DNA of 64,000 bases, taken from Thermus oshimai DSM 12092. Its GTDB lineage: Bacteria; Deinococcota; Deinococci; Deinococcales; Thermaceae. The notes under the pieces were generated by a model. The model did not search any database and was not told the DNA's origin. It saw only the letters and a program-made list of their open reading frames with translations. The DNA is taken from the NCBI RefSeq assembly GCF_000373145.1, contig NZ_KB890602.1:190-64189 (forward strand). Direction: 5' to 3'. The translations under genes were made by a program, and so were the position numbers. Shown here one piece after another: positions 1 through 64,000 of this stretch (positions are counted from its first letter, which is position 1; each line of letters begins with the position of its first letter).

Positions 1-614
1 TGTTGGACGCGATTGACGAGTACATTCCCACGCCGGTGCGGGACGTGGACAAGCCGTTCTTGATGCCGGTGGAGGACGTATTTACGATCACGGGTCGTGG
101 GACGGTGGCCACGGGCCGGATTGAGCGGGGGAAGGTGAAGGTTGGGGACGAGGTGGAGATTGTGGGGCTGGCTCCTGAGACGCGGAGGACGGTGGTGACT
201 GGGGTGGAGATGCACCGTAAGACGCTGCAGGAGGGGCTGGCTGGGGACAATGTGGGGTTGTTGTTGCGTGGGGTAAGCCGGGAGGAGGTGGAGCGGGGCC
301 AGGTGTTGGCGAAGCCTGGGAGCATTACTCCGCACACGAAGTTTGAGGCGTCGGTGTACATCTTGAAGAAGGAGGAGGGCGGGCGGCACACGGGGTTTTT
401 TTCGGGGTACCGTCCGCAGTTTTACTTTCGGACGACGGATGTGACGGGGGTGGTGGAGTTGCCCCAGGGGGTGGAGATGGTGATGCCTGGGGACAACGTG
501 ACGTTTACGGTGGAGCTGATCAAGCCGGTGGCGTTGGAGGAGGGCTTGCGGTTTGCCATCCGGGAGGGTGGGCGGACCGTGGGCGCCGGCGTGGTCACCA
601 AGATCCTGGAGTGA
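1..614 (+). CDS. tuf: Elongation factor Tu, C-terminal half (5' end outside window)
   Basis: EF-Tu is the GTPase that delivers aminoacyl-tRNA to the ribosome. About 203 of the usual ~406 residues are present: the end of the G domain ([24 protein letters not shown]), domain II with [13 protein letters not shown], and domain III ending in VVTKILE. rpsJ follows after 8 bases, the classic str-S10 junction. Codon choice is odd: most of the fragment uses G- and T-ending codons (ttg, gtg, ggg, acg), while the last dozen codons switch to C-ending ones like the next genes. This suggests a gene-conversion tract, presumably with a second tuf copy elsewhere; that copy is inferred, not seen. Confidence 0.98.
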
Positions 615-622
615 GGTGAGGC

Positions 623-940
623 ATGCCCAAGATCCGAATCAAGCTGCGGGGCTTTGACCACAAGACCCTGGACGCCTCGGCCCAGAAGATCGTGGAGGCC
701 GCCCGGCGTTCCGGGGCCCAGGTCTCCGGCCCCGTTCCCTTGCCCACCCGGGTGCGCCGCTTCACCGTGATCCGGGGGCCTTTCAAGCACAAGGACTCCC
801 GGGAGCACTTTGAGCTCCGCACCCACAACCGTCTGGTGGACATCATCAACCCCAACCGCAAGACCATCGAAAGCCTCATGTCCCTGGACCTTCCCACCGG
901 GGTGGAGATCGAGATCAAGACCGTGGGAGGTGGCAAGTGA
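623..940 (+). CDS. rpsJ: 30S ribosomal protein S10
   Basis: S10 is a 30S head protein, and in many bacteria it also acts as NusE in antitermination. The 105 residues match the family length and begin [14 protein letters not shown], with the conserved [10 protein letters not shown] and [10 protein letters not shown] segments. The ribosome-binding site is embedded in the tuf stop region (GAGTGAGGTGAGG just before the ATG), so translation of tuf and rpsJ may be coupled. It is the first gene of the S10 array, and its stop overlaps the GTG start of rplC. Confidence 0.98.
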
Positions 941-1557
941 AGGGCATCCTGGGCACCAAGGTGGGCATGACCCGCATCTACAAAGACGACCGGGCCATCC
1001 CCGTCACCGTCATCCTGGCGGGGCCCTGCCCGGTGGTCCAGCGCCGCACCCCCGAGAAGGACGGCTACACCGCGGTCCAGCTGGGCTTTCTGCCCCAGAA
1101 CCCCAAGCGGGTCAACCGTCCCATGAAGGGCCACTTCGCCAAGGCGGGGGTGGAGCCGGTGCGCATCCTTAGGGAGATCCGGGACTTCAGCCCCGAGAAG
1201 GACGTGGTGACCGTGGACATCTTCCAGCCTGGGGAGCGGGTGGACATCACCGGCACCTCCAAGGGGCGGGGCACCGCGGGCGTGATGAAGCGCTGGAACT
1301 TCGCGGGCGGGCCCGATTCCCACGGCGCCCACAAGATCCACCGCCACCCCGGCTCCATCGGCAACCGCAAGACCCCGGGCCGGGTGTACAAGGGCAAGCG
1401 CATGGCGGGCCGCTACGGGGCGGAGCGGGTTACGGTGGTGAACCTCGAGGTGGTGGACGTCATCCCCGAGGAGAACCTCCTTCTGGTCAAGGGCGCGGTG
1501 CCCGGGCCCAACGGAGGCCTCCTCATCGTGCGCGAGACCAAGAAGGTGGCCAAGTAA
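937..1557 (+). CDS. rplC: 50S ribosomal protein L3
   Basis: L3 is an early-assembly 50S protein that reaches toward the peptidyl transferase centre. The 206 residues start [15 protein letters not shown] and contain the central [17 protein letters not shown] loop and a basic [16 protein letters not shown] stretch typical of the family. I chose the GTG at 937 because it overlaps the rpsJ stop (GTGA) and gives the standard N-terminus; no better upstream start exists. rplD follows two bases after the stop. Confidence 0.98.
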
Positions 1558-1559
1558 AG

Positions 1560-2192
1560 GTGAAGGAGGACATGGTGTACCAGATTCCTGTGCTCTCCTC
1601 TTCCGGCACCCGGGAGCTTTCCGCCGAGCTGCCGGCGGAGATCAACCCCCACCTGCTTTGGGAGGTGGTGCGCTGGCAGCTGGCGAGCCGCCGCCGGGGC
1701 ACGGCCAGCACCAAGACCCGGGGGGAGGTGGCCTACTCCAGCCGCAAGATCTATCCCCAGAAGCACACCGGCCGTGCCCGGCACGGGGACATCGGCGCGC
1801 CCATCTTCGTGGGCGGCGGGACGGTCTTTGGGCCCAAACCCCGGGACTACAGCTACACCCTGCCCAAGAAGGTGCGGAAGGCGGGCCTGGCCATGGCCGT
1901 GGCCGACCGGGCCCGCGAGGGGAAGCTCCTCCTGGTGGAGGACTTCGCTGGGGTGAACGGCCGGACCAAGGAGTTTTTGGCCTGGGCCAAGGGAGCCGGG
2001 CTTAACGGGGAGGAGACGGTGCTCCTGGTGGCCCAAGACGAACGGGTCCGCCGGGCGGCCCGCAACCTGCCCTGGGTGGTCACCCTGGCCCCGGAGGGCC
2101 TGAACGTGTACGACATCCTGCGCACCGAGCGCCTGGTCATGGACCTTGCGGCCTGGCAGGCCTTCCAGGCCCGCCTGGGGGGTGAGGCATGA
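1560..2192 (+). CDS. rplD: 50S ribosomal protein L4
   Basis: L4 lines the peptide exit tunnel, and in enterobacteria it regulates its own operon; whether it does so here is unknown. The 210-residue product contains the tunnel-loop region [21 protein letters not shown] and the C-terminal Rossmann-like domain with LLLVEDFAG and [13 protein letters not shown]. The GTG at 1560 lies two bases after the rplC stop and gives [16 protein letters not shown], matching the usual Thermus N-terminus. It overlaps rplW by four bases (ATGA). Confidence 0.98.
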
Positions 2193-2479
2193 AGACCGCG
2201 TACGATGTGATCCTGGCCCCCGTGCTCTCGGAGAAGGCCTACGCCGGCTTCGCCGAGGGCAAGTACACCTTCTGGGTCCACCCCAAGGCCACCAAGACGG
2301 AGATCAAGAACGCGGTGGAGGAGGCCTTTAAGGTCAAGGTGGTGGGGGTGAACACCCTCAAGGTGCGGGGGAAGAAGAAGCGCCTGGGCCGCTACATGGG
2401 CCGGCGCCCCGACCGCAAGAAGGCCATCGTGCAGGTGGCCCCCGGGCAGAAGATCGAGGCCTTGGAGGGCCTCATCTAA
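2189..2479 (+). CDS. rplW: 50S ribosomal protein L23
   Basis: L23 sits at the exit-tunnel mouth and docks trigger factor and SRP. The 96 residues begin [18 protein letters not shown] and keep the core [17 protein letters not shown] and the basic [18 protein letters not shown] extension of the bacterial family. The start overlaps the rplD stop. A 51-base gap follows before rplB, one of the longest inside this array; it is GC-rich and carries the rplB ribosome-binding site but no ORF. Confidence 0.97.
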
Positions 2480-2530
2480 AAGACCATCCGGGAGGGGAGC
2501 CCGGGCCCCGATCCGGAGGGAGGAAACCCA

Positions 2531-3361
2531 ATGGGGATCAAGAAGTTCAAACCCTACACGCCGAGCCGCCGCTTCATGACGGTGGCGGACTTCTCCGAGA
2601 TCACCAAGACCGAGCCGGAGAAGTCCCTGGTCAAGCCCCTGAAGAAGACGGGTGGGCGGAACAACCAGGGCCGCATCACCGTGCGCTTCCGTGGGGGCGG
2701 GCACAAAAGGCTTTACCGCATCATCGACTTCAAGCGCTGGGACAAGGCGGGCATCCCCGCCAAGGTGGCGGCCATAGAGTACGACCCCAACCGCTCCGCC
2801 CGCATCGCCCTCCTCCACTACGCCGATGGGGAGAAGCGCTACATCATCGCCCCCGAGGGCCTGCAGGTGGGCCAGCAGGTTCTGAGCGGGCCCGATGCCC
2901 CCATCGCCGTGGGCAACGCCCTCCCCTTGCGCTTCATCCCCGTGGGCACCGTGGTGCACGCGGTGGAGCTGGAGCCCAAGAAGGGGGCCAAGCTCGCCCG
3001 CTCCGCGGGGACCAGCACCCAGATCCAGGGCCGGGAGGGGGACTACGTGATCCTGCGCCTGCCTTCTGGGGAGCTCCGCAAGGTCCACGGGGAGTGCTAC
3101 GCCACCGTGGGGGCGGTGGGCAACGCGGACCACAAGAACATCGTCCTGGGCAAGGCCGGGCGCACCCGCTGGCTTGGGCGCAAGCCCCACGTGCGCGGTG
3201 CGGCCATGAACCCGGTGGACCACCCCCACGGCGGTGGTGAGGGCCGGGCCCCCCGGGGCCGTCCCCCCGCTTCCCCCTGGGGCTGGCAGACCAAGGGGCT
3301 TAAGACCAGGAAGCGCCGCAAGCCCTCCAGCCGCTTCATCATCGCCCGGCGCAAGAAGTGA
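2531..3361 (+). CDS. rplB: 50S ribosomal protein L2
   Basis: L2 is required for subunit association and sits near the peptidyl transferase centre. At 276 residues it has the normal length, with [17 protein letters not shown] near residue 45 and the hallmark C-terminal [18 protein letters not shown] segment, which includes the functionally important histidine. The ATG is preceded by GGAGGGAGGAAA, one of the strongest Shine-Dalgarno sequences in the array, which fits the spaced position after rplW. rpsS follows after 8 bases. Confidence 0.98.
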
Positions 3362-3366
3362 GGTGA

Positions 3367-3651
<285 letters not shown>

Positions 3652-3653
3652 CC

Positions 3654-3995
3654 ATGGAAGCGAAAGCCATTGCCCGATACGTGCGCATCGCCCCCAGGAA
3701 GGTCCGGCTGGTGGTGGACCTGATCCGGGGGAAGAGCCTCGAGGAGGCCCGCGCCCTCCTGCGCTACACCCCCAAGCGGGGGGCCTACCACGTGGCCAAG
3801 GTGCTGGAGTCCGCCGCCGCCAACGCCGTGAACAACCACGACATGCTGGAGGACCGCCTCTACGTGAAGGCGGCCTTCGTGGACGAGGGCCCCGCCCTCA
3901 AGCGGGTTCTGCCCCGGGCCCGGGGCCGGGCGGACATCATCAAGAAGAAGACCAGCCACATCACCATCATCCTGGGGGAGAAGCATGGGAAATAA
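3654..3995 (+). CDS. rplV: 50S ribosomal protein L22
   Basis: L22 contributes a beta-hairpin to the narrowest part of the exit tunnel. The 113 residues start [20 protein letters not shown] and end with the hairpin region, where [20 protein letters not shown] is clear. Changes in this loop give macrolide resistance in other bacteria; nothing abnormal is seen here. The gene overlaps rpsC by 11 bases, so the two are probably translationally coupled. Confidence 0.98.
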
Positions 3996-4704
3996 AATCC
4001 ACCCCATCGGTTTTCGGCTCGGCATCACCCGGGACTGGGAGTCCCGCTGGTACGCGGGCAAGAGGCAGTACCGCCACCTTCTGGTGGAGGACCAGAACAT
4101 CCGCGAGTTCCTCACCAAGGAGCTCTACCCCGCGGGGCTGGCCCGGATTGACATCGAGCGGGCGGCGGACAACGTGGCCGTGACCGTGCACGTGGCCAAG
4201 CCCGGCGTGGTCATCGGCCGGGGGGGGGAGAAGATCAAGGTCCTCCGCGACCAGCTCTCCAAGCTCACCGGGAAGAACGTGGCCCTGAACGTCCAGGAGA
4301 TCCACAACCCCAACCTCTCCGCGCCCCTGGTGGCCCAGCGGGTGGCGGAGCAGATCGAAAGGCGCTTCGCCGTGCGCCGGGCCATCAAGCAGGCGGTGCA
4401 GCGGGTCATGGAGTCCGGGGCCAAGGGGGCCAAGGTCATCGTTTCGGGCCGCATCGGCGGGGCGGAGCAGGCCCGCACCGAGTGGGCCGCGGAGGGCCGG
4501 GTGCCCCTTCACACCCTGCGTGCTAACATAGACTACGGCTTTGCCCTGGCCCGCACCACCTATGGGGTGCTGGGGGTTAAGGCGTACGTCTTCCTGGGCG
4601 AGGTGATCGGCGGCCAGAAGTCCAAGGCCCGCCCCGAGGCCCCGAAAGGGGAGGAGCGGCCCCGCCGCCGCCGCCCGGCCGTGCGCGTGAAGAAGGAGGA
4701 GTAG
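3985..4704 (+). CDS. rpsC: 30S ribosomal protein S3
   Basis: S3 forms part of the mRNA entry channel and the ribosomal helicase activity. The 239 residues contain an N-terminal [14 protein letters not shown], a KH domain with [13 protein letters not shown] near residue 75, the [20 protein letters not shown] core and a basic Thermus-type tail ([15 protein letters not shown]). The start lies inside rplV (11-base overlap). rplP starts three bases after the stop. Confidence 0.98.
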
Positions 4705-4707
4705 GCC

Positions 4708-5133
4708 ATGCTGATGCCCAGGCGCATGAAGTACCGGAAGCAGCACCGCGGCCGCATGCGGGGGGCCGCCAAGGGTGGGGACTACGTGGCCTTCGGGGAC
4801 TATGGCCTCGTGGCCCTCGAGCCCGCCTGGATCACCTCCCAGCAGATCGAGGCCGCCCGTGTGGCCATGGTGCGCCACTTCCGGCGCGGCGGGAAGATCT
4901 TCATCCGCATCTTCCCCGACAAGCCCTACACCAAGAAGCCCCTGGAGGTGCGGATGGGTAAGGGGAAGGGCAACGTGGAGGGGTACGTGGCCGTGGTCAA
5001 GCCGGGCCGGGTGATGTTTGAGGTGGCGGGGGTCACGGAGGAGCAGGCCCTCGAGGCCCTGCGCATCGCCGGCCACAAGCTCCCCATCAAGACCAAGATC
5101 GTGCGGAGGGACGCCTACGATGAAGCTCAGTGA
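4708..5133 (+). CDS. rplP: 50S ribosomal protein L16
   Basis: L16 organises the A-site tRNA elbow region of the 50S. The 141 residues begin [16 protein letters not shown] and contain [34 protein letters not shown] and the [18 protein letters not shown] loop. A second ATG six bases downstream is possible, but the first gives the form usual in Thermus. The last 14 bases overlap the start of rpmC. Confidence 0.98.
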
Positions 5134-5338
5134 GGTCAAAAAGGCCCTGGAGGAGGCCCGCAAGCTCTCCCCGGTGGAGCTGGAGAAGCTCATCCGGCAG
5201 AAGAAGCGGGAGCTCATGGAGCTCCGCTTCCAGGCCTCCATCGGCCAGCTCTCCCAGAACCACAAGATCCGGGAGACGCGGAAGATGATCGCCCGGCTCC
5301 TCACGGTCTGGAACGAGAAGAGGAGGCAGAATGCCTAA
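5120..5338 (+). CDS. rpmC: 50S ribosomal protein L29
   Basis: L29 is a two-helix protein at the tunnel exit next to L23. The 72-residue product starts [17 protein letters not shown] and carries the family core [28 protein letters not shown]. The same frame stays open upstream inside rplP, but only the ATG at 5120 gives a normal N-terminus. It overlaps rplP by 14 bases and rpsQ by 8, so all three are likely coupled. Confidence 0.96.
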
Positions 5339-5648
5339 GAAGGTGCTGACCGGGGTGGTGGTGAGCGACAAGATGCAGAAGACCGTGGCGGTCCTGGTGG
5401 AGCGCCAGTTCCCCCACCCCCTTTACGGCAAGGTCATCAAGCGGTCTAAAAAGTACCTGGCGCACGACCCCAACGACGAGTACAAGGTGGGGGACGTGGT
5501 GGAGATCATCGAGGCCCGCCCCATCTCCAAGCGCAAGCGCTTCCGGGTCCTGCGCCGGGTGGAGGAGGGCCGGATGGACCTGGTGGAGAAGTACCTGGTC
5601 CGCCGCCAGAACTACCTGAGCCTTTCCAAGCGGGGAGGTAAGGCATGA
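5331..5648 (+). CDS. rpsQ: 30S ribosomal protein S17
   Basis: S17 is a primary 16S rRNA-binding protein with an OB fold. The 105 residues begin [18 protein letters not shown] and include the S17 core [20 protein letters not shown] and [20 protein letters not shown]. It is about 20 residues longer than E. coli S17, with a C-terminal extension ([15 protein letters not shown]) known from Thermus ribosomes. It overlaps rplN by four bases (ATGA). Confidence 0.97.
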
Positions 5649-6013
5649 TCCAGCCCCAGACCTACCTGGAGGTGGCCGACAACACCGGGGCCCGCAAGAT
5701 CATGTGCATCCGGGTGCTCAAGGGGAGCAACGCCAAGTACGCCACCGTGGGGGACGTCATCGTGGCCAGCGTCAAGGAGGCCATCCCCCGGGCTTCGGTG
5801 AAGAAGGGGGACGTGGTCAAGGCGGTGGTGGTGCGCACCAAGAAGGAGGTCAAGCGCCCCGACGGCTCCGCCATCCGCTTTGACGACAACGCCGCGGTGA
5901 TCATCAACAACCAGCTGGAGCCCAGGGGAACCCGGGTCTTCGGCCCCGTGGCCCGGGAGCTCAGGGAGAAGGGCTTCATGAAGATCGTCTCCCTGGCGCC
6001 GGAGGTGCTCTGA
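5645..6013 (+). CDS. rplN: 50S ribosomal protein L14
   Basis: L14 lies on the subunit interface and forms bridges with the 30S. The 122 residues start [18 protein letters not shown] and carry the signature [22 protein letters not shown] in slightly altered form ([11 protein letters not shown]), ending [18 protein letters not shown]. Length and sequence are standard. It shares one base with the next start: the TGA stop and the rplX ATG form TGATG. Confidence 0.98.
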
Positions 6014-6345
6014 TGCAGCCCAAGCTACACGTGAAGAAGGGGGACACCGTCTTGGTGGCCTCCGGGAAGTACAAGGGGCGGACCGGTAAGGTCAAGCAGG
6101 TCCTGCCCAAGAAGTACGCGGTCATCGTGGAGGGGGTGAACATCGTCAAGAAGGCGGTGCGCCCCAGCCCCAAGCACCCCCAGGGCGGCTTTGTGGAGCA
6201 GGAGGCCCCCCTGCACGCCTCCAAGGTGCGGCCCATCTGCCCTTCCTGCGGCAAGCCCACCCGGGTGCGCAAGAAGGTTCTGGAGGACGGCCGTAAGGTG
6301 CGGGCCTGCGCCAAGTGCGGCGGCGTTCTAGACGTGGAGGAGTGA
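6013..6345 (+). CDS. rplX: 50S ribosomal protein L24, zinc-ribbon form
   Basis: L24 initiates 50S assembly. The 110 residues have a KOW motif near residues 7-33 ([20 protein letters not shown]) and [10 protein letters not shown]. The C-terminal third carries two CxxC pairs, C76/C79 and C99/C102, forming a zinc ribbon that many bacterial L24 proteins lack but thermophilic forms often keep. Zinc binding is inferred from the cysteine spacing. The gene sits between rplN and rplE with 1-base overlap and 1-base spacing. Confidence 0.97.
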
Positions 6346-6346
6346 G

Positions 6347-6895
6347 ATGCCTCTGGAAGTGGCCCTGAAGAAGAAGTACTACGAGGAAGTCCGGCCCGAG
6401 CTCATCCGCCGCTTCGGGTACCAGAACATCTGGGAGGTGCCCCGCCTGGAGAAGGTGGTGGTGAACCAGGGGCTGGGGGAGGCCAAGGAGGACGCCCGCA
6501 TCCTGGAGAAGGCGGCTCGGGAGCTGGCCCTCATCACCGGCCAGAAGCCCGCCGTCACCCGGGCCAAGAAGTCCATCTCCAACTTCAAGCTCCGCAAGGG
6601 CATGCCCATCGGCCTTAGGGTCACCCTGCGGGGGGATCGGATGTGGATCTTCCTGGAGAAGCTCCTCAACGTGGCCCTGCCCCGCATCCGCGACTTCCGG
6701 GGCGTGAACCCGAATAGCTTTGACGGCCGGGGGAACTACAACCTGGGCCTCCGGGAGCAGCTCATCTTCCCCGAGATCACCTACGACATGGTGGATGCCC
6801 TGAGGGGGATGGACATCGCGGTGGTCACCACCGCCAAGACCGACGAGGAGGCCCGGGCCCTGTTGGAGCTTTTGGGCTTCCCCTTCCGCAAGTGA
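6347..6895 (+). CDS. rplE: 50S ribosomal protein L5
   Basis: L5 binds 5S rRNA and contacts P-site tRNA. The 182 residues include [16 protein letters not shown], the signature region [21 protein letters not shown] split across residues 60-85, and [20 protein letters not shown]. The C-terminus reads [18 protein letters not shown]. Length is standard. Seven bases separate it from rpsZ, with a GAGGGCGAG ribosome-binding site. Confidence 0.98.
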
Positions 6896-6902
6896 GGGCG
6901 AG

Positions 6903-7088
6903 ATGGCGAGAAAAGCGCTGATTGAGAAGGCCAAAAGGACCCCTAAGTTCAAGGTGCGGGCCTACACCCGGTGCGTGCGCTGCGGGCGGGCCAGGAGCGT
7001 TTACCGCTACTTCGGCATCTGCCGGCTTTGCCTGAGGGAGCTCGCGCACAAGGGGCAGCTGCCCGGGGTGAGGAAGGCCAGCTGGTAG
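6903..7088 (+). CDS. rpsZ: 30S ribosomal protein S14, zinc-binding type
   Basis: S14 is a 30S head protein. This is the short 61-residue zinc form, with cysteines at C24, C27, C40 and C43 (YTRCVRCG and GICRLCLRE) and a typical [12 protein letters not shown]-terminus. The zinc-free form is about 100 residues, so the class is clear. A 71-base gap follows before rpsH, the longest inside the array, and can fold into a GC-rich stem-loop. Confidence 0.98.
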
Positions 7089-7094
7089 GGCGGT

Positions 7095-7130
7095 GGCCGG
7101 TCGGGGGGTTTCCCTCGAGACCGCACGGCC
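7095..7130 (+). other. Possible RNA stem-loop in the rpsZ-rpsH gap
   Basis: In this otherwise very tight operon the 71-base gap holds GGCC-GGTC (7095-7102) able to pair with GACC (7119-7122) and, across a 4-base bulge, GGCC (7127-7130). An inner GGG/CCC stem closes on TTT. No T-run follows, so it is not a terminator. It may be an mRNA processing or regulatory structure, or just a by-product of high GC content. Confidence 0.3.
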
Positions 7131-7159
7131 TAAGGGCATGAGGTAAAAGGAGAGAGGAA

Positions 7160-7576
7160 ATGCTGACGGACCCCATCGCCGACATGCTGACCCGGATTCG
7201 GAACGCCACCCGGGTCTACAAGGAGAGCACGGAGGTGCCCGCCTCCCGCCTCAAGGAGGAGATCCTCAGGATCCTGGCGCGGGAGGGCTTCATCAAGGGG
7301 TACGAGCGGGTGGAGGTGGACGGCAAGCCCGTCTTGCGCATCCACCTCAAGTACGGTCCCCGGCGCCAGGGCCCCGACCCCAGGCCCGAGCAGGTCATCA
7401 ACCACATCCGCCGCATCAGTCGGCCCGGGCGGCGGGTGTACGTGGGGGTGAAGGAGATCCCCCGGGTGCGCCGGGGCTTGGGGATCGCCATCCTTTCCAC
7501 GTCCAAGGGCGTCCTCACCGACCGCGAGGCCAGGAAGCTCGGCGTGGGCGGCGAGCTCATCTGCGAGGTGTGGTGA
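7160..7576 (+). CDS. rpsH: 30S ribosomal protein S8
   Basis: S8 binds the central domain of 16S rRNA, and in E. coli it represses the spc operon by binding mRNA. The 138 residues begin [16 protein letters not shown] and end with the signature [31 protein letters not shown]. The ATG is preceded by AAAGGAGAGAGGAAA, a strong ribosome-binding site suited to a gene distant from its upstream neighbour. The stop overlaps the rplF start as TGATG. Confidence 0.98.
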
Positions 7577-8118
7577 TGTCTAGGATCGGCAAGATGCCCA
7601 TTCCCTTGCCCAAGGGGGTGACCGTGGAGGTGACCCCGGGGCTCGTGAGGGTGAAGGGGCCCAAGGGCGAGCTTTCCGTGCCCGTGAGCCCCGAGATGAA
7701 GATCACGGTGGAAGACGGGGTGGTCCGGGTGGAGCGCCCCTCGGACGACCGCCGCCATCGAAGCCTCCACGGCCTCACCCGCACCCTCATCGCCAACGCG
7801 GTGAAGGGGGTGGCCGAGGGGTACGCCAAGGAGCTCCTCATCAAGGGCATCGGCTACCGGGCCCGGCTGGTGGGGCGGGCGGTGGAGCTTTCCGTGGGCT
7901 ACAGCCACCCGGTGGTGGTGGAGCCCCCGGAGGGGATCACCTTTGAGGTGCCCGAGCCCACCAAGATCCGGGTCCTGGGGATTGACAAGCAGAAGGTGGG
8001 CCAGGTGGCCGCCAACCTGAGGGCCATCAAGAAGCCCAGCGCCTACCACGAGAAGGGCATCTACTACGCGGGCGAGCCCGTCCGCCTCAAGCCCGGCAAG
8101 GCTGGGGCCAAGAAGTAG
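7576..8118 (+). CDS. rplF: 50S ribosomal protein L6
   Basis: L6 sits near the sarcin-ricin loop and factor-binding site. The protein has 180 residues with two related domains: [15 protein letters not shown] at the start, [17 protein letters not shown] in the middle, and the C-terminal signature [16 protein letters not shown] in the form [13 protein letters not shown]. The frame is open six bases upstream (GTG-GTG), but the ATG at 7576 restores the standard N-terminus and overlaps the rpsH stop. Confidence 0.98.
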
Positions 8119-8126
8119 GAGGAGGC

Positions 8127-8465
8127 ATGGCACGGCTAACCGCTTTTGAGCGTCGGAAGTTCCGGGTGCGCAACCGCGTCAAGCGCTCCGGGCGTCTCAG
8201 GCTTTCCGTTTTCCGCAGCCTCAACCACATCTACGCCCAGATCATCGACGACGAGAAGGGCGAAACCCTGGTGGCCGCTTCCAGCCTGGCCCTGAAGCTG
8301 AAGGGCAACAAGACGGAGGTGGCCCGGCAGGTGGGGCGGGCCTTGGCGGAGAAGGCCTTGGCCAAGGGGATCAAGCAGGTGGCCTTTGACCGCGGGCCTT
8401 ACAAGTACCACGGCCGGGTGAAGGCCCTGGCCGAGGGGGCCCGGGAGGGTGGCCTCGAGTTCTAA
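8127..8465 (+). CDS. rplR: 50S ribosomal protein L18
   Basis: L18 binds 5S rRNA together with L5. The 112 residues start with a basic arm ([19 protein letters not shown]), followed by [28 protein letters not shown] and the C-terminal [28 protein letters not shown] typical of bacterial L18. An AGGAGGCATG ribosome-binding site and start directly follow the rplF stop. rpsE follows after 9 bases. Confidence 0.98.
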
Positions 8466-8474
8466 GGAGGGACC

Positions 8475-8948
8475 ATGCCCGAGACCGATTTTGAGGAGAA
8501 GATGATCCTGGTGCGGCGCACCGCCAAGACCTACCAGGGCGGCCGCCGCTTCCGCTTCGGCGCCCTGGTGGTGGTGGGGGACCGGCAGGGCCGGGTGGGC
8601 CTGGGCCTGGGCAAGGCCAAGGAGGTGCCCCTGGCGGTGCAGAAGGCGGGGTACTACGCCCGCCGCAACATGGTGGAGGTGCCCCTTCTGAACGGCACCA
8701 TCCCCCACGAGGTGGAGGTGGAGTACGGGGCCTCCAAGATCCTCCTCAAGCCCGCGGCCCCCGGCACCGGGGTGATCGCGGGGGCCGTGCCCCGGGCCAT
8801 CCTGGAGCTTGCCGGGGTGACGGACATCCTCACCAAGGAGCTGGGGAGCCGCAACCCCATCAACATCGCCTACGCCACCCTCGAGGCCCTGCGCCAGCTT
8901 AAGACCAAGGACGAGGTGGCCCGCCTCAGGAAGGGCAAGGAGGAGTGA
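8475..8948 (+). CDS. rpsE: 30S ribosomal protein S5
   Basis: S5 governs decoding accuracy and the mRNA entry site. The 157 residues contain a dsRBD-like N-terminal domain ([29 protein letters not shown], residues ~12-40) and the C-terminal core [24 protein letters not shown]. Length is close to other Thermus S5 proteins. A TAAGGAGG ribosome-binding site precedes the ATG and includes the rplR stop. The stop overlaps rpmD as TGATG. Confidence 0.98.
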
Positions 8949-9130
8949 TGCCCAGGCTCAAGGTCAAGCTGGTGAAAAGCCCCATCGGCTACCCCAAGGA
9001 CCAGAAGGCGGCCCTTAAAGCCCTGGGGCTCACCCGCCTGCAGAAGGAGCGGGTGCTGGAGGATACCCCCGCCGTCCGGGGCAACGTGGAGAAGGTCCGC
9101 CACCTTCTCCAGGTGGAGGTGCTGGAATGA
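8948..9130 (+). CDS. rpmD: 50S ribosomal protein L30
   Basis: L30 is a small 50S protein absent from some bacterial lineages but kept in Thermus. The 60 residues read [20 protein letters not shown] at the N-terminus and end [15 protein letters not shown] three bases upstream would add one residue; the ATG at 8948 overlapping the rpsE stop is the better start. It overlaps rplO by four bases (ATGA). Confidence 0.97.
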
Positions 9131-9579
9131 AGCTCACGGATCTAAAGCCCAATCCAGGGGCCAACAAAAAGCGCAAGCGCGTGGGCCGGGGGCCGGGCTC
9201 CGGGCACGGCAAGACGGCCACCCGGGGCCACAAGGGCCAGAAGTCCCGCTCCGGCGGGCTTAAGGACCCCCGCCGCTTTGAGGGCGGGCGCTCCACCACC
9301 CTGATGCGCCTGCCCAAGCGGGGCATGCAGGGCCAGGTGCCCGGGGAGATCAAGCGCCCCAAGTACCAGGGGGTGAACCTCAAGGACCTGGCCCGCTTTG
9401 AGGGGGAGGTGACCCCGGAGCTTCTGGTCCAGGCCGGCCTCCTCAAGAAGGGGTACCGGCTGAAGGTCCTGGGGGAAGGGGAGGCCAAGCCCCTTAAGGT
9501 GGTGGCCCACGCCTTCTCCAAGAGCGCCTTGGAAAAGCTGAAGGCCGCGGGCGGCGAGCCCGTCCTTCTGGAGGCCTAA
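9127..9579 (+). CDS. rplO: 50S ribosomal protein L15
   Basis: L15 is a late-assembly 50S protein. Its 150 residues have the long basic N-terminal arm ([26 protein letters not shown]) and the globular C-terminal half with [26 protein letters not shown]. It is the last ribosomal gene of the spc part, and secY begins one base after its stop, the arrangement conserved across bacteria. Confidence 0.98.
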
Positions 9580-9580
9580 G

Positions 9581-10897
9581 ATGCTGAAGGCCTTCCGGAG
9601 CGCCCTCCAGATCCCCGAGCTCCGCCAGCGCATCCTCTTCACCCTCTTGGTGCTGGCCGCCTACCGCCTGGGGGCCTTTATCCCCACCCCGGGGGTGGAC
9701 CTGGACAAGATCCAGGAGTTCCTGCGCACCACCCAGGGTGGGGTGTTCGGCATCATCAACCTCTTCTCCGGCGGGAACTTTGAGCGCTTCTCCATCTTCG
9801 CCTTGGGGATCATGCCCTACATCACCGCGGCCATCATCATGCAGCTTCTGGTCACGGTGGTCCCGGCCCTGGAGAAGCTCTCCAAGGAGGGGGAGGAGGG
9901 CCGCCGCGTCATCAACCAGTACACCCGGATCGGCGGCATCGCTCTGGGGGCCTTCCAGGGCTTCTTCCTGGCCACGGCCTTCCTGGGGGCCGAAGGGGGG
10001 CGGTTCCTCTTGCCCGGCTGGTCCCCGGGGCCCTTCTTCTGGATGGTGGTGGTGGTCACCCAGGTGGCGGGCATCGCCCTCCTCCTCTGGATGGCGGAGC
10101 GCATCACGGAGTACGGCATCGGCAACGGCACCAGCATGATCATCTTCGCTGGCATCGTGGTGGACTGGCTGCCCCAGCTCCTGCGTACCGTGGGCCTCAT
10201 CCGCACCGGGGAGGTGAACCTGGTGGCCTTCCTCTTCTTCCTGGCCTTCATCGTCCTGGCCTTTGCCGGGATGGTGGCGGTGCAGCAGGCAGAACGGCGC
10301 ATCCCCGTCCAGTACGCCCGCAAGGTGGTGGGCCGCCGGGTGTATGGGGGGCAGGCCACCTACATCCCCATCAAGCTGAACGCCGCCGGGGTCATCCCCA
10401 TCGTCTTCGCCGCGGCCATCCTGCAGATCCCCATCTTCCTCGCCGCCCCCTTCCAGGACAACCCCGTCCTCCAGGCCATCGCCAACTTCTTCACCCCCAC
10501 CCGCCTCTCCGGCCTCCTCATCGAGGTGGTCCTCATCGTCCTTTTCACCTACGTGTACACCGCGGTGCAGTTTGACCCCAAGCGCATCGCGGAAAGCCTC
10601 CGGGAGTACGGGGGCTTCATCCCCGGCATCCGCCCGGGGGAGCCCACGGTGAAGTTCCTGGAGCACATCGTCTCCCGCCTCACCCTGTGGGGGGCGCTCT
10701 TCTTGGGGCTGGTGGCCGCCCTGCCCCAGATCATCCAGAACCTCACCGGGGTCCAGAGCATCGCCTTCTCTGGGATAGGGCTCCTCATCGTGGTGGGCGT
10801 GGCCCTGGACACCTTGAGGCAGATTGAAAGCCAGCTGATGCTCCGGAACTACGAGGGGTTCCTCTCCAAGGGCCGCATCCGCGGCCGCACCCGCTAG
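9581..10897 (+). CDS. secY: Protein translocase channel subunit SecY
   Basis: SecY is the pore-forming subunit of the SecYEG protein-conducting channel. The 438 residues contain about ten hydrophobic segments; recognisable landmarks are AYRLGAFIPTPGVD (TM1 exit), LGIMPYITAAIIMQLL (TM2b plug-adjacent region), ERRIPVQYARKVVGRR (cytosolic loop) and GYIPGIRPG in the form GGFIPGIRPGEPT. The protein ends in a basic tail (KGRIRGRTR). It lies between rplO and adk, 1 and 8 bases away. Confidence 0.98.
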   Translation: MLKAFRSALQIPELRQRILFTLLVLAAYRLGAFIPTPGVDLDKIQEFLRTTQGGVFGIINLFSGGNFERFSIFALGIMPYITAAIIMQLLVTVVPALEKLSKEGEEGRRVINQYTRIGGIALGAFQGFFLATAFLGAEGGRFLLPGWSPGPFFWMVVVVTQVAGIALLLWMAERITEYGIGNGTSMIIFAGIVVDWLPQLLRTVGLIRTGEVNLVAFLFFLAFIVLAFAGMVAVQQAERRIPVQYARKVVGRRVYGGQATYIPIKLNAAGVIPIVFAAAILQIPIFLAAPFQDNPVLQAIANFFTPTRLSGLLIEVVLIVLFTYVYTAVQFDPKRIAESLREYGGFIPGIRPGEPTVKFLEHIVSRLTLWGALFLGLVAALPQIIQNLTGVQSIAFSGIGLLIVVGVALDTLRQIESQLMLRNYEGFLSKGRIRGRTR

Positions 10898-10905
10898 GAG
10901 GCAGC

Positions 10906-11460
10906 ATGGGGGAAGCGGTGATCTTCTTGGGGCCGCCGGGGGCGGGGAAGGGCACCCAGGCGGCGAGGCTTTCCGAGGAGCTGGGCTTTAAGAAGCTCTC
11001 CACGGGGGACCTCCTCCGGGACCACGTGGCCCGAAAGACCCCTTTGGGGGAACGGGTGCGCCCCATCATGGAGCGGGGCGACCTGGTGCCCGACGACCTC
11101 ATCCTGGACCTCATCCGGGAGGAGCTCTCGGAGCGGGTGATCCTGGACGGCTTCCCCCGCACCCTGCCCCAGGCCGAGGCCCTGGACGAGCTCCTTAAGG
11201 AGACGGGGATGAGGCTTCTTGGGGTGGTGCTGGTGGAGGTGCCGGAGGAGGAGCTTATCAAGCGCATGCTCAGGCGGGCGGAGCTCGAGGGCCGCGCGGA
11301 CGACAACGAGGAGACCATCCGCCGCCGCCTCGAGGTCTACCGGGAGAAGACCGAGCCGCTGGTGCGCTACTATGGGGAGCGGGGCGTGCTCCGGCGGGTG
11401 GAGGGCTTAGGGACCCCCGATGAGGTCTACGCCCGCATCCGGGCCGCCCTGGGAATCTGA
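10906..11460 (+). CDS. adk: Adenylate kinase, short-lid form
   Basis: It interconverts AMP + ATP and 2 ADP in the cytoplasm. The P-loop GPPGAGKGT starts at residue 9, with the AMP-binding KLSTGDLLRDHVA and the signature VILDGFPRTLPQAEAL. At 184 residues it is the short type: the LID insertion and its zinc cysteines found in ~215-residue forms are absent (RAELEGRADDNEETIRRRLE spans the site). Start ATG follows GGAGGCAGC. The TGA stop overlaps the map ATG. Confidence 0.97.
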   Translation: MGEAVIFLGPPGAGKGTQAARLSEELGFKKLSTGDLLRDHVARKTPLGERVRPIMERGDLVPDDLILDLIREELSERVILDGFPRTLPQAEALDELLKETGMRLLGVVLVEVPEEELIKRMLRRAELEGRADDNEETIRRRLEVYREKTEPLVRYYGERGVLRRVEGLGTPDEVYARIRAALGI

Positions 11461-12227
11461 TGGCCATCAAACTGAAAAGCCCCTGGGAGATCGAGCGCAT
11501 GCGGGAAGCGGGCGCCCTCCTCACCGAGGTGGTGGAGGAGGTGGGCCGCCACGTGGAGCCCGGCATCACTACCAAGGAGCTGGACCGGATCGCCTACGAG
11601 GCCATCAAAAGGCGCAAGGCCAAGCCGGCCTTCCTCGGGCTTTACGGCTTCCCCGCCACCTTGTGCACCTCGGTGAACGAGGTGGTGGTCCACGGCATCC
11701 CCTCCGACGAGCCCCTGAAGGAGGGGGACATCCTCTCCGTGGACGTGGGCCTCATCTACGGGGGCTTCGCCGCGGACATGGCCCGCACCTTCCCCGTGGG
11801 GCGGGTCTCCCCGGAGGCGGAAAGGCTCATCCGCGACACGGAGGAGGCCTTCTGGGAGGGGTTTAAGTACCTCCGGCCGGGCTACCGCACCGGGGACGTG
11901 GGCCACGCGGTGCAGACCTTTTTGGAAGCCCGGGGCTACGGGGTGGTGCGGGAGTTCGTGGGCCACGGGGTGGGGCGGGAGATCCACGAGGACCCCAAGC
12001 TCCCCAACTTCGGAAAACCCGGCACCGGCCCCAAGATCCGCCCCGGCATGACCCTGGCCCTGGAGCCCATGGTGACCCTAAGGCCAGCCCCTGTGGTAAT
12101 ATTGGAAGATGGCTGGACGGCGAGCGCCGGTAAGGGCAACCTCGCCGCCCACTACGAGAACACCGTCTTGGTGACGGAGGAGGGCCCGGAGCTTCTCACC
12201 GGGAAGCCCCTGGTGCGGGCGAGGTAG
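11460..12227 (+). CDS. map: Methionine aminopeptidase, type I
   Basis: It removes the initiator methionine from nascent proteins. The 255 residues carry the metal-site motifs of the pita-bread fold in order: [18 protein letters not shown] (two Asp), [12 protein letters not shown] (His), ALEPMV (Glu) and [15 protein letters not shown] (Glu). No N-terminal zinc-finger extension is present, giving the type Ia form. It shares a base with adk and is followed three bases later by infA. Confidence 0.97.
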
Positions 12228-12230
12228 GGT

Positions 12231-12449
12231 ATGGCGAAGGAGAAGGACACCATACGGGCGGAGGGCGTGATTACGGAGGCGCTTCCCAACGCGACCTTTC
12301 GCGTGAAGCTGGACTCGGGGCCGGAGATTCTGGCCTACATCTCCGGCAAGATGCGCATGCACTACATCCGCATCCTGCCCGGGGACCGCGTGGTGGTGGA
12401 GATCACGCCGTACGACCCCACCCGGGGGCGGATCGTCTACAGGAAGTAG
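12231..12449 (+). CDS. infA: Translation initiation factor IF-1
   Basis: IF-1 occupies the 30S A site during initiation. The 72 residues form a single S1/OB domain: [38 protein letters not shown], and the C-terminal [21 protein letters not shown]. It lies between map and rpmJ in the conserved bacterial order. Its ATG follows the map stop after three bases and a weak GGTAGGGT ribosome-binding site. Confidence 0.98.
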
Positions 12450-12457
12450 GAGGCAAG

Positions 12458-12571
12458 ATGAAGGTACGGGCTTCGGTCAAGAAGATGTGCGAGAAGTGCA
12501 AGGTGGTGCGCCGGCACGGCCGGGTGTACGTGATCTGCGAGAACCCTAAGCACAAGCAGCGTCAGGGCTAA
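12458..12571 (+). CDS. rpmJ: 50S ribosomal protein L36, zinc type
   Basis: This 37-residue gene sits between infA and rpsM, starts after a TAGGAGGC ribosome-binding site and ends in TAA at 12569-12571. The product starts [15 protein letters not shown] and carries the zinc ligands C11, C14, C27 and H32, then the basic tail HKQRQG. L36 is the smallest 50S protein and stabilises 23S rRNA near the factor-binding region. Confidence 0.97.
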
Positions 12572-12581
12572 GGAGGCGAGC

Positions 12582-12962
12582 GTGGCGAGGATTGCAGGGG
12601 TAGAGATTCCGAGGAACAAGCGGGTGGATGTGGCCCTCACCTACATCTACGGGGTGGGGCCGGCGCGGGCCAAGGAGGCGTTGGAGAAGACGGGGATCAA
12701 CCCCGCCACCCGGGTCAAGGACCTCACCGAGGCCGAGGTGGTCCGCCTCCGGGAGTACGTGGAGAACACCTGGAAGCTGGAGGGTGAGCTCCGCGCGGAG
12801 GTGGCCGCCAACATCAAGCGGCTCATGGACATCGGCTGCTACCGGGGCCTGAGGCACCGCCGGGGCCTTCCCGTGAGGGGCCAGCGCACCCGCACCAACG
12901 CTCGCACCCGCAAGGGCCCCCGGAAGACCGTGGCCGGCAAGAAGAAGGCCCCCAGGAAGTAA
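12582..12962 (+). CDS. rpsM: 30S ribosomal protein S13
   Basis: S13 is a 30S head protein contacting P-site tRNA and the 50S. The 126 residues start [19 protein letters not shown] from a GTG codon preceded by TAAGGAGGCGAGC. They contain the helix-two-turn-helix region [14 protein letters not shown] and the basic tail beginning [25 protein letters not shown]. The tail runs between tRNA sites. A 34-base gap precedes rpsK. Confidence 0.98.
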
Positions 12963-12996
12963 GGCTGGGCCAGTGGATACTCCGTAGAGGGAGAGT

Positions 12997-13386
<390 letters not shown>

Positions 13387-13398
13387 GGAGAGGAGAAG

Positions 13399-14028
13399 AT
13401 GGGTCGTTACATTGGACCAGTTTGCCGCCTTTGCCGCCGGGAAGGTGTGAAGCTTTACCTGAAGGGGGAGCGCTGCTACAGCCCCAAGTGCGCCATGGAG
13501 CGCCGGCCCTACCCCCCGGGCCAGCACGGCCAGAAGCGGGCCCGCCGCCCCTCCGACTACGCGGTGCGCCTGAGGGAGAAGCAGAAGCTCCGCCGCATCT
13601 ACGGCATCTCGGAAACCCAGTTCAGGAACCTCTTTGAGGAGGCGAGCCGCAAGAAGGGCGTCACGGGCACGGTCTTCCTGGGGCTTTTGGAGTCCCGGCT
13701 GGACAACGTGGTCTACCGCCTGGGCTTCGCCCAAAGCCGCCGCCAGGCCCGGCAGATGGTGCGCCACGGGCACATCACCGTGAACGGCCGCCGGGTGGAC
13801 CTGCCCGCCTACCGCGTGAAGCCGGGGGACGAGATCGCCATCGCCGAGGGGAGCCGGAACCTGGACTTCATCCGCCAGAACCTCGAGGCCATGAAGGGCC
13901 GCAAGGTGGGGCCCTGGCTCTCCCTGGACGTGGAGGCCATGAAGGGCAAGTTCCTCCGCCTCCCCGACCGGGAGGACCTGGCCCTGCCGGTGAACGAGCA
14001 GCTGGTGATTGAGTTCTACTCCAGGTAG
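13399..14028 (+). CDS. rpsD: 30S ribosomal protein S4, zinc-binding form
   Basis: S4 nucleates 30S assembly and represses the alpha operon in E. coli. The 209 residues begin [17 protein letters not shown]9, C12, C26 and C31 form the N-terminal zinc site known in Thermus S4. The S4 RNA-binding domain follows around residue 95 ([21 protein letters not shown], with [15 protein letters not shown] after it). The start follows TAAGGAGAGGAGAAG. A 14-base spacer with a TAAGGAGG ribosome-binding site leads to rpoA. Confidence 0.98.
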
Positions 14029-14042
14029 GCCTAAGGAGGGCT

Positions 14043-14981
14043 ATGTTAGAGAGCAAGCTGAAAGCCCCGGTCTTTACCGTGCGCACCCAGGGGCGGGAGT
14101 ACGGGGAGTTCGTCCTCGAGCCCCTGGAGCGGGGCTTCGGGGTGACCTTGGGGAACCCCCTAAGGCGCATCCTCCTCTCCTCCATCCCGGGCACCGCGGT
14201 CACCAGCGTCTACATTGAGGACGTCCTCCACGAGTTCTCCACCATCCCCGGGGTGAAGGAGGACGTGGTGGAGATCATCCTGAACCTCAAGGAGCTGGTG
14301 GTCCGCTTCCTGGACCCCAAAATGCAGACCGCCACCCTCCTCCTCAAGGCGGAAGGGCCTAAGGTGGTGCGGGCGGCGGACTTCGTGCCCCAGGCGGACG
14401 TGGAGATCCTGAACCCCGACCTGCCCATCGCCACCCTGGAGGCGGGGGGGAGGCTCCACATGGAGGTGCGGGTGGACCGGGGGGTGGGCTACGTGCCCGC
14501 GGAGCGCCACAACACCAAGGACCGCATCAACGCCATCCCCGTGGACGCCATCTTCTCCCCGGTGCGCCGGGTGGCCTTCCAGGTGGAGGACACCCGTCTG
14601 GGCCAGCGCACGGACCTGGACAAGCTCACCTTGCGCATCTGGACTGACGGGTCCATCACCCCCATGGAGGCCCTGGAGCAGGCGGTGAACATCCTGAAGG
14701 AGCACCTCTCCTACTTCGCCAACCCCCAGACCACCGCCCTCCCCGAGGAGGCCCCCGCCCCCAAGCTCGAGGAGAAGGAGGAGGAGCTGGACCTCCCCTT
14801 GGAGGAGCTCGGCCTTTCCACCCGCGTCCTCCACAGCCTGAAGGAGGAGGGGATCGAGTCCGTGCGGGCCCTTCTGGCCCTGAACCTCAAGGACCTGAAG
14901 AACATCCCCGGCATCGGGGAAAGGAGCCTGGAGGAGATCCGCGAGGCCCTGGAGAAGCGGGGCTTCACCCTGAAGGAGTGA
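14043..14981 (+). CDS. rpoA: RNA polymerase alpha subunit
   Basis: Alpha dimerises to start RNA polymerase assembly and contacts promoter DNA and activators. The 312 residues show the N-terminal domain ([29 protein letters not shown], residues ~20-48), an acidic proline-rich linker around 230-250, and the helix-hairpin-helix C-terminal domain ([19 protein letters not shown] ... [17 protein letters not shown]). The linker differs in length from published Thermus forms by a few residues, as expected for a fast-evolving hinge. Confidence 0.98.
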
Positions 14982-14985
14982 GAGC

Positions 14986-15342
14986 ATGCGCCACCTCAAG
15001 TCCGGCCGCAAACTAAACCGCCACTCGGCCCACCGTCTGGCCCTTTTCCGTAACCAGGCCAAAAGCCTCCTGACCCACGGCCGCATCACCACCACCCTTC
15101 CGAAGGCCAAGGAGCTCACCGGCTTTGTGGACCACCTCATCCACCTGGCCAAGCGGGGCGACCTGCACGCCCGTCGCCTGGTTCTCAGGGACCTGCAGGA
15201 CGTGAAGCTGGTGCGGAAGCTCTTTGACGAGATCGCCCCCAAGTACCAGAACCGCCCCGGGGGCTACACCCGGGTCCTCAAGCTGGCGGAGCGCCGCCGG
15301 GGGGACGCGGCGCCTTTGGCCCTGGTGGAGCTGGTGGAGTAG
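14986..15342 (+). CDS. rplQ: 50S ribosomal protein L17
   Basis: L17 sits near the exit tunnel. Its 118 residues begin [17 protein letters not shown] and include [24 protein letters not shown] and a C-terminal [28 protein letters not shown]. It is the last gene of the ribosomal array, and a strong intrinsic terminator follows 16 bases after the stop. The next gene is on the opposite strand. Confidence 0.98.
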
Positions 15343-15358
15343 CCCGAGAAGACCCCAG

Positions 15359-15391
15359 GCCCCGCCCGCGGGCGGGGCTTCCTATTCTTTT
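15359..15391. terminator. Intrinsic terminator ending the ribosomal array
   Basis: A perfect 20-base palindrome (15359-15378, built on GCCCCGCCC/GGGCGGGGC) is followed on the plus strand by TTCCTATTCTTTTTT. It lies 16 bases after rplQ. The T-run also encodes the last residues (LKKE-stop) of the convergent gene, so terminator and coding sequence are shared. On the minus strand the hairpin lies just past the convergent stop but lacks a good T-tract. Confidence 0.85.
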
Positions 15392-15843
15392 TTCAGGAGC
15401 TTCAAAAGCTGGTCTTCCAGCTCGCCGATGTAGGCGGCTAGGGTGTTCCCGTGCTTTTCCAGAATGTCCACCAGGCGGGCTTCCAGGGCCCGGATCTCCT
15501 CCTTTTCCGCCTCTCCTAGCCGGGCGAACTCCGCCTCCAGGTAGCGCTTAAGCTCGGTGTAGCGGCTTTCCTCGGCCTCCTCCGCCAGCTTCTTGTAGTG
15601 GAGGAGCTCCCGGGCGTAGCGCTTCACCTCCAGAAGGGCCGCGGTCTCGAGGCCGATGGTGAAGAGGAGGTAAAGCAGGGTCACCAGGAAGAGGGCCACC
15701 ACCAGCACCAGCCCCAAGGGGGCCTCCACCCGGGTGAGGCCCAAGGAGAGGGCGGTGGGGCGGGTGATCTCCCCCCAGTTGAGCCAGCTGAAAAGGCCGA
15801 GGAGGAGGAGGAAGACCAGGGCGAAAAGGGTTCGTGCGCTCAT
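15382..15843 (-). CDS. Membrane protein with LapA-like domain and coiled coil
   Basis: The 153-residue product has two hydrophobic segments at about residues 5-22 and 43-65, like LapA/DUF1049 proteins, then a long charged helix (ARELLHYKKLAEEAEESRY ... LEDQLLKLLKKE) predicted to be a cytoplasmic coiled coil. I chose the ATG at 15841-15843 because GGAGG lies just upstream and TATAAT (reverse complement of 15871-15876) gives a normal leader; an upstream in-frame start would lie across that promoter. Function is not known. It faces rplQ and diverges from the DMT transporter gene. Confidence 0.7.
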   Translation of the reverse strand: MSARTLFALVFLLLLGLFSWLNWGEITRPTALSLGLTRVEAPLGLVLVVALFLVTLLYLLFTIGLETAALLEVKRYARELLHYKKLAEEAEESRYTELKRYLEAEFARLGEAEKEEIRALEARLVDILEKHGNTLAAYIGELEDQLLKLLKKE

Positions 15844-15870
15844 GATAGGCCTCCTTCGGGCACCGGGGGG

Positions 15871-15880
15871 ATTATACACT
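15871..15880. promoter_or_regulatory. Overlapping divergent -10 boxes
   Basis: The sequence ATTATACACT holds TATAAT on the minus strand (15871-15876), serving the LapA-like gene with a ~20-base leader, and TACACT on the plus strand (15875-15880), seven bases before the ATG of the DMT transporter, which would therefore be leaderless. The -35 elements are not convincing by eye. Confidence 0.55.
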
Positions 15881-15887
15881 TTTCAGC

Positions 15888-16724
15888 ATGGGCTACCTCT
15901 ACCTGCTCCTGGCCGCTTCCCTGTGGGGCCTCCTGGGCCCGGTGAGCCGGGTGGCCTTCGCCGAAGGGGTGACCCCCCTCACCGTGGCCTTCTTCCGCGC
16001 CCTTGTGGCCTGGGCCTTCTTCGCCCTGCACGCGGCCCTTCTCGGCCAGACCCGGGTGGCCCCCAAGGACCTTCCCGTGCTCCTGGGCTTCGGGCTTTTG
16101 GGGGTTTCCCTCTTCTATGGGGCCTACCAGCTGGCCGTGGGCTACGGGGGGGCCGCCTTGGCCTCCGTCCTCCTCTACACCGCCCCCGCCTGGGTGGCCC
16201 TCATGGCCCGGCTTTTCCTAAAGGAGCCCTTGGGGCGCCGGGGGGCGCTTGCGGTCCTCCTCACCCTCCTCGGGGTGGGCCTCATGGGCCTGGGGGGCGG
16301 CCAGGGGGTGCGCCTGGGAGCCCTCGCCCTTTTCTTCGGCCTCCTTTCCGGCTTCACCTACGCCCTGTACTACATCTTTGGCAAGGTCTACCTGCCCCGT
16401 TACGCCACGCCCACCCTCTTCCTCTACGCCCTCCCCGTGGGGGCTTTGGGGCTTTGGCCCTTCGTGGACTGGCCCGCCCTTTCCCCCAAGGCCCTTGGGG
16501 CCCTCCTCTTTTTGGGGGTCTTCTCCACCTACGGGGCCTACCTGGCCTACTACGCGGGGCTTAGGCGCCTCTCCGCCACCCGGGCCAGCGTGGTGGCCAC
16601 CCTCGAGCCCGTGGTGGCCAACCTGGCGGCCTACCTGCTCTTCGGGGAGGTTTTGGCCCCCCTGGCCTACCTGGGGGCGGGGCTCGTCCTCCTGGCCGTC
16701 CTCCTCACCCTGGGGAAGGAGTAG
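15888..16724 (+). CDS. DMT-superfamily (EamA) transporter
   Basis: The 278-residue protein is almost wholly hydrophobic, with about ten predicted membrane helices arranged as two EamA repeats (first GYLYLLLAASLWGLLGPVSR; second GLLSGFTYALYYIFGKVYL). Such drug/metabolite transporters usually export amino acids or other small metabolites; the substrate cannot be told here. YAGLRRLSATRASVVATLEP in the ninth helix region is typical. Its promoter suggests a leaderless mRNA. It converges with the HNH gene, four bases between stops. Confidence 0.88.
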   Translation: MGYLYLLLAASLWGLLGPVSRVAFAEGVTPLTVAFFRALVAWAFFALHAALLGQTRVAPKDLPVLLGFGLLGVSLFYGAYQLAVGYGGAALASVLLYTAPAWVALMARLFLKEPLGRRGALAVLLTLLGVGLMGLGGGQGVRLGALALFFGLLSGFTYALYYIFGKVYLPRYATPTLFLYALPVGALGLWPFVDWPALSPKALGALLFLGVFSTYGAYLAYYAGLRRLSATRASVVATLEPVVANLAAYLLFGEVLAPLAYLGAGLVLLAVLLTLGKE

Positions 16725-16728
16725 GGCT

Positions 16729-17235
16729 CTAGGCCATCTGCAAGAAAGGCTGCCAGGCCTCGGGGATTTCCTTAAGGTCGGCCAAAAAAAGGGGCGCTTT
16801 GGGCGCCCTAGGCGGCTTTAGAAGGCGCATGCCGGCCTCCTCGGGGGTGCGGTCCCCCTTTTTCAGGTTGCAGGCCCGGCAGGCGGCCACCAGGTTTTCC
16901 CAGGTGCTCTTCCCCCCCCGGCTTTTGGGGAGGACGTGGTCCACCGTGAGGTCCCCCCCCTGGCGGCCGCAGTACTGGCAGGTGTACCGGTCCCTCCGGA
17001 GGACGTTCCTGCGGTTTAGGGGTACCCGGCTTGGCCCCCGGCGCACCAGGCGCTTCAAGCGGATCACGCTGGGCACGGGGATGCGGGTGGAGGGGGTGTG
17101 GAGGTAAAGCCCGCTTTCCGCCACCATCTCCGCCCCCCCGCCCAGGACCAGGAGGACGCTGCGCTTGATGCTGGCCAGGCCCAGCACCTCGTAGGTGGCG
17201 TTCAGGACCAGGACCCGGGGAGCGTCCAGGTTCAC
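16729..17235 (-). CDS. HNH endonuclease
   Basis: The 168 residues contain an HNH nuclease fold near residues 85-135: CQYCGR and CRACN form a structural zinc site around the catalytic DHVLPKSRGGKSTWENLV. An N-terminal segment (VLVLNATYEVLGLASIKR) is typical of the stand-alone family often annotated McrA-like or 5-methylcytosine-specific nuclease. No methylase or intein is nearby, so its role is unclear. The start is GTG, six bases after TATGCT on the minus strand, pointing to a leaderless message. Confidence 0.88.
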   Translation of the reverse strand: MNLDAPRVLVLNATYEVLGLASIKRSVLLVLGGGAEMVAESGLYLHTPSTRIPVPSVIRLKRLVRRGPSRVPLNRRNVLRRDRYTCQYCGRQGGDLTVDHVLPKSRGGKSTWENLVAACRACNLKKGDRTPEEAGMRLLKPPRAPKAPLFLADLKEIPEAWQPFLQMA

Positions 17236-17241
17236 GGGTTC

Positions 17242-17247
17242 AGCATA
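17242..17247 (-). promoter_or_regulatory. -10 box of HNH gene (leaderless)
   Basis: TATGCT on the minus strand lies exactly six bases before the GTG start at 17235, the spacing expected if transcription begins on or beside the start codon. Confidence 0.5.
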
Positions 17248-17265
17248 CCAAAAAGCGTTCCGTGC

Positions 17266-17271
17266 TATGCT
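17266..17271 (+). promoter_or_regulatory. -10 box of TPR-SPOR-rex unit
   Basis: TATGCT on the plus strand lies 31 bases before the ATG at 17303. Unlike its neighbour it leaves room for a leader with the ribosome-binding site GGGAGG at 17290-17295. Confidence 0.5.
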
Positions 17272-17302
17272 AAGGCCAAGGTTGGGGTTGGGAGGGTTCC
17301 CT

Positions 17303-18664
17303 ATGGCGAAAAGGCTCTTTTGGTCCTTCTTTCTGGTATTTTTGGGCGGGTTTTCCTCCTTGTCCTGGGCGGAGGATGCCCTCCTGGAGAAGGCGGAGGC
17401 CTTATTGAAGGCGGGTTCCTATGAGGAGGCCGCGTTGGCCTACGAGGCCTACCTGGCCCAGGACTACGGCCGCCTCGAGGCCCACCTGGGCCTGGGGGTG
17501 GCCCTGGCCAAGGCGGGCCGTCTGCAGGAGGCCCGCTTCGCCTTTGACCAGATGACTCGCCTCTTCCCCGAGCGCTACGAGGGCTTCTTCAACCTGGGCC
17601 AGGTCCTCCTCCTTCTGGGCAAGCCCCAGGAGGCGGCGGAGGCCCTGGCCCGGGCGGCGGAGCTTAGGCCTACGGAGGAGGCCTACCTGGCCCTGGCCCA
17701 GGCCCTGGCCCAGGCCGGGAATGCCCAGGGGGCGGCGGAGGCCTTGAGGAAAGGCCTCGCCCCGGAGCGGAGCGCGGCCTACCGTCTGGCCCTGGCCCAG
17801 GCCCTCTACGCCTCGGGGGCCCGGTCGGAGGCGGTGCCCGTGCTCTACGCCCTCCTCAACCGCGAGCCCAAGGTGGCCGAGGCCTGGGACCTCCTGGCCC
17901 TGATCCTCGCGGAGGAGGGCCTGAAGGGGCGGGCCTTAAGGGAGCTGGACCGGGGCCTGGCCCAGGTGGAGGGGAAGGGAAGGGCCAGGCTCCTTCTTCG
18001 CAAGGCCCTCCTTTCCCCTAACCCCGAACCCCTCCTCAAGGAGGCCTACGCCCTGGACCCGGGGCTTTGGACCGCCGCCTACCTCCTGGGCCGGTCCCGC
18101 CTCGAGGCCAAAGACCCCAAGGGGGCCCTCCCGTACCTCCTCTCCGCCTACCGCACCGCTCCTGAGCCCGAGGTGGCCCTGGCCCTGGCGGGGGCCTACT
18201 GGGCCTTGGGGGACTACAAGAACGCCTACCGCTACGCCGGCGAGGCCGGCCCCGCGGGGCGCTTCCTGAAGGCCCAGGCCGCCCACCGCCTGGGGAGGAG
18301 GGAGGAGGCCTTGGCCCTCCTGGAAGGCCTCGCCACCCCCGAGGCCTTGAGCCTTAGGGGGGTCCTGCTTTTGGAGCTCGGCCGGGCGGAGGAGGCCGTG
18401 GCCGCCTTGGGCCAGGCCTACCAGGCCACCCCAAGCCCCGAGGTGGGGGCCAACCTGGGGGCGGCCCTGGTGGCCCTCCGCCGCTACGGGGAGGCGGAGG
18501 TGGTCTTGCGGGAGGTCCTCCTCAAGGCCCCTCGCTTGAGCGCGGCCTGGTACAACCTGGGCCTGGCCTTAAGGGCCCTGGACCGCCAGGCGGAGGCGGA
18601 GCGGGCCCTGAGGCAGGCGGCCCTCCTGGGCTCCAAGGAAGCCGAGGCCCTTCTTAGGAGGTAG
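17303..18664 (+). CDS. Exported TPR-repeat protein
   Basis: The 453-residue product starts MAKRLFWSFFLVFLGGFSS with a cleavable-looking signal peptide ending near SWA. The rest is tandem tetratricopeptide repeats (YEEAALAYEAYLAQDYGRLE, EARFAFDQMTRLFPERYEGF, later AEEAVAALGQAYQATP and AEVVLREVLLKAPRLSAAWYNLG). TPR arrays mediate protein-protein contacts. The frame is open upstream, but this ATG has a ribosome-binding site and the signal peptide. The following SPOR-domain gene, one base away, suggests an envelope role. Confidence 0.85.
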   Translation: MAKRLFWSFFLVFLGGFSSLSWAEDALLEKAEALLKAGSYEEAALAYEAYLAQDYGRLEAHLGLGVALAKAGRLQEARFAFDQMTRLFPERYEGFFNLGQVLLLLGKPQEAAEALARAAELRPTEEAYLALAQALAQAGNAQGAAEALRKGLAPERSAAYRLALAQALYASGARSEAVPVLYALLNREPKVAEAWDLLALILAEEGLKGRALRELDRGLAQVEGKGRARLLLRKALLSPNPEPLLKEAYALDPGLWTAAYLLGRSRLEAKDPKGALPYLLSAYRTAPEPEVALALAGAYWALGDYKNAYRYAGEAGPAGRFLKAQAAHRLGRREEALALLEGLATPEALSLRGVLLLELGRAEEAVAALGQAYQATPSPEVGANLGAALVALRRYGEAEVVLREVLLKAPRLSAAWYNLGLALRALDRQAEAERALRQAALLGSKEAEALLRR

Positions 18665-18665
18665 G

Positions 18666-19433
18666 ATGCGCTGGCTTAGGGAGAACTGGCTGGATTTCCT
18701 CATCTTCCTCCTCATCGCTTTGGTGGCCGCGGGGGTGGTGCTCTACCTCACGGGGGTCAATCCCTTCGCCCGTCCCAGGCCGGAGGGGGTGGCCCCCCCG
18801 CCTGCGCCCAGCGTTCCCGCGGCCCCCGCCCCCTCCGGGCCAGCCTCCCCCGAACCCCCTCCTAACGCCCCAGCCCCGGAACCCGTGGTGACGGTCCTCC
18901 CCCTGCCCCAAGCCCCCAGGGAGGCTCCCACGCCTCCAGAACCCCAGAAGCCCACCCACGGGGCCCCACGGCCCGCCCCGCCCCAGGCCTCCCCCACGGG
19001 GGCCTACCGGGTGGTGGTGGGTGCCTTTGCCGACCCCAAGAACGCCACCCGGCTGGCCCAGGAGCTCTCCGCCCAGGGGTACCCCGTGCGCCTCGAGGCC
19101 GCCGGCGCCCTCACCCGCGTGGCGGTGGGCCCTTACGCCTCGGAGGCGGAGGCGGCCCGCGTGGCCCAAGCCCTCCAGGCCTACGGGGCCCGGGTCTACC
19201 GGGGCCAGGGCCCCCTGCCCCCCCAAGGGGGGTCTTACCTCCAGGTGGGGGCCTTCCAGAAGGAGGAAAACGCCCTGGCCCTGGCGGAGAAGCTGAAAGG
19301 GGAGGGCTTTCCCGTAACCCTGGTCCGGGACGGCCTTTACCGGGTGCGGGTAGGCCCCGTGGCTGAGGGGGAGAAGGAAGGCTACCTCAACCGGCTTAGG
19401 GCTTTGGGCCTGGAACCCGTGGAGGTGCGATGA
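18666..19433 (+). CDS. Membrane-anchored SPOR-domain protein
   Basis: The 255 residues comprise a short cytoplasmic start, one membrane helix (DFLIFLLIALVAAGVVLYL, residues ~9-27), a ~75-residue proline-rich spacer and two SPOR repeats (YRVVVGAFADPKNATRLAQE and YLQVGAFQKEENALALAEKL). SPOR domains bind denuded glycan strands at division septa, so an envelope or division role is likely; FtsN-like function is only inferred. It starts one base after the TPR gene and overlaps rex by four bases (ATGA). Confidence 0.88.
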   Translation: MRWLRENWLDFLIFLLIALVAAGVVLYLTGVNPFARPRPEGVAPPPAPSVPAAPAPSGPASPEPPPNAPAPEPVVTVLPLPQAPREAPTPPEPQKPTHGAPRPAPPQASPTGAYRVVVGAFADPKNATRLAQELSAQGYPVRLEAAGALTRVAVGPYASEAEAARVAQALQAYGARVYRGQGPLPPQGGSYLQVGAFQKEENALALAEKLKGEGFPVTLVRDGLYRVRVGPVAEGEKEGYLNRLRALGLEPVEVR

Positions 19434-20065
19434 AGGTTCCCAGCGCCGCCATCAGCCGACTGGTCACCTACCTGCGGATCCTAGAGGAGCTGGAAGCCAA
19501 GGGCATCCACCGCACGAGCTCTGAGCAGCTGGCGGAGGAGGCCCAGGTCACCGCCTTCCAGGTGCGCAAGGACCTCTCCTACTTTGGCTCCTACGGCACC
19601 CGGGGGGTGGGGTACACCGTCCCCGTCCTGAAGCGGGAACTCCGCCACATCCTGGGCCTGAACCGGAAGTGGGGCCTCTGCATCGTGGGCATGGGCCGCC
19701 TGGGGAGCGCCCTGGCGGACTACCCGGGCTTTGGGGAAAGCTTTGAGCTCCGGGGCTTCTTTGATGTGGACCCGGAGAAGATCGGCCGGTCCGTGCGGGG
19801 GGGGGTCATAGAGCCCTTGGACCTCCTGCCCCAACGGGTGCCGGGGCGCATAGAGATCGCCCTCCTCACCGTGCCCCGGGAGGCGGCCCAGGAGGCCGCG
19901 GACCTCCTGGTGCGGGCAGGGATCAAGGGCATTTTGAACTTCGCCCCGGTTATCCTGGAGGTGCCCAAGGAGGTGGTGGTGGAGAATGTGGACTTCCTCG
20001 CTGGACTTACCCGGCTCAGCTTCTTTATACTTAACCCTAAGTGGCGCGAGGAGATGATGGAGTGA
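19430..20065 (+). CDS. rex: Redox-sensing transcriptional repressor Rex
   Basis: Rex represses respiratory and fermentation genes and leaves DNA when NADH binds. The 211 residues show an N-terminal winged helix (RTSSEQLAEEAQVTAFQVRKD) followed by YFGSYGTRGVGY and a Rossmann domain with VGMGRLGSAL and FFDVDPEKIG. The C-terminal helix (LTRLSFFILNPKWREEMME) is the domain-swapped dimer element. The sequence matches the Thermus Rex structures closely. It is translationally coupled to the SPOR gene; I see no clear Rex operator nearby. Confidence 0.97.
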   Translation: MKVPSAAISRLVTYLRILEELEAKGIHRTSSEQLAEEAQVTAFQVRKDLSYFGSYGTRGVGYTVPVLKRELRHILGLNRKWGLCIVGMGRLGSALADYPGFGESFELRGFFDVDPEKIGRSVRGGVIEPLDLLPQRVPGRIEIALLTVPREAAQEAADLLVRAGIKGILNFAPVILEVPKEVVVENVDFLAGLTRLSFFILNPKWREEMME

Positions 20066-20076
20066 GGAGGTGGCGG

Positions 20077-20592
20077 ATGTATAGAGCAGGGCTTTTCCTA
20101 TTGGCGCTGGCCTTGGCGGCCTGCGGGCAGCTTTCTATCTTTTTTAACCCCGAGCCCTACCGGGTGCGCCTCGAGCCCACCCAGTTGGGGTACGAGGTGG
20201 ACGACGAAGGCAATATTATCGTGGTTCAAAACAGCGCGGTTGTTGAGGTGGCTCCTGGGGCACCGGAAGGGGTTTTGGAGCGGTACGAATACGTGGTGGT
20301 GGACGATAGCGGCCAGGAAGTCTTCCCCGGTGCCTCCTTGGGAAGCGGCGTGGTGGGGATTCCCTTCCCTCCGGGCCGCGAGGAGGTGAACGGGCAGATT
20401 CGGTACGCCTGGGGTCGTTCGCAACCGTTTACCTTCTCCTTAGACGGCGCTGTGGCGGCTGAGCACCTGAGCCAGGGCGCTCCGCTGAACTGGCGCGTCC
20501 AGGTTACTTGGTACGCTCGGCTTACCGACGGCAAGGAGATTTCTTGGGAACAGACTTATCAGATTAAGTTCCCCTTGACTGGGGGCGATTAG
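20077..20592 (+). CDS. Lipoprotein of unknown function, atypical composition
   Basis: The 171-residue product has a lipoprotein signal (MYRAGLFLLALALAACG) with a lipobox ending at C16. The mature part is beta-rich with no family I recognise (YRVRLEPTQLGYEVDDEG, later RVQVTWYARLTDGKEISWEQ). The start is set by GAGGAGGTGGCGG before the ATG at 20077. Third positions use many more A and T bases than neighbours (for example ggcaatattatcgtggttc), suggesting later acquisition or weak codon selection. It follows rex by 11 bases and may be co-transcribed. Confidence 0.75.
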   Translation: MYRAGLFLLALALAACGQLSIFFNPEPYRVRLEPTQLGYEVDDEGNIIVVQNSAVVEVAPGAPEGVLERYEYVVVDDSGQEVFPGASLGSGVVGIPFPPGREEVNGQIRYAWGRSQPFTFSLDGAVAAEHLSQGAPLNWRVQVTWYARLTDGKEISWEQTYQIKFPLTGGD

Positions 20593-20688
20593 CAATCCAA
20601 CCAAAACTTCTGTGTGGAAACCCAAGGTGAAGGGGCCCCGGGGTGGGGCCCTGGTGTTTTGGGTAAAGGGCCTGGGGCTGGCGGGCCT

Positions 20689-20694
20689 TATACT
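20689..20694 (+). promoter_or_regulatory. -10 box of polyprenyl synthase (leaderless)
   Basis: TATACT ends seven bases before GTG 20702. Using this GTG as start gives a leaderless message and a protein of normal length, so the promoter helps decide the start. Confidence 0.5.
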
Positions 20695-20701
20695 GGGCCA
20701 G

Positions 20702-21652
20702 GTGGGGACGAATCTGCCCGAGCTAAACCCCTTCCTCCTTCGCTTTGAGGAGGCCTTGGGCCAGCTGGTCCGGTCCGAGGTCCTCTTCATCCGCCTCATC
20801 CACCAGGACCTGGTCACCGCCGGGGGAAAGCGCATCCGGCCGCGGCTGGCCTTCCTGGCCTCCCGGGCCTTGGGGGGCGCTCCTTTTGAGCTGGAGCTGG
20901 CGTTGGCGGTGGAGCTCCTCCACTCCGCCACCCTCCTCCACGACGACCTCATAGACGAGGCCGAGCTCCGCCGGGGCAAGGAGGCCGCCTACCGGCGGTA
21001 CGGGAACGCGGTTTCCGTGCTCTCCGGGGACTTCCTCCTTTCCCGCCTCCTCCACGTCATCGCCAAGACGGGGAGCCTCGAGCTCGTGGAGATGTTCGCC
21101 GAGACCGCCCGGGTGCTTTCCGAGGGGGAGGTCCTGCAGTTCCAGGTGGCGGCCCTGGAGGACTACAGCCTGGAGAACTACGAGCGCATCATCACCGCCA
21201 AGACCGCGGTCCTCATGGCCCTGGCCACGGAAGGGGCGGCGGTCCTCAAGGGGGTGAACGGGGCGGTGCGGGAGGCCCTAAAGCGCTTCGGCCTCCTCTA
21301 CGGGCAGGCCTTCCAGATGCGGGACGACTACCTGGACCTCATGGGAAGCCCTGAGGTCCTGGGCAAGCCCGTGGGGGGGGACGTTAGGGAGGGGAAGGCC
21401 ACCCTCATCACCCTCCTCCTCATGGAGGAGGCCCCCTGGGTGCGGGAGGTGCTGAAGCGCCGGGCCTCGGAGCCGGGGGACCTGGAGAGGCTTAGGGCCC
21501 TGGCCCGGGAAAGCGGGGTGGCGGAGGAGGTGGAGCGGCGGATCCGCCTCCGGGCCGAGGCCGCGCAACAGGCCCTAGACCCCCTGCCCGACTCCCCCTA
21601 CAAGGAGGCCCTGAAGGGGCTGGCGCAGGCGGAAGGGGAGCGCTTGGCCTAG
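20702..21652 (+). CDS. Polyprenyl diphosphate synthase
   Basis: It adds isopentenyl units to an allylic diphosphate to make all-trans polyprenyl diphosphate, probably for menaquinone side chains. The 316 residues (from GTG 20702) carry both Asp-rich motifs: LLHDDLIDEAELRRG and FQMRDDYLDLMG, plus GGKRIRPRLAFL. Bulky residues before the first motif would set chain length, which I cannot determine. A longer form from 20612 would add a hydrophobic stretch that spans the likely -10 box, so it is less likely. Confidence 0.88.
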   Translation: MGTNLPELNPFLLRFEEALGQLVRSEVLFIRLIHQDLVTAGGKRIRPRLAFLASRALGGAPFELELALAVELLHSATLLHDDLIDEAELRRGKEAAYRRYGNAVSVLSGDFLLSRLLHVIAKTGSLELVEMFAETARVLSEGEVLQFQVAALEDYSLENYERIITAKTAVLMALATEGAAVLKGVNGAVREALKRFGLLYGQAFQMRDDYLDLMGSPEVLGKPVGGDVREGKATLITLLLMEEAPWVREVLKRRASEPGDLERLRALARESGVAEEVERRIRLRAEAAQQALDPLPDSPYKEALKGLAQAEGERLA

Positions 21653-21669
21653 GCTTACCCTGGAAGGTG

Positions 21670-21675
21670 TATGCT
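21670..21675 (+). promoter_or_regulatory. -10 box of rdgB-type gene (leaderless)
   Basis: TATGCT lies eight bases before ATG 21684 in the 31-base gap after the polyprenyl synthase. No Shine-Dalgarno sequence is present. Confidence 0.45.
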
Positions 21676-21683
21676 AAGGGCGC

Positions 21684-22295
21684 ATGCGCGTGGTCTTGGC
21701 CACCTCTAACCCCGGCAAGGTGCGGGAGCTCCAGGCGGGGCTCGCCCCCTTGGGCTGGACCCTCCTTTCCCTGGCGGACTTCCCCTTGCGCATGCCCAAG
21801 GAGGAGGGGGCCACCTTCCTGGACAACGCCCTCCTCAAGGCGGCCTATGTGGCCAAGGCCACGGGCCTTCCCGCCTTGGCGGACGACTCCGGCCTGGTGG
21901 TGCCGGCCCTCGGAGGGGAGCCTGGGGTCTACAGCGCCCGCTACGGGGGCAAGGCCACGGACCAAGAGCGGAACGTCTACCTCCTGGAGAGGATGCGCGG
22001 CCTTAAAGGGGAGGCGCGGCGGGCCTACTTCGTGGCCGTCTTGGTCCTGGCCTACCCCGATGGGCATGCGGAGAGCTACGAGGGGCGGGTGGAGGGGGTG
22101 ATCCTCGAGGCCCCCCGGGGGGAGGGGGGCTTCGGCTACGACCCCCTGTTCTACGTGCCCGAGGCGGGCAAGACCTTCGCGGAGATGACCCTGGAGGAGA
22201 AGGCCCGCTACTCCCACCGGGGCCGGGCCCTGGAGGCCCTCCTCAAGGCCCATGAGCACGGCCCCCCGCCCCGGGAGATCTCCAAGCTGGAATGA
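21684..22295 (+). CDS. rdgB: XTP/dITP pyrophosphatase (RdgB/HAM1 family)
   Basis: It hydrolyses non-canonical purine nucleoside triphosphates (ITP, dITP, XTP) to monophosphates, cleaning the nucleotide pool. The 203 residues have the family motifs VLATSNPGKVREL at the N-terminus, DDSGLVVPALGGEPGVYSARYGG around residues 70-92, GGFGYDPLF (here EGGFGYDPLFYVPE) and KARYSHRGRALEAL. The C-terminus overlaps the start of the next gene by four bases. Confidence 0.95.
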   Translation: MRVVLATSNPGKVRELQAGLAPLGWTLLSLADFPLRMPKEEGATFLDNALLKAAYVAKATGLPALADDSGLVVPALGGEPGVYSARYGGKATDQERNVYLLERMRGLKGEARRAYFVAVLVLAYPDGHAESYEGRVEGVILEAPRGEGGFGYDPLFYVPEAGKTFAEMTLEEKARYSHRGRALEALLKAHEHGPPPREISKLE

Positions 22296-23332
22296 GGCTC
22301 CTTTCCCCCCACATCGCCCTCTACCGCCTCTACGACCTGGCGGACGAAATCGACCTCTCCCGCCTCTCCGTGCCCCGGTTAAGGCTTTCCCGGGCGCGGC
22401 TCGGGGCGGTGCGGTTCCAGAACCCTCCGGCGGAGCTGGAGCTTGGGGTGCGGATGGTGGAGGGGCTTTCCGGCCTCCTCACCGCCCGGCTCTACGAGTT
22501 TGGGGTGGCCTCCCTCTCCTTCCGCGTCCACCTGGGAGAGGCCTTGGACTGGCCGGACTTTTTAGAAAAGGCCCTGGACCTGCCCAACCTGCCCTTCTGG
22601 GACGGGTTTTTCCTGGCCGAGCTCGCCGCCCTCGAGCCCTACCTGCAAGGGGCCCTCCTCCGCCCCGAGGAGAAGCGGCTTTCCGAGGAGTTCGTGGTCT
22701 ACCACGCCCTGGGCTTCCAGGGCCACCCGGCCCACGAGCCCCCGGTGGACCTCACCCCCCTTTGGATGGGGGCGGCGGAGGCCTTCGCCCCCGAGGTGCG
22801 CCGGGAGATGGAGCGCTACCGCTACAGCTACTCCACGGAGGACCTGGCCCTTTTGGGCTTTGACCGGGTGCTCATCCTGGACTCCGAGGGCATCTGGGAC
22901 GTGGCCGACCTGGTGGAGTTCGTCCACGCCCAGCTTTTGGAGCTCTCCTACTACGACCGCATCCTCGCGGAGGCCCTGGAAACCGTCCCCCAGGTCCTCC
23001 GCCACCGCGGGCTTTTGGGCTACGGCCGCCTCCAGCGCCTCCGCCGCCGCCTCATGGCCCAGCACGCGGAGATCGCCGACGTGAAGGCCCGCATGGAGGG
23101 GGCCCTTCGCATCACCGAGGACCTCTTCTACGCCAAGATCTACCGGGCCGCCTTGGAGCTTTACGGGGCCTACGAGCTGGAAAAGAGCGTGGAGGAGAAG
23201 CTTAGGGTCCTGGAGGCCACCTACGAGATGGTCACGGAGGAGGTGATCCACCTGCGGAGCCAGGCGGTGGAGGTGGGCATCCTGGCCTTGATCGCCTTTG
23301 AGGTGGCCCGGGCCCTCTTGCACGGCCTATAG
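22292..23332 (+). CDS. RMD1/YagE-like (DUF155) protein
   Basis: The 346 residues end in charged helices and a final hydrophobic segment (VGILALIAFEVARALLHGL) as in the RMD1/DUF155 family, whose eukaryotic members are mitochondrial membrane proteins. The region DRVLILDSEGIWDVADLVEF followed by long helices (MEGALRITEDLFYAKIYRAA) supports this, but the N-terminal half is not clearly recognisable and biochemical function is unknown. It overlaps rdgB and ends just before the sugar-uptake promoter. Confidence 0.55.
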   Translation: MRLLSPHIALYRLYDLADEIDLSRLSVPRLRLSRARLGAVRFQNPPAELELGVRMVEGLSGLLTARLYEFGVASLSFRVHLGEALDWPDFLEKALDLPNLPFWDGFFLAELAALEPYLQGALLRPEEKRLSEEFVVYHALGFQGHPAHEPPVDLTPLWMGAAEAFAPEVRREMERYRYSYSTEDLALLGFDRVLILDSEGIWDVADLVEFVHAQLLELSYYDRILAEALETVPQVLRHRGLLGYGRLQRLRRRLMAQHAEIADVKARMEGALRITEDLFYAKIYRAALELYGAYELEKSVEEKLRVLEATYEMVTEEVIHLRSQAVEVGILALIAFEVARALLHGL

Positions 23333-23338
23333 ACCGGA

Positions 23339-23346
23339 TATAGAAT
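23339..23346 (+). promoter_or_regulatory. Promoter -10 region of the sugar operon
   Basis: TATAGAAT contains TATAGA and TAGAAT, either of which could be the -10 of the operon beginning at 23385. The leader is about 30-40 bases and carries GAGGAGG before the ATG. Confidence 0.5.
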
Positions 23347-23355
23347 CTCTGCGGA

Positions 23356-23370
23356 AGCGCTACCAGCGCT
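23356..23370 (+). promoter_or_regulatory. Inverted-repeat operator candidate of the sugar operon
   Basis: AGCGCT-ACC-AGCGCT is a 15-base inverted repeat placed ten bases after the -10 and before the ribosome-binding site. LacI-family regulators often bind palindromes centred on similar CGCT-type half-sites, so a local sugar repressor is plausible. No regulator gene is in the operon, and the repeat could also fold as a small RNA hairpin. Confidence 0.45.
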
Positions 23371-23384
23371 CGAGGAGGTGCGGT

Positions 23385-24581
23385 ATGAAAAAGTGGCTCA
23401 CCGCGACGCTCTTGGGTCTGGGTCTGGCCCTGGCCCAGGGCAAGGTTACGGTCTGGACCCACTTCGGGGGCCCGGAGCTGGAGTGGCTCAAGGCCCAGGC
23501 CAAGGCCTACGAGAAGACCTCCGGGGTCCGGGTGGAGGTGGTGGAGGTCCCCTTCGGGGACATCAAGCAGAAGTTCATCCTGGGGGCGCCCCAGGGCCAG
23601 GCCGCGGACCTCATCGTCTCCATCCCCCACGACTGGCTGGGGGAGATGGCCCAGGCCGGGGTGCTGGAGCCCATGGACAAGTACGTGACCCAGGCCTACC
23701 TCGCCGACCTCCAGGGGGTGGCCATCGAGGCCTTCACCTTCGGGGGGAAGCTCTTCGGCCTCCCCGCCTTCGCGGAGAGCGTGGCCCTCATCTACAACAA
23801 GAAGTACGTGAAGGAGCCCCCCAAGACCTGGGACGAGTTCCTTAGGCTCGCCCAAAGCCTCACCAAGGGCAACACCTTCGGCTTCCTCTACAACATCGGC
23901 GACCCCTACTTCAACTTTGGCTTCTTCAAGGCCTTTGGGGCGGAGAACGTGTTCGCCAAGGACGCCAAGGGCAACCTGGACCCCTCCAAGCTCCTCCTGG
24001 GCGGCGAGGTAGGGGAGAAGGCCCTCCAGTTCATCAAGGATCTCCGCTACCGGTACAACCTGGTGCCCGAGGGGGTGGACTACGGGGTGGCGGATGGGGC
24101 CTTCAAGGACGGGGCCCTGGCCATGATCATCAACGGCCCCTGGGCCCTTGGGGACTACAAGAAGGCCAAGATTGACTTCGGCATCGCCCCCTTCCCCACG
24201 CCCCCTGGGGCCAAGGCCCCTTGGGGCCCCTTCCTGGGCGTCCAGGGGGTGGTGGTGAACGCCTACTCCAAGAACAAGACCGCCGCGGTGAACTTCGCCA
24301 AGACCCTGGTCACCGGCAAGAACCTGGTGTCCTTCAACCAGGCGGGCGGGCGGATCCCCGTGTCCAAGAGCGCGGTGAAGACCCTGGAGAAGGACCCCGT
24401 GGTGGCGGGCTTCGCCCAAGTCTTCCCCTTGGGCACCCCCATGCCCAACATCCCCGAGATGGGCAAGGTCTGGGGCCCCTGGGGGAACGCCATCAACCTC
24501 GCCATCCAGAAGCCCGACTCCAACGTGAAGAAGATCGTGGAGGACATGGTGGCCGAGATCAAGAAGGCCATCGGGCGCTAA
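23385..24581 (+). CDS. Extracellular sugar-binding protein, maltose/trehalose type
   Basis: The 398 residues start MKKWLTATLLGLGLALAQG with a signal peptide and continue KVTVWTHFGG, typical of family-1 solute-binding proteins; the MalE-like AADLIVSIPHDWLGEMAQAGVLEPMDKYV and AMIINGPWALGDYKKAKIDFGIAP are clear. It would capture malto-oligosaccharides or related glucosides outside the membrane for the two permeases downstream. The start is set by the signal peptide and GAGGAGGTGCGGT. A hairpin follows the gene. Confidence 0.92.
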   Translation: MKKWLTATLLGLGLALAQGKVTVWTHFGGPELEWLKAQAKAYEKTSGVRVEVVEVPFGDIKQKFILGAPQGQAADLIVSIPHDWLGEMAQAGVLEPMDKYVTQAYLADLQGVAIEAFTFGGKLFGLPAFAESVALIYNKKYVKEPPKTWDEFLRLAQSLTKGNTFGFLYNIGDPYFNFGFFKAFGAENVFAKDAKGNLDPSKLLLGGEVGEKALQFIKDLRYRYNLVPEGVDYGVADGAFKDGALAMIINGPWALGDYKKAKIDFGIAPFPTPPGAKAPWGPFLGVQGVVVNAYSKNKTAAVNFAKTLVTGKNLVSFNQAGGRIPVSKSAVKTLEKDPVVAGFAQVFPLGTPMPNIPEMGKVWGPWGNAINLAIQKPDSNVKKIVEDMVAEIKKAIGR

Positions 24582-24593
24582 GGGCAATGAAGG

Positions 24594-24635
24594 CCCTCCA
24601 GGGGACATCCTTCGCCCCTGGGGGGCTTTATGTTT
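24594..24635 (+). terminator. Hairpin between binding-protein and permease genes
   Basis: CCCTCCAGGGG (24594-24604) can pair with CCCCTGGGGGG (24615-24625), one G-U pair included, and CTTTATGTTT follows. It lies 13 bases after the binding-protein stop and before the first permease. A leaky terminator or 3'-stabilising hairpin here would give more binding protein than permease, a common arrangement in ABC sugar operons. Confidence 0.6.
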
Positions 24636-24640
24636 AGGTC

Positions 24641-25969
24641 ATGCGACACCCACCCGGTTTAAAAGGCTTCCTCCTCGCCCTGGGGCTCGTCCTCCTCCTC
24701 CTTTTCCTGAGCACTGGGGTGGGGCTTCTCGGGTACTTCCTCCTCTCCGCCTACCTGCCCGTGCCCGGCTGGGCGGTCCTCCTGCTCGGCCTTCTGGTCC
24801 TGGTGCCGGGGGCCCTCCTCCTAGCCCGGCTTTTCCCCTGGCTTACGGACTGGTACTACCTCCTCCCCGCCTTAAGCTTCCTCCTGGTCTTCACCCTTTA
24901 CCCCATCGGCCTCACGGTCTACCTGGCCTTCACCGACTACTCGGGGGCCAAAAACGGCTTCCCCGACCGCTCCACGGAGGTGGCGGTGCTGGAGGCCCAA
25001 GGGGCCACCCTGCGCCTGGAGGTGCCCCTGGAGGAGGCCTTCCGCTGTAGCCCCTGCGCGGGGCTATGGGTGGAGGGGGAGCGGGAGGGGCGCCGCTTCC
25101 GGGCCAGGGTCCTCGAGGCCCGGGGGGAGGAGGTGGTCCTGGACCGCACCCCGCCCTTCCCCCCCGCCTACCTCTACCGGATCAACACCTTCGGCTTTGT
25201 GGGCTTCCAGAACTTCGCCCGCATCCTGGCCCAGGCCAACCAGGCCCTGTGGCCGGTGTTCCTGTGGAACGTGGCCTTCGCCGGCCTCACGGTGCTCCTT
25301 AACGCCTTCTTCGGCCTCATCCTGGGCCTCATCCTGAACAACAAGGCCCTGAAGTTCCGGAACCTCTACCGGACCCTTCTCGTGGTCTCCTGGGCCCTTC
25401 CGGGGGTGATCACCGTCCAGGTCTGGGTGGCCCTTTTGAACTACAACTTCGGGGCCATCAACCGCCTGCTCGGGGTCTTGGGGGTCTACCCCATCCCCTG
25501 GCTCAACGACCCCGACTGGGCCAAGGTGGCCGTGCTCCTGGTGAACCTCTGGCTCGGCTTCCCCTACATGATGACCGCCACCCTAGGGGCCCTTTCCACC
25601 ATTCCCGACGAGCTCTACGAAGCGGCCCGGGTGGACGGGGCCACCCCCTGGCAGGCCCTTTGGGGGATCACCCTGCCCCTTTTGGAAAAGCCCATGATGC
25701 CCATCCTCCTCTCCTCCTTTGCCTTTAACTTCAACAACTTCTACATCATCTACCTCCTCACCGGGGGCGGGCCCGCAGAGGAGGGGCGCCTGGCCACCGC
25801 CCAGGCCACGGACATCCTCATCTCCTGGGCCTACAAGACCGCCTTCAGCGCCGAGGGGCAGTCGGCCTACGGGCTGGGGGCGGCCATCAGCATCCTCATC
25901 TTCTTCCTCACCGTGGCCATCAGCCTGGTGAACTTCCGCCTCACGGGGGCCTTGAGGGAGGTGCGCTGA
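24641..25969 (+). CDS. malF: Maltose-type ABC permease, MalF-like
   Basis: The 442 residues contain an N-terminal pair of membrane helices, a large extracytoplasmic loop of about 90 residues after FTLYPIGLTVYLAFTDYSG (MalF P2-like, with an unusual CSPC pair), and the permease core ending with the EAA loop YEAARVDGATPWQALWGITL that contacts the ATPase. The partner is MalG-like, overlapping by one base. No ATPase gene is in the operon, so a shared MalK/MsiK-type protein elsewhere is likely. Confidence 0.9.
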   Translation: MRHPPGLKGFLLALGLVLLLLFLSTGVGLLGYFLLSAYLPVPGWAVLLLGLLVLVPGALLLARLFPWLTDWYYLLPALSFLLVFTLYPIGLTVYLAFTDYSGAKNGFPDRSTEVAVLEAQGATLRLEVPLEEAFRCSPCAGLWVEGEREGRRFRARVLEARGEEVVLDRTPPFPPAYLYRINTFGFVGFQNFARILAQANQALWPVFLWNVAFAGLTVLLNAFFGLILGLILNNKALKFRNLYRTLLVVSWALPGVITVQVWVALLNYNFGAINRLLGVLGVYPIPWLNDPDWAKVAVLLVNLWLGFPYMMTATLGALSTIPDELYEAARVDGATPWQALWGITLPLLEKPMMPILLSSFAFNFNNFYIIYLLTGGGPAEEGRLATAQATDILISWAYKTAFSAEGQSAYGLGAAISILIFFLTVAISLVNFRLTGALREVR

Positions 25970-27282
25970 TGCGGAGGCTCTTTTACGCCCTTTTCGCCCT
26001 CTTGGGCCTGTATGGGCTTTACTGGTACGCGGCGAACCGCCTGTTTGACGAGGGCTCCTACCAGAGGCGGGTGGCCTTCGGGAGCGTCTTCGTGCCCTAC
26101 GGCTGGGCCTACGCCCTTTTGGGCTACCTGGGGCTTGCCCTCCTCGTCCTCCTCTATAGCCTCCTCTACACCGCCTTCCTCCGCCAGAAGGGGAGGCGGT
26201 TGAGCCCCTGGCCCCTCTTCCTCCAGGGCCTGACCCACCTCTTCCTCTGGACCGTGGTCCTTTTGGCCTACTACCCCGTGGTCCAGGTGGTGGCGGCGAG
26301 CTTTGACCCCACCAACAACCTCTTCAGCTTCCGCCGCCCCGAGACGGGCTTCCTCCTCCTGGACGCCAAGGTCATCCCCTACCTCCCGAACCCCTCCCTG
26401 GAAAACTACGCCCGGCTGGTGGAAGGGGTGGTGCTCTACCCCTACCAGCTCCTCCTTCTCCTGGTGGCGGGGCTTAGCCTTCTTGGGGTGGGGGCTCTGG
26501 CCCTCCTCCGCCGGATGGTGGGGGATGGGGAAGGGCTCGAGCGCGGGCAGGGGCGGCTTCTCCTCCTCCTCGCCCTTTCCGTGTTTGCCCTGGCCCTTTC
26601 CCTTTCCCCGGGGCAGTTTACGGGTCAGGGCACGGAGACCAAGTTCCTCCTCTGGGTGCGGAACACCTTCCTCATCTCGGGGATGACCGGGCTCCTCGCC
26701 GTCCTCCTCACGGCCACCGCGGGGTACGCCTTCGCCCGCTTCCGCTTCCCTGGCCGCTACCCCCTCCTCCTCTTCTTCATCTTCGTGCAGATGTTCCCCG
26801 GGTTTTTGGCCCTGGTGGCCATCTACTACCTCCTTTCCCGCCTGGACCTCCTGAACACCTTCACCGGGCTGGTCCTGGCCTACTCGGGAGGGATCATCAG
26901 CTTCGGGACCTGGGTGTACAAGGGGTACCTGGAGAGCATCAGCCCGAGCCTCGAGGAGGCGGCCATGGTGGACGGGGCCACCAAGTGGCAGGTCTTCACC
27001 AAAATCCTCCTCCCCCTTTCCGCCCCCATGTTCGTCTTCATCTTCCTCCTGCAGTTCGTGGGCACCTACTCGGAGTTCGTCCTGGCCAACCTGGTCCTCA
27101 CGGGGGTGGAGAGCTGGAACGTGGGGGTGGGCCTGAGGAGCTTCACCACCGGCCAGTTCCAGACCAAGTGGGGGGTCTTCGCCGCGGCGAGCGTCTTAGG
27201 CTCCCTCCCCATCCTCTTTCTCTTCTACGGCTTCCAGCAGTACTTCGTGTCCGGCTACACCGCGGGGGCGGTGAAGGAATGA
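25969..27282 (+). CDS. malG: Maltose-type ABC permease, MalG-like, long form
   Basis: At 437 residues this is much longer than E. coli MalG (~296). The C-terminal ~230 residues are the normal permease domain (FLISGMTGLLAVLLTATAGYAF and the EAA loop EEAAMVDGATKWQVFTKILL). The N-terminal ~200 residues add several hydrophobic segments (near residues 4-22, 43-65, 83-105, 150-170 and 195-210), so total topology is expanded. Similar long forms occur in some Thermus/Deinococcus sugar systems. Its stop overlaps the GH13 start. Confidence 0.88.
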   Translation: MRRLFYALFALLGLYGLYWYAANRLFDEGSYQRRVAFGSVFVPYGWAYALLGYLGLALLVLLYSLLYTAFLRQKGRRLSPWPLFLQGLTHLFLWTVVLLAYYPVVQVVAASFDPTNNLFSFRRPETGFLLLDAKVIPYLPNPSLENYARLVEGVVLYPYQLLLLLVAGLSLLGVGALALLRRMVGDGEGLERGQGRLLLLLALSVFALALSLSPGQFTGQGTETKFLLWVRNTFLISGMTGLLAVLLTATAGYAFARFRFPGRYPLLLFFIFVQMFPGFLALVAIYYLLSRLDLLNTFTGLVLAYSGGIISFGTWVYKGYLESISPSLEEAAMVDGATKWQVFTKILLPLSAPMFVFIFLLQFVGTYSEFVLANLVLTGVESWNVGVGLRSFTTGQFQTKWGVFAAASVLGSLPILFLFYGFQQYFVSGYTAGAVKE

Positions 27283-28997
27283 GGCACGACCTGGAGCACC
27301 TGGACCCCCCGTTCCCTGGGCTTGGGGAGGAGGTGGAGTTCCGCCTGGAAACCCGCGCCCGGGAGGGCCTTTTCCTCTACCAAAGGGACGGGGAGGTGCA
27401 CGCCAAGCCCATGAGCCCCTTCCCCGGGGGGCTTCGGGTGCGGGTCCGGGTGGGGGAGAGCCCCTTTCGCTACCTCTTCCGCCTCCCGGAGGGGTTTTTC
27501 GGAAGCCACGGCCTGGAAAAGACCCTGCCCCGCTATGACCGCTTCTTCCACCTCCTGGCCGGTCCCCCCTTGCCCCCTTCCTGGGCCTTGGGGGCCGTGT
27601 TCTACCAGATCTTCCCCGACCGCTTCCGGCAGGGGCGGCCTGGGCTCGCCCCAAAGGACGGGGCCTGGACCCTCGGGGGAAGGCCCATCCGCAGGAAGGC
27701 CTGGCACGAGCCTCCGGGGCCGGAAGGGGCCTTGGAGTTCTACGGGGGGGACCTCTTCGGGGTGGTGGAGGCCCTTCCCTACCTGAAGGCCCTGGGGGTG
27801 GAGGTCCTCTACCTCACCCCCATCTTCCAAAGCCCCTCCAGCCACCGCTACGACACCGAGGACTACCTGCGGGTGGACCCCCACCTGGGGGGCGAGGAGG
27901 CCCTGAGGGCCCTGTACGAGGCCTTGGAGGCGGGGGGCATGCGGCTCGTGCTGGACGGGGTCTTCAACCACGTGGGGGCCACCCACCCCTGGTTCCGCCG
28001 CGCCCTGGAGGAGCCGGAAAGCCCCGAGCGGGGGATGTTCACCTTTTACCCCGATGGGAGCTACGCCAGCTTTTGGGGGGTAAAGAGCATGCCCAAGCTG
28101 GACTACGCCTCCCCGCTCACCCAGGAGCGCTTCGTCTACGCCCCCAAGGCCCCCATCCGCCACTGGATGCGCCTCTGCCACGGCTGGCGGCTGGACGTGG
28201 CCCATTCCATCGGGGAGGGGGGGACGGACCGGGAAAACCCCCGCTGGCTTAGGGCCCTGGCCCTGGCGGCCAAGGAGGCCCGGGAGGACGCCTTGGTGTT
28301 TGGGGAGCTCTCCTACGACACCATCCCCACCTTGAGGGCCCACACCCTGGACGGGGCCATGCACTACGCGGGCTTCGCCCACCCGGTCATGGCCTGGCTT
28401 TCGGGCCGGGACCACGAGGGAAGGCCGGTGGACCTGGACGCGGAGGGGCTTTGGGGGGTGCTCTTCGACCACTACGCCGCCCTTCCCCTAGGGCTCCGCC
28501 AGAGCATGTACACCCTCCTCTCCTCCCACGACATCCCCCGGGCCCTGTGGCGGCTTAAGGGGGACAAGGACCGCCTCCGGCTGGCCTACGCCCTCCTCTT
28601 CGCCTTCCCGGGAAGCCCGGCCATCTACTACGGGGACGAGGTGGGCCTCTCCCAGCCGAACCCCTACGGGGAGTGGCGGGGGGACCCCTACTGCCGCGCC
28701 CCCTTCCCCTGGGACGAGTCCCTTTGGGATAAGGGCCTTCTCGCCTTCATCCAAAGGCTCGTGGCCCTGAAGAAGGGCCTCCTCCCTTTGCGGCAAGGAA
28801 GCCTCCTTCCCCTCAAGGCCCCTAAAGGGGTGCTGGCCTTCAGGCGGCGCCATGGGAAAGAGGAGGTCTGGGCCTTTTTCGCCCCGGAAGGGGCTAGGCT
28901 TCGGCTTCCTAGGGGGGAGGACCTCCTCACGGGGGAGGTCCTGGAGGGGGAGGTGGAGCGCAGTTTCCTCCTCTTCCGGCCCGCCCCGGTATCCTGA
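27279..28997 (+). CDS. GH13 alpha-amylase family enzyme (neopullulanase-like)
   Basis: The 572-residue protein has no signal peptide, so it acts on imported malto-oligosaccharides, cyclodextrins or similar substrates. An N-terminal beta domain precedes the catalytic barrel with conserved regions LDGVFNHVG, GWRLDVAHSIG (nucleophile Asp), LVFGELSYDT (acid/base Glu) and LSSHDIPR (third acid). VFYQIFPDRF is typical of neopullulanase/cyclomaltodextrinase-type GH13. The exact substrate is uncertain. The ATG overlaps the malG stop (ATGA); the frame is open further up but inside malG. Confidence 0.9.
   Translation: MRHDLEHLDPPFPGLGEEVEFRLETRAREGLFLYQRDGEVHAKPMSPFPGGLRVRVRVGESPFRYLFRLPEGFFGSHGLEKTLPRYDRFFHLLAGPPLPPSWALGAVFYQIFPDRFRQGRPGLAPKDGAWTLGGRPIRRKAWHEPPGPEGALEFYGGDLFGVVEALPYLKALGVEVLYLTPIFQSPSSHRYDTEDYLRVDPHLGGEEALRALYEALEAGGMRLVLDGVFNHVGATHPWFRRALEEPESPERGMFTFYPDGSYASFWGVKSMPKLDYASPLTQERFVYAPKAPIRHWMRLCHGWRLDVAHSIGEGGTDRENPRWLRALALAAKEAREDALVFGELSYDTIPTLRAHTLDGAMHYAGFAHPVMAWLSGRDHEGRPVDLDAEGLWGVLFDHYAALPLGLRQSMYTLLSSHDIPRALWRLKGDKDRLRLAYALLFAFPGSPAIYYGDEVGLSQPNPYGEWRGDPYCRAPFPWDESLWDKGLLAFIQRLVALKKGLLPLRQGSLLPLKAPKGVLAFRRRHGKEEVWAFFAPEGARLRLPRGEDLLTGEVLEGEVERSFLLFRPAPVS
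28990..28995 (+). promoter_or_regulatory. -10 box of small gene at 29002 (leaderless)
   Basis: TATCCT overlaps the stop region of the GH13 gene and lies six bases before the ATG. The same TATCCTGAA(A/G)G block precedes the antitoxin start at 39092 on the other strand. Confidence 0.4.
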
Positions 28998-29001
28998 AGG
29001 C

Positions 29002-29193
29002 ATGGGCATCCGGAGGCTCTGGCGGGCCCTGGTCCTTTGGGGACGCGTCTTGGGCGGGGTGCGGGCCTTTTGGCGGAGGTTACCCCCCGGGCGGCGGGCT
29101 GAGCTTCTCGCCTTCCTCCTAAGCCTCCTCCCCTTTAGGCCCCTCCGCTGGCTGGGGGCCCTCCTGGGGCTCTTGGCCGCCCTCAGAAGGTGA
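29002..29193 (+). CDS. Small basic hydrophobic protein, unknown
   Basis: The 63-residue product is rich in Arg, Leu and Trp (MGIRRLWRALVLWGRVLGGV, later RAELLAFLLSLLPFRPLRWL), suggesting a membrane-associated helical hairpin. I recognise no family. Support for a real gene: a TANNNT box at leaderless spacing, position in an otherwise empty 200-base gap, and Thermus-like codon use. It ends 13 bases before the purB start; linkage to purine genes may be chance. Confidence 0.5.
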   Translation: MGIRRLWRALVLWGRVLGGVRAFWRRLPPGRRAELLAFLLSLLPFRPLRWLGALLGLLAALRR

Positions 29194-29199
29194 TACCCT
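29191..29199 (+). promoter_or_regulatory. Extended -10 promoter of purB (leaderless)
   Basis: TGATACCCT has the TGN extension plus TACCCT and ends seven bases before the purB ATG at 29207; no ribosome-binding site is present. Confidence 0.5.
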
Positions 29200-29206
29200 A
29201 AGGGCC

Positions 29207-30517
29207 ATGATCGCCCGCTACCAGACGGAGGAGATGCGGGCCCTCTGGTCGGAGGCCAGCCGCTACCGGACCTGGGCCCGGGTGGAGGCCTACGCCCTCG
29301 AGGCCTGGGAGGCCCTGGGGGAGGTGCCCAAGGGCACCGCGGCCAGCCTCCTCAAGGCCCTAGAGGAAAAGCCCCTGGACGAGCGCTTCGCCCTGCGGGT
29401 GGCGGAGCTTGAGGAGGTCACCCGGCACGACCTGGTGGCCTTCACCCGGGCCCTGGTGGAGTGGACGGGGGACGAGGAGGTGGCCCGCTACCTCCACCTC
29501 GGCCTCACCAGCTCGGACATCGTGGACACCGCCCAGAACTTCCTCCTGAAGGAGGCCCTGGGCCTGGTCCTGGAGGAGCTTAAGGGGGTGGAGGAGGCCC
29601 TAAAAGCCCTCGCCCTCCGCTACAAGAAGACCCCGGCCATCGGCCGCACCCACGGGGTGCACGCGGAGCCCACCAGCTTCGGCCTCCGCTTCCTCTCCTT
29701 CTTTTCCGCCTTCCTCCGGGACGAGGAAAGGCTGAAGAGGGCGCGGGAGGGGATTGGGGTGGCCATGCTCTCGGGCTCCGTGGGCAACTACGCCCACGTG
29801 CCCCCCGAGGTGGAGGCCCACGTGGCCCGGCGGCTGGGCCTCGTCCCGGAGCCCATCTCCACCCAGGTGGTCCCCCGGGACCGGCACGCGGAGGTCCTCG
29901 CCGCCTTGGCCCTCCTCGGGGGGAACCTGGAGCGGGTGGCGGTGGAGCTCCGCCACCTCCAGCGCACGGAGGTCCTCGAGGCCCAAGAGCCCTTCCGCGA
30001 GGGGCAGACGGGAAGCTCCTCCATGCCCCACAAGAAGAACCCCGTGGGCCTGGAAAACCTCACCGGGATGGCCCGCCTCCTTAGGGGCTACCTGGGGCCG
30101 GCCCTGGAGAACATCGCCCTCTGGCACGAGCGGGACATCGCCCACTCCTCCGTGGAGCGGGTGGTCCTCCCGGACGCCACCACCCTGGCCCACTACGCCC
30201 TGAGGCGGCTTAAGGGGATCCTGGATGGCCTGGTGGTCTTTGAGGACCGCATCCGGGCCAACCTGGACCTCACCCGGGGCCTGGTCTACTCCCAAAGGGT
30301 CCTCAACGCCCTCATCGCCCACGGGCTTCCCCGGGACCGGGCCTACGCCCTGGTGCAGCGGAACGCCCTTAAGAGCTGGGAGGAGGGGGTTTCTTTCCGG
30401 GAGCTACTGGAAAGGGACCCGGAAAACCCCCTGAAGGGGGAGGCCTTGGCCGCCCTCTTTGACCCCGGCTACTACCTCCGCCACGTGGACGCCATCTACG
30501 CCCGGTTTGGGCTTTAA
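29207..30517 (+). CDS. purB: Adenylosuccinate lyase
   Basis: It catalyses two eliminations of fumarate in purine synthesis: SAICAR to AICAR and adenylosuccinate to AMP. The 436 residues have the fumarase/aspartase signature GSSSMPHKKNP near residue 267, the HLGLTSSDIVDTAQN region, and IGRTHGVHAEPTSFG. Length is typical. The Thermus purine genes purC-S-Q-L-F follow, separated by a decayed toxin-antitoxin remnant and a new promoter. Confidence 0.97.
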   Translation: MIARYQTEEMRALWSEASRYRTWARVEAYALEAWEALGEVPKGTAASLLKALEEKPLDERFALRVAELEEVTRHDLVAFTRALVEWTGDEEVARYLHLGLTSSDIVDTAQNFLLKEALGLVLEELKGVEEALKALALRYKKTPAIGRTHGVHAEPTSFGLRFLSFFSAFLRDEERLKRAREGIGVAMLSGSVGNYAHVPPEVEAHVARRLGLVPEPISTQVVPRDRHAEVLAALALLGGNLERVAVELRHLQRTEVLEAQEPFREGQTGSSSMPHKKNPVGLENLTGMARLLRGYLGPALENIALWHERDIAHSSVERVVLPDATTLAHYALRRLKGILDGLVVFEDRIRANLDLTRGLVYSQRVLNALIAHGLPRDRAYALVQRNALKSWEEGVSFRELLERDPENPLKGEALAALFDPGYYLRHVDAIYARFGL

Positions 30518-30697
30518 GATGGGGGTATACCCCAGTTCCCGCGCATCGCCGTGGCCGCCCTTCTCCGGCGCCTGGCCCATGGGGAGCGCCCGGAAGACCT
30601 TCTCCGGGATTATCCCCAGCTCACCCTCGAGGACATCCAGGAGGCTTTGGCCTACGCCGCTTGGCGTTTGGAGGAGGAAGCGCACGCCCTTGCATGA
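30518..30697 (+). pseudogene. Truncated DUF433 antitoxin remnant
   Basis: The frame from 30518 to the TGA at 30695-30697 reads DGGIPQFPRIAVAALLRRLA, then GERPEDLLRDYPQLTLEDIQ and EALAYAAWRLEEEAHALA. DUF433 antitoxins usually start about 20-25 residues earlier with a DPxxxGGxP region and continue in this way, so the 5' part is missing, cut at the purB stop. No ATG exists in frame; GTG at 30551 could make a 48-residue piece. It overlaps the following toxin remnant as ATGA, the original module layout. Confidence 0.65.
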
Positions 30698-30993
30698 GGC
30701 TTTTGGTGGCCATGAACCTCTCCCCTAGGTGGCGGGAGGCCCTTTGGTGGGGGGAAGTGGGCCCGCCCGATGAGGTGCTTTTCGCCTGGGCGCGCGAATC
30801 GGGCTACATTATCCTTACCGCCGATCTAGACTTTTCCCGCCTTCTTGCCTTGACCGGAAGCAAAGGGCCCAGCGTGATCCTCCTTCGGCGGAGCCCCCGG
30901 AGGCCCTGGAGCCGGTTCTGGAGATTTGGCCAGGCCTTGGAGGAAGGGGCCATCGGACGGCACCCGCCTCCTTCCCCTTTAGGGGCGGGGTAG
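30694..30993 (+). pseudogene. Decayed DUF5615 (PIN-like) toxin remnant
   Basis: The start MRLLVAMNLSPRWREAL matches DUF5615 toxins, though the usual Asp in LVDMNLSP is Ala. About eight residues seem lost before the WGEVGPPDE region, then ESGYIILTADLDFSRLLAL and GPSVILLR are good. After 30890 the family continues in other frames: PEALEPVLEIW (30897-30929), QALEEGAI back in frame (30931-30954), and DGTRLLPL-stop (30956-30982). At least three indels are needed, so the toxin is almost certainly dead. It sits between purB and the purC promoter. Confidence 0.65.
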
Positions 30994-30996
30994 AAT
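30991..30996 (+). promoter_or_regulatory. -10 box of purC operon
   Basis: TAGAAT lies 32 bases before the purC ATG at 31029, giving a short leader. A weak GGGC/GCCC hairpin (31005-31018 region) is possible; I see no purine riboswitch. Confidence 0.45.
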
Positions 30997-31028
30997 GGCC
31001 TAAAGGGCTTTCGCGCCCGGGGGCAGGC

Positions 31029-31718
31029 ATGGAGAAGCTATACGAGGGCAAGGCAAAGATCCTCTACCCGGAAGGGGAGCACCTCCGCGTCTACTTCAAG
31101 GACGAGGCCACGGCCTTCAACGCCCAGAAAAGGGGGGTCATCCCGGGCAAGGGGGTGGTGAACAACAAGGTCTCCGCGGCCCTTTTCCGCCTCCTCATGG
31201 CCCAGGGCATCCCCACCCATTTCCTGGAGGAGCTTTCCGACCGGGAGATGCGGGTGAAGCGGGTGGAGATCATCCCCCTCGAGGTCATCGTCCGCTACCG
31301 GGCGGCGGGCAGCTTCGCCCGGCGCTACGGCCTGGAGGAGGGCATGCCCCTTAGGGCCCCTTTGGTGGAGTTCTCCCTCAAGAACGACGCCTTAGGGGAC
31401 CCCTTGATCTGCAAGGAGGCGGTGCTCGCCCTGGGGCTCGCCACGGAAGAGGAGGTGGAAACCCTCACCCGCCTGGCCCTAAGGACGGGGGAGGTCCTAA
31501 GGGCCTTCTTCCTGGAGCGGGGGCTTGAGCTTGTGGACTTCAAGCTGGAGTTCGGCCGCCACGGGGGGGAGATCCTCCTCGCGGACGAGATCAGCCCGGA
31601 CACCATGCGGCTTTGGGACCTGAAGACCGGCGAGCCCATGGACAAGGACCGTTTCCGCAAGGACCTGGGGGGTGTGGAGGAGGCCTACCAAGAGGTCCTG
31701 AGGCGGGTGTTGGGGTGA
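31029..31718 (+). CDS. purC: SAICAR synthetase
   Basis: It joins CAIR and aspartate using ATP to make SAICAR. The 229 residues show [14 protein letters not shown], the signature [20 protein letters not shown], the ligand region [10 protein letters not shown] and [14 protein letters not shown]. This is the compact bacterial PurC. It is the first gene of the purC-S-Q-HAD-L-F unit, where neighbours overlap by 4-8 bases or share stop and start regions, so it is one operon. Confidence 0.97.
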
Positions 31719-31720
31719 AG

Positions 31721-31969
31721 ATGCGCTACCAGGCGACCATTCTCATAGAGCTCAAAGAGGGCATCCTGGACCCCCAGGGCCGGGCGGTGGAGGGGGTCCT
31801 AAAGGGCCTAGGCCACGAGGTGGAGGCGGTGCGGGTGGGGAAGGTCTTGGAGGTGGTCTTCCCCGCAAGCGGCGAGGCGGAGGCCCGGGAAAAGGCCCAG
31901 GCCATGGCCCGCCTCCTGGCGAACCCCGTGATGGAAACCTGGACCCTGGAGGCCTTGAAACCCCTATGA
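31721..31969 (+). CDS. purS: FGAM synthase small subunit PurS
   Basis: PurS bridges PurQ and PurL in the three-part formylglycinamidine synthase. The 82-residue product reads [20 protein letters not shown] and keeps the [22 protein letters not shown] core and [13 protein letters not shown] end. A GTG at 31715, overlapping the purC stop, would add two residues (MK) and is a real alternative, since other operon members overlap in this way. It overlaps purQ by four bases. Confidence 0.95.
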
Positions 31970-32643
31970 GGTGGGCCATCGTCCGCTTCCCCGGCTCCAA
32001 CTGCGACGAGGACGCCCGCTTTGCCTTTGAGCGGGCGGGGATGGAGGCGGAGTTCGTCTGGCACACGGAGCGGGAGCTAAAGGGCTTTGACGGGGTCTTC
32101 CTCCCCGGGGGGTTCAGCTACGGGGACTACCTCCGTGCGGGGGCCCTGGCCGCCAAGAGCCCCATCATGGAGGAGGTCCGGCGGTTCGCCCGGGAGGGGC
32201 GGTACGTGATCGGGGTGTGCAACGGCTTCCAGGTCCTCACGGAGGCCGGGCTTCTCCCCGGGGCCCTCCTCGCCAACCTCAACCTCCACTTCACCTGCAA
32301 GTGGGTGGGGGTGCGGGTGGAGCGGAACGACCTCCCCTTCACCCGGCGGTACGAGAAGGGCCAGGTCCTGAGGCTGCCCATCGCCCACGCGGAGGGGCGG
32401 TACTACGCGGACCCCGAGACCTTGAGCCGCTTGGAGGGGGAGGGCCTCATCCTCTTCCGCTACGCCCCCTTAAAGGGGGAGGAGGACTATAATCCCAACG
32501 GGAGCCTTCTGGACATCGCGGGCATCGTGAACGAAGGGGGGAATGTTCTGGGGATGATGCCCCACCCCGAGCGGGCGGTGGACGAGGTCCTGGGGGGGAC
32601 GGACGGCCTGCCCCTTTTCCTGGGCCTGAAGGAGGGAAGATGA
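31966..32643 (+). CDS. purQ: FGAM synthase glutaminase subunit PurQ
   Basis: PurQ releases ammonia from glutamine for FGAM synthesis. The 225-residue class I amidotransferase has [10 protein letters not shown] near the N-terminus, [15 protein letters not shown], the nucleophile elbow GVCNGFQVL and the His-Glu pair in [11 protein letters not shown]. The ATG overlaps the purS stop, and its own stop overlaps the following HAD gene, which separates it from purL. Confidence 0.97.
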
Positions 32644-33353
32644 AACCCAAAGCCATCACCTTTGATTTCTGGGGCACCCTCTTCACCGAGGGGCCGGCGT
32701 TTTTGGAAAAGGTCATGCCCGCGCGGTACGAGATCCTCCTGGACGCCCTTTCCGAGGCCGGGCACCCCGCGGAGGAGGGGGAGGTGCGGGAGGCCTACCG
32801 GCAGGCGGCCCTGGCCTTTGAGGAGGCCTGGCGGGCGGGGGAGCACCTGTCCACCTACGACCGGGTGGCCCGCATCTTCGCCCTGCTGGGGGCCCCCCAC
32901 GACCCCGGCCTCATCGCCCTCACCGCGAGGAGGCTGGAGGAAAGCTCCCTCCTCGTGGACCTCACCCCCTTGCCGGGGGTTTCCGCCCTGAAGGAGCTCG
33001 CCAAGAGGTACCCGCTCGCCCTCGTCTCCGACACCGGCGTGACCCCGGGAAGGCTCCTCCGGGAGCACCTGAAAAGGCAGGGCCTGGACCTCTTCCAGGC
33101 CTATAGCTTCTCCGACGAGACCGGGTACGTGAAGCCCCGCCCGGAGGCCTTCCGGGTGGCCCTCGAGGCCCTGGGGGTGGCCCCGGAGGAGGCCCTCCAC
33201 GTGGGGGACCTGCCCCACACGGACATCAAGGGGGCCTTCGGCGCGGGCTACCCCTGGGCGGTCCAGTACGTGGGCCTGAAGGAGGTGAACGGGGAGGTGA
33301 AGCCCACGGCCAAGGTGAAGGACCACCGCGAGCTCCTCCCCCTCCTCACGTGA
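32640..33353 (+). CDS. HAD-superfamily hydrolase within the purine operon
   Basis: The 237 residues have HAD motif I as [10 protein letters not shown], motif II LVSDTG, motif III near KPRPEAF and motif [15 protein letters not shown]. In motif I the second Asp of DxD, the general acid/base of phosphatases, is Trp; this occurs in some HAD subgroups, including dehalogenase-like ones, so the reaction is uncertain. It overlaps purQ by four bases and purL by one, so it is made with the FGAM synthase subunits. A phosphatase or metabolite-repair role is only a guess. Confidence 0.85.
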
Positions 33354-35522
33354 TGGAGACCCTGGCCCGCGAGCTCGGCATCCCCGAGGGGGAGTACCGG
33401 GAGATCCTGAGGCGCTTGGGCCGCGCCCCGAACCGGGTGGAGCTCCACCTCTTCAAGGTCATGTGGAGCGAGCACTGCGCCTACAAGAACTCCCGCCCCC
33501 TCCTCAAGGAGCTCCCCAAGGAGGGGGAGGCGGTCCTCCAGGGCCCGGGGGAGAACGCGGGGGTGGTGCGCATCGGGGAGGGGTGGGCGGTGGCCTTCAA
33601 GATCGAGAGCCACAACCACCCCTCCGCGGTGGAGCCCTTCCAGGGGGCGGCCACAGGGGTAGGGGGGATCATCCGGGACGTGATGAGCATGGGGGCCCGG
33701 CCCATCGCCCTCCTGGACTCCCTGCGCTTTGGCCCTCCTCTGGAGGCCAAGGGCCGCTACCTCCTCAAGGGGGTGGTCTCGGGCATCGCCTTCTACGGGA
33801 ACGCCATCGGGGTGCCCACGGTGGGGGGGGACCTCTACTTCCACGAGGGCTACCGGGAAAACCCCCTGGTGAACGCCATGTGCATCGGCCTCCTGCGGGA
33901 GGACAAGCTCAAGCGGAGCCGGGCCTCCTTGGGCCGGCCGGTCTACTACGCCGGGGCCAAGACGGGGCGGGACGGGATCGGCGGCGCGGCCTTCGCCAGC
34001 GAGGAGCTCTCGGAGGACAAGGAGAAGGACCGGCCCGCGGTCCAGGTGGGGGACCCCTTCCTGGGGAAGCTCCTCCTGGAGGCCACCCTCGAGGCCATCG
34101 AGGCCGATCTGGTGGAGGGCGTGCAGGACATGGGGGCGGCGGGGCTTACCAGCAGCCTGGCGGAGCTCGCCCACAAGTCCGGCCTCGGGGTGGAGCTCTT
34201 CCTGGACCGGGTCCCCACCCGGGAGGAGGGGATGGGGCCCATGGAGCTCCTCCTTTCCGAAAGCCAGGAGCGCATGGTCCTGGTGCCGAAGGAGGGGAAG
34301 GAGAAGGCCCTGGAGGAGGTCTTCCGCAAGTGGGGCTTGGACTGCGTGCCCGTGGCCCGCACCATCCCCGAGCCCGTCTTCCGGGTCCTCTTCCGGGGGG
34401 AGGTGGTGGCCGAGGTCCCCACGGAGGCCCTGGCCGAGGCCCCCACCTACGTGCGCCTGGCCCAGGAGGACCCGGAGATCCGGAGGAGGCGGGAAACCCC
34501 CATCCCCCCCCTTGCGGTGGACCCCAGGGAGGCCCTCCCCAAGCTCCTCGCCTCCCCCAACCTCGCAAGCCGGGAGGCGGTCTACGAGCGCTACGACCAC
34601 CAGGTGGGCACCCGCACCGCCCTCTCCCCGGGCCAGGGGGACGCGGCCGTGCTCTGGATCAAGGGCACCCACCTGGCCATCGCCGCCAAGGTGGACCAGA
34701 ACCCCCGCTACAGCCTCCTGGACCCCTACCTGGGGGCGGTCCACGCCCTGGCCGAGGCCAGCCGCAACGTGTCCGTGGTGGGGGCGAGGCCGCTTGCCTA
34801 CACCGACGGGCTCAACCTGGGAAGCCCCGAGACTCCGGAGGGCTACCACGAGCTCCGGGAGACGGTGCGGGGGCTGAAGGAGGCGAGCCTGGCCCTGGGG
34901 CTTCCCGTGGTCTCGGGGAACGTCTCCCTCTACAACGAGTCGGGGGGGCGGCGCATCCTCCCCACGGCCATGGTGGGGGTGGTGGGGGTTTTGGACGTGC
35001 GCCGGAGGGCGGGGATGGGCTTTAGGAGGCCCGGGGAGGTGGTCCTCCTCATCGGGGAGGAAAGGGGGCACCTGGGGGCCAGCGAGGCCCTTTGGGTCCT
35101 CCTGGGCCTCGAGGTGGGAAGCCCCCCGCCCATAGACCTCGCCCGGGAGAAGGCGGTGCAGGAGGCCATCCGCACCCTGGTGGCGGAAGGGGTCACGGAC
35201 ACCGCCCACGACGTGGCGGAGGGGGGTCTTTTGGTGGCCCTGGCGGAGATGACCTTCCCCTACGGGATCGGGGCCACGGTGGAGGTACGGGAGCGGGGCC
35301 CGGAGGCCCTCTTCGGGGAGGCCCCAAGCCGGGTCCTCTTCACCGTGCCCAAAGAAAAGCTCCCCGAGGCCACGGCCCGCCTCGAGGCCTGGGGCCTCCC
35401 CTACCGGGTCCTGGGGGAGACGGGGGGGAGGACGCTCACGGTCCTGACCCCCGAAGGGGTGCTAGAGTGGGGGGTGGACGAGCTCTTGGCGGCCTGGAAG
35501 AGGCCCCTACGGGAGGTGCTGG

Positions 35523-35530
<8 letters not shown>
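33353..35530 (+). CDS. purL: FGAM synthase large subunit PurL (small type)
   Basis: PurL makes FGAM from FGAR, ATP and ammonia supplied by PurQ. The 725 residues are the short PurL form that needs PurS and PurQ. Landmarks are [47 protein letters not shown], and the second half repeat [24 protein letters not shown] at 33350 could add one residue; ATG 33353 overlaps the HAD stop as TGATG. The stop overlaps purF by eight bases. Confidence 0.97.
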
Positions 35531-38843
<3,313 letters not shown>

Positions 38844-38847
<4 letters not shown>

Positions 38848-39092
38848 TCCAGGCCCCAGGCCCGTCGGAACTCTGCAAGCTCCTCTGGGCTAACCTCCGC
38901 GGCTTTCTGGAACTCCTCTAGACGCTCCTCGGTATAGACCTCGTAGCTGAGGAGAAGGGCAGGTTCCAGGACGATTTTGCCCCCCTCCACCCGCAAGAGG
39001 AGGGCATCCCCAGCCTTGAGGCCAAGCTTCTCCCGCACTTCCTTGGGGAGGGTGATCTGGCCCCTTCGGGAGAGGATGAGGGGGGTGGGCAT
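38844..39092 (-). CDS. AbrB-type antitoxin (VapB-like)
   Basis: The 82 residues carry a SpoVT/AbrB DNA-binding fold at the N-terminus (LSRRGQITLPKEVREKLGLKAGD, a swapped-hairpin barrel) and a C-terminal acidic helix (EERLEEFQKAAEVSPEELAE) that would neutralise the PIN toxin. The antitoxin-first order and ATGA overlap are normal for VapBC modules, and the complex probably represses its own promoter. TATCCT sits six bases before the start. Confidence 0.85.
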
Positions 39093-39098
39093 ACTTTC

Positions 39099-39104
39099 AG
39101 GATA
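39099..39104 (-). promoter_or_regulatory. -10 box of the VapBC-type module (leaderless)
   Basis: TATCCT on the minus strand precedes ATG 39092 by six bases. If the antitoxin autoregulates, its operator should lie around this box, but no clear palindrome is visible. Confidence 0.45.
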
Positions 39105-39150
39105 GCAGAAAATCCGTAGGATCGCTGCGCATTCCGGGTCCGGGGGCCTT

Positions 39151-39156
39151 TAGAAT
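39151..39156 (+). promoter_or_regulatory. -10 box of recN
   Basis: TAGAAT ends nine bases before the ATG at 39166; GGGAGG lies in between, so the transcript may be leaderless or have a very short leader. Confidence 0.45.
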
Positions 39157-39165
39157 GGGAGGCGG

Positions 39166-40734
39166 ATGCTCCGCCGCCTCGAGGTGCAAAACCTCGCCGT
39201 CATACGGGAGGCCGCCTTGGACCTCGCCCCCGGCCTCAACGTCCTCACCGGCGAGACCGGGGCGGGGAAGAGCCTCTTCGTGGACGCCCTGGCCCTCCTC
39301 CTTGGGGGAAAGCCCGAAGGGCTCGTAGGGCCTTTCGGGGATAGCCTCCTGGTCACCGCCTTCTTCCAGGGGGAAGGGGAGGAACGGGTCCTCTCCCGCC
39401 GGGTGGGGGCCCGCTCCACCCCCCGCATCGACGGGGAGGTGGTGAGCCTCAGGGAGCTGGCCGAGGAGGCCGAGCGCTGGGCCTCCCTCCACGCCCAGCA
39501 CGCGGCTTTCGCCCTCCTCCGCCCCAAGCGGCAGGAGGAGGCCCTAGACGCCCTCCTGGACCCCGCCCTGAAGGCGGCCTACCGGGAGGCCTACGCCCGC
39601 CACCGGGCCCTTCTGGCGGAGAAGGAGGCCCTGGAAAGGGCTTTAAGGCAGAAGGCGGAGCGGGAGGACCTTCTCCGCTTCCAGCTCAAGGAGATCCGGG
39701 AGGCCAAGCCCGCCCCCGGGGAGGACGAGGCCCTGGAGGGGGAGGCCCGCCGCCTGCGCCACCTGGAGACCTTAAGGGCCCGGGCCGGGCGGGCCTACGC
39801 CCTCCTTACGGAGGAGGGCGGGGCCGACCTCCTGGCTCAGGCGGCGCGGGAGCTCCAGGCCGCGGCCCGGGTGGACGGGGGCCTGGAGCCTCTCCTTCAG
39901 GACCTGGAAGGGGCCCTCAGGGCGGTGCGGGCGGTGGCGGTGGAGCTCGAGGCCTACCTGGAGGGCCTGGAGGCGGACCCCGCGCGCCTCGAGGCCCTGG
40001 AGGCCCGGCTCGCCCTCCTGGAGCGCCTGAAGCGCAAGTACGGCCCCACCCTGGAGGAGGTCCTGGCCCACGCAGAAAGGCTGGAGGAGGAGCTTAGGGG
40101 CCTGGAGGGGGGGGAGGAAAGGCTTAAGGCCCTGGAGGAGGCCCTAGGGGCGGCCTGGGCCGAGGTGCGCTCCAGGGGGGAGGCCCTGGGCCGGGCCCGG
40201 CAGGAGGCGGCGAGGCGGCTGGAGGCGGCCATGGGGGAGGAGCTTGCCGTCTTGGGCCTTGCCCAGGCCCGCTTTCTGGTGGAGCTCATCCCCCTCCCCG
40301 AGCCCGGGCCTTCGGGCCTGGAGGAGGTGGCCTTCCGCTTCTCCGCCAACCCCCACCTGCCCCCAGGGCCCCTCTCGGGGGCCAGCGGCGGGGAGCTCGC
40401 CCGCCTGGCCCTGGCCCTGGCCCTCCTCACGGGGGCCGAGGCCCCCACGGTGGTCCTGGACGAGGTGGACGCGGGGCTTGGGGGGGAGGCCGCCTGGCGG
40501 GTGGCCGAGCGCCTGGCCCGCCTGGCCCAACGCCGCCAGGTCTTGGTGGTGACCCACCTGCCCCAGATCGCCGCCAAGGCGGACCGCCACTTCCGGGTGG
40601 TGAAGGAGGGGGAGGGGGTGCGGGTGGAGCTTCTGGAGGGGGAGGCCAGGGTGCGGGAGCTCGCCCGCCTCCTCTCCGGCCAGTACACGGAGGCCGCCCT
40701 AGCCCACGCCCGCGGCCTTTTGGAGGGAGGATGA
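39166..40734 (+). CDS. recN: DNA repair protein RecN
   Basis: RecN is an SMC-like ATPase acting in double-strand break repair. The 522 residues have Walker A in LTGETGAGKSLFVDAL, a long coiled-coil middle (residues ~140-370, rich in Glu, Ala, Arg and Leu), the ABC signature LSGASGGELARLALALAL and Walker B VVLDEVDAGLGGEAAWRV followed by VLVVTHLPQIAA. Length is close to the family norm of ~550. It overlaps the next gene as ATGA. Confidence 0.95.
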   Translation: MLRRLEVQNLAVIREAALDLAPGLNVLTGETGAGKSLFVDALALLLGGKPEGLVGPFGDSLLVTAFFQGEGEERVLSRRVGARSTPRIDGEVVSLRELAEEAERWASLHAQHAAFALLRPKRQEEALDALLDPALKAAYREAYARHRALLAEKEALERALRQKAEREDLLRFQLKEIREAKPAPGEDEALEGEARRLRHLETLRARAGRAYALLTEEGGADLLAQAARELQAAARVDGGLEPLLQDLEGALRAVRAVAVELEAYLEGLEADPARLEALEARLALLERLKRKYGPTLEEVLAHAERLEEELRGLEGGEERLKALEEALGAAWAEVRSRGEALGRARQEAARRLEAAMGEELAVLGLAQARFLVELIPLPEPGPSGLEEVAFRFSANPHLPPGPLSGASGGELARLALALALLTGAEAPTVVLDEVDAGLGGEAAWRVAERLARLAQRRQVLVVTHLPQIAAKADRHFRVVKEGEGVRVELLEGEARVRELARLLSGQYTEAALAHARGLLEGG

Positions 40735-41582
40735 TCCGCTACGTGGAGTGCCCCCGCGACGCTTGGCAGGGCTTTCGCCGCTTTATCCCCACGGAGGAAA
40801 AGGTGGCCTTCCTGAAGGCCCTCCTGGAGGCCGGCTTCCGCCACCTGGACCTCACGAGCTTCGTCTCCCCCAAGTGGGTCCCCCAGATGGCGGACGCGGA
40901 GGAGGTCTTGGCCGCCCTCCCCCCTCCCCAGGGCCGGACCTACCTGGCCATCGTGGCCAACGAGAAGGGTCTGGAGCGCGCCCTGAGGGCCAAAAACCTC
41001 ACCCACGTGGGCTACCCCCTCTCCCTTTCGGAAACCTTCCAGCGGAGGAACACCAACCGGGGCCTGGAGGAGTCCTGGCCCCTGGTGGAGGCCATGGCGA
41101 AGGCGGTGGAGGGGCGGCTGGGCCTGGTGGTCTACCTCTCCATGGCCTTCGGCAACCCCTACGGGGACCCCTGGGACGTGGGGATGGTGGTGGAGGCCGT
41201 GGCGCGCCTTAGGGCCCTGGGGGTGAGGGAGATCGCCCTGGCGGACACCTACGGGGTGGCGGACGCGGGGCGGATCCGGGAGGTCTTGGGGGCGGTGGTG
41301 GAGCGCTTCGGCCCCGAGGGCATCGGGGCCCACCTCCACGCCCGGCGGGAGGAGGCCTGGGAAAAGGCGGAGGCTGCCCTCGAGGCCGGGGTCTTTTGGC
41401 TGGAAGGGGCCCTGGCGGGGGTGGGGGGGTGCCCCTTCGCCGGGGACGAGCTGGTGGGGAACCTCCCCACGGAGCTCCTCCTGCCCCACCTGGAGGCGCG
41501 GGGCCTTGCCACCGGGGTGGACCTAAGCCGCCTTCCCGCCCTGGCAGGGGAGGCCGCCCGGCTTAGGGCCCTTTACGCCTAG
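40731..41582 (+). CDS. HMG-CoA lyase-like protein
   Basis: The 283-residue TIM barrel begins YVECPRDAWQGFRRFIPTEEK and carries the catalytic pieces of the HMGL family: HLDLTSFVSPKWVPQMADAEEV, YLSMAFGNPYGDPWDV, HLHARREEAWEKAEAALEAG and the Cys loop GVGGCPFAGDELVGNLPTE. HMG-CoA lyase splits HMG-CoA into acetoacetate and acetyl-CoA in leucine breakdown. The R-D-G-type start motif is changed (PRDAW), so a related acyl-CoA lyase is possible. Coupled to recN; its stop shares CTAG with the next gene. Confidence 0.85.
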   Translation: MIRYVECPRDAWQGFRRFIPTEEKVAFLKALLEAGFRHLDLTSFVSPKWVPQMADAEEVLAALPPPQGRTYLAIVANEKGLERALRAKNLTHVGYPLSLSETFQRRNTNRGLEESWPLVEAMAKAVEGRLGLVVYLSMAFGNPYGDPWDVGMVVEAVARLRALGVREIALADTYGVADAGRIREVLGAVVERFGPEGIGAHLHARREEAWEKAEAALEAGVFWLEGALAGVGGCPFAGDELVGNLPTELLLPHLEARGLATGVDLSRLPALAGEAARLRALYA

Positions 41583-41968
41583 GCCGCCCGGCGGTAGAGG
41601 CCGGGGTCTGCGGGGTTGGCCACCGCCTGGACCCGCTTCAGGAGTTCCTCAGGGGGCAGGCTGAGAAGGGCGGTGAGCTCCCCCGGGGCCACCACCGCCT
41701 CGTAGAACTTGCGCGCACCCCCCGCCTCCAAAAGCCGGATGGCCTCCGCTAAGGCCTCCTCCCCCCCGGGGAAGGCGGGGCCGAAGGCGTCCGGTATGAG
41801 GAGGTCTTTCTTCCCGTGGAGGAGGAGGGCGTAGCGGGCCTTGTCCCTCCGGTCCTGCCAGTCGGTGATGAGGTAGACCTTGGTCTCGGGGAGCTTCAGG
41901 CCGCGGAGGGCCTCCTTTAGGGCCTCGAGGGAAAGCCTGGGTGCCGCGCGCAGGCCGATGCGTTCCAT
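41579..41968 (-). CDS. Conserved hypothetical protein
   Basis: The 129-residue soluble protein reads MERIGLRAAPRLSLEALKEA, then VYLITDWQDRRDKARYALLL and DLLIPDAFGPAFPGGEEALAEA. No signal, membrane segment or known catalytic motif is evident and I do not recognise the family. The promoter box TAGGAT (41975-41980, minus) overlaps the stop of the upstream DinB-type gene, giving six bases to the ATG. Confidence 0.65.
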   Translation of the reverse strand: MERIGLRAAPRLSLEALKEALRGLKLPETKVYLITDWQDRRDKARYALLLHGKKDLLIPDAFGPAFPGGEEALAEAIRLLEAGGARKFYEAVVAPGELTALLSLPPEELLKRVQAVANPADPGLYRRAA

Positions 41969-41972
41969 GCCC

Positions 41973-42470
41973 CTATCCTACCCCCAGGAGCTTGCGGGCG
42001 TAGATGATCTGGCCCGCGTGGTGCTGGGCGTGCTCCACCAGGTGGTGGAGGACGTGAACCCTCGGGGCCTCCACCCCTTGGCTCCCCACCCGCACGGGGG
42101 CAGGAAGGTCCTCCTCCTTGAGCCCCCTTAGGGCCTCCAGAATGGCCCCCCAGGCCTCCTTAAAGCGGGCCGCCACCTCCTCTTTGGGCTCCGCCTCGCC
42201 CAAAAGCTCCCACTCCCGCCCCTTCCTCGCCCATTCGGGAAGGGCCAGGGGAAGGGCGTAGGCGGCGAGGCGCAGGGAGCTTCCCGCAATGTGGCGCACC
42301 AGGCCGCCGATGGGGTTCACCCCCTCCTTGGGCCGCCACCAGAAGGCCTCCTCGGGAAGGTCGAAGGCCCACTTCCCCAGATGGGCCTCCACCTCCTTAA
42401 GCCCCTTGACCCAGGCGGACACCGCCGGGGGCAGCCCCGGCTCCAGGGGTTCTAGAAAGGGCGCGGGCAT
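41973..42470 (-). CDS. DinB-family metal-dependent protein
   Basis: The 165 residues form the four-helix DinB fold with a likely metal triad: H60 in GGLVRHIAGSS and the pair in VLHHLVEHAQHHAGQIIYARK. DinB/YfiT proteins are thiol transferases or hydrolases, function mostly unassigned. It diverges from the YkgJ-type gene across 18 bases; TAGAGT on the minus strand (42477-42482) is six bases before its ATG. Confidence 0.85.
   Translation of the reverse strand: MPAPFLEPLEPGLPPAVSAWVKGLKEVEAHLGKWAFDLPEEAFWWRPKEGVNPIGGLVRHIAGSSLRLAAYALPLALPEWARKGREWELLGEAEPKEEVAARFKEAWGAILEALRGLKEEDLPAPVRVGSQGVEAPRVHVLHHLVEHAQHHAGQIIYARKLLGVG
41975..41980 (-). promoter_or_regulatory. -10 box inside the DinB stop region
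   Basis: TAGGAT on the minus strand begins within the last base of the DinB stop codon and lies six bases before ATG 41968, so the hypothetical gene can be transcribed separately. Confidence 0.4.
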
Positions 42471-42475
42471 GCCCT

Positions 42476-42482
42476 TACTCTA
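42476..42482. promoter_or_regulatory. Overlapping divergent -10 boxes
   Basis: TACTCTA contains TACTCT on the plus strand (seven bases before GTG 42489) and TAGAGT on the minus strand (six bases before ATG 42470). Only 18 bases separate the two start codons, so both messages must be leaderless or nearly so. Confidence 0.5.
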
Positions 42483-42488
42483 CTCCTC

Positions 42489-43118
42489 GTGGAGGTCTTT
42501 GAGCGGGAAGCACGGGCCCTGGACGAGGCCATCCGGGACTTCCTCGCCTGGAAGGGGCTTGGGGTGTCCTGCCGGGCAGGGTGCTTCGCCTGCTGCTACG
42601 GCTGGGTGACCGCCTCCCGCCTCGAGGCGGAGGCCCTCCTCCCCCACCTCACCGAGGCCCAGCGGGCGAGGGTGCGGGCGGAAGGGCAGGCGCGGCTTGC
42701 CCTCCTCAAGGAGGCCAAGGACGACCCCCGCTTTCCCGAGCGCTTTTTCCTCCTGAAGCGGCCTTGCCCCCTCCTGGAAGGGGGGCTTTGCGGGGTCTAC
42801 CCCCACCGCCCCCTGGCCTGCCGGGGGGTGCTTACGGACGAGGACCCCGGCTACTGCCAGCCCGGAAACCCCCATCCCGCCCCCAAGGCCCACCACGGCC
42901 CCGGCCACTACCTGAAGGTCCCCCACCGCATGGCCCGCATGGCCATGGAGCGGCTTTGGGAGGAGGAGGGGAGGCGGTACGGCTTCGTGCTCCTGGGGGA
43001 GCTTTCCGGCCTCCTCTACCTTCTGGAAGAGGGCCTTCTCTCTTCCCGGGAGGAAACGGAAGCCCGCCTAGGGGCCCTTGGGGTCCTAGGCGGGCGGTTC
43101 GGGTACCAGATCGTCTAG
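42489..43118 (+). CDS. YkgJ-family cysteine-cluster protein
   Basis: The 209-residue protein has the cysteine cluster CRAGCFACCYG near residues 28-38, then CPLLEGGLCGVYPHRPLACRG and a Cys at GYCQPGNP. These match the zinc or iron-binding YkgJ (UPF0153) family, suspected to bind an Fe-S cluster, with unknown function. The GTG start at 42489 has TACTCT at leaderless spacing. The stop shares CTAG with the DUF3467 gene. Confidence 0.88.
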   Translation: MEVFEREARALDEAIRDFLAWKGLGVSCRAGCFACCYGWVTASRLEAEALLPHLTEAQRARVRAEGQARLALLKEAKDDPRFPERFFLLKRPCPLLEGGLCGVYPHRPLACRGVLTDEDPGYCQPGNPHPAPKAHHGPGHYLKVPHRMARMAMERLWEEEGRRYGFVLLGELSGLLYLLEEGLLSSREETEARLGALGVLGGRFGYQIV

Positions 43119-43381
43119 GCCTGCCCTTCCGCCACGGGTTCGGGGATGGGCCCGAAGGTCTCCTCGTAGCGGGCCACGTTCTCCGCCAGGCTCCTCAGGA
43201 GGGCCTTGGCGTGCTGGGGGCTGGTGATCACCCGGCTCACCACGATGGCCCCGCCCTGGGGCTGGAGGAGGGCGAAGTCCAGGATGAACTCGTTCTTGGT
43301 GTGGGCGATGAGGGCCAGGTTGGTGTACCGGCCCAGGGCCGTGTCCTTGTCTATGTTGATGTCCAGCTTCATCTCCGTCAT
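43115..43381 (-). CDS. DUF3467 protein
   Basis: The 88-residue product starts MTEMKLDINIDKDTALGRYT and shows the DUF3467 pattern YTNLALIAHTKNEFILDFAL, IVVSRVITSPQHAKALLRSL. The family has no defined biochemical role. It ends the ybaB-recR-roadblock unit and overlaps the previous roadblock gene by four bases (ATGA), so its product is probably made with those proteins. Convergent with the YkgJ-type gene. Confidence 0.85.
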   Translation of the reverse strand: MTEMKLDINIDKDTALGRYTNLALIAHTKNEFILDFALLQPQGGAIVVSRVITSPQHAKALLRSLAENVARYEETFGPIPEPVAEGQA

Positions 43382-43722
43382 AGGGCCTCCTCAATCTTGG
43401 GCAGGGCCTTCTTCAGGCCAAGCCGCGCCCGGCCTAGGCTCCTCATCCCGTCCAGGAAGAGGAGCAGGTGGTGGCCGGAAAGGGGCACCAGGAGCAGGGT
43501 GCCCTCGGGGTACTCTACCATGACCTCCTCCACCCCCTCCTGGCCCAGGGCCTGGCCCAAGGCCTTGGCCGTACCCAGCACGGTGGCCGCGCGGGCGGAG
43601 AGGAGGTCCGCCTCCGGGGCCCCCTCCTCTTTGAACTCCTCCACCACGAACCCGTCCTCCGAGAGGAGGGCCACCGCCAGCACCCCCCGGACGGCCTTGA
43701 GCTCCCTTAAGGCTTCCTCCAC
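43378..43722 (-). CDS. Roadblock/LC7-domain protein A
   Basis: The 114 residues form one roadblock/LC7 domain: LRELKAVRGVLAVALLSEDGF, ARAATVLGTAKALGQALG, VMVEYPEGTLLLVPLSGHHL and GLKKALPKIEEAL. Such domains usually bind Ras-like GTPases, such as MglA partners of MglB. A GTG start at 43720-43722 follows an AGGAGG ribosome-binding site. It is the last of three tandem related genes; no GTPase gene is nearby. Confidence 0.82.
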   Translation of the reverse strand: MEEALRELKAVRGVLAVALLSEDGFVVEEFKEEGAPEADLLSARAATVLGTAKALGQALGQEGVEEVMVEYPEGTLLLVPLSGHHLLLFLDGMRSLGRARLGLKKALPKIEEAL

Positions 43723-43732
43723 CCCTAACCTC

Positions 43733-44062
43733 CTATAGTCCCACTAGGCGCAGGGCGATGCGGGAAAGCTCGTTGCCGATGGCCTTGCGGTCCATGCCCC
43801 GCTCGATCACCGCCCCCAGCACGTACCCCCCCACCTTTACCGCCAGGACCTCCTGGTCCTCCGTGGCCAGGGTGAAGCGCCGCACCTCCCCCCCCAGGGC
43901 CTCCGCCAGGGGGGTCATGTGGCGCACCAGGGAGGCCAGCTCCGCGGCCAGCACCTCCGCCGCGGGGGCCCCCCGGCCCAGGGCCTCGATGACCAGCCCG
44001 TCCAGGCCGGTGAGCACCGCCCGCTTCACGCCCAGGGGGGCCAGGCTTTCTAGGTACGCCAT
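43733..44062 (-). CDS. Roadblock/LC7-like protein B
   Basis: The 109-residue product reads MAYLESLAPLGVKRAVLTGLDG, then ELASLVRHMTPLAEALGGEV, VLAVKVGGYVLGAVIERGM. It fits a roadblock/LC7 fold although the match is weaker than for its neighbour. I chose ATG 44060-44062 because it gives a compact domain and overlaps the upstream gene by 13 bases; the frame is open ten residues further up. It is second of the three tandem genes. Confidence 0.72.
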   Translation of the reverse strand: MAYLESLAPLGVKRAVLTGLDGLVIEALGRGAPAAEVLAAELASLVRHMTPLAEALGGEVRRFTLATEDQEVLAVKVGGYVLGAVIERGMDRKAIGNELSRIALRLVGL

Positions 44063-44430
44063 GCCGCCTCCAGGATGCGCTCCGCCGCCCACCCCGTCAT
44101 GAGCCGGGCCTGGCCCAGGTTGGCCTCGGGGGGGAGGAGGAGGAGCAGGAAGAGGTCCCCCGTGTTCACGTTCGGTCCACCCCTGACCATCCTGGCATAG
44201 CCTACCACATGCCCCCCGTGGACCAGGAGCTCCTCCACCCGGGGGCTTCCCAGGCTTTGGGCGTAGGCCCGCCCCGCCTGGCGGAGAAGGGCCGCGTGCT
44301 CGGCGATGGCGGCCTCGAGGTCCACCCGCCGCCGCTTCGCCCCCTCCACCAAAAGCCCGTCCAGGGTGCCCAGGGCCGCCGCCCAGGCCCCCTCCACCCG
44401 GTCCAGCAGGGTTTGGAGAACCTCTTCCAT
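44050..44430 (-). CDS. Roadblock/LC7-like protein C
   Basis: The 126 residues start MEEVLQTLLDRVEGAWAAALG and contain LDGLLVEGAKRRR, HAALLRQAGRAYAQSLGSP, VEELLVHGGHVVGYARMVRGG and a C-terminal helix LMTGWAAERILEAAW. The order of strands and helices fits roadblock/LC7, with a longer loop. The start at 44428-44430 follows the recR stop by 17 bases. A longer frame upstream lies inside recR and is not used. Confidence 0.7.
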   Translation of the reverse strand: MEEVLQTLLDRVEGAWAAALGTLDGLLVEGAKRRRVDLEAAIAEHAALLRQAGRAYAQSLGSPRVEELLVHGGHVVGYARMVRGGPNVNTGDLFLLLLLPPEANLGQARLMTGWAAERILEAAWRT

Positions 44431-44447
44431 CGTTTTTCTGGGGGGGC

Positions 44448-45032
44448 TTAGAGGGGCCTCCGCCCCTCCAGGGCCTTGCCCAGGGTGACCTCGTCCGCGT
44501 ACTCCAGGCTCCCCCCCACGGGGAGGCCGTAGGCGGGTCGGCTCACCCTGACCCCCCGCTTCTTGAGCTCCTCCGCCAGGTAAAGGGCGGTGGCCTCCCC
44601 TTCCACGGTCATGGAGGTGGCCAGGACCACCTCCTCCACCCCCTGAAGCCGCCGGAAAAGCCCCTCCAGGTTCAGGGCCTGGGGGCCGATACCCTCTAGG
44701 GGGTTCAGAGCCCCCCCCAGGACGTGGTAAAGCCCCCGGAACTCCCCGCTCCGCTCCAGGGCGTAGAGGTCGGCCACGGTCTCCACCACGGCGATGGTCC
44801 TCCGGTCGCGGCCTTCGTCCTGGCAGATGGGGCAGAGCGCCCCTTCCGCCAGGTTGCCGCACGCCTGGCAGACCCCCAGGGCCTTAAGCCCCTCCAGGGC
44901 CTCCCTAAGCCCCTCCGCCTCCTCCTTGTGGAAGGCCAGGAAGAGGGCCAGCTTCTGGGCGGTCTTGGGGCCTACCCCGGGCAGGCGGGCCAGGGCGCGG
45001 GAAAGCTTGAGGAGGCTTTCGGGGTAGCGCAT
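44448..45032 (-). CDS. recR: Recombination protein RecR
   Basis: RecR works with RecF/RecO to load RecA on gapped DNA. The 194 residues have the helix-hairpin-helix LARLPGVGPKTAQKLALFL, the four-Cys zinc finger CQACGNLAEGALCPIC, and a Toprim domain (IAVVETVADLYALERSGEF with the pattern up to GIGPQ) then LATSMTVEGEATALYLAEEL. Length is normal. It starts right after the ybaB stop, as in many bacteria. Confidence 0.97.
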   Translation of the reverse strand: MRYPESLLKLSRALARLPGVGPKTAQKLALFLAFHKEEAEGLREALEGLKALGVCQACGNLAEGALCPICQDEGRDRRTIAVVETVADLYALERSGEFRGLYHVLGGALNPLEGIGPQALNLEGLFRRLQGVEEVVLATSMTVEGEATALYLAEELKKRGVRVSRPAYGLPVGGSLEYADEVTLGKALEGRRPL

Positions 45033-45350
45033 CTAGAAAAGCTTGCCCAAGGCCTGGCCCACCCCCCCAAGCTCCCGGGCCATCTCCTTTTCCGAAAGCT
45101 CGTGGGCCTTCTTCTGGGCGTCCTGGATGGCCACCAGGAGGAGGTCTTCCAGGCCTTCCGGGTCCTCGGCGAAGGCCTTCAGGGCCTCGGGCTTGACCCG
45201 CACCCGGAGGATCCGCCCGTGCCCGTTGGCGTCCACCTCTATAAGCCCCTGGGCCGAGCCCGTGACCACCATTCCCTCCAGCTTTTCCTGGATTTCCGCG
45301 GCCTTCTTCTGGGCCTTTTGCGCTTCCTTAAGGAGCTTCTGCAGGTTCAT
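45033..45350 (-). CDS. Nucleoid-associated YbaB/EbfC protein
   Basis: YbaB/EbfC proteins are small dimeric DNA-binding proteins that often co-occur with recR and dnaX. The 105 residues show MNLQKLLKEAQKAQKKAAEI, GSAQGLIEVDANGHGRILRV and EDLLLVAIQDAQKKAHEL. Here dnaX is absent, but ybaB directly abuts recR. The ATG at 45348-45350 has GAGGAGG upstream, so this message has a leader, unlike the hemB mRNA on the other side. Confidence 0.92.
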   Translation of the reverse strand: MNLQKLLKEAQKAQKKAAEIQEKLEGMVVTGSAQGLIEVDANGHGRILRVRVKPEALKAFAEDPEGLEDLLLVAIQDAQKKAHELSEKEMARELGGVGQALGKLF

Positions 45351-45368
45351 GCCTCGCCTCCTCCCGAC

Positions 45369-45376
45369 AGTATAGT
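45369..45376. promoter_or_regulatory. Overlapping divergent -10 boxes (ybaB / hemB)
   Basis: AGTATAGT contains TATACT on the minus strand (45369-45374) for ybaB and TATAGT on the plus strand (45371-45376), six bases before the hemB ATG. hemB is therefore leaderless, while ybaB has a ~12-base leader with GAGGAGG. Confidence 0.6.
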
Positions 45377-45382
45377 GGAGGC

Positions 45383-46363
45383 ATGGAACGGCCGCGCCGC
45401 CTGCGCTCCCCCCTGCTTCGGCCCCTGGTGGCCGAGGTGGAGCTTTCCCCCAGGCACCTCATCCTGCCCCTTTTCGTGAAGGAGGAGGGGGAGAAGGAGC
45501 CCATCCCCTCCATGCCCGGGGTCTTCCGCTACCCCCTGAAGGAGCTATCCCAGGTGGCGGAGGAGGCCCTGAGGGCGGGCCTTGGGGGGGTGATCCTCTT
45601 CGGCGTCCTCCCCGAAAGCGCCAAGGACCCCTTGGGGCGGGGGGCCTACGCGGAGGACGGGGTGGTGCAACGGGCCCTAAGCCTCCTGAAGAAGGCCTTC
45701 CCCGAGCTCCTCCTCATCGCCGACACCTGCCTTTGCGAGTACACGGACCACGGGCACTGCGGGGTGGTGCGCCAAGGTCCCTTGGGGTTTTACGTGGACA
45801 ACGACGCCACCTTAGAGCTCCTCGCCAAAACCGCCCTGGCCCAGGCCCAGGCCGGGGCGGACGTGGTGGCCCCCAGCGCCATGATGGACGGCCAGGTGCG
45901 GGCCATCCGCGAGGCGTTGGACCGGGGGGGATATACCCACGTCCCCATCCTCTCCTACGCGGTGAAGTACGCCTCCGCCTTCTATGGGCCTTTCCGGGAG
46001 GCCGCCGCCAGCGCCCCCCAGTTCGGGGACCGCTCCGGGTACCAGATGGACCCCCGGGCGGGCCTCTGGGACGCCCTGCGGGAGGCCCATCTGGACGACC
46101 TCGAGGGGGCCGACCTCCTCATGGTGAAGCCGGCTTTGCCCTATCTGGACGTGCTCTTCGCCCTTAAGGGCCGCCTGGCCAAGCCCCTTTTCGCCTACCA
46201 GGTCTCCGGGGAGTACGCCATGCTCAAGGCCGCGGCCCTTTCGGGGTACCTGGAGGAGCGCCGGGCCGTTTTGGAAACCCTCTACGCCCTCCGCCGCGCG
46301 GGGGCGCAGGGCATCCTCACCTACTACGCCCTCGAGGCCGCCCGCTGGCTAGGGGAGGGCTAG
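45383..46363 (+). CDS. hemB: Delta-aminolevulinic acid dehydratase
   Basis: HemB condenses two 5-aminolevulinate molecules into porphobilinogen in haem and cobalamin precursor synthesis. The 326 residues include FVKEEGEKEPIPSMPGVFR, the zinc-type cysteine triad in DTCLCEYTDHGHCG, the lysines in YAVKYASAFYGPF and LLMVKPALPYLD (Schiff base), and QVSGEYAMLKAAA. The promoter is immediately upstream, without a ribosome-binding site. The stop shares CTAG with the MFS gene. Confidence 0.96.
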   Translation: MERPRRLRSPLLRPLVAEVELSPRHLILPLFVKEEGEKEPIPSMPGVFRYPLKELSQVAEEALRAGLGGVILFGVLPESAKDPLGRGAYAEDGVVQRALSLLKKAFPELLLIADTCLCEYTDHGHCGVVRQGPLGFYVDNDATLELLAKTALAQAQAGADVVAPSAMMDGQVRAIREALDRGGYTHVPILSYAVKYASAFYGPFREAAASAPQFGDRSGYQMDPRAGLWDALREAHLDDLEGADLLMVKPALPYLDVLFALKGRLAKPLFAYQVSGEYAMLKAAALSGYLEERRAVLETLYALRRAGAQGILTYYALEAARWLGEG

Positions 46364-47553
46364 GCCCCGGCCTTCTTGGGCGCGGGGATGCCCCCCGTGA
46401 GGAGGGTGTAGAGGGCGGCCAGGCTCACCATGGCCCCCGCCAGGAGGAAGACCTTGGGGGCCCCGATCTGGCCTTCCAAGGCCCCGCCCAGCATGGTGCC
46501 GGTGAGGACCGCCCCGTTCATCACCGCGCTGAAGGCGGCGAAGATCCGGCCCCGCATCTCCTGGGGGGTGTTGAGCTGGAGGATGGAGCGGGCGGGGACG
46601 ATGAAGGCGATGTTCGTAAGCCCCCCCAGGAAGAAGGCCACGAGCACCCAGAAGAAGACGGGGAAGACCCCCACCGAGGCCTCGAGGAGGCCAAAGGTGA
46701 GGAGGCCGTAGAGGAAGACCCGTTCGCGGGGCATCCGTTGGGTGAGCCAGGGGACCACCAGGGTGCCTAAGATGGCCCCCAGGGCCATGGCCGCCTCCAT
46801 GGCCCCAAACCCCGCCGCCCCCACCCCCAGCCACTTGAGGGCCAGGACCACCCCCAAAGCGGTCTCCACCGAGCCGAAGGCCGCGGCCATGAAGAGGGTG
46901 CCCACGGCGCGGCGGATGGCGGGGTGGCGCGCCAGGTGGCCTAGGCCCTCCTTCACCCGGGCGAAGAAGGGGAGGGCGGGCTTGGCCTTGGGCCTCAAAG
47001 GGGGGAGGCCCAGGAGGATGGCCCCCGAGAGGAGGTAGGTGAGGGCATCCAGATAGAAGGCGAAGGCCGGCCCCACCAGGGCCACCAGCGCCCCCGCGGC
47101 CCCCACGAAGAGCACCTCGGAGAGCCTTTCCGCAAGGAGGACCAGCCCGTTGGCCTCGTCCACCTCCTCTTCCGGGACCAGATCCGGGAGGGCGGCGTTT
47201 TGGATGGGGTCGTGGAGGTCCCGGAGAAGCTCGATGAGGAAGACCAAGAGGAGGAGAAAGGGGAGGCTCTTGGCGCCCAAAAGGGGGATGAGGGCCACCA
47301 GGGGGGCCCTTAGGAGGTCGGACCAGACGAGAAGGGTCTTCCGGTCCTGGGTGTCGGCCCAGGCGGAGAGGAGAGGGGAGAAGACCACCGTCCCAAGAAG
47401 CTGCACCCCCAGGGTGAGGGAGACCCAGAGGGCGTTTTCCGTGAGGAGGTAGACCAGGACCAGGAGGGCCACCCGGTGGACCTTGCTCCCCGCCTGGGAA
47501 ACCAGATAGGCCAGAATCAAACGAAAGAAGGCGGGATGCCGTAACGCTTTCAT
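46360..47553 (-). CDS. MFS transporter
   Basis: The 397-residue protein has about 12 hydrophobic segments and resembles the MFS exporter group often labelled enterobactin/macrolide exporter-like (RLILAYLVSQAGSKVHRVALL, VFSPLLSAWADTQDRKTLLV as motif A variant, FVGAAGALVALVGPAFAFYLDA). The substrate is unknown. TATACT (47564-47569, minus) lies ten bases before the ATG. The C-terminus shares CTAG with hemB. Confidence 0.88.
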   Translation of the reverse strand: MKALRHPAFFRLILAYLVSQAGSKVHRVALLVLVYLLTENALWVSLTLGVQLLGTVVFSPLLSAWADTQDRKTLLVWSDLLRAPLVALIPLLGAKSLPFLLLLVFLIELLRDLHDPIQNAALPDLVPEEEVDEANGLVLLAERLSEVLFVGAAGALVALVGPAFAFYLDALTYLLSGAILLGLPPLRPKAKPALPFFARVKEGLGHLARHPAIRRAVGTLFMAAAFGSVETALGVVLALKWLGVGAAGFGAMEAAMALGAILGTLVVPWLTQRMPRERVFLYGLLTFGLLEASVGVFPVFFWVLVAFFLGGLTNIAFIVPARSILQLNTPQEMRGRIFAAFSAVMNGAVLTGTMLGGALEGQIGAPKVFLLAGAMVSLAALYTLLTGGIPAPKKAGA

Positions 47554-47563
47554 ATTCCCGCCC

Positions 47564-47569
47564 AGTATA
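47564..47569 (-). promoter_or_regulatory. -10 box of the MFS gene
   Basis: TATACT on the minus strand sits in the 23-base gap after the 567-residue gene and leaves ten bases to the ATG. Confidence 0.5.
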
Positions 47570-47576
47570 GCAGACC

Positions 47577-49280
47577 TTAGGGCAGGACCAGGTACGCCAC
47601 CCGCCGCCCTTCCCGGGCGAGGACCAAGGTGCCCTCCCCGGTGCGGTAGACCAGGAGGTCGGCCACTTTTCTGGGAACCTCCGCCGCCTGGCCCACGTAG
47701 ACCGCGTCCTCCTTCAGCCTGAGGGAAAGCACGGTCTGGCCCACCCGGAGGGCCTGGGGCTCGGGGGTGAGGGCCAGGAGGTGGACCTCCCCGCCCAGGG
47801 TCTCCCGGGTGGGGGGACGGCGGCCCAGGTAGTCCTTGAGCGCGCCCGCCAGGGCCTCCGCCTCGCCCTTAAGCCCCAAAGCCTCCCCCACCTCCAGGAG
47901 GAAGGGGGCGGGGTCCTGGGGCCCGAGCCGCTTGAGGGTGAGCTCAAGCCCTTTTCGGGCGAAGTCCTGCAGGGCCTCGGGGGGGGCCTGGCGGTACTTC
48001 TCGGCCAGGGCGGGGCCGAAGGCCTCCGGGCGGAACTCCCCCTTGAGCCGGGCGGAAAGGGCCCTTAGGAGGCGGAGGTGGGCGTAGTCCCTCTCCGGGT
48101 CTAGGAGGAGGGCCAAAACCCGCCCCTCGGAGAGGAGCTCGTAGAGCCGGAGGCCGCTTCGGGCCTCGAGCCGAAGGTGGACCACCTCCCCCTCCCGCAC
48201 CGCAAAGACCTCGAGGTCCTCAAAGGGGAGGAGGAGGGTGTCCTCCAGGACCCGGTCCTCCCCCCCAAGCCCCAGGTGCCAGGCCCCTTCCGCCTGGGCC
48301 AGGGTGAGGACCAAAGGCCCGATCTGGACGCGCCCCGGGCGGAGGGGGAGGGTGGCCAGGTTCTCCTCCACCACCCCCACTTCCGGCACCCGGGGCCAGG
48401 GGGTGTCCCCCTGGGGGGTGGGGAGGAGGGCGAGGAGGGCTAGGACCTTTTCCATGGCCACCCGGAAACGCCCCCTTTCCTCTTCCAAGAGGAGTTCCCT
48501 TCGCCTTTCCTCCTGGGCTTCCCGCCTAAGGCGCTCCTCCAGGCGGGCGATCTCGGCCTCCGTGGCCCCCAGGTGCCGGGCCTCCTCCAGGGCCCTTCTG
48601 AGGGCCAGGAGGTCCCGCTTGGGGGGGAGGCCGTAGGCCCCGTCCCACTCCAGGATGCGCATGAGGAAGCGGCGGAGGTAGGGCCGGGTTTCCTCTGGGG
48701 GGAGGGGGAGGTGCTGGGGGAGGTGGAGGGCGGTTTCCAGAAACTCCAGGAGGAGGGCCTCGGCCACCTTGGGGTCGTCCAGGTCCACCAGGGTGTCGGA
48801 AAGGGAGGGGATGGGGTGGGTGGGGGCAAAGCGGGAGAGGTTGAAGTCCCGCTTGAACTCGGGTTTTTCCTTGTATTCCAGGAAGTTCTGCAGGAAAGCG
48901 TGGACGAGCCGAAGCTCCTCCCGCCTTCCCGCGAGGAGCTCCTTGGCCCGCACCCGGACTTCGCGCTCCGTGAGGAGCCGCCACACCTTGAGGGCCAGGG
49001 CCTTCAGGGGGCTTTCCTCCCCCTTGGGGGGCTCCAGGGGCACGGCCTCCAGGGTGGGGAGCTCCGGGGGAGGAGGCGGGGCCGCCTCCCTCTGGCGCAG
49101 GGCCCGGTAGCGGGCGTCCGCCTGGCGGAAGCGCTTGGCCAAGGGCCCTGGAAGGCGGGCCTGGGCCAGGAAGGCGCGGAGCTTCAACAAGGCCCCCTTC
49201 CCCCCCTTGGGGGTGCGGCCTGAGAGGAGGTCCTCCACCCGGTACTCGTAGAGGTCCACCAGGTCGGCGAGGTGCTCCAC
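47577..49280 (-). CDS. Large soluble orphan protein divergent from PP2C
   Basis: The 567-residue product has no signal, membrane helix or catalytic motif that I recognise. The N-terminal ~100 residues are helical and basic, followed by a proline-rich hinge (residues ~67-85), long helices, a charged coiled-coil-like stretch (~225-285, rich in Glu and Arg) and beta-rich modules with RVQIGPLVLTLAQAEGAWHLGL and, at the end, VGQTVLSLRLKEDAVYVGQ. The two beta modules look alike and may be repeats. The GTG start has TAGGAT at leaderless spacing. It faces the kinase island and may act with it. Confidence 0.7.
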   Translation of the reverse strand: MEHLADLVDLYEYRVEDLLSGRTPKGGKGALLKLRAFLAQARLPGPLAKRFRQADARYRALRQREAAPPPPPELPTLEAVPLEPPKGEESPLKALALKVWRLLTEREVRVRAKELLAGRREELRLVHAFLQNFLEYKEKPEFKRDFNLSRFAPTHPIPSLSDTLVDLDDPKVAEALLLEFLETALHLPQHLPLPPEETRPYLRRFLMRILEWDGAYGLPPKRDLLALRRALEEARHLGATEAEIARLEERLRREAQEERRRELLLEEERGRFRVAMEKVLALLALLPTPQGDTPWPRVPEVGVVEENLATLPLRPGRVQIGPLVLTLAQAEGAWHLGLGGEDRVLEDTLLLPFEDLEVFAVREGEVVHLRLEARSGLRLYELLSEGRVLALLLDPERDYAHLRLLRALSARLKGEFRPEAFGPALAEKYRQAPPEALQDFARKGLELTLKRLGPQDPAPFLLEVGEALGLKGEAEALAGALKDYLGRRPPTRETLGGEVHLLALTPEPQALRVGQTVLSLRLKEDAVYVGQAAEVPRKVADLLVYRTGEGTLVLAREGRRVAYLVLP

Positions 49281-49286
49281 CCTTTC

Positions 49287-49296
49287 ATCCTATAAT
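49287..49296. promoter_or_regulatory. Overlapping divergent -10 boxes (orphan / PP2C)
   Basis: ATCCTATAAT holds TAGGAT on the minus strand (49287-49292), six bases before GTG 49280, and TATAAT on the plus strand (49291-49296), seven bases before ATG 49304. The ATG inside TATAATG at 49295 is part of the promoter and not the real start. Confidence 0.65.
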
Positions 49297-49303
49297 GGGC
49301 CTG

Positions 49304-50059
49304 ATGCGCCTTGCGCCCCGCCTGGTCCTGGCCGCGGTGTCCCACGTGGGCCGTCGGCAGAACAACGAGGACTTCCACCGCATCCTGCGCTACGAGGTGC
49401 CCCCGGGGAACCTCCTCCTCCTGGCGGTGGCCGACGGGATGGGGGGCCTCGAGGCCGGGGAGTGGGCCAGCAAGGTGGCCATAGAGGCCCTAAGCGAGGC
49501 GGTGAAGGCCTACGCGGAGCACCTGAAAAGCGGCCGGCCTGCGGTGGGCCTGGACCGGGTGATGGAGAAGGCCTTCCTCCTGGCCCAGCGCCGGGTGGAG
49601 AAGGAGGCCGCGGCCAAGGGGCGGGGGGGGATGGGCACCACCCTCACCGCCTTCCTCTACGCGGACTGGCTGAAGGAAGGGGTGGTGGGCCACATCGGGG
49701 ATTCCCGGGCCTACCTCTTCACCCCAAAGGGGCTGAAGCGCCTCACGGAGGACCACTCCTGGGTGGCGGAGCGGCTTAAGGAAGGGGTCCTGACCCCCAC
49801 GGAGGCGGAGCGCCACCCCTACCGCCACGTCCTCACCCGGGCCCTGGGGCTTCCCGAGGCCCGGTTTGACCTCATCCCCGTGCGCCTCATGCCGGGGGAG
49901 GGGGTGGTGCTGGCCACGGACGGCCTTTACGGTCTGGTGCCCGAGGCGGAGTGGCGGCTGGGCCGGGACCTGCAGGCGGGCCTCGAGGCCCTCCTCTCGG
50001 AGGCCCTGCGCCGCGGCGGCGACGACAACATCACCGCCGTGGCCCTGAGGGTGGAGTGA
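49304..50059 (+). CDS. PP2C-family protein phosphatase
   Basis: It removes phosphate from Ser/Thr residues and is the natural antagonist of the next kinase. The 251 residues carry the PP2C metal motifs: RQNNEDFHRI, VADGMGGLEAGEWASKVA, GMGTTLTAFLYADWLKEGVVGHIGDSRAYLF, LTEDHSW, LATDGLYGL and GGDDNITAVALRV. I chose ATG 49304, since the upstream ATG 49295 lies inside the -10 box; the protein then starts MRLAPRLVLAAVSHVG. It overlaps the kinase start by one base. Confidence 0.95.
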   Translation: MRLAPRLVLAAVSHVGRRQNNEDFHRILRYEVPPGNLLLLAVADGMGGLEAGEWASKVAIEALSEAVKAYAEHLKSGRPAVGLDRVMEKAFLLAQRRVEKEAAAKGRGGMGTTLTAFLYADWLKEGVVGHIGDSRAYLFTPKGLKRLTEDHSWVAERLKEGVLTPTEAERHPYRHVLTRALGLPEARFDLIPVRLMPGEGVVLATDGLYGLVPEAEWRLGRDLQAGLEALLSEALRRGGDDNITAVALRVE

Positions 50060-52026
50060 TGCACCTCCTTTTGGCCTTTCTCCTCGTCCTCCTCACCGCC
50101 GCCTTGGCGGTGCGCCTCCCCCCCTTCCCCCTCTTCCTCCTCCTCTCCCTCCTTTCCGGGGGGGCCTGGGTCCTGGGGGCGAGGCTCGAGGCCCTCCTCC
50201 CCGCCCTGGCCCTTCCTTTGGGCTTCCTCCTCGCCCCCCGCCTTCTCCTCCCCCGGAGGAGGCGGACCAAGGCCAAGGCCAAATCCCCCCGCCGGGAAAA
50301 GCGGCCCACGGGCGCGTCCGAGGAGACCCAGCCCCTTTCGGAGCGCTACGAGATCCTGGAGAAGGTGGGGATCGGGGGGATGGCCACGGTCTACAAGGCC
50401 AAGGACAGGAAGACCGGCCGCCTGGTGGCCCTCAAGGTTCCCCAGGAGCGCTTCGTGGGCGATCCCCGCTTCGTGCGCCGCTTCCACCGGGAGGCGGAGG
50501 TTCTGGCCCGCATGGACCACCCCAACATCGTCAAGGTCTACGACCACGGCCAGCTGGACGGGGTGCACTACATCGCCATGGAGTTCCTGGAGGGGGAGGG
50601 GCTGGACAAGCTCATTGAGGAACGGCGCCTCACCCTCCGCCAGGCCGCGGCCATCCTGGCCCGGGTGGCGGACGCCCTAAAGCACATCCACGCCCAGGGC
50701 ATCGTCCACCGGGACATCAAGCCGGGAAACATCATGGTCCTGAAGGGGGCCCTCAAGGAGGACGGGGTGGACCCCCGGGGGGTCCGGCTCATGGACTTCG
50801 GCATCGCCGCGGGCAAGGTCCTGACCCGGCTCACCATCACCGGGGCCCGCATCGGCACCCCCGTCTACATGAGCCCGGAGCAGGCCAAGGGGCAGAAGCT
50901 GGACCACCGTTCGGACATCTACTCCCTGGGCATCGTCCTCTACGAGGCCCTCACCGGCCAGCCCCCCTTCACCGGGGGGTACGAGACGGTGATCCACCAG
51001 CAGATCTTCCAGATGCCCACCCCCCCCAAGCAGCTCCGCCCGGAGATCCCCCAGGGCCTTTCCGACCTGGTCCTCAGGATGCTGGAGAAAGACCCCGCCA
51101 AAAGGCCCCCTCTGGAGGAGGTCATCGCCCTCCTGGAGGGCCCCTGGGAGGAGGAGAAGGGCCTGCCCCAGCCCCACTACCTCCTGGTGGCCGTGGAGGC
51201 CAAGAAGGGCACGGTGCGCCTCCTGAGCCTCGAGGGCACCCCGGCCCGGATGCTCTCCGGCATCGGCTCCGCCCCCGGCCACTTCTCCGCCCCGCCCCTG
51301 GCGGTGGCCGCGGACGGGGAGGGCGGGATCTGGGTGGCGGTCTTTGAGCACGGCTCCAAGCTCCTCCACCGCTTCTCCCCCGAGGGGAAGCTCCTCCTCT
51401 CCGCGGGGCCCTACGGGATGAAGCCCGGGGAGCTCCTCTTCCCCGTGGGGCTGGCCTTTGCCGGAGGGAGCCTTTTCGTGCTGGACGGGGAGACGGCCAC
51501 CATCACCCGCTTCGCCCAGGACGGCACCTACCTGGCCCGCTTCGGGGGGCAGGGGCCGGGGCGGGGCACCTTCCAAGACCCCAAGGCCCTGGTGGCCACC
51601 CGGGAGCACCTCTTCGTCCTGGACTACGGCAACCGGCAGGTGCAGCGCCTCACCTTAGAGGGCCAGTACCTCTCCCGCTACGCCTTCCGCAAGGGCCGGG
51701 AGAGCCAGGAGCTGAGGCTCCTCGGGGGGGTGGGGGCGGAGGGGGAGAGGCTCTACCTCGCGGACCTCGAGGCCCAGAAGATCCGCGTTCTAGACCTCTC
51801 GGGCACGCTCCTCTTCTCCTACGACCTCCCCCGGGAGGAAGGGGAGGACCCCATGGCCCTGGTGGACCTCCTCCCCTGGCAGGGGGTGCTCTACCTGGCC
51901 CGCAGGGGGGGGCAGAGGATCCACCGCCTGGCCCTGCCCAAAGGGGAGCCCCTGCCCCCCCTTCCCGTCTACGCCCCCCTTAGGGGCCTCGCCCTCTTCC
52001 AGACGGGGGTTTTGGCCAAGGCATGA
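50059..52026 (+). CDS. Membrane Ser/Thr kinase with NHL-like beta-propeller
   Basis: The 655 residues comprise two N-terminal membrane helices (residues ~2-62), a basic linker, a Hanks-type kinase (~95-370) and a C-terminal beta-propeller (~380-655). Kinase motifs are intact: VGIGGMATVYKA, VALKV, HRDIKPGNIMVL, LMDFGIA and MSPEQ. The propeller holds NHL-like repeats such as LFVLDYGNRQVQRLTLEGQ. With no second membrane span after the kinase, the propeller should be cytoplasmic, unlike PASTA or extracellular sensor kinases. It overlaps the response regulator by four bases. Confidence 0.9.
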   Translation: MHLLLAFLLVLLTAALAVRLPPFPLFLLLSLLSGGAWVLGARLEALLPALALPLGFLLAPRLLLPRRRRTKAKAKSPRREKRPTGASEETQPLSERYEILEKVGIGGMATVYKAKDRKTGRLVALKVPQERFVGDPRFVRRFHREAEVLARMDHPNIVKVYDHGQLDGVHYIAMEFLEGEGLDKLIEERRLTLRQAAAILARVADALKHIHAQGIVHRDIKPGNIMVLKGALKEDGVDPRGVRLMDFGIAAGKVLTRLTITGARIGTPVYMSPEQAKGQKLDHRSDIYSLGIVLYEALTGQPPFTGGYETVIHQQIFQMPTPPKQLRPEIPQGLSDLVLRMLEKDPAKRPPLEEVIALLEGPWEEEKGLPQPHYLLVAVEAKKGTVRLLSLEGTPARMLSGIGSAPGHFSAPPLAVAADGEGGIWVAVFEHGSKLLHRFSPEGKLLLSAGPYGMKPGELLFPVGLAFAGGSLFVLDGETATITRFAQDGTYLARFGGQGPGRGTFQDPKALVATREHLFVLDYGNRQVQRLTLEGQYLSRYAFRKGRESQELRLLGGVGAEGERLYLADLEAQKIRVLDLSGTLLFSYDLPREEGEDPMALVDLLPWQGVLYLARRGGQRIHRLALPKGEPLPPLPVYAPLRGLALFQTGVLAKA

Positions 52027-52673
52027 GGGTGCTGGTGGTGGAGGACGACCCTGGGGTGCGGGAGGCCCTCCTCCTGGGCCTCGGCCTGGAGGGCCACGAG
52101 GTGCGGGCCACGGAACACCCCCAGGAGGCCCTGGACCTCCTCCCCTGGGCGGAGGTGGTGGTTTTGGACATCCTCCTCCCGGAAGGGGACGGGTTTGGCC
52201 TCCTGAAGGAGATCCGCTCCCGCTCCTCCGTGCCCGTGCTCATGCTCACCGCCCTGGACGCGGTGGAGTGGCGGGTGAAGGGCCTGAAGGAGGGGGCGGA
52301 CGACTACCTGGTGAAGCCCTACAGCCTGGCGGAGCTCCTCGCCCGCCTCGAGGCCCTCCACCGCCGCGCGGGGCGGAGGGAGGAGGTCTTGGCCTACGCC
52401 GACCTCCGCCTCTACCCCAAGCGGATGGAGGCCTACCGGGGGGAGAGGCGCCTCGCCCTTTCCCCCAAGGCCTTCCTCCTTCTGAAGGCCTTCCTGGAGG
52501 CCCCGGGGGAGGTCCTCTCCAAGGAGGCCCTCATGCTCAAGGTCTGGGGGGAGGAGGTGGAGCCCGCCACCCTCGAGGTCCACCTCTCCCAGCTCCGGAA
52601 GGCCCTGGGGGAACCGAACCCCATCCAGACGGTGCGCGGCTATGGCTACCGGCTTCAGGACCCTACGGGCTAG
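52023..52673 (+). CDS. OmpR-type response regulator
   Basis: A receiver domain (E7-D8-D9, phospho-acceptor D49 in VVVLDILLPEGDG, K98 in DDYLVKPYS) is followed by a winged-helix DNA-binding domain (LSPKAFLLLKAFLEAPGEV ... TVRGYGYRLQ). The 216 residues are normal for this class. The partner is the histidine kinase downstream (32-base overlap), and coupling with the Ser/Thr kinase upstream (ATGA) suggests cross-talk between phosphorylation systems. Confidence 0.95.
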   Translation: MRVLVVEDDPGVREALLLGLGLEGHEVRATEHPQEALDLLPWAEVVVLDILLPEGDGFGLLKEIRSRSSVPVLMLTALDAVEWRVKGLKEGADDYLVKPYSLAELLARLEALHRRAGRREEVLAYADLRLYPKRMEAYRGERRLALSPKAFLLLKAFLEAPGEVLSKEALMLKVWGEEVEPATLEVHLSQLRKALGEPNPIQTVRGYGYRLQDPTG

Positions 52674-53946
52674 GCTCCTCCTTCTCCTCCTCCTCTCCCT
52701 CCTCCTCCTGGCCTTTCCCCTGGCCCTCCTCACCGCCAAGGAGGCGGAAAAGGCGGCCAGCGAGGACCTGAGGCGGGCCCTTCTCGCCCGCCTTTTCCTC
52801 CTCAAGGAGGAGGGCCCCGGGGAGGAGGAGGCCCTTCTCGCGGAGCTCCTCCGCCTGGCCCAGACCTTTGGGGGCGGGGTGGGGTTCGTGGTGGGGGAGG
52901 GGGTGCGCTACACCGACCTAAGCCCCCCGCCCCTCCCCGAGGCCCTGTTCCAAGCCTTGGGGGAAGGGCGGCCCTACCAGGGGGTGCACGCGGGGGGCGT
53001 GGCCGTGGCCCTGCCCCGGGGGGAGGGGGGGTTCGGCCTCTGGGTGCCCCTGGAGGGGGTGGCGGGGCTTGGGCGGAGGCTCCTCCTCCTTTGGGCCACC
53101 TGGGGGGGCGGGGTGCTCCTCCTGGTCTTCCTCCTCGGGGTTTTGGGCCTGCGCCTGGCCCTAAGGCCCCTGGAGGGGCTGGCCCGGGAGCTTGCCCGCC
53201 GCTCCCCTCAGGACCTAAGCCCCCTCCCGCCTCCAGGGATAGAGGAGCTCCGCCCCGTGGTGGAGGCCCTAAACCGCCTCTTCCGGGAGGCGGACCGGCT
53301 CCTAAAGGAGCTTTCCGAGAAGGAGGCCCTTTCCCGGCGCTTCGCCCAGCACGCCTCCCACGAGCTCCGCACCCCCTTAGCCGCCCTCAAGGGGCACCTG
53401 GAGATCCTGAGGCGCCACCCCGGCGAGCCCCGGGCCCTGGAGGGGGCCTTAAGGGCGCTGGAGCGGATGGAAGGGGTGCTGGGGGGCCTTTTGCGCCTGG
53501 TGCGCCTCGAGGCCACCCCCCCCAGGCGGGTGCCCCTGGACCTCCGGGCCTTCCTGGAGGGCTTCGGCCTGGAGGTGGAGGGGGAGGGGCGGGCCTTCGC
53601 GGACCCCGACCTCCTGGCCCTGGCGGTGGAGAACGTCCTGGAAAACGCCCGCCGCCACGGGGCCCTGCCGGTGCGGGCCTTTTTGGAGGAGGACGAGGGA
53701 GGGGTTTGGATCCGCCTCCTAGACTCCGGCCCGGGGTTTCCCGAACCCCTTCTCCCCCAGGCCTTCCAGCCCTTCGCCCACGGGGGGCGGGGGACGGGGC
53801 TCGGCCTCGCCCTGGTGGCCGCGGTGGCCCGGGCCCACGGGGGGCGGGCGGTGGCGGAGAACCGGGGTGGGGCCCTGGTGGGCCTCCACCTGCCTTTAGG
53901 TTCGCTTAAGGAGGCCCCCGGTGCGCCCTTTGGGGAGGTGGGCTAG
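52642..53946 (+). CDS. Sensor histidine kinase
   Basis: The 434-residue protein has two membrane segments (residues ~12-30 and ~145-172) bracketing a ~110-residue extracytoplasmic sensor, then a short HAMP-like linker, the H box QHASHELRTPLAALKGHLE (H240), N box VENVLENARRHG, G1 LLDSGPGFPEP and G2 GRGTGLGLALVAAVA. It should phosphorylate the response regulator. ATG 52642 lies inside the regulator gene and gives a basic N-terminus before the first helix. Confidence 0.93.
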   Translation: MATGFRTLRARLLLLLLLSLLLLAFPLALLTAKEAEKAASEDLRRALLARLFLLKEEGPGEEEALLAELLRLAQTFGGGVGFVVGEGVRYTDLSPPPLPEALFQALGEGRPYQGVHAGGVAVALPRGEGGFGLWVPLEGVAGLGRRLLLLWATWGGGVLLLVFLLGVLGLRLALRPLEGLARELARRSPQDLSPLPPPGIEELRPVVEALNRLFREADRLLKELSEKEALSRRFAQHASHELRTPLAALKGHLEILRRHPGEPRALEGALRALERMEGVLGGLLRLVRLEATPPRRVPLDLRAFLEGFGLEVEGEGRAFADPDLLALAVENVLENARRHGALPVRAFLEEDEGGVWIRLLDSGPGFPEPLLPQAFQPFAHGGRGTGLGLALVAAVARAHGGRAVAENRGGALVGLHLPLGSLKEAPGAPFGEVG

Positions 53947-53969
53947 CCTGGGGCCTGGAGGTGATGGGA

Positions 53970-54542
53970 ATGCGGAACGCGTTAGCCGCGCTTCTCCTAC
54001 TGGCGGGCCTGGCCGTGGCCCAAGGGACGGGCGTGGACTACCGGCAGGCGGCCCTTGCGGCGGGGCTCCTCGCCCGGCTCCAGACCGTGGAAAAGAGCGT
54101 CCAAGGGGAGGAGAAGCTCCTCACCTGGGCCAAGACGCTAAAGGGGCGGGCGGAGCAGGCCTACGCCCAGGGGGCCCACTTCAAGGCGGCCCGGGAGGCC
54201 CAGGCGGCCCTCCTCCTCTTCCGGGCGGCTTCCGCTCCTACGGAGGCCCAGAAGGCTCAGGTGGGCCGGGGCCCCAAGGGCCGGTGGGACCACCGGGGCC
54301 TGGGCTTTAGGGATGGGCGCTTCCGGATGCACCGCTTCCCCCAGGCCCCCGCGCCGGGGATGAGGGGCGGGCCCGCCCTGGTGGACCGGGCGGAGAAGGA
54401 GCTGGCCTACTACCGGGGCCAAGACCCCCTGGTGAAGGACCTCATCGCCGAGGCCAAGGCTAGGCTGGAGAAGGAGCCCGTGAAAGCGGCCCTCCTGGCC
54501 CGGGCGGCCTTGGCCCTCATCTCCGCCGAGCGCGGGTTCTAG
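53970..54542 (+). CDS. Exported helical protein, unknown
   Basis: The 190 residues start MRNALAALLLLAGLAVAQG, a signal peptide cleaved near AVA. The mature region is alpha-helical with Ala-rich repeats (LLARLQTVEKSVQGEEKLL, EAKARLEKEPVKAALLARAAL) and a Gly/Arg-rich middle (GPKGRWDHRGLGFRDGRF). I recognise no family. ATG 53970 has GGAGGTG six bases upstream; two nearer starts at 53961 and 53964 are poorer. It follows the histidine kinase by 23 bases and may be a target or partner of the signalling island. Confidence 0.65.
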   Translation: MRNALAALLLLAGLAVAQGTGVDYRQAALAAGLLARLQTVEKSVQGEEKLLTWAKTLKGRAEQAYAQGAHFKAAREAQAALLLFRAASAPTEAQKAQVGRGPKGRWDHRGLGFRDGRFRMHRFPQAPAPGMRGGPALVDRAEKELAYYRGQDPLVKDLIAEAKARLEKEPVKAALLARAALALISAERGF

Positions 54543-54566
54543 GAGGGTAGGGGAGGGGGAAGGGTC

Positions 54567-54974
54567 ATGCGCGCTTGGGCCTTCCTCCTCCCCTTCCTCC
54601 TCTTGGCCCCCCCGGCCTTCGGCCAGGGGCCTGGCGAGGTCCTCGCCCGCTGCGCCCTGCTCCTTAAGGGCCTCGAGGTCCAGGCCCTCTACCGGGAGGA
54701 GGGAGTAACCCTGGCCCTCCTGGGCCGGGGGCGGCCCTACCTCCTCCTGGCCCTGGAGGGGGGCCGGCCCCTGCCCTACGCGGGCCCCTTGCGGGGGCGG
54801 CCCCTGGGCCGGAGGCCCCTCCCCTTCCTCCCCGAGCTCACCCTGGCCCGGCGGGTCCTCCTCCTGGAGGGGGAGTACCGCTGTTTGGTCCTCCACCGGG
54901 GCCGGGTGGTGGGGGTGTTGCGCCTGGACCCCTCCCTGGAGCCCATTCCCTTAGAGCCCCCTCCTGGCCCTTAA
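54567..54974 (+). CDS. Small exported protein, unknown
   Basis: The 135 residues have a signal peptide (MRAWAFLLPFLLLAPPAFGQG) and a short mature domain rich in Leu, Arg and Gly with two cysteines (ARCALLLKG and EYRCLVLHRG) that could form a disulfide. No family is recognised. It lies between the exported helical protein and addB, with GGGGGAAGGG upstream of ATG 54567. It probably belongs to the same transcription unit as the kinases. Confidence 0.6.
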   Translation: MRAWAFLLPFLLLAPPAFGQGPGEVLARCALLLKGLEVQALYREEGVTLALLGRGRPYLLLALEGGRPLPYAGPLRGRPLGRRPLPFLPELTLARRVLLLEGEYRCLVLHRGRVVGVLRLDPSLEPIPLEPPPGP

Positions 54975-54977
54975 GAT
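54972..54977 (+). promoter_or_regulatory. Possible -10 box of addB
   Basis: TAAGAT overlaps the stop of the preceding gene and lies nine bases before ATG 54987, so addAB could have its own start site. Confidence 0.35.
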
Positions 54978-54986
54978 GGGGCCTAT

Positions 54987-57203
54987 ATGGAGCCCGGGCT
55001 CTATGCGGTGGAGGGCCCCCCTGCCTCGGGGAAGACGGAGCTGGCCCTGGCCTGGGCCAGGGAGGTCCTCAAGGCCCGGGGCCGGGTCTACTGGGTGGGC
55101 CTGCCCCACCAGCGCGCCCATGTGTTCGGGAGGCTGGGGAGGGAAGCCCTCCTCGGCCTGGAGTTCCTCTCCTTTCAGGCCCTGTACTACCGCCTCCTGG
55201 CGGAAGGGGTGGGGCTGAGGCCCCTCCTCCCGGGGGCGGGCCGGGTGGCCCTGGTGGGGGAGGCCCTGAAGGAGGTCCATGGGGCCGCCCCCGCCCCCGG
55301 GGAGGCCCGGCTCTTCGCCCGGGCCATCGCCGAGCTCAAGCGCTTCGGCCTTGGGCCCTTGGGCCTCCCCAAGGAGGGGGAGGCGGGGCGGCTTAGGCGG
55401 GTCTTCCTCCGCTACGAAGGGCTCAAGCGGGGCCTTTGGGACTACGACGACTTCCGCCACCGGGCCCTAAGGGCCCCCTTGCGCCTTTTCCCCAAGCCCC
55501 ACCTGGTGGTGGTGGACGGCTTCCGGGAGGTGGGGCCTTTGGACCTCCTCTTCCTGAAGCGCTTGAGCCGGAAGTTCCCCGTCCTCCTCACCGCGGTGCG
55601 CCTGCCCGAGGACCTGCCCCGCTACCAGGTCCTCCCCAAAAGGGAGGTGAGGGCCGAGGTCTGGGCCCTGCCCAACCCCGTGGAGGAGACCCGCCACCTC
55701 CTAAGGGCCCTCAAGCGGGCCCTGGCCCCCCGGGAACTTGGAGGGGAGGGGCTTGACCCCTTTGAGGTCCTGGTGGTGGCCCCCGAGGAGCGCATCCCCG
55801 GCCTTCTCCTCCTCAAGGAGGAGTACGGCCTTCCCCTCTTTGACGGGCGCGAAGCGGCCCTTTCCGCCCTGGAGGGAGGGGAAAGGCTCCTCGCCCTCTT
55901 AAACCCCCACCCCACGGGGGCCGACCTCCTCCTCCTGGGGTTTGAGGCCCTGGGAAGGAAGGCCCTTAGGCTCGGCCTGGTGGGCCTTCCCGCCCTGGAG
56001 AAGCTCGCCGGGGAGGAGGGGCTTGAGGGGGAGTTCCGGGCCTTTCTGGATCTTTTGCCCAAAGGCAGGCTGGGGTGGGCGGGCTATTTGGAGTGGGCGG
56101 AAGGGGTTTTGGACCGGCTCGGGGTGGCCCATAAGCCCCTCTTTCTGGAAAGGCTCCGCATGGCCCTCCGGGTGAGCCCGGAAGATCCCCTTCCCTGGTG
56201 GCGGAGCCTCCTCCTGGACGAGACCCTGCCCCCCTCCCCCGTCCGGGGGGTGGCGGTGGTGCCCCCTCTAAGGGCCCTGGGGGTGCGGGCCCGGCGGGCC
56301 TACCTCCTGGAGTGGGTGGAGGGGCGCTACACCCTGGGGGAGCGGGAGGACTACTTCTTTCTGGAAGAGCTCCGGGCGGAGGGGTTTGACCCCTACCGCC
56401 TCCCCAAGCGCCTAAGGGGCCTGGACCCCCTTTTCCGGGAGGAGATGGCGGGCCGGGGGGAGGAGGTCTACCTCCTCTACCCGGAAGCGGGGCTTGGGGG
56501 CGGGTACCTCCCCATCCTTCAAGGGGAAAGGCCCGAGCCCCTGCCCCCCGCAAGCCGCCTCGAGGCCCTCCCCGAGGTCCCTTTCACCCCCCCTCCCCCT
56601 AGGGCCAAGGGCCCGCCCCGGCACCTGGAGCTCCTTAAGGGCCTCAAGGACTGCCCCTTCCGGGCCTACCTCCTCCACCTGGGCCTGGGGCAAAGAGACG
56701 GCGCCTTGGGCTGGCACCTCCTGCCCCGTGAGCTGGAGCCCCTCCTCGCCCACCCGGAGGTGGGCCCCTGGCTGGAGCGGCACCGGGGTTTGTGGGAGGC
56801 CTTGCGCTTCTGGGAGTATTGGAGGGTGCAGGATGGCCTCATCCTGCGCCTGGATGCGGTTCGGCGGGAGGGGAAGAGGGTGCGCCTCTACCGCCTCCTG
56901 CCCCCGGGGGAGGCCAGGCTGGAGCCGGACCGCTGGACGGAGTGGTACGCCGTGGGGAGCCTCCTGGCCTCGGGCGTGGAGGAGGTGGAGGTCTGGCTTT
57001 GGCCCTGGCTGGGGGAGCCTAGGCTCTACGCCAAGCCTTTCCGCAAAGGCCCGGACGGTAGGGTTCCAAACCAAGCCCGGGAGGCCCGCCAGGAGGCCCT
57101 TAAGGCGTACCAGGAATGGCTCGCGCAGCCCCTCCTCCCCCGGCCGGGTTCGGCCTGCTTCGGCTGCGCCTTCGGCGACGTCTGCCGGAAGGAGGCGGGA
57201 TGA
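54987..57203 (+). CDS. addB: AddB-type helicase-nuclease subunit, compact, nuclease site degraded
   Basis: AddB pairs with AddA to process double-strand DNA ends before RecA loading. The 738 residues (family ~1100) start with Walker A EGPPASGKTELALA. Fe-S cluster cysteines are C556 (KDCPFRAYL) and C724, C727, C733 (ACFGCAFGDVC), a full set. The nuclease region, however, reads ILRLDAVRREGKRVRLYRLL: the D is there at 623 but the DYK motif is lost. So the AddB nuclease is probably inactive. The stop overlaps addA as ATGA. Confidence 0.85.
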   Translation: MEPGLYAVEGPPASGKTELALAWAREVLKARGRVYWVGLPHQRAHVFGRLGREALLGLEFLSFQALYYRLLAEGVGLRPLLPGAGRVALVGEALKEVHGAAPAPGEARLFARAIAELKRFGLGPLGLPKEGEAGRLRRVFLRYEGLKRGLWDYDDFRHRALRAPLRLFPKPHLVVVDGFREVGPLDLLFLKRLSRKFPVLLTAVRLPEDLPRYQVLPKREVRAEVWALPNPVEETRHLLRALKRALAPRELGGEGLDPFEVLVVAPEERIPGLLLLKEEYGLPLFDGREAALSALEGGERLLALLNPHPTGADLLLLGFEALGRKALRLGLVGLPALEKLAGEEGLEGEFRAFLDLLPKGRLGWAGYLEWAEGVLDRLGVAHKPLFLERLRMALRVSPEDPLPWWRSLLLDETLPPSPVRGVAVVPPLRALGVRARRAYLLEWVEGRYTLGEREDYFFLEELRAEGFDPYRLPKRLRGLDPLFREEMAGRGEEVYLLYPEAGLGGGYLPILQGERPEPLPPASRLEALPEVPFTPPPPRAKGPPRHLELLKGLKDCPFRAYLLHLGLGQRDGALGWHLLPRELEPLLAHPEVGPWLERHRGLWEALRFWEYWRVQDGLILRLDAVRREGKRVRLYRLLPPGEARLEPDRWTEWYAVGSLLASGVEEVEVWLWPWLGEPRLYAKPFRKGPDGRVPNQAREARQEALKAYQEWLAQPLLPRPGSACFGCAFGDVCRKEAG

Positions 57204-59764
57204 GGCTTTACGTGGCTTCCGCGGGCACGGGCAAGACGGAAACCCTCATGGGGGAGCTCAAGGCCCTCCTGGAAGGGGGGGTGCCCTTAAGGCGGGTGGC
57301 CGCGGTCTCCTTCACCCGCAAAAGCGCGGAGGAGCTCCGCTTGAGGGTGCGGAGGCTTTTGGAGGCGCACCGGGAGGCTTTCTGGGCTAGGGAGGCCTTG
57401 AGGGAGGTGCACGGGGCCCTCTTCACCACCCTCCACGGGTTCATGGCCGAGGCCCTGCGCCACACCGCCCCCTTCCTGGGCCTGGACCCGGACTTCAGGG
57501 TGATGGACGGCTTCCTGGCCCAGGCCCTCTTCCTGGAGGAGGCCCGAAGCCTCCTCTTCCTGGAGGGCCACCCGGAGGCCCCGGAGCTCCTGGAGCTTCT
57601 AGAGGCGCTTTACGAGAAGCGCTCCCTGGCGGAGGCCTTCACCCCCCTTCCGGGGGCGGAGGGCCTCCTCGCCCTTTACGAACGGGTCCTGGCCCGCTAC
57701 CGCGCCCGCACCCAGGAGGTCTTGGGGCCGGGGGACCTCGAGGCCAAGGCCCTCCTCCTCCTGCGCCACCCGGAGGCCCTTGGGCGGGTGGCGGAGCGCT
57801 TTTCCCACCTCCTGGTGGACGAGTTCCAAGACGTAAACCCCCTTCAGGGCCGCTTCCTCCGCGCCCTGGAGGAGGCGGGGGTGCGGGTGGTGGCCGTGGG
57901 GGACCCCAAGCAGTCCATCTACCTCTTCCGGAACGCCCGGGTGGAGGTCTTCCTAAGGGCCAGGGCGGCCGCGGAGGAGGTGCGCGCCCTAAGCCGCACC
58001 CACCGCCACGCAAAGCAGGTGGTAGAGCTCCTCAACCGCTTCACCGCTCGCTTTTTCCGGGCCGAGGAGGGGAACCGGGTGGAGGGGGTGCGGGAGGCGG
58101 AGGGCCGGGTGGAGGTGCACTGGGTTTTGGGGAAGCTGGAGGAGGCCCGAAGGGCAGAGGCCCGGCTCCTGGCCCAGCGGCTTCTCGCCCTGAGGGCGGA
58201 GGGGATCCCCTTCGGGGAGATGGCGGTGCTGGTGAGGGCCCGCACCAGCCTCCCCCCCCTGGAAAAGGCCCTTAGGGCGGCGGGGGTCCCCTTCGTGCGG
58301 GGGCGGGGGCAGAGCTTCTTCGCCCGGCCCGAGGTGCGGGACCTCTACCACGCCCTCCGCCTGGCCCTGGCGGAAAGGCCCTACGCCCTGGAGGACCGGC
58401 TTTCCCTCCTGGCTTTCCTCAGAAGCCCCTTCCTGGGCCTGGACCTTTCCGAGCTGGAAGAGGCCCTCCGGGCGGAAGACCCCTGGCCCCTCCTGCCCAA
58501 GGGGGTGCAGGAGGCCCTGGAGGGGCTAAGGGCCCTGGCCCCCCTTCCCCCTTTGGAGGCCCTAAGGCGCCTGGCCCGGGACGAGGGCTTTTTGCGGCGG
58601 ATCTCCAGACGGGCCCGGGCCAACCTGGACACCCTGCTCCTCCTGGCCGCGGGGGCGCGCTTCCCCACCCTGGAGGACCTCCTCCTGTGGCTCGCGCTTC
58701 GGGCCAAGGACCCGGAGTCCGTGGAGCTCCCCGAGGGCGGAGGGGGGGTGACCCTCCTCACGGTCCACGGGGCCAAGGGCCTGGAGTGGCCGGTGGTGGC
58801 CCTGTACGACGTGAGCCGGGGCCCTTCCGAAAGGCCGCCCCCCCTCCTGGTGGACGAAGAGGGCCGGGTGGCCCTGAAGGGCACCGAGGCCTACCGGGCC
58901 CTCCTGAAGGAGGCGGAAAGGGCGGAAAGGGAGGAGGCCCTGAGGCTCCTCTACGTGGCCCTCTCCCGGGCCCGGGACCTCCTCCTCATCACGGGGAGCA
59001 CCAGCCAGCGGCCAGGCCCTTGGGCAGAGGCCTTGCAGGCGCTCGGCCTGGGCCCGGACGCCCAAGACCCCTGGGTGGAGACCCACCCCCTGGAGGCCAT
59101 CCCCCCCCTGCCCCCCATCCCCCAAGCCCCCCAGGACCCCCGCCCCGCCCCCTACACCCCCTGGCGGGGGGAGCCCAGGGCCCGCCCCCTGGTCTACTCC
59201 CCTTCCGCCCACCTCAAGGCGGGGGCCGAGCCCCTGGAGGTCTTAGGCGAGGGCGAGGCCCTTCCCGAATGGGCCCGGGCGGTGGGCACCCTGGTGCACT
59301 ACGCCATCGCCCGCCACCTGGACCCCGAGGACGAAGGGGCCATGGGGGGCCTCCTCCGCCAGGAGGTGGCCTTGGCCTTTGGGGAAGGGGAGCGGGAGGC
59401 CCTTCTGGAGGAGGTGCGGGCCCTCCTCCGGGCCTACCGGAGCCTTCTTTCTGGGGCCCTTCCCCCTTTGGAGGCGCGGGCGGAGGACCACGCGGAGCTT
59501 CCCCTCCTCCTCCCCCATAAGGGCACGGTCTGGTACGGGGTGCTGGACCGGCTCTACCGGGTGGGGGACCGCTGGTACCTGGACGACTACAAGACGGACC
59601 AAAAGGTGCGCCCCGAGGCCTACCGCTTCCAGCTGGCCCTGTACCGGAAGGCGGTCCTCGAGGCCTGGGGGGTGGAGGCGGAGGCCCGGCTGGTCTACCT
59701 CCGGCACCGCCAGGTGGTCCCCCTAAGCCCGGCGGAACTGGAGGCCGCCCTGGAGGGGCTCTGA
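57200..59764 (+). CDS. addA: AddA-type helicase-nuclease
   Basis: AddA is the UvrD-like helicase with a C-terminal nuclease. The 854 residues (family ~1200) show Walker [14 protein letters not shown], Ia [66 protein letters not shown] and [17 protein letters not shown]. The nuclease is intact: [32 protein letters not shown] and [12 protein letters not shown] longer upstream start is inside addB. The stop overlaps the cyclo-ligase ATG. Confidence 0.93.
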
Positions 59765-60321
59765 TGGATAAGGCCGCCCTGCGCAAGGAGGCCCGGGCCC
59801 GCTGGCGCACCCTGGACCGGAAGGCCCTTTCGGAAGGGGTGCTGGAAGGCCTCCTCCCCTGGCTTCGGGAGAGGGGCTTTAGGGACATCCTCCTCTACCA
59901 CCCCTTGCCCCACGAGCTCGACCTCCTCCCCCTCCTGGAGCGCTACCCCGCCCGCTACTACCTGCCCAAGGTGGCGGGGAAGGGCCTCACCGTGCACCCT
60001 TTTGGCCCCCTGGCCCCGGGGCCCTTTGGCCTCCTGGAGCCCACCACCCCTCCGGTGGACCCAAGGGTCCTGGACCTGGTGGTGGTGCCGGGCCTGGCCT
60101 TTGACCGCCGGGGGTACCGGCTGGGCCACGGCCAGGGCTACTACGACCGCTTCCTGAAAGAGGTCCAGGCCCCTACCCTGGGGGTGATCCCCGAGGCCCT
60201 CCTCTTCCCCCGGCTTACCCAAGACCCCTGGGACCAGCGGGTGGACTTCCTGGCCACGGAGAAGGGGGTGTTCCCCACCCTGGGGTCGGATGACGGGGGA
60301 GGGGAGGGCGGGGGCTGGTAG
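59764..60321 (+). CDS. 5-formyltetrahydrofolate cyclo-ligase family protein
   Basis: It converts 5-formyl-THF to 5,10-methenyl-THF with ATP, recycling folate. The 185 residues include [20 protein letters not shown] at the N-terminus, [18 protein letters not shown], and the signature [25 protein letters not shown] near residues 105-135. Length is typical. It overlaps addA by one base (TGATG) and is followed by a HAD gene with its own promoter. Confidence 0.93.
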
Positions 60322-60324
60322 ACT
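60319..60324 (+). promoter_or_regulatory. -10 box of HAD gene (leaderless)
   Basis: TAGACT overlaps the stop of the cyclo-ligase gene and ends six bases before ATG 60331. Confidence 0.45.
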
Positions 60325-60330
60325 TGGGCC

Positions 60331-60942
60331 ATGCGGGGAGCCCTTTTGGACCGGGACGGGGTCCTCCTCCTTTTGGACGAGGAGGCCCTGTACCGGAAAG
60401 CCCTGGAGCTTGGGGCCTACGGGGCGGGGAAGGAGCGGGCCCTGGCCCTCCTGGCCCGGGTGGTGCGGCGGGTAAACGAGGCGGTGCGCACCCTTTCCGT
60501 GCGCACCCTGGAGGAGGAAGAGGCCCTCTTCCAAACGCTGGCCGAGGAGGTGGCCCGGGAGCTCCGCGCCCCCCTTTCCAAGCTCAGGGGGCTCCGCTAC
60601 TACCATTTCATGCGCCCTGCCCCGGGGGCTTTGGACCTCCTACAGTCCCTGAAGGCCCGGGGCCTTAAGGTGGGCGTGCTCTCCAACACCCTGCCGAGCC
60701 TGAAGGAAAGCCTGGTCCACCACGGCCTGGGGGAGTACGTGGACCGCTTCTACGCCTCCTGCGCCCTGGGGCTGGCCAAGCCCGACCCCAAGGCCTTCCT
60801 CCTGGCCCTTCAGGACCTGGCCCTGCCTCCCCCGGAAGTCCTTTACCTGGACGACGATCCGGAGAACGTGCGGGTGGCCCGGACCCTGGGCCTGAGGGCC
60901 GAGGTCTACGTCCCCGGCCAGCCCATGTCGCTGGGAGGCTAG
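60331..60942 (+). CDS. HAD-superfamily hydrolase
   Basis: The 203 residues have motif I LLDRDGVLLLLDE with both Asp residues, motif II VGVLSNTLPSL, motif III near LAKPDPKAF and motif IV YLDDDPENVRVA. Helical cap insert at residues ~15-85 makes it a class C1 phosphatase. The substrate is not predictable. The last bases share CTAG with the convergent phosphoribosyltransferase gene. Confidence 0.88.
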   Translation: MRGALLDRDGVLLLLDEEALYRKALELGAYGAGKERALALLARVVRRVNEAVRTLSVRTLEEEEALFQTLAEEVARELRAPLSKLRGLRYYHFMRPAPGALDLLQSLKARGLKVGVLSNTLPSLKESLVHHGLGEYVDRFYASCALGLAKPDPKAFLLALQDLALPPPEVLYLDDDPENVRVARTLGLRAEVYVPGQPMSLGG

Positions 60943-61466
60943 AGCACGGGGAGGTCGGCCACCGCGGCCACCTCGAGGCCCGGCGTCCCCTGCCGGAAGG
61001 CGGCCAGCCGCCCCACCACCCGGCCCCCCGCCCTCAGGACCATCTTCTCCATGGCCCGCATGGTTTCCCCGCTGGAGACCACGTCGGAGACCAGGGTCAC
61101 CCTCTGGTTGAGGAGCTTCTCCGCGAAGCGGCGGTCCAGCCACAGCACCTCCCCCACGCCCAGGGTGAGGGTTTCCACCTCCTGGATGATGGGGTCTTCC
61201 ATGTAGGGCCGCCGCCGCCTCCGGGCCACCACGTAGGGGAGGCCCAGGCTCTCCGCCAGCACGTGGGTGAGGGGGATGGGGCTGGTCTCGGTGGTGAAGA
61301 GGACCTCCGTCTCCTTGGGCACCAGGGGCTTCAGGGCCTCCGCGGCCGCCCGCACGAGCTCGGGATCCCCCAAGAATTCCACCAGGGGGATCCGCCGCCC
61401 CGGCAGGGGCTCGATGAGGGGCACGTGCCGGGTCACGCCGCCGATGCTGATGGGGTAGGTTTCCAT
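60939..61466 (-). CDS. Phosphoribosyltransferase paralogue with altered PRPP loop
   Basis: The 175 residues align along their length with the next gene's product (METYPISIGGVTRHVPLIEP vs [20 protein letters not shown]). The PRPP motif is VTLVSDVVSSGETM, with S where the first of two Asp residues is expected. Such sites usually need both acids, so activity or specificity may differ; a regulatory role is possible. A good ribosome-binding site (AGGAGGTCC) precedes ATG 61466. It is 10 bases downstream of the apt-like gene, so they are co-transcribed. Confidence 0.85.
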   Translation of the reverse strand: METYPISIGGVTRHVPLIEPLPGRRIPLVEFLGDPELVRAAAEALKPLVPKETEVLFTTETSPIPLTHVLAESLGLPYVVARRRRRPYMEDPIIQEVETLTLGVGEVLWLDRRFAEKLLNQRVTLVSDVVSSGETMRAMEKMVLRAGGRVVGRLAAFRQGTPGLEVAAVADLPVL

Positions 61467-61476
61467 AAAGGACCTC

Positions 61477-62013
61477 CTATTCCGGCTTGAAAAGGGGCAG
61501 GTGGCCCAGGGCGATCACGTCCTGGCGGGGCGTCCCCTCGGTGAAGACGGCCAGCACCGCCACCACCTCCCCCCCCACGCTCTCAATGAGCTCCCTGAGG
61601 CCCGCCAGGGTGGAGCCGGTGGAGACCACATCGTCCACGATGGCCACCTTCCTCCCCCGGATGAGGGGCACGTCGGCCCCGTCCAGCACCAAAAGCTGGG
61701 GTTTGCCCGTGGTGATGGAGAGGACCTGGCGGCTTACGGGGTTGATCATGTAGGGCTTTTCCGTCTTGCGGGCCACCACGTAGGGCTTGCCCGTGATGCG
61801 GGAAAGGGCGTGGGCCAGGGGGACGGCCTTGACCTCGGGGGTGACCAGGACGTCCACCTCTTGGGGCAGGCGCTGGGCCAGGGCCTCGGCCGCGGCCTCG
61901 GTGAGCTCGGTGTCGCCCAGGAGGTTGAGGAGGGCCACGGCCACGTCCGGCCCCACCTGGACGATGGGAAGTTCGCGCCGAACCCCGGCGATCTCCACAG
62001 GGTAAGTCCTCAC
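61477..62013 (-). CDS. Adenine/xanthine-type phosphoribosyltransferase
   Basis: It transfers a purine base to PRPP in salvage. The 178-residue type I PRTase has the loop [20 protein letters not shown] with both Asp residues, [25 protein letters not shown] and a long hood. It resembles adenine phosphoribosyltransferase, but base specificity is not settled. The GTG start has TAGACT seven bases upstream. It diverges from the DUF151 gene. Confidence 0.88.
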
Positions 62014-62020
62014 GCCGCCC

Positions 62021-62030
62021 AGTCTATACT
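62021..62030. promoter_or_regulatory. Overlapping divergent -10 boxes (PRTase / DUF151)
   Basis: AGTCTATACT contains TAGACT on the minus strand (62021-62026), seven bases before GTG 62013, and TATACT on the plus strand (62025-62030), six bases before ATG 62037. For the minus promoter TTGGCG (62045-62050) is a fair -35 at 18 bases. Only 23 bases lie between the two coding regions. Confidence 0.6.
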
Positions 62031-62036
62031 GAGGGT

Positions 62037-62465
62037 ATGCTGAACGCCAAGATTGAAACCCTGGGCGTGGACCCCCAGAACGGTAGCGTGGTGGTCCTGC
62101 TCAGGACAGAGACCGACAAGCTTCTGCCCATCGTGATCGGTCCTTTGGAGGCCCACCACATCGTGGTGGCCCTCCAGGGTGAAAAACCTCCCCGCCCCCT
62201 CACCCCCGACCTCCTGCTTTCGGTGATGGACATGCTCCAGGCCCGGCTGAAGCGGGTGGAGATCGTGGACCTCCGCGAGGGCACCTTCTACGCCCGGCTC
62301 ATCCTCGAGCACCGGGGGATTGAGCTGGAGGTGGACGCCCGGCCCTCGGACGCCATGGCCCTGGCCCTGCGGGCGAACGCCCCCATCCTGGTGGCGGAGG
62401 AGGTGGTGGAGAAGGCGGGGGTGGAGGAGGCCAGCCTCAAGCCCCACGGGGCCGCGGAAGCCTAG
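62037..62465 (+). CDS. DUF151 bifunctional nuclease-like protein
   Basis: The 142 residues follow the DUF151 pattern: [59 protein letters not shown] and [28 protein letters not shown]. Some plant and bacterial members have DNase/RNase activity, hence the bifunctional nuclease name; the role here is unproven. The start codon follows the shared promoter by six bases. The phosphoesterase gene begins three bases after the stop. Confidence 0.9.
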
Positions 62466-62468
62466 GCC

Positions 62469-63227
62469 TTGCGGTTTTTCCTCCTCGCCCTTTTCCTCCT
62501 ACCCCAGGCCTTGGCCTTCCGCCTGGCCTTCCTGGGGGATTTCGGCGCCCCTACCCCCGGAAGGGCCCAGGTGGCGGCGGCCCTCAGGGCCTACCACGCC
62601 GCCCATCCCCTGGCGGCCCTCTTCACTCTGGGGGACAACTTCTACCCCCGGGGAGAGGTGGTGGAGGCCTACCTGAAGGACCTCCCCCCGGTGCCCCTCC
62701 ACCCCGCCTTCGGCAACCACGACGCGCCCCACCTAAAGGACCAGCTCCGCCGCTTTCAACGGGAACGGCCCTACTACCGGGTGGGCTTTCCCGGCCTTGC
62801 GGTCTACGTCCTGTACAGCGAAGGGACGCTCGTCCAGCAGAGGGCCTGGCTGGAGGCCGAGCTTTCCCGGGAGAAGGCCCCCTTGCGCCTTCTCCTCCTC
62901 CACCGCCCCCTTTACTCCTCCGGCCTCCACGGGGGGAGCCCCACCCTGCGGGCCCTCTTTGAGCCCCTCCTCCTGGCCCATGGGGTGCCCCTGGTCCTTG
63001 CGGGCCACGACCACCACTACGAGCGCCTCGAGGCCAAAGGGGTGACCCACGTGGTCTCCGGCGGGGGCGGGGCCTGGCTCCGGGCGCCCCTGCGGCCCTT
63101 GGCCTACAGCCGGGTCCGGGCCACGGCCCACCACTTCCTGGTCCTGGAGGTGGTGGGCGGGGGCTTCCGCCTCACGGCGTGGGGGGCGGACCTAAAGCCC
63201 CTGGATGTCAGCGGGGCCAGCCCATGA
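62469..63227 (+). CDS. Exported metallophosphoesterase (acid-phosphatase-like)
   Basis: The 252 residues begin from TTG 62469 as MRFFLLALFLLPQALAF, a signal peptide. Mature motifs are in order: LAFLGDFGAP, TLGDNFYPRGE, AFGNHDAPHL, LLLLHRPLYSSG and LAGHDHHYERLE, matching the binuclear calcineurin-like fold and resembling purple acid phosphatases. Extracytoplasmic phosphate release is likely. It follows the DUF151 gene by three bases and its end overlaps the HIT gene on the other strand by 20 bases. Confidence 0.9.
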   Translation: MRFFLLALFLLPQALAFRLAFLGDFGAPTPGRAQVAAALRAYHAAHPLAALFTLGDNFYPRGEVVEAYLKDLPPVPLHPAFGNHDAPHLKDQLRRFQRERPYYRVGFPGLAVYVLYSEGTLVQQRAWLEAELSREKAPLRLLLLHRPLYSSGLHGGSPTLRALFEPLLLAHGVPLVLAGHDHHYERLEAKGVTHVVSGGGGAWLRAPLRPLAYSRVRATAHHFLVLEVVGGGFRLTAWGADLKPLDVSGASP

Positions 63228-63531
63228 CGTGCACGTGCACGTGGAAGACCTCCTGCCCGCCCTCTTCCCCCACGTGCACCGTGAGCTTGTAGCCCGGCAA
63301 GCCCAGGCTCCGGGCCACCCGGTTGGCGGTGCGGAAAAGGGCCCCTAGGGCCTTTTCCCCCTCTTCCGTGTCCGGGTAGTCCGAGAGCTTTTCCACGTGG
63401 GCCTTGGGCACCACCAGCACGTGGACCGGGGCCTTGGGGCGGATGTCGTGGAAGGCCACGAAGGCCTCGTCCTCGTAGACCATCCGCGCCGGGGCCTCCT
63501 TCCTCACGATGCGGCAGAAGATGCAGTCCAT
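63208..63531 (-). CDS. HIT-family hydrolase
   Basis: HIT proteins hydrolyse AMP-linked substrates such as AMP-NH2 or Ap4A. The 107-residue protein starts MDCIFCRIVRKEAPARMVYE (zinc-type CIFC), then HDIRPKAPVHVLVVPKAHVEK, VHVGEEGGQEVFHVHVHVMG with the catalytic His triad. Function in the cell is unknown. TAGAAT on the minus strand (63538-63543) lies six bases before ATG 63531. It overlaps the phosphoesterase gene tail-to-tail. Confidence 0.94.
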   Translation of the reverse strand: MDCIFCRIVRKEAPARMVYEDEAFVAFHDIRPKAPVHVLVVPKAHVEKLSDYPDTEEGEKALGALFRTANRVARSLGLPGYKLTVHVGEEGGQEVFHVHVHVMGWPR

Positions 63532-63537
63532 GGTCCC

Positions 63538-63543
63538 ATTCTA
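63538..63543 (-). promoter_or_regulatory. -10 box of the HIT gene (leaderless)
   Basis: TAGAAT on the minus strand ends six bases before the HIT start, within the 19 bases after the MtaB stop. Confidence 0.5.
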
Positions 63544-63550
63544 AGCGCCC

Positions 63551-64000
63551 CTACAGGACCGGGAGGGCCAGGGGGGCCTCCTCCTTCACCCCCACCACCG
63601 CGCCCAGGAGGGTGTACCCCTCCACCCCCTCCACCCGGGCCAGGACCGTGGCCCCGGGGCGGGCGGGCCCCGTCAGGCGGGCCTCGTAGTAGTCCGGGGT
63701 GTGCCCCAGGGCCACCCCCCCTTGCACCCGCTCCACCAGGACCTCCACCTCCCCCCCCAGCTTGGGCCGGACCCTCTCTTCCGCCAGGCGCTGGGCCAGG
63801 GCGATGAGCTCCTTGGTGCGGCGCTTCCGGATCTCCACGGGCACCTGGGGCATGGAGGCGGCCCGGGTCTTGGGGCGGGGGGTGTAGGTGAAGGCGTGGA
63901 CCCGGCTTGGGCGGAGCTCTTCCAGGAAGGCCAGGGTTTCCCGGTGCTCCTCCTCCGTTTCCGTGGGCAGGCCCGCGATGACGTCCGTGGTGAGGGCGAA
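63551..64000 (-). CDS. MtaB-type tRNA methylthiotransferase, C-terminal part (5' end outside window)
   Basis: The reading frame continues past the window edge. It begins FALTTDVIAGLPTETEEEHR, then AFLEELRPSRVHAFTYTPRP, KTRAASMPQVPVEIRKRRTKEL, a typical radical-SAM C-terminal part with the family's conserved segment, and ends in a TRAM-like domain (EVEVLVERVQGGVALGHTPDYYE). MtaB adds methylthio groups to tRNA t6A37. The radical-SAM cysteines lie outside the window, so the assignment to MtaB rather than MiaB or RimO is moderate. Confidence 0.8.
   Translation of the reverse strand, partial: FALTTDVIAGLPTETEEEHRETLAFLEELRPSRVHAFTYTPRPKTRAASMPQVPVEIRKRRTKELIALAQRLAEERVRPKLGGEVEVLVERVQGGVALGHTPDYYEARLTGPARPGATVLARVEGVEGYTLLGAVVGVKEEAPLALPVL

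Follow-up and report, generated by a model that had tools for sequence, protein, structure and literature searches.

Known Roadblock systems and the gene run in the window

Eukaryotic hetero-Roadblock assemblies such as LAMTOR2/3 (p14-MP1) and Ragulator scaffold kinases and GTPases, and the actinobacterial conservon combines the CvnA kinase, the CvnB Roadblock protein, CvnC, and the CvnD GTPase. The GTPase-GAP pair MglA/MglB of Thermus thermophilus and Myxococcus is represented by PDB entries 3t12 and 6izw. In Myxococcus, MglC binds MglB (PMC7949163). A 2014 survey of the Ras superfamily counted 328 MglB homologues uncoupled from MglA, none of them characterized (PMC4316618).

The window, that is, the whole 64,000-nucleotide stretch of DNA analyzed here, derives from a Thermus-type genome (69% GC) and contains a run of six co-directional genes on the minus strand, ordered 5' to 3' as ybaB, recR, Robl C, Robl B, Robl A, and DUF3467. 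The first gene, ybaB (45033-45350), encodes a YbaB/EbfC nucleoid-associated protein (PF02575, 81.7 bits; TIGR00103 above its cut-off), and recR (44448-45032) encodes a recombination mediator (TIGR00615, 206 bits as compared to a cut-off of 162.6). These are followed by the Roadblock genes Robl C (44050-44430, 126 amino acids), Robl B (43733-44062, 109 amino acids), and Robl A (43378-43722, 114 amino acids) and by a gene for an 88-residue DUF3467 protein (43115-43381). The coordinates and Pfam matches agree with a preliminary description of three roadblock/LC7-like genes and DUF3467 behind ybaB-recR, and the tight spacing noted there was borne out by the junctions: ybaB and recR abut (0 nt), 17 nt separate recR from Robl C, Robl C and Robl B overlap by 13 nt, 10 nt separate Robl B from Robl A, and the Robl A stop overlaps the DUF3467 start by 4 nt. 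The same description called the genes “fused” to ybaB-recR, which holds as operon linkage but not as protein fusion, none being present in the window. Robl B starts at an ATG preceded by GGAGG, and initiation from a GTG at 44092, which would give a longer protein, is possible. No local RNA families or sigma-70-type promoters were detected. Convergent with DUF3467 on the plus strand is a gene for a CxxCxxCC (zinc- or iron-chelating) protein (42489-43118), the two ends overlapping by 4 nt. Further away, two short minus-strand genes (38443-39092) resemble, by eye, a PIN-domain toxin and an AbrB-type antitoxin.

Three Roadblock groups and a DUF3467 family

All three candidate Roadblock proteins exceeded the Pfam Robl_LC7 (PF03259) cut-off of 23 bits, Robl A at 47.6, Robl B at 30.5, and Robl C most weakly at 24.0 bits. 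The assignments are strengthened by profiles, built for each protein from alignments drawn from across the phylum, which match solved Roadblock structures. The Robl C profile identified MglC of Myxococcus xanthus (7ct3, E = 2.6e-22) as by far its best solved relative, with the next best structure at 1.3e-9. MglB (6h5b, E = 1.3e-9) was the best solved relative of the Robl A profile, and the Robl B profile, generic in character, matched the Robl_LC7 structure 7f8f (E = 1.3e-9) and, more weakly, dynein roadblock (4e-5). The AF2 model of Robl C (pLDDT 93.2) exhibits the topology alpha-beta-beta-alpha-beta-beta-beta-alpha and aligned with Roadblock chains from Asgard, Streptomyces, LAMTOR, MglB, and MglC at Z scores of 13-18.6. 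Robl C is thus predicted to have a clear Roadblock fold, as the preliminary description had expected of structure models, and the profiles assign Robl A and Robl B to the same predicted fold.

A tree built from 105 Robl domains placed C, B, A, and MglB in separate groups; it comprises 109 columns only, with many open forks, and its deep branching was not relied on. Groups C, B, and A each hold several families, from Thermaceae through Trueperaceae-type genomes, and on this account the triplication is old, the three being ancient orthologous groups and not recent duplicates. An additional well-supported Robl group was observed elsewhere in the genomes of nine loci (L006, L007, L017, L027, L028, L030, L032, L151, and L157), and no member of it was seen in the genome of the window.

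Robl A resembles MglB in being nearest to it by profile and in belonging to the same superfamily, and the genome contains one MglA/MglB pair. In contrast to MglB, the three Robl proteins form groups of their own, are shorter, have no counterpart of the C-terminal extension of MglB, and are encoded without an adjacent GTPase. Robl A reached 20 bits against the curated MglB model NF052242, as compared to a cut-off of 200. The C-terminal helix used by Myxococcus MglB on MglA is absent from A, B, and C. Robl A of several families retains an MglB-like alpha-2 segment, which has drifted in the protein of the window. The set is reminiscent of the Myxococcus system in combining an MglC-like with an MglB-like protein; unlike MglC, Robl C belongs to a tandem array with A and B that adjoins DUF3467.

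The DUF3467 protein is a clear member of its family (PF11950, 73.6 bits as compared to a cut-off of 25), and its AF2 model (pLDDT 83.5) consists of three strands followed by a long helix (β3α). The model had no Foldseek match at E ≤ 0.001, and against the PDB, a single-sequence search returned nothing and a profile search nothing credible. VIA-align comparison of the 88-residue model yielded modest matches to COMM domains (Z 5.0), Borrelia Pur-alpha (4.6), and PC4 (4.5). COMM domains, which top this structure list only narrowly, were not accepted as relatives. Elsewhere, unlike in the window, the family occurs without Robl genes: in Bacteroidales it is found by rpsL or near rpoC, and in the Actinomycetota examined its neighbors varied, with no Robl adjoining. 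The Bacteroides gene immediately precedes rpsL, and the Parabacteroides gene lies two genes downstream of rpoC (L140:5977-6285 and L141:5974-6288). DUF3467 is a separate family, the genes of which are coupled, in this phylum, to Robl genes.

A conserved core in two genomic surroundings

A genome scan for DUF3467 yielded 51 loci with one peptide pattern, which favors this phylum, and Robl genes at these loci were detected with HMMs derived from the window proteins and their relatives. Directly upstream of DUF3467, at least one Robl gene was present at 46 of the 51 loci, at least two at 44, and three at 16, these counts and those of 21 and 17 given below being loci rather than independent events. 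Among 111 sampled genomes of the phylum, DUF3467 was detected in 98 and Robl in 104. Across the sampled phylum, C-B-A order is maintained and the Robl genes stay next to DUF3467, so that grouping the Roadblock genes with DUF3467, as had been proposed, stands. Robl A is the most constant component; detectable C is absent from Meiothermus and Calidithermus and B from most Trueperaceae, and two or more different Robl genes are usually retained (A+B, A+C, or A+B+C). In one family (f2), C-B-A is present without DUF3467. The conserved core of the unit is Robl plus DUF3467. At a single locus (L054:1471-2073, minus strand), Robl A and DUF3467 occupy one frame. A Rosetta-stone fusion was rejected here: comparison to two close relatives indicates one additional G in the G run where the two genes meet, probably an indel or sequencing error.

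The unit follows ybaB-recR only in Thermaceae and two neighboring families (f4 and f2). In Trueperaceae-type genomes, the next genes downstream of the core on the same strand encode a PP2C phosphatase and Ser/Thr kinase pair, with a DsbA-like gene between core and pair in several of these genomes. PP2C/kinase genes were directly downstream on the same strand at 15 of the 17 loci with Robl and without recR, a set that leaves out one truncated Thermus contig. The two exceptions are a contig end and a locus of family f3, in which C-B-A lies beside neither kinase nor recR. Of the recR-linked loci, 21 had 6.5 kb or more of sequence upstream, and at 16 of these PP2C or kinase was present within the 8 kb covered, on the opposite strand. 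In the window, the PP2C gene (49295-50059, plus strand; PF13672, 52 bits) and its partner Ser/Thr protein kinase gene (50059-52026, plus strand; PF00069, 185.6 bits; NHL, 21.2 bits) are separated from ybaB by three genes and lie on the strand opposite to it, PP2C at a distance of 3.9 kb. The kinase has a hydrophobic N terminus and NHL-like C-terminal repeats, and in Trueperaceae the orthologue of the window PP2C adjoins the Robl-DUF3467 core. A minus-strand gene (47577-49280) that diverges from PP2C encodes a 567-amino acid protein with no Pfam match and is kept beside PP2C in Thermaceae and family f2. The kinase gene of Thermus parvatiensis (L098:1409-4126, minus strand) is spread over several frames and is either broken or badly sequenced.

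The recR link is not the general one, since other families have the core by PP2C-kinase or by neither. We interpret the placement behind ybaB-recR as common transcription and not as a common function, and the preliminary suggestion of a role in DNA or chromosome organization, drawn from that linkage, is not supported, the linkage being confined to Thermaceae and the two neighboring families; conservation beyond close relatives applies phylum-wide to the Robl-DUF3467 core but not to its attachment to ybaB-recR. A DNA role would have the Robl proteins and DUF3467 acting with YbaB and RecR, DUF3467 being a PC4/PUR-like nucleic acid binder. Consistent with this are the tight ybaB-recR operon in the three families, the weak PC4/PUR-like matches of the DUF3467 model, and the Bacteroidales positions by rpsL and near rpoC. 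However, the unit is found away from recR and ybaB in other families, and the structural matches of DUF3467 do not exceed a Z of 5 and include COMM domains. We know of no DNA role for any Roadblock protein, and consider this explanation very unlikely. The occurrence of the core by a eukaryote-like kinase and phosphatase in other families points to signaling rather than DNA repair.

Co-transcription without any functional relation, the Robl genes and DUF3467 being mere neighbors behind an upstream promoter common with ybaB-recR, would fit the packing together of unrelated genes in compact genomes and the existence of DUF3467 without Robl in Bacteroidales and Actinomycetota. Retention of the Robl-DUF3467 adjacency in two surroundings and across deep divergence argues against this account, which we regard as unlikely.

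As compared to the conservon, the locus is likewise a small conserved unit with a Roadblock gene and a kinase link. It differs in having three Robl genes, a Ser/Thr kinase and PP2C in place of a histidine kinase, and DUF3467 in place of CvnC; conservon histidine kinase, CvnC, and GTPase genes were all absent from the unit in the window.

MglA and candidate functions of the unit

The genome of the window contains one MglA-type GTPase, encoded on contig C13 adjacent to a canonical MglB and thus beside its own mglB rather than the Robl genes of the window; the earlier remark that no GTPase is nearby was correct. A single MglA copy was present in 99 of 111 genomes. MglA was absent from five genomes at least 90% complete (G100, G104, G105, G106, and G110), and a sensitive A-profile search detected no Robl in four of these (G104, G105, G106, and G110) and one weak A in G100. 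DUF3467 with the kinase is kept in G104-G107, and PilT in G104, G106, and G107. Genomes of genus g29 (L145, L146, L147, and L078) were observed to keep DUF3467 and the kinase with neither MglA nor Robl. Because MglA-less, near-complete genomes are nearly all without Robl, the pattern suggests that Robl proteins depend on MglA. The co-loss comes from about three lineages, in which genes may have been lost more generally, and the relation is not strict, as G108 and G109 have MglA and only one Robl by A profile.

These observations bear on a GTPase-independent alternative, in which a Robl heteromer resembling p14-MP1 (LAMTOR2/3) would keep the kinase, PP2C, and DUF3467 assembled independently of MglA. 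The one-strand order Robl-DUF3467-PP2C-kinase in Trueperaceae-type genomes, the match of the Robl C model to MP1-p14 chains (Z 16-17), and the absence of a GTPase gene near the unit are each consistent with such a scaffold. However, the structural match is unspecific, the fold being common to all Roadblock proteins, and the Robl genes vanish upon MglA loss, with DUF3467 and the kinase staying. Resemblance of the Robl set to LAMTOR2/3 and Ragulator, which are eukaryotic, is at the level of fold only, and we consider the GTPase-independent scaffold rather doubtful.

The analysis shows the gene content of the locus, the predicted fold (modeled for C, by profile for A and B), the ancient paralogues with their conserved order and phylum-wide DUF3467 adjacency, and PP2C-kinase linkage in two families. 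The explanation we favor, tentatively and at somewhat less than an even chance, is a hetero-Roadblock adaptor module that includes DUF3467 and acts with MglA in trans and in PP2C-kinase signaling. Robl A (MglB-like), Robl C (MglC-like), and Robl B would form hetero-dimers or higher assemblies, and hetero-oligomers of these proteins, raised in the preliminary description, are plausible. The assemblies would dock on the single MglA of the cell, the gene for which lies elsewhere beside that for its MglB GAP, and may connect the state of MglA to the PP2C-Ser/Thr kinase pair, with control either of or by the kinase. DUF3467 would be a partner or an output of the module.

An adaptor module is favored because Robl A is nearest MglB and Robl C nearest MglC, which binds MglB in Myxococcus, and because C, B, and A are old, separate groups with two or more members upstream of DUF3467 at 44 of 51 loci. 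Linkage to the phosphatase-kinase pair at 15 of 17 non-recR and 16 of 21 recR-linked loci argues for a role in that pathway, and a role for MglA is favored by the one copy per genome, the loss of Robl mostly together with MglA, and the MglB-like alpha-2 of Robl A. Docking on MglA is weakened by the missing MglB C-terminal helix in A, B, and C and by the drifted alpha-2 of the window Robl A. The Thermus linkage is possibly an inherited position only, because the pair lies on the opposite strand, three genes from ybaB. The module is further weakened by family f3, with C-B-A apart from kinase and recR, and by family f2, without DUF3467. A broader version of the adaptor module, distinctly unlikely in our estimation, is a bacterial counterpart of Ragulator, a three-paralogue platform that would link MglA, the kinase/phosphatase pair, and, via DUF3467, transcription or nucleic acid.

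The literature search on the T. thermophilus genes returned only a recR deletion study, the text of which is silent on the operon and on roadblock (PMC11143384), and no description of a three-paralogue Robl-DUF3467 unit was found. Roadblock proteins, MglA/MglB/MglC, and DUF3467 were already known; the new element, for which we found no description, is the three-paralogue unit with DUF3467. It constitutes a phylum-wide set of such orphan MglB homologues, the order of which is conserved and for which a kinase connection is a candidate, and one member of the phylum is amenable to genetics. Should the module couple MglA to Ser/Thr phosphorylation, it would have a parallel in the eukaryotic Roadblock GTPase-kinase scaffolds and would provide the first functional context for DUF3467.
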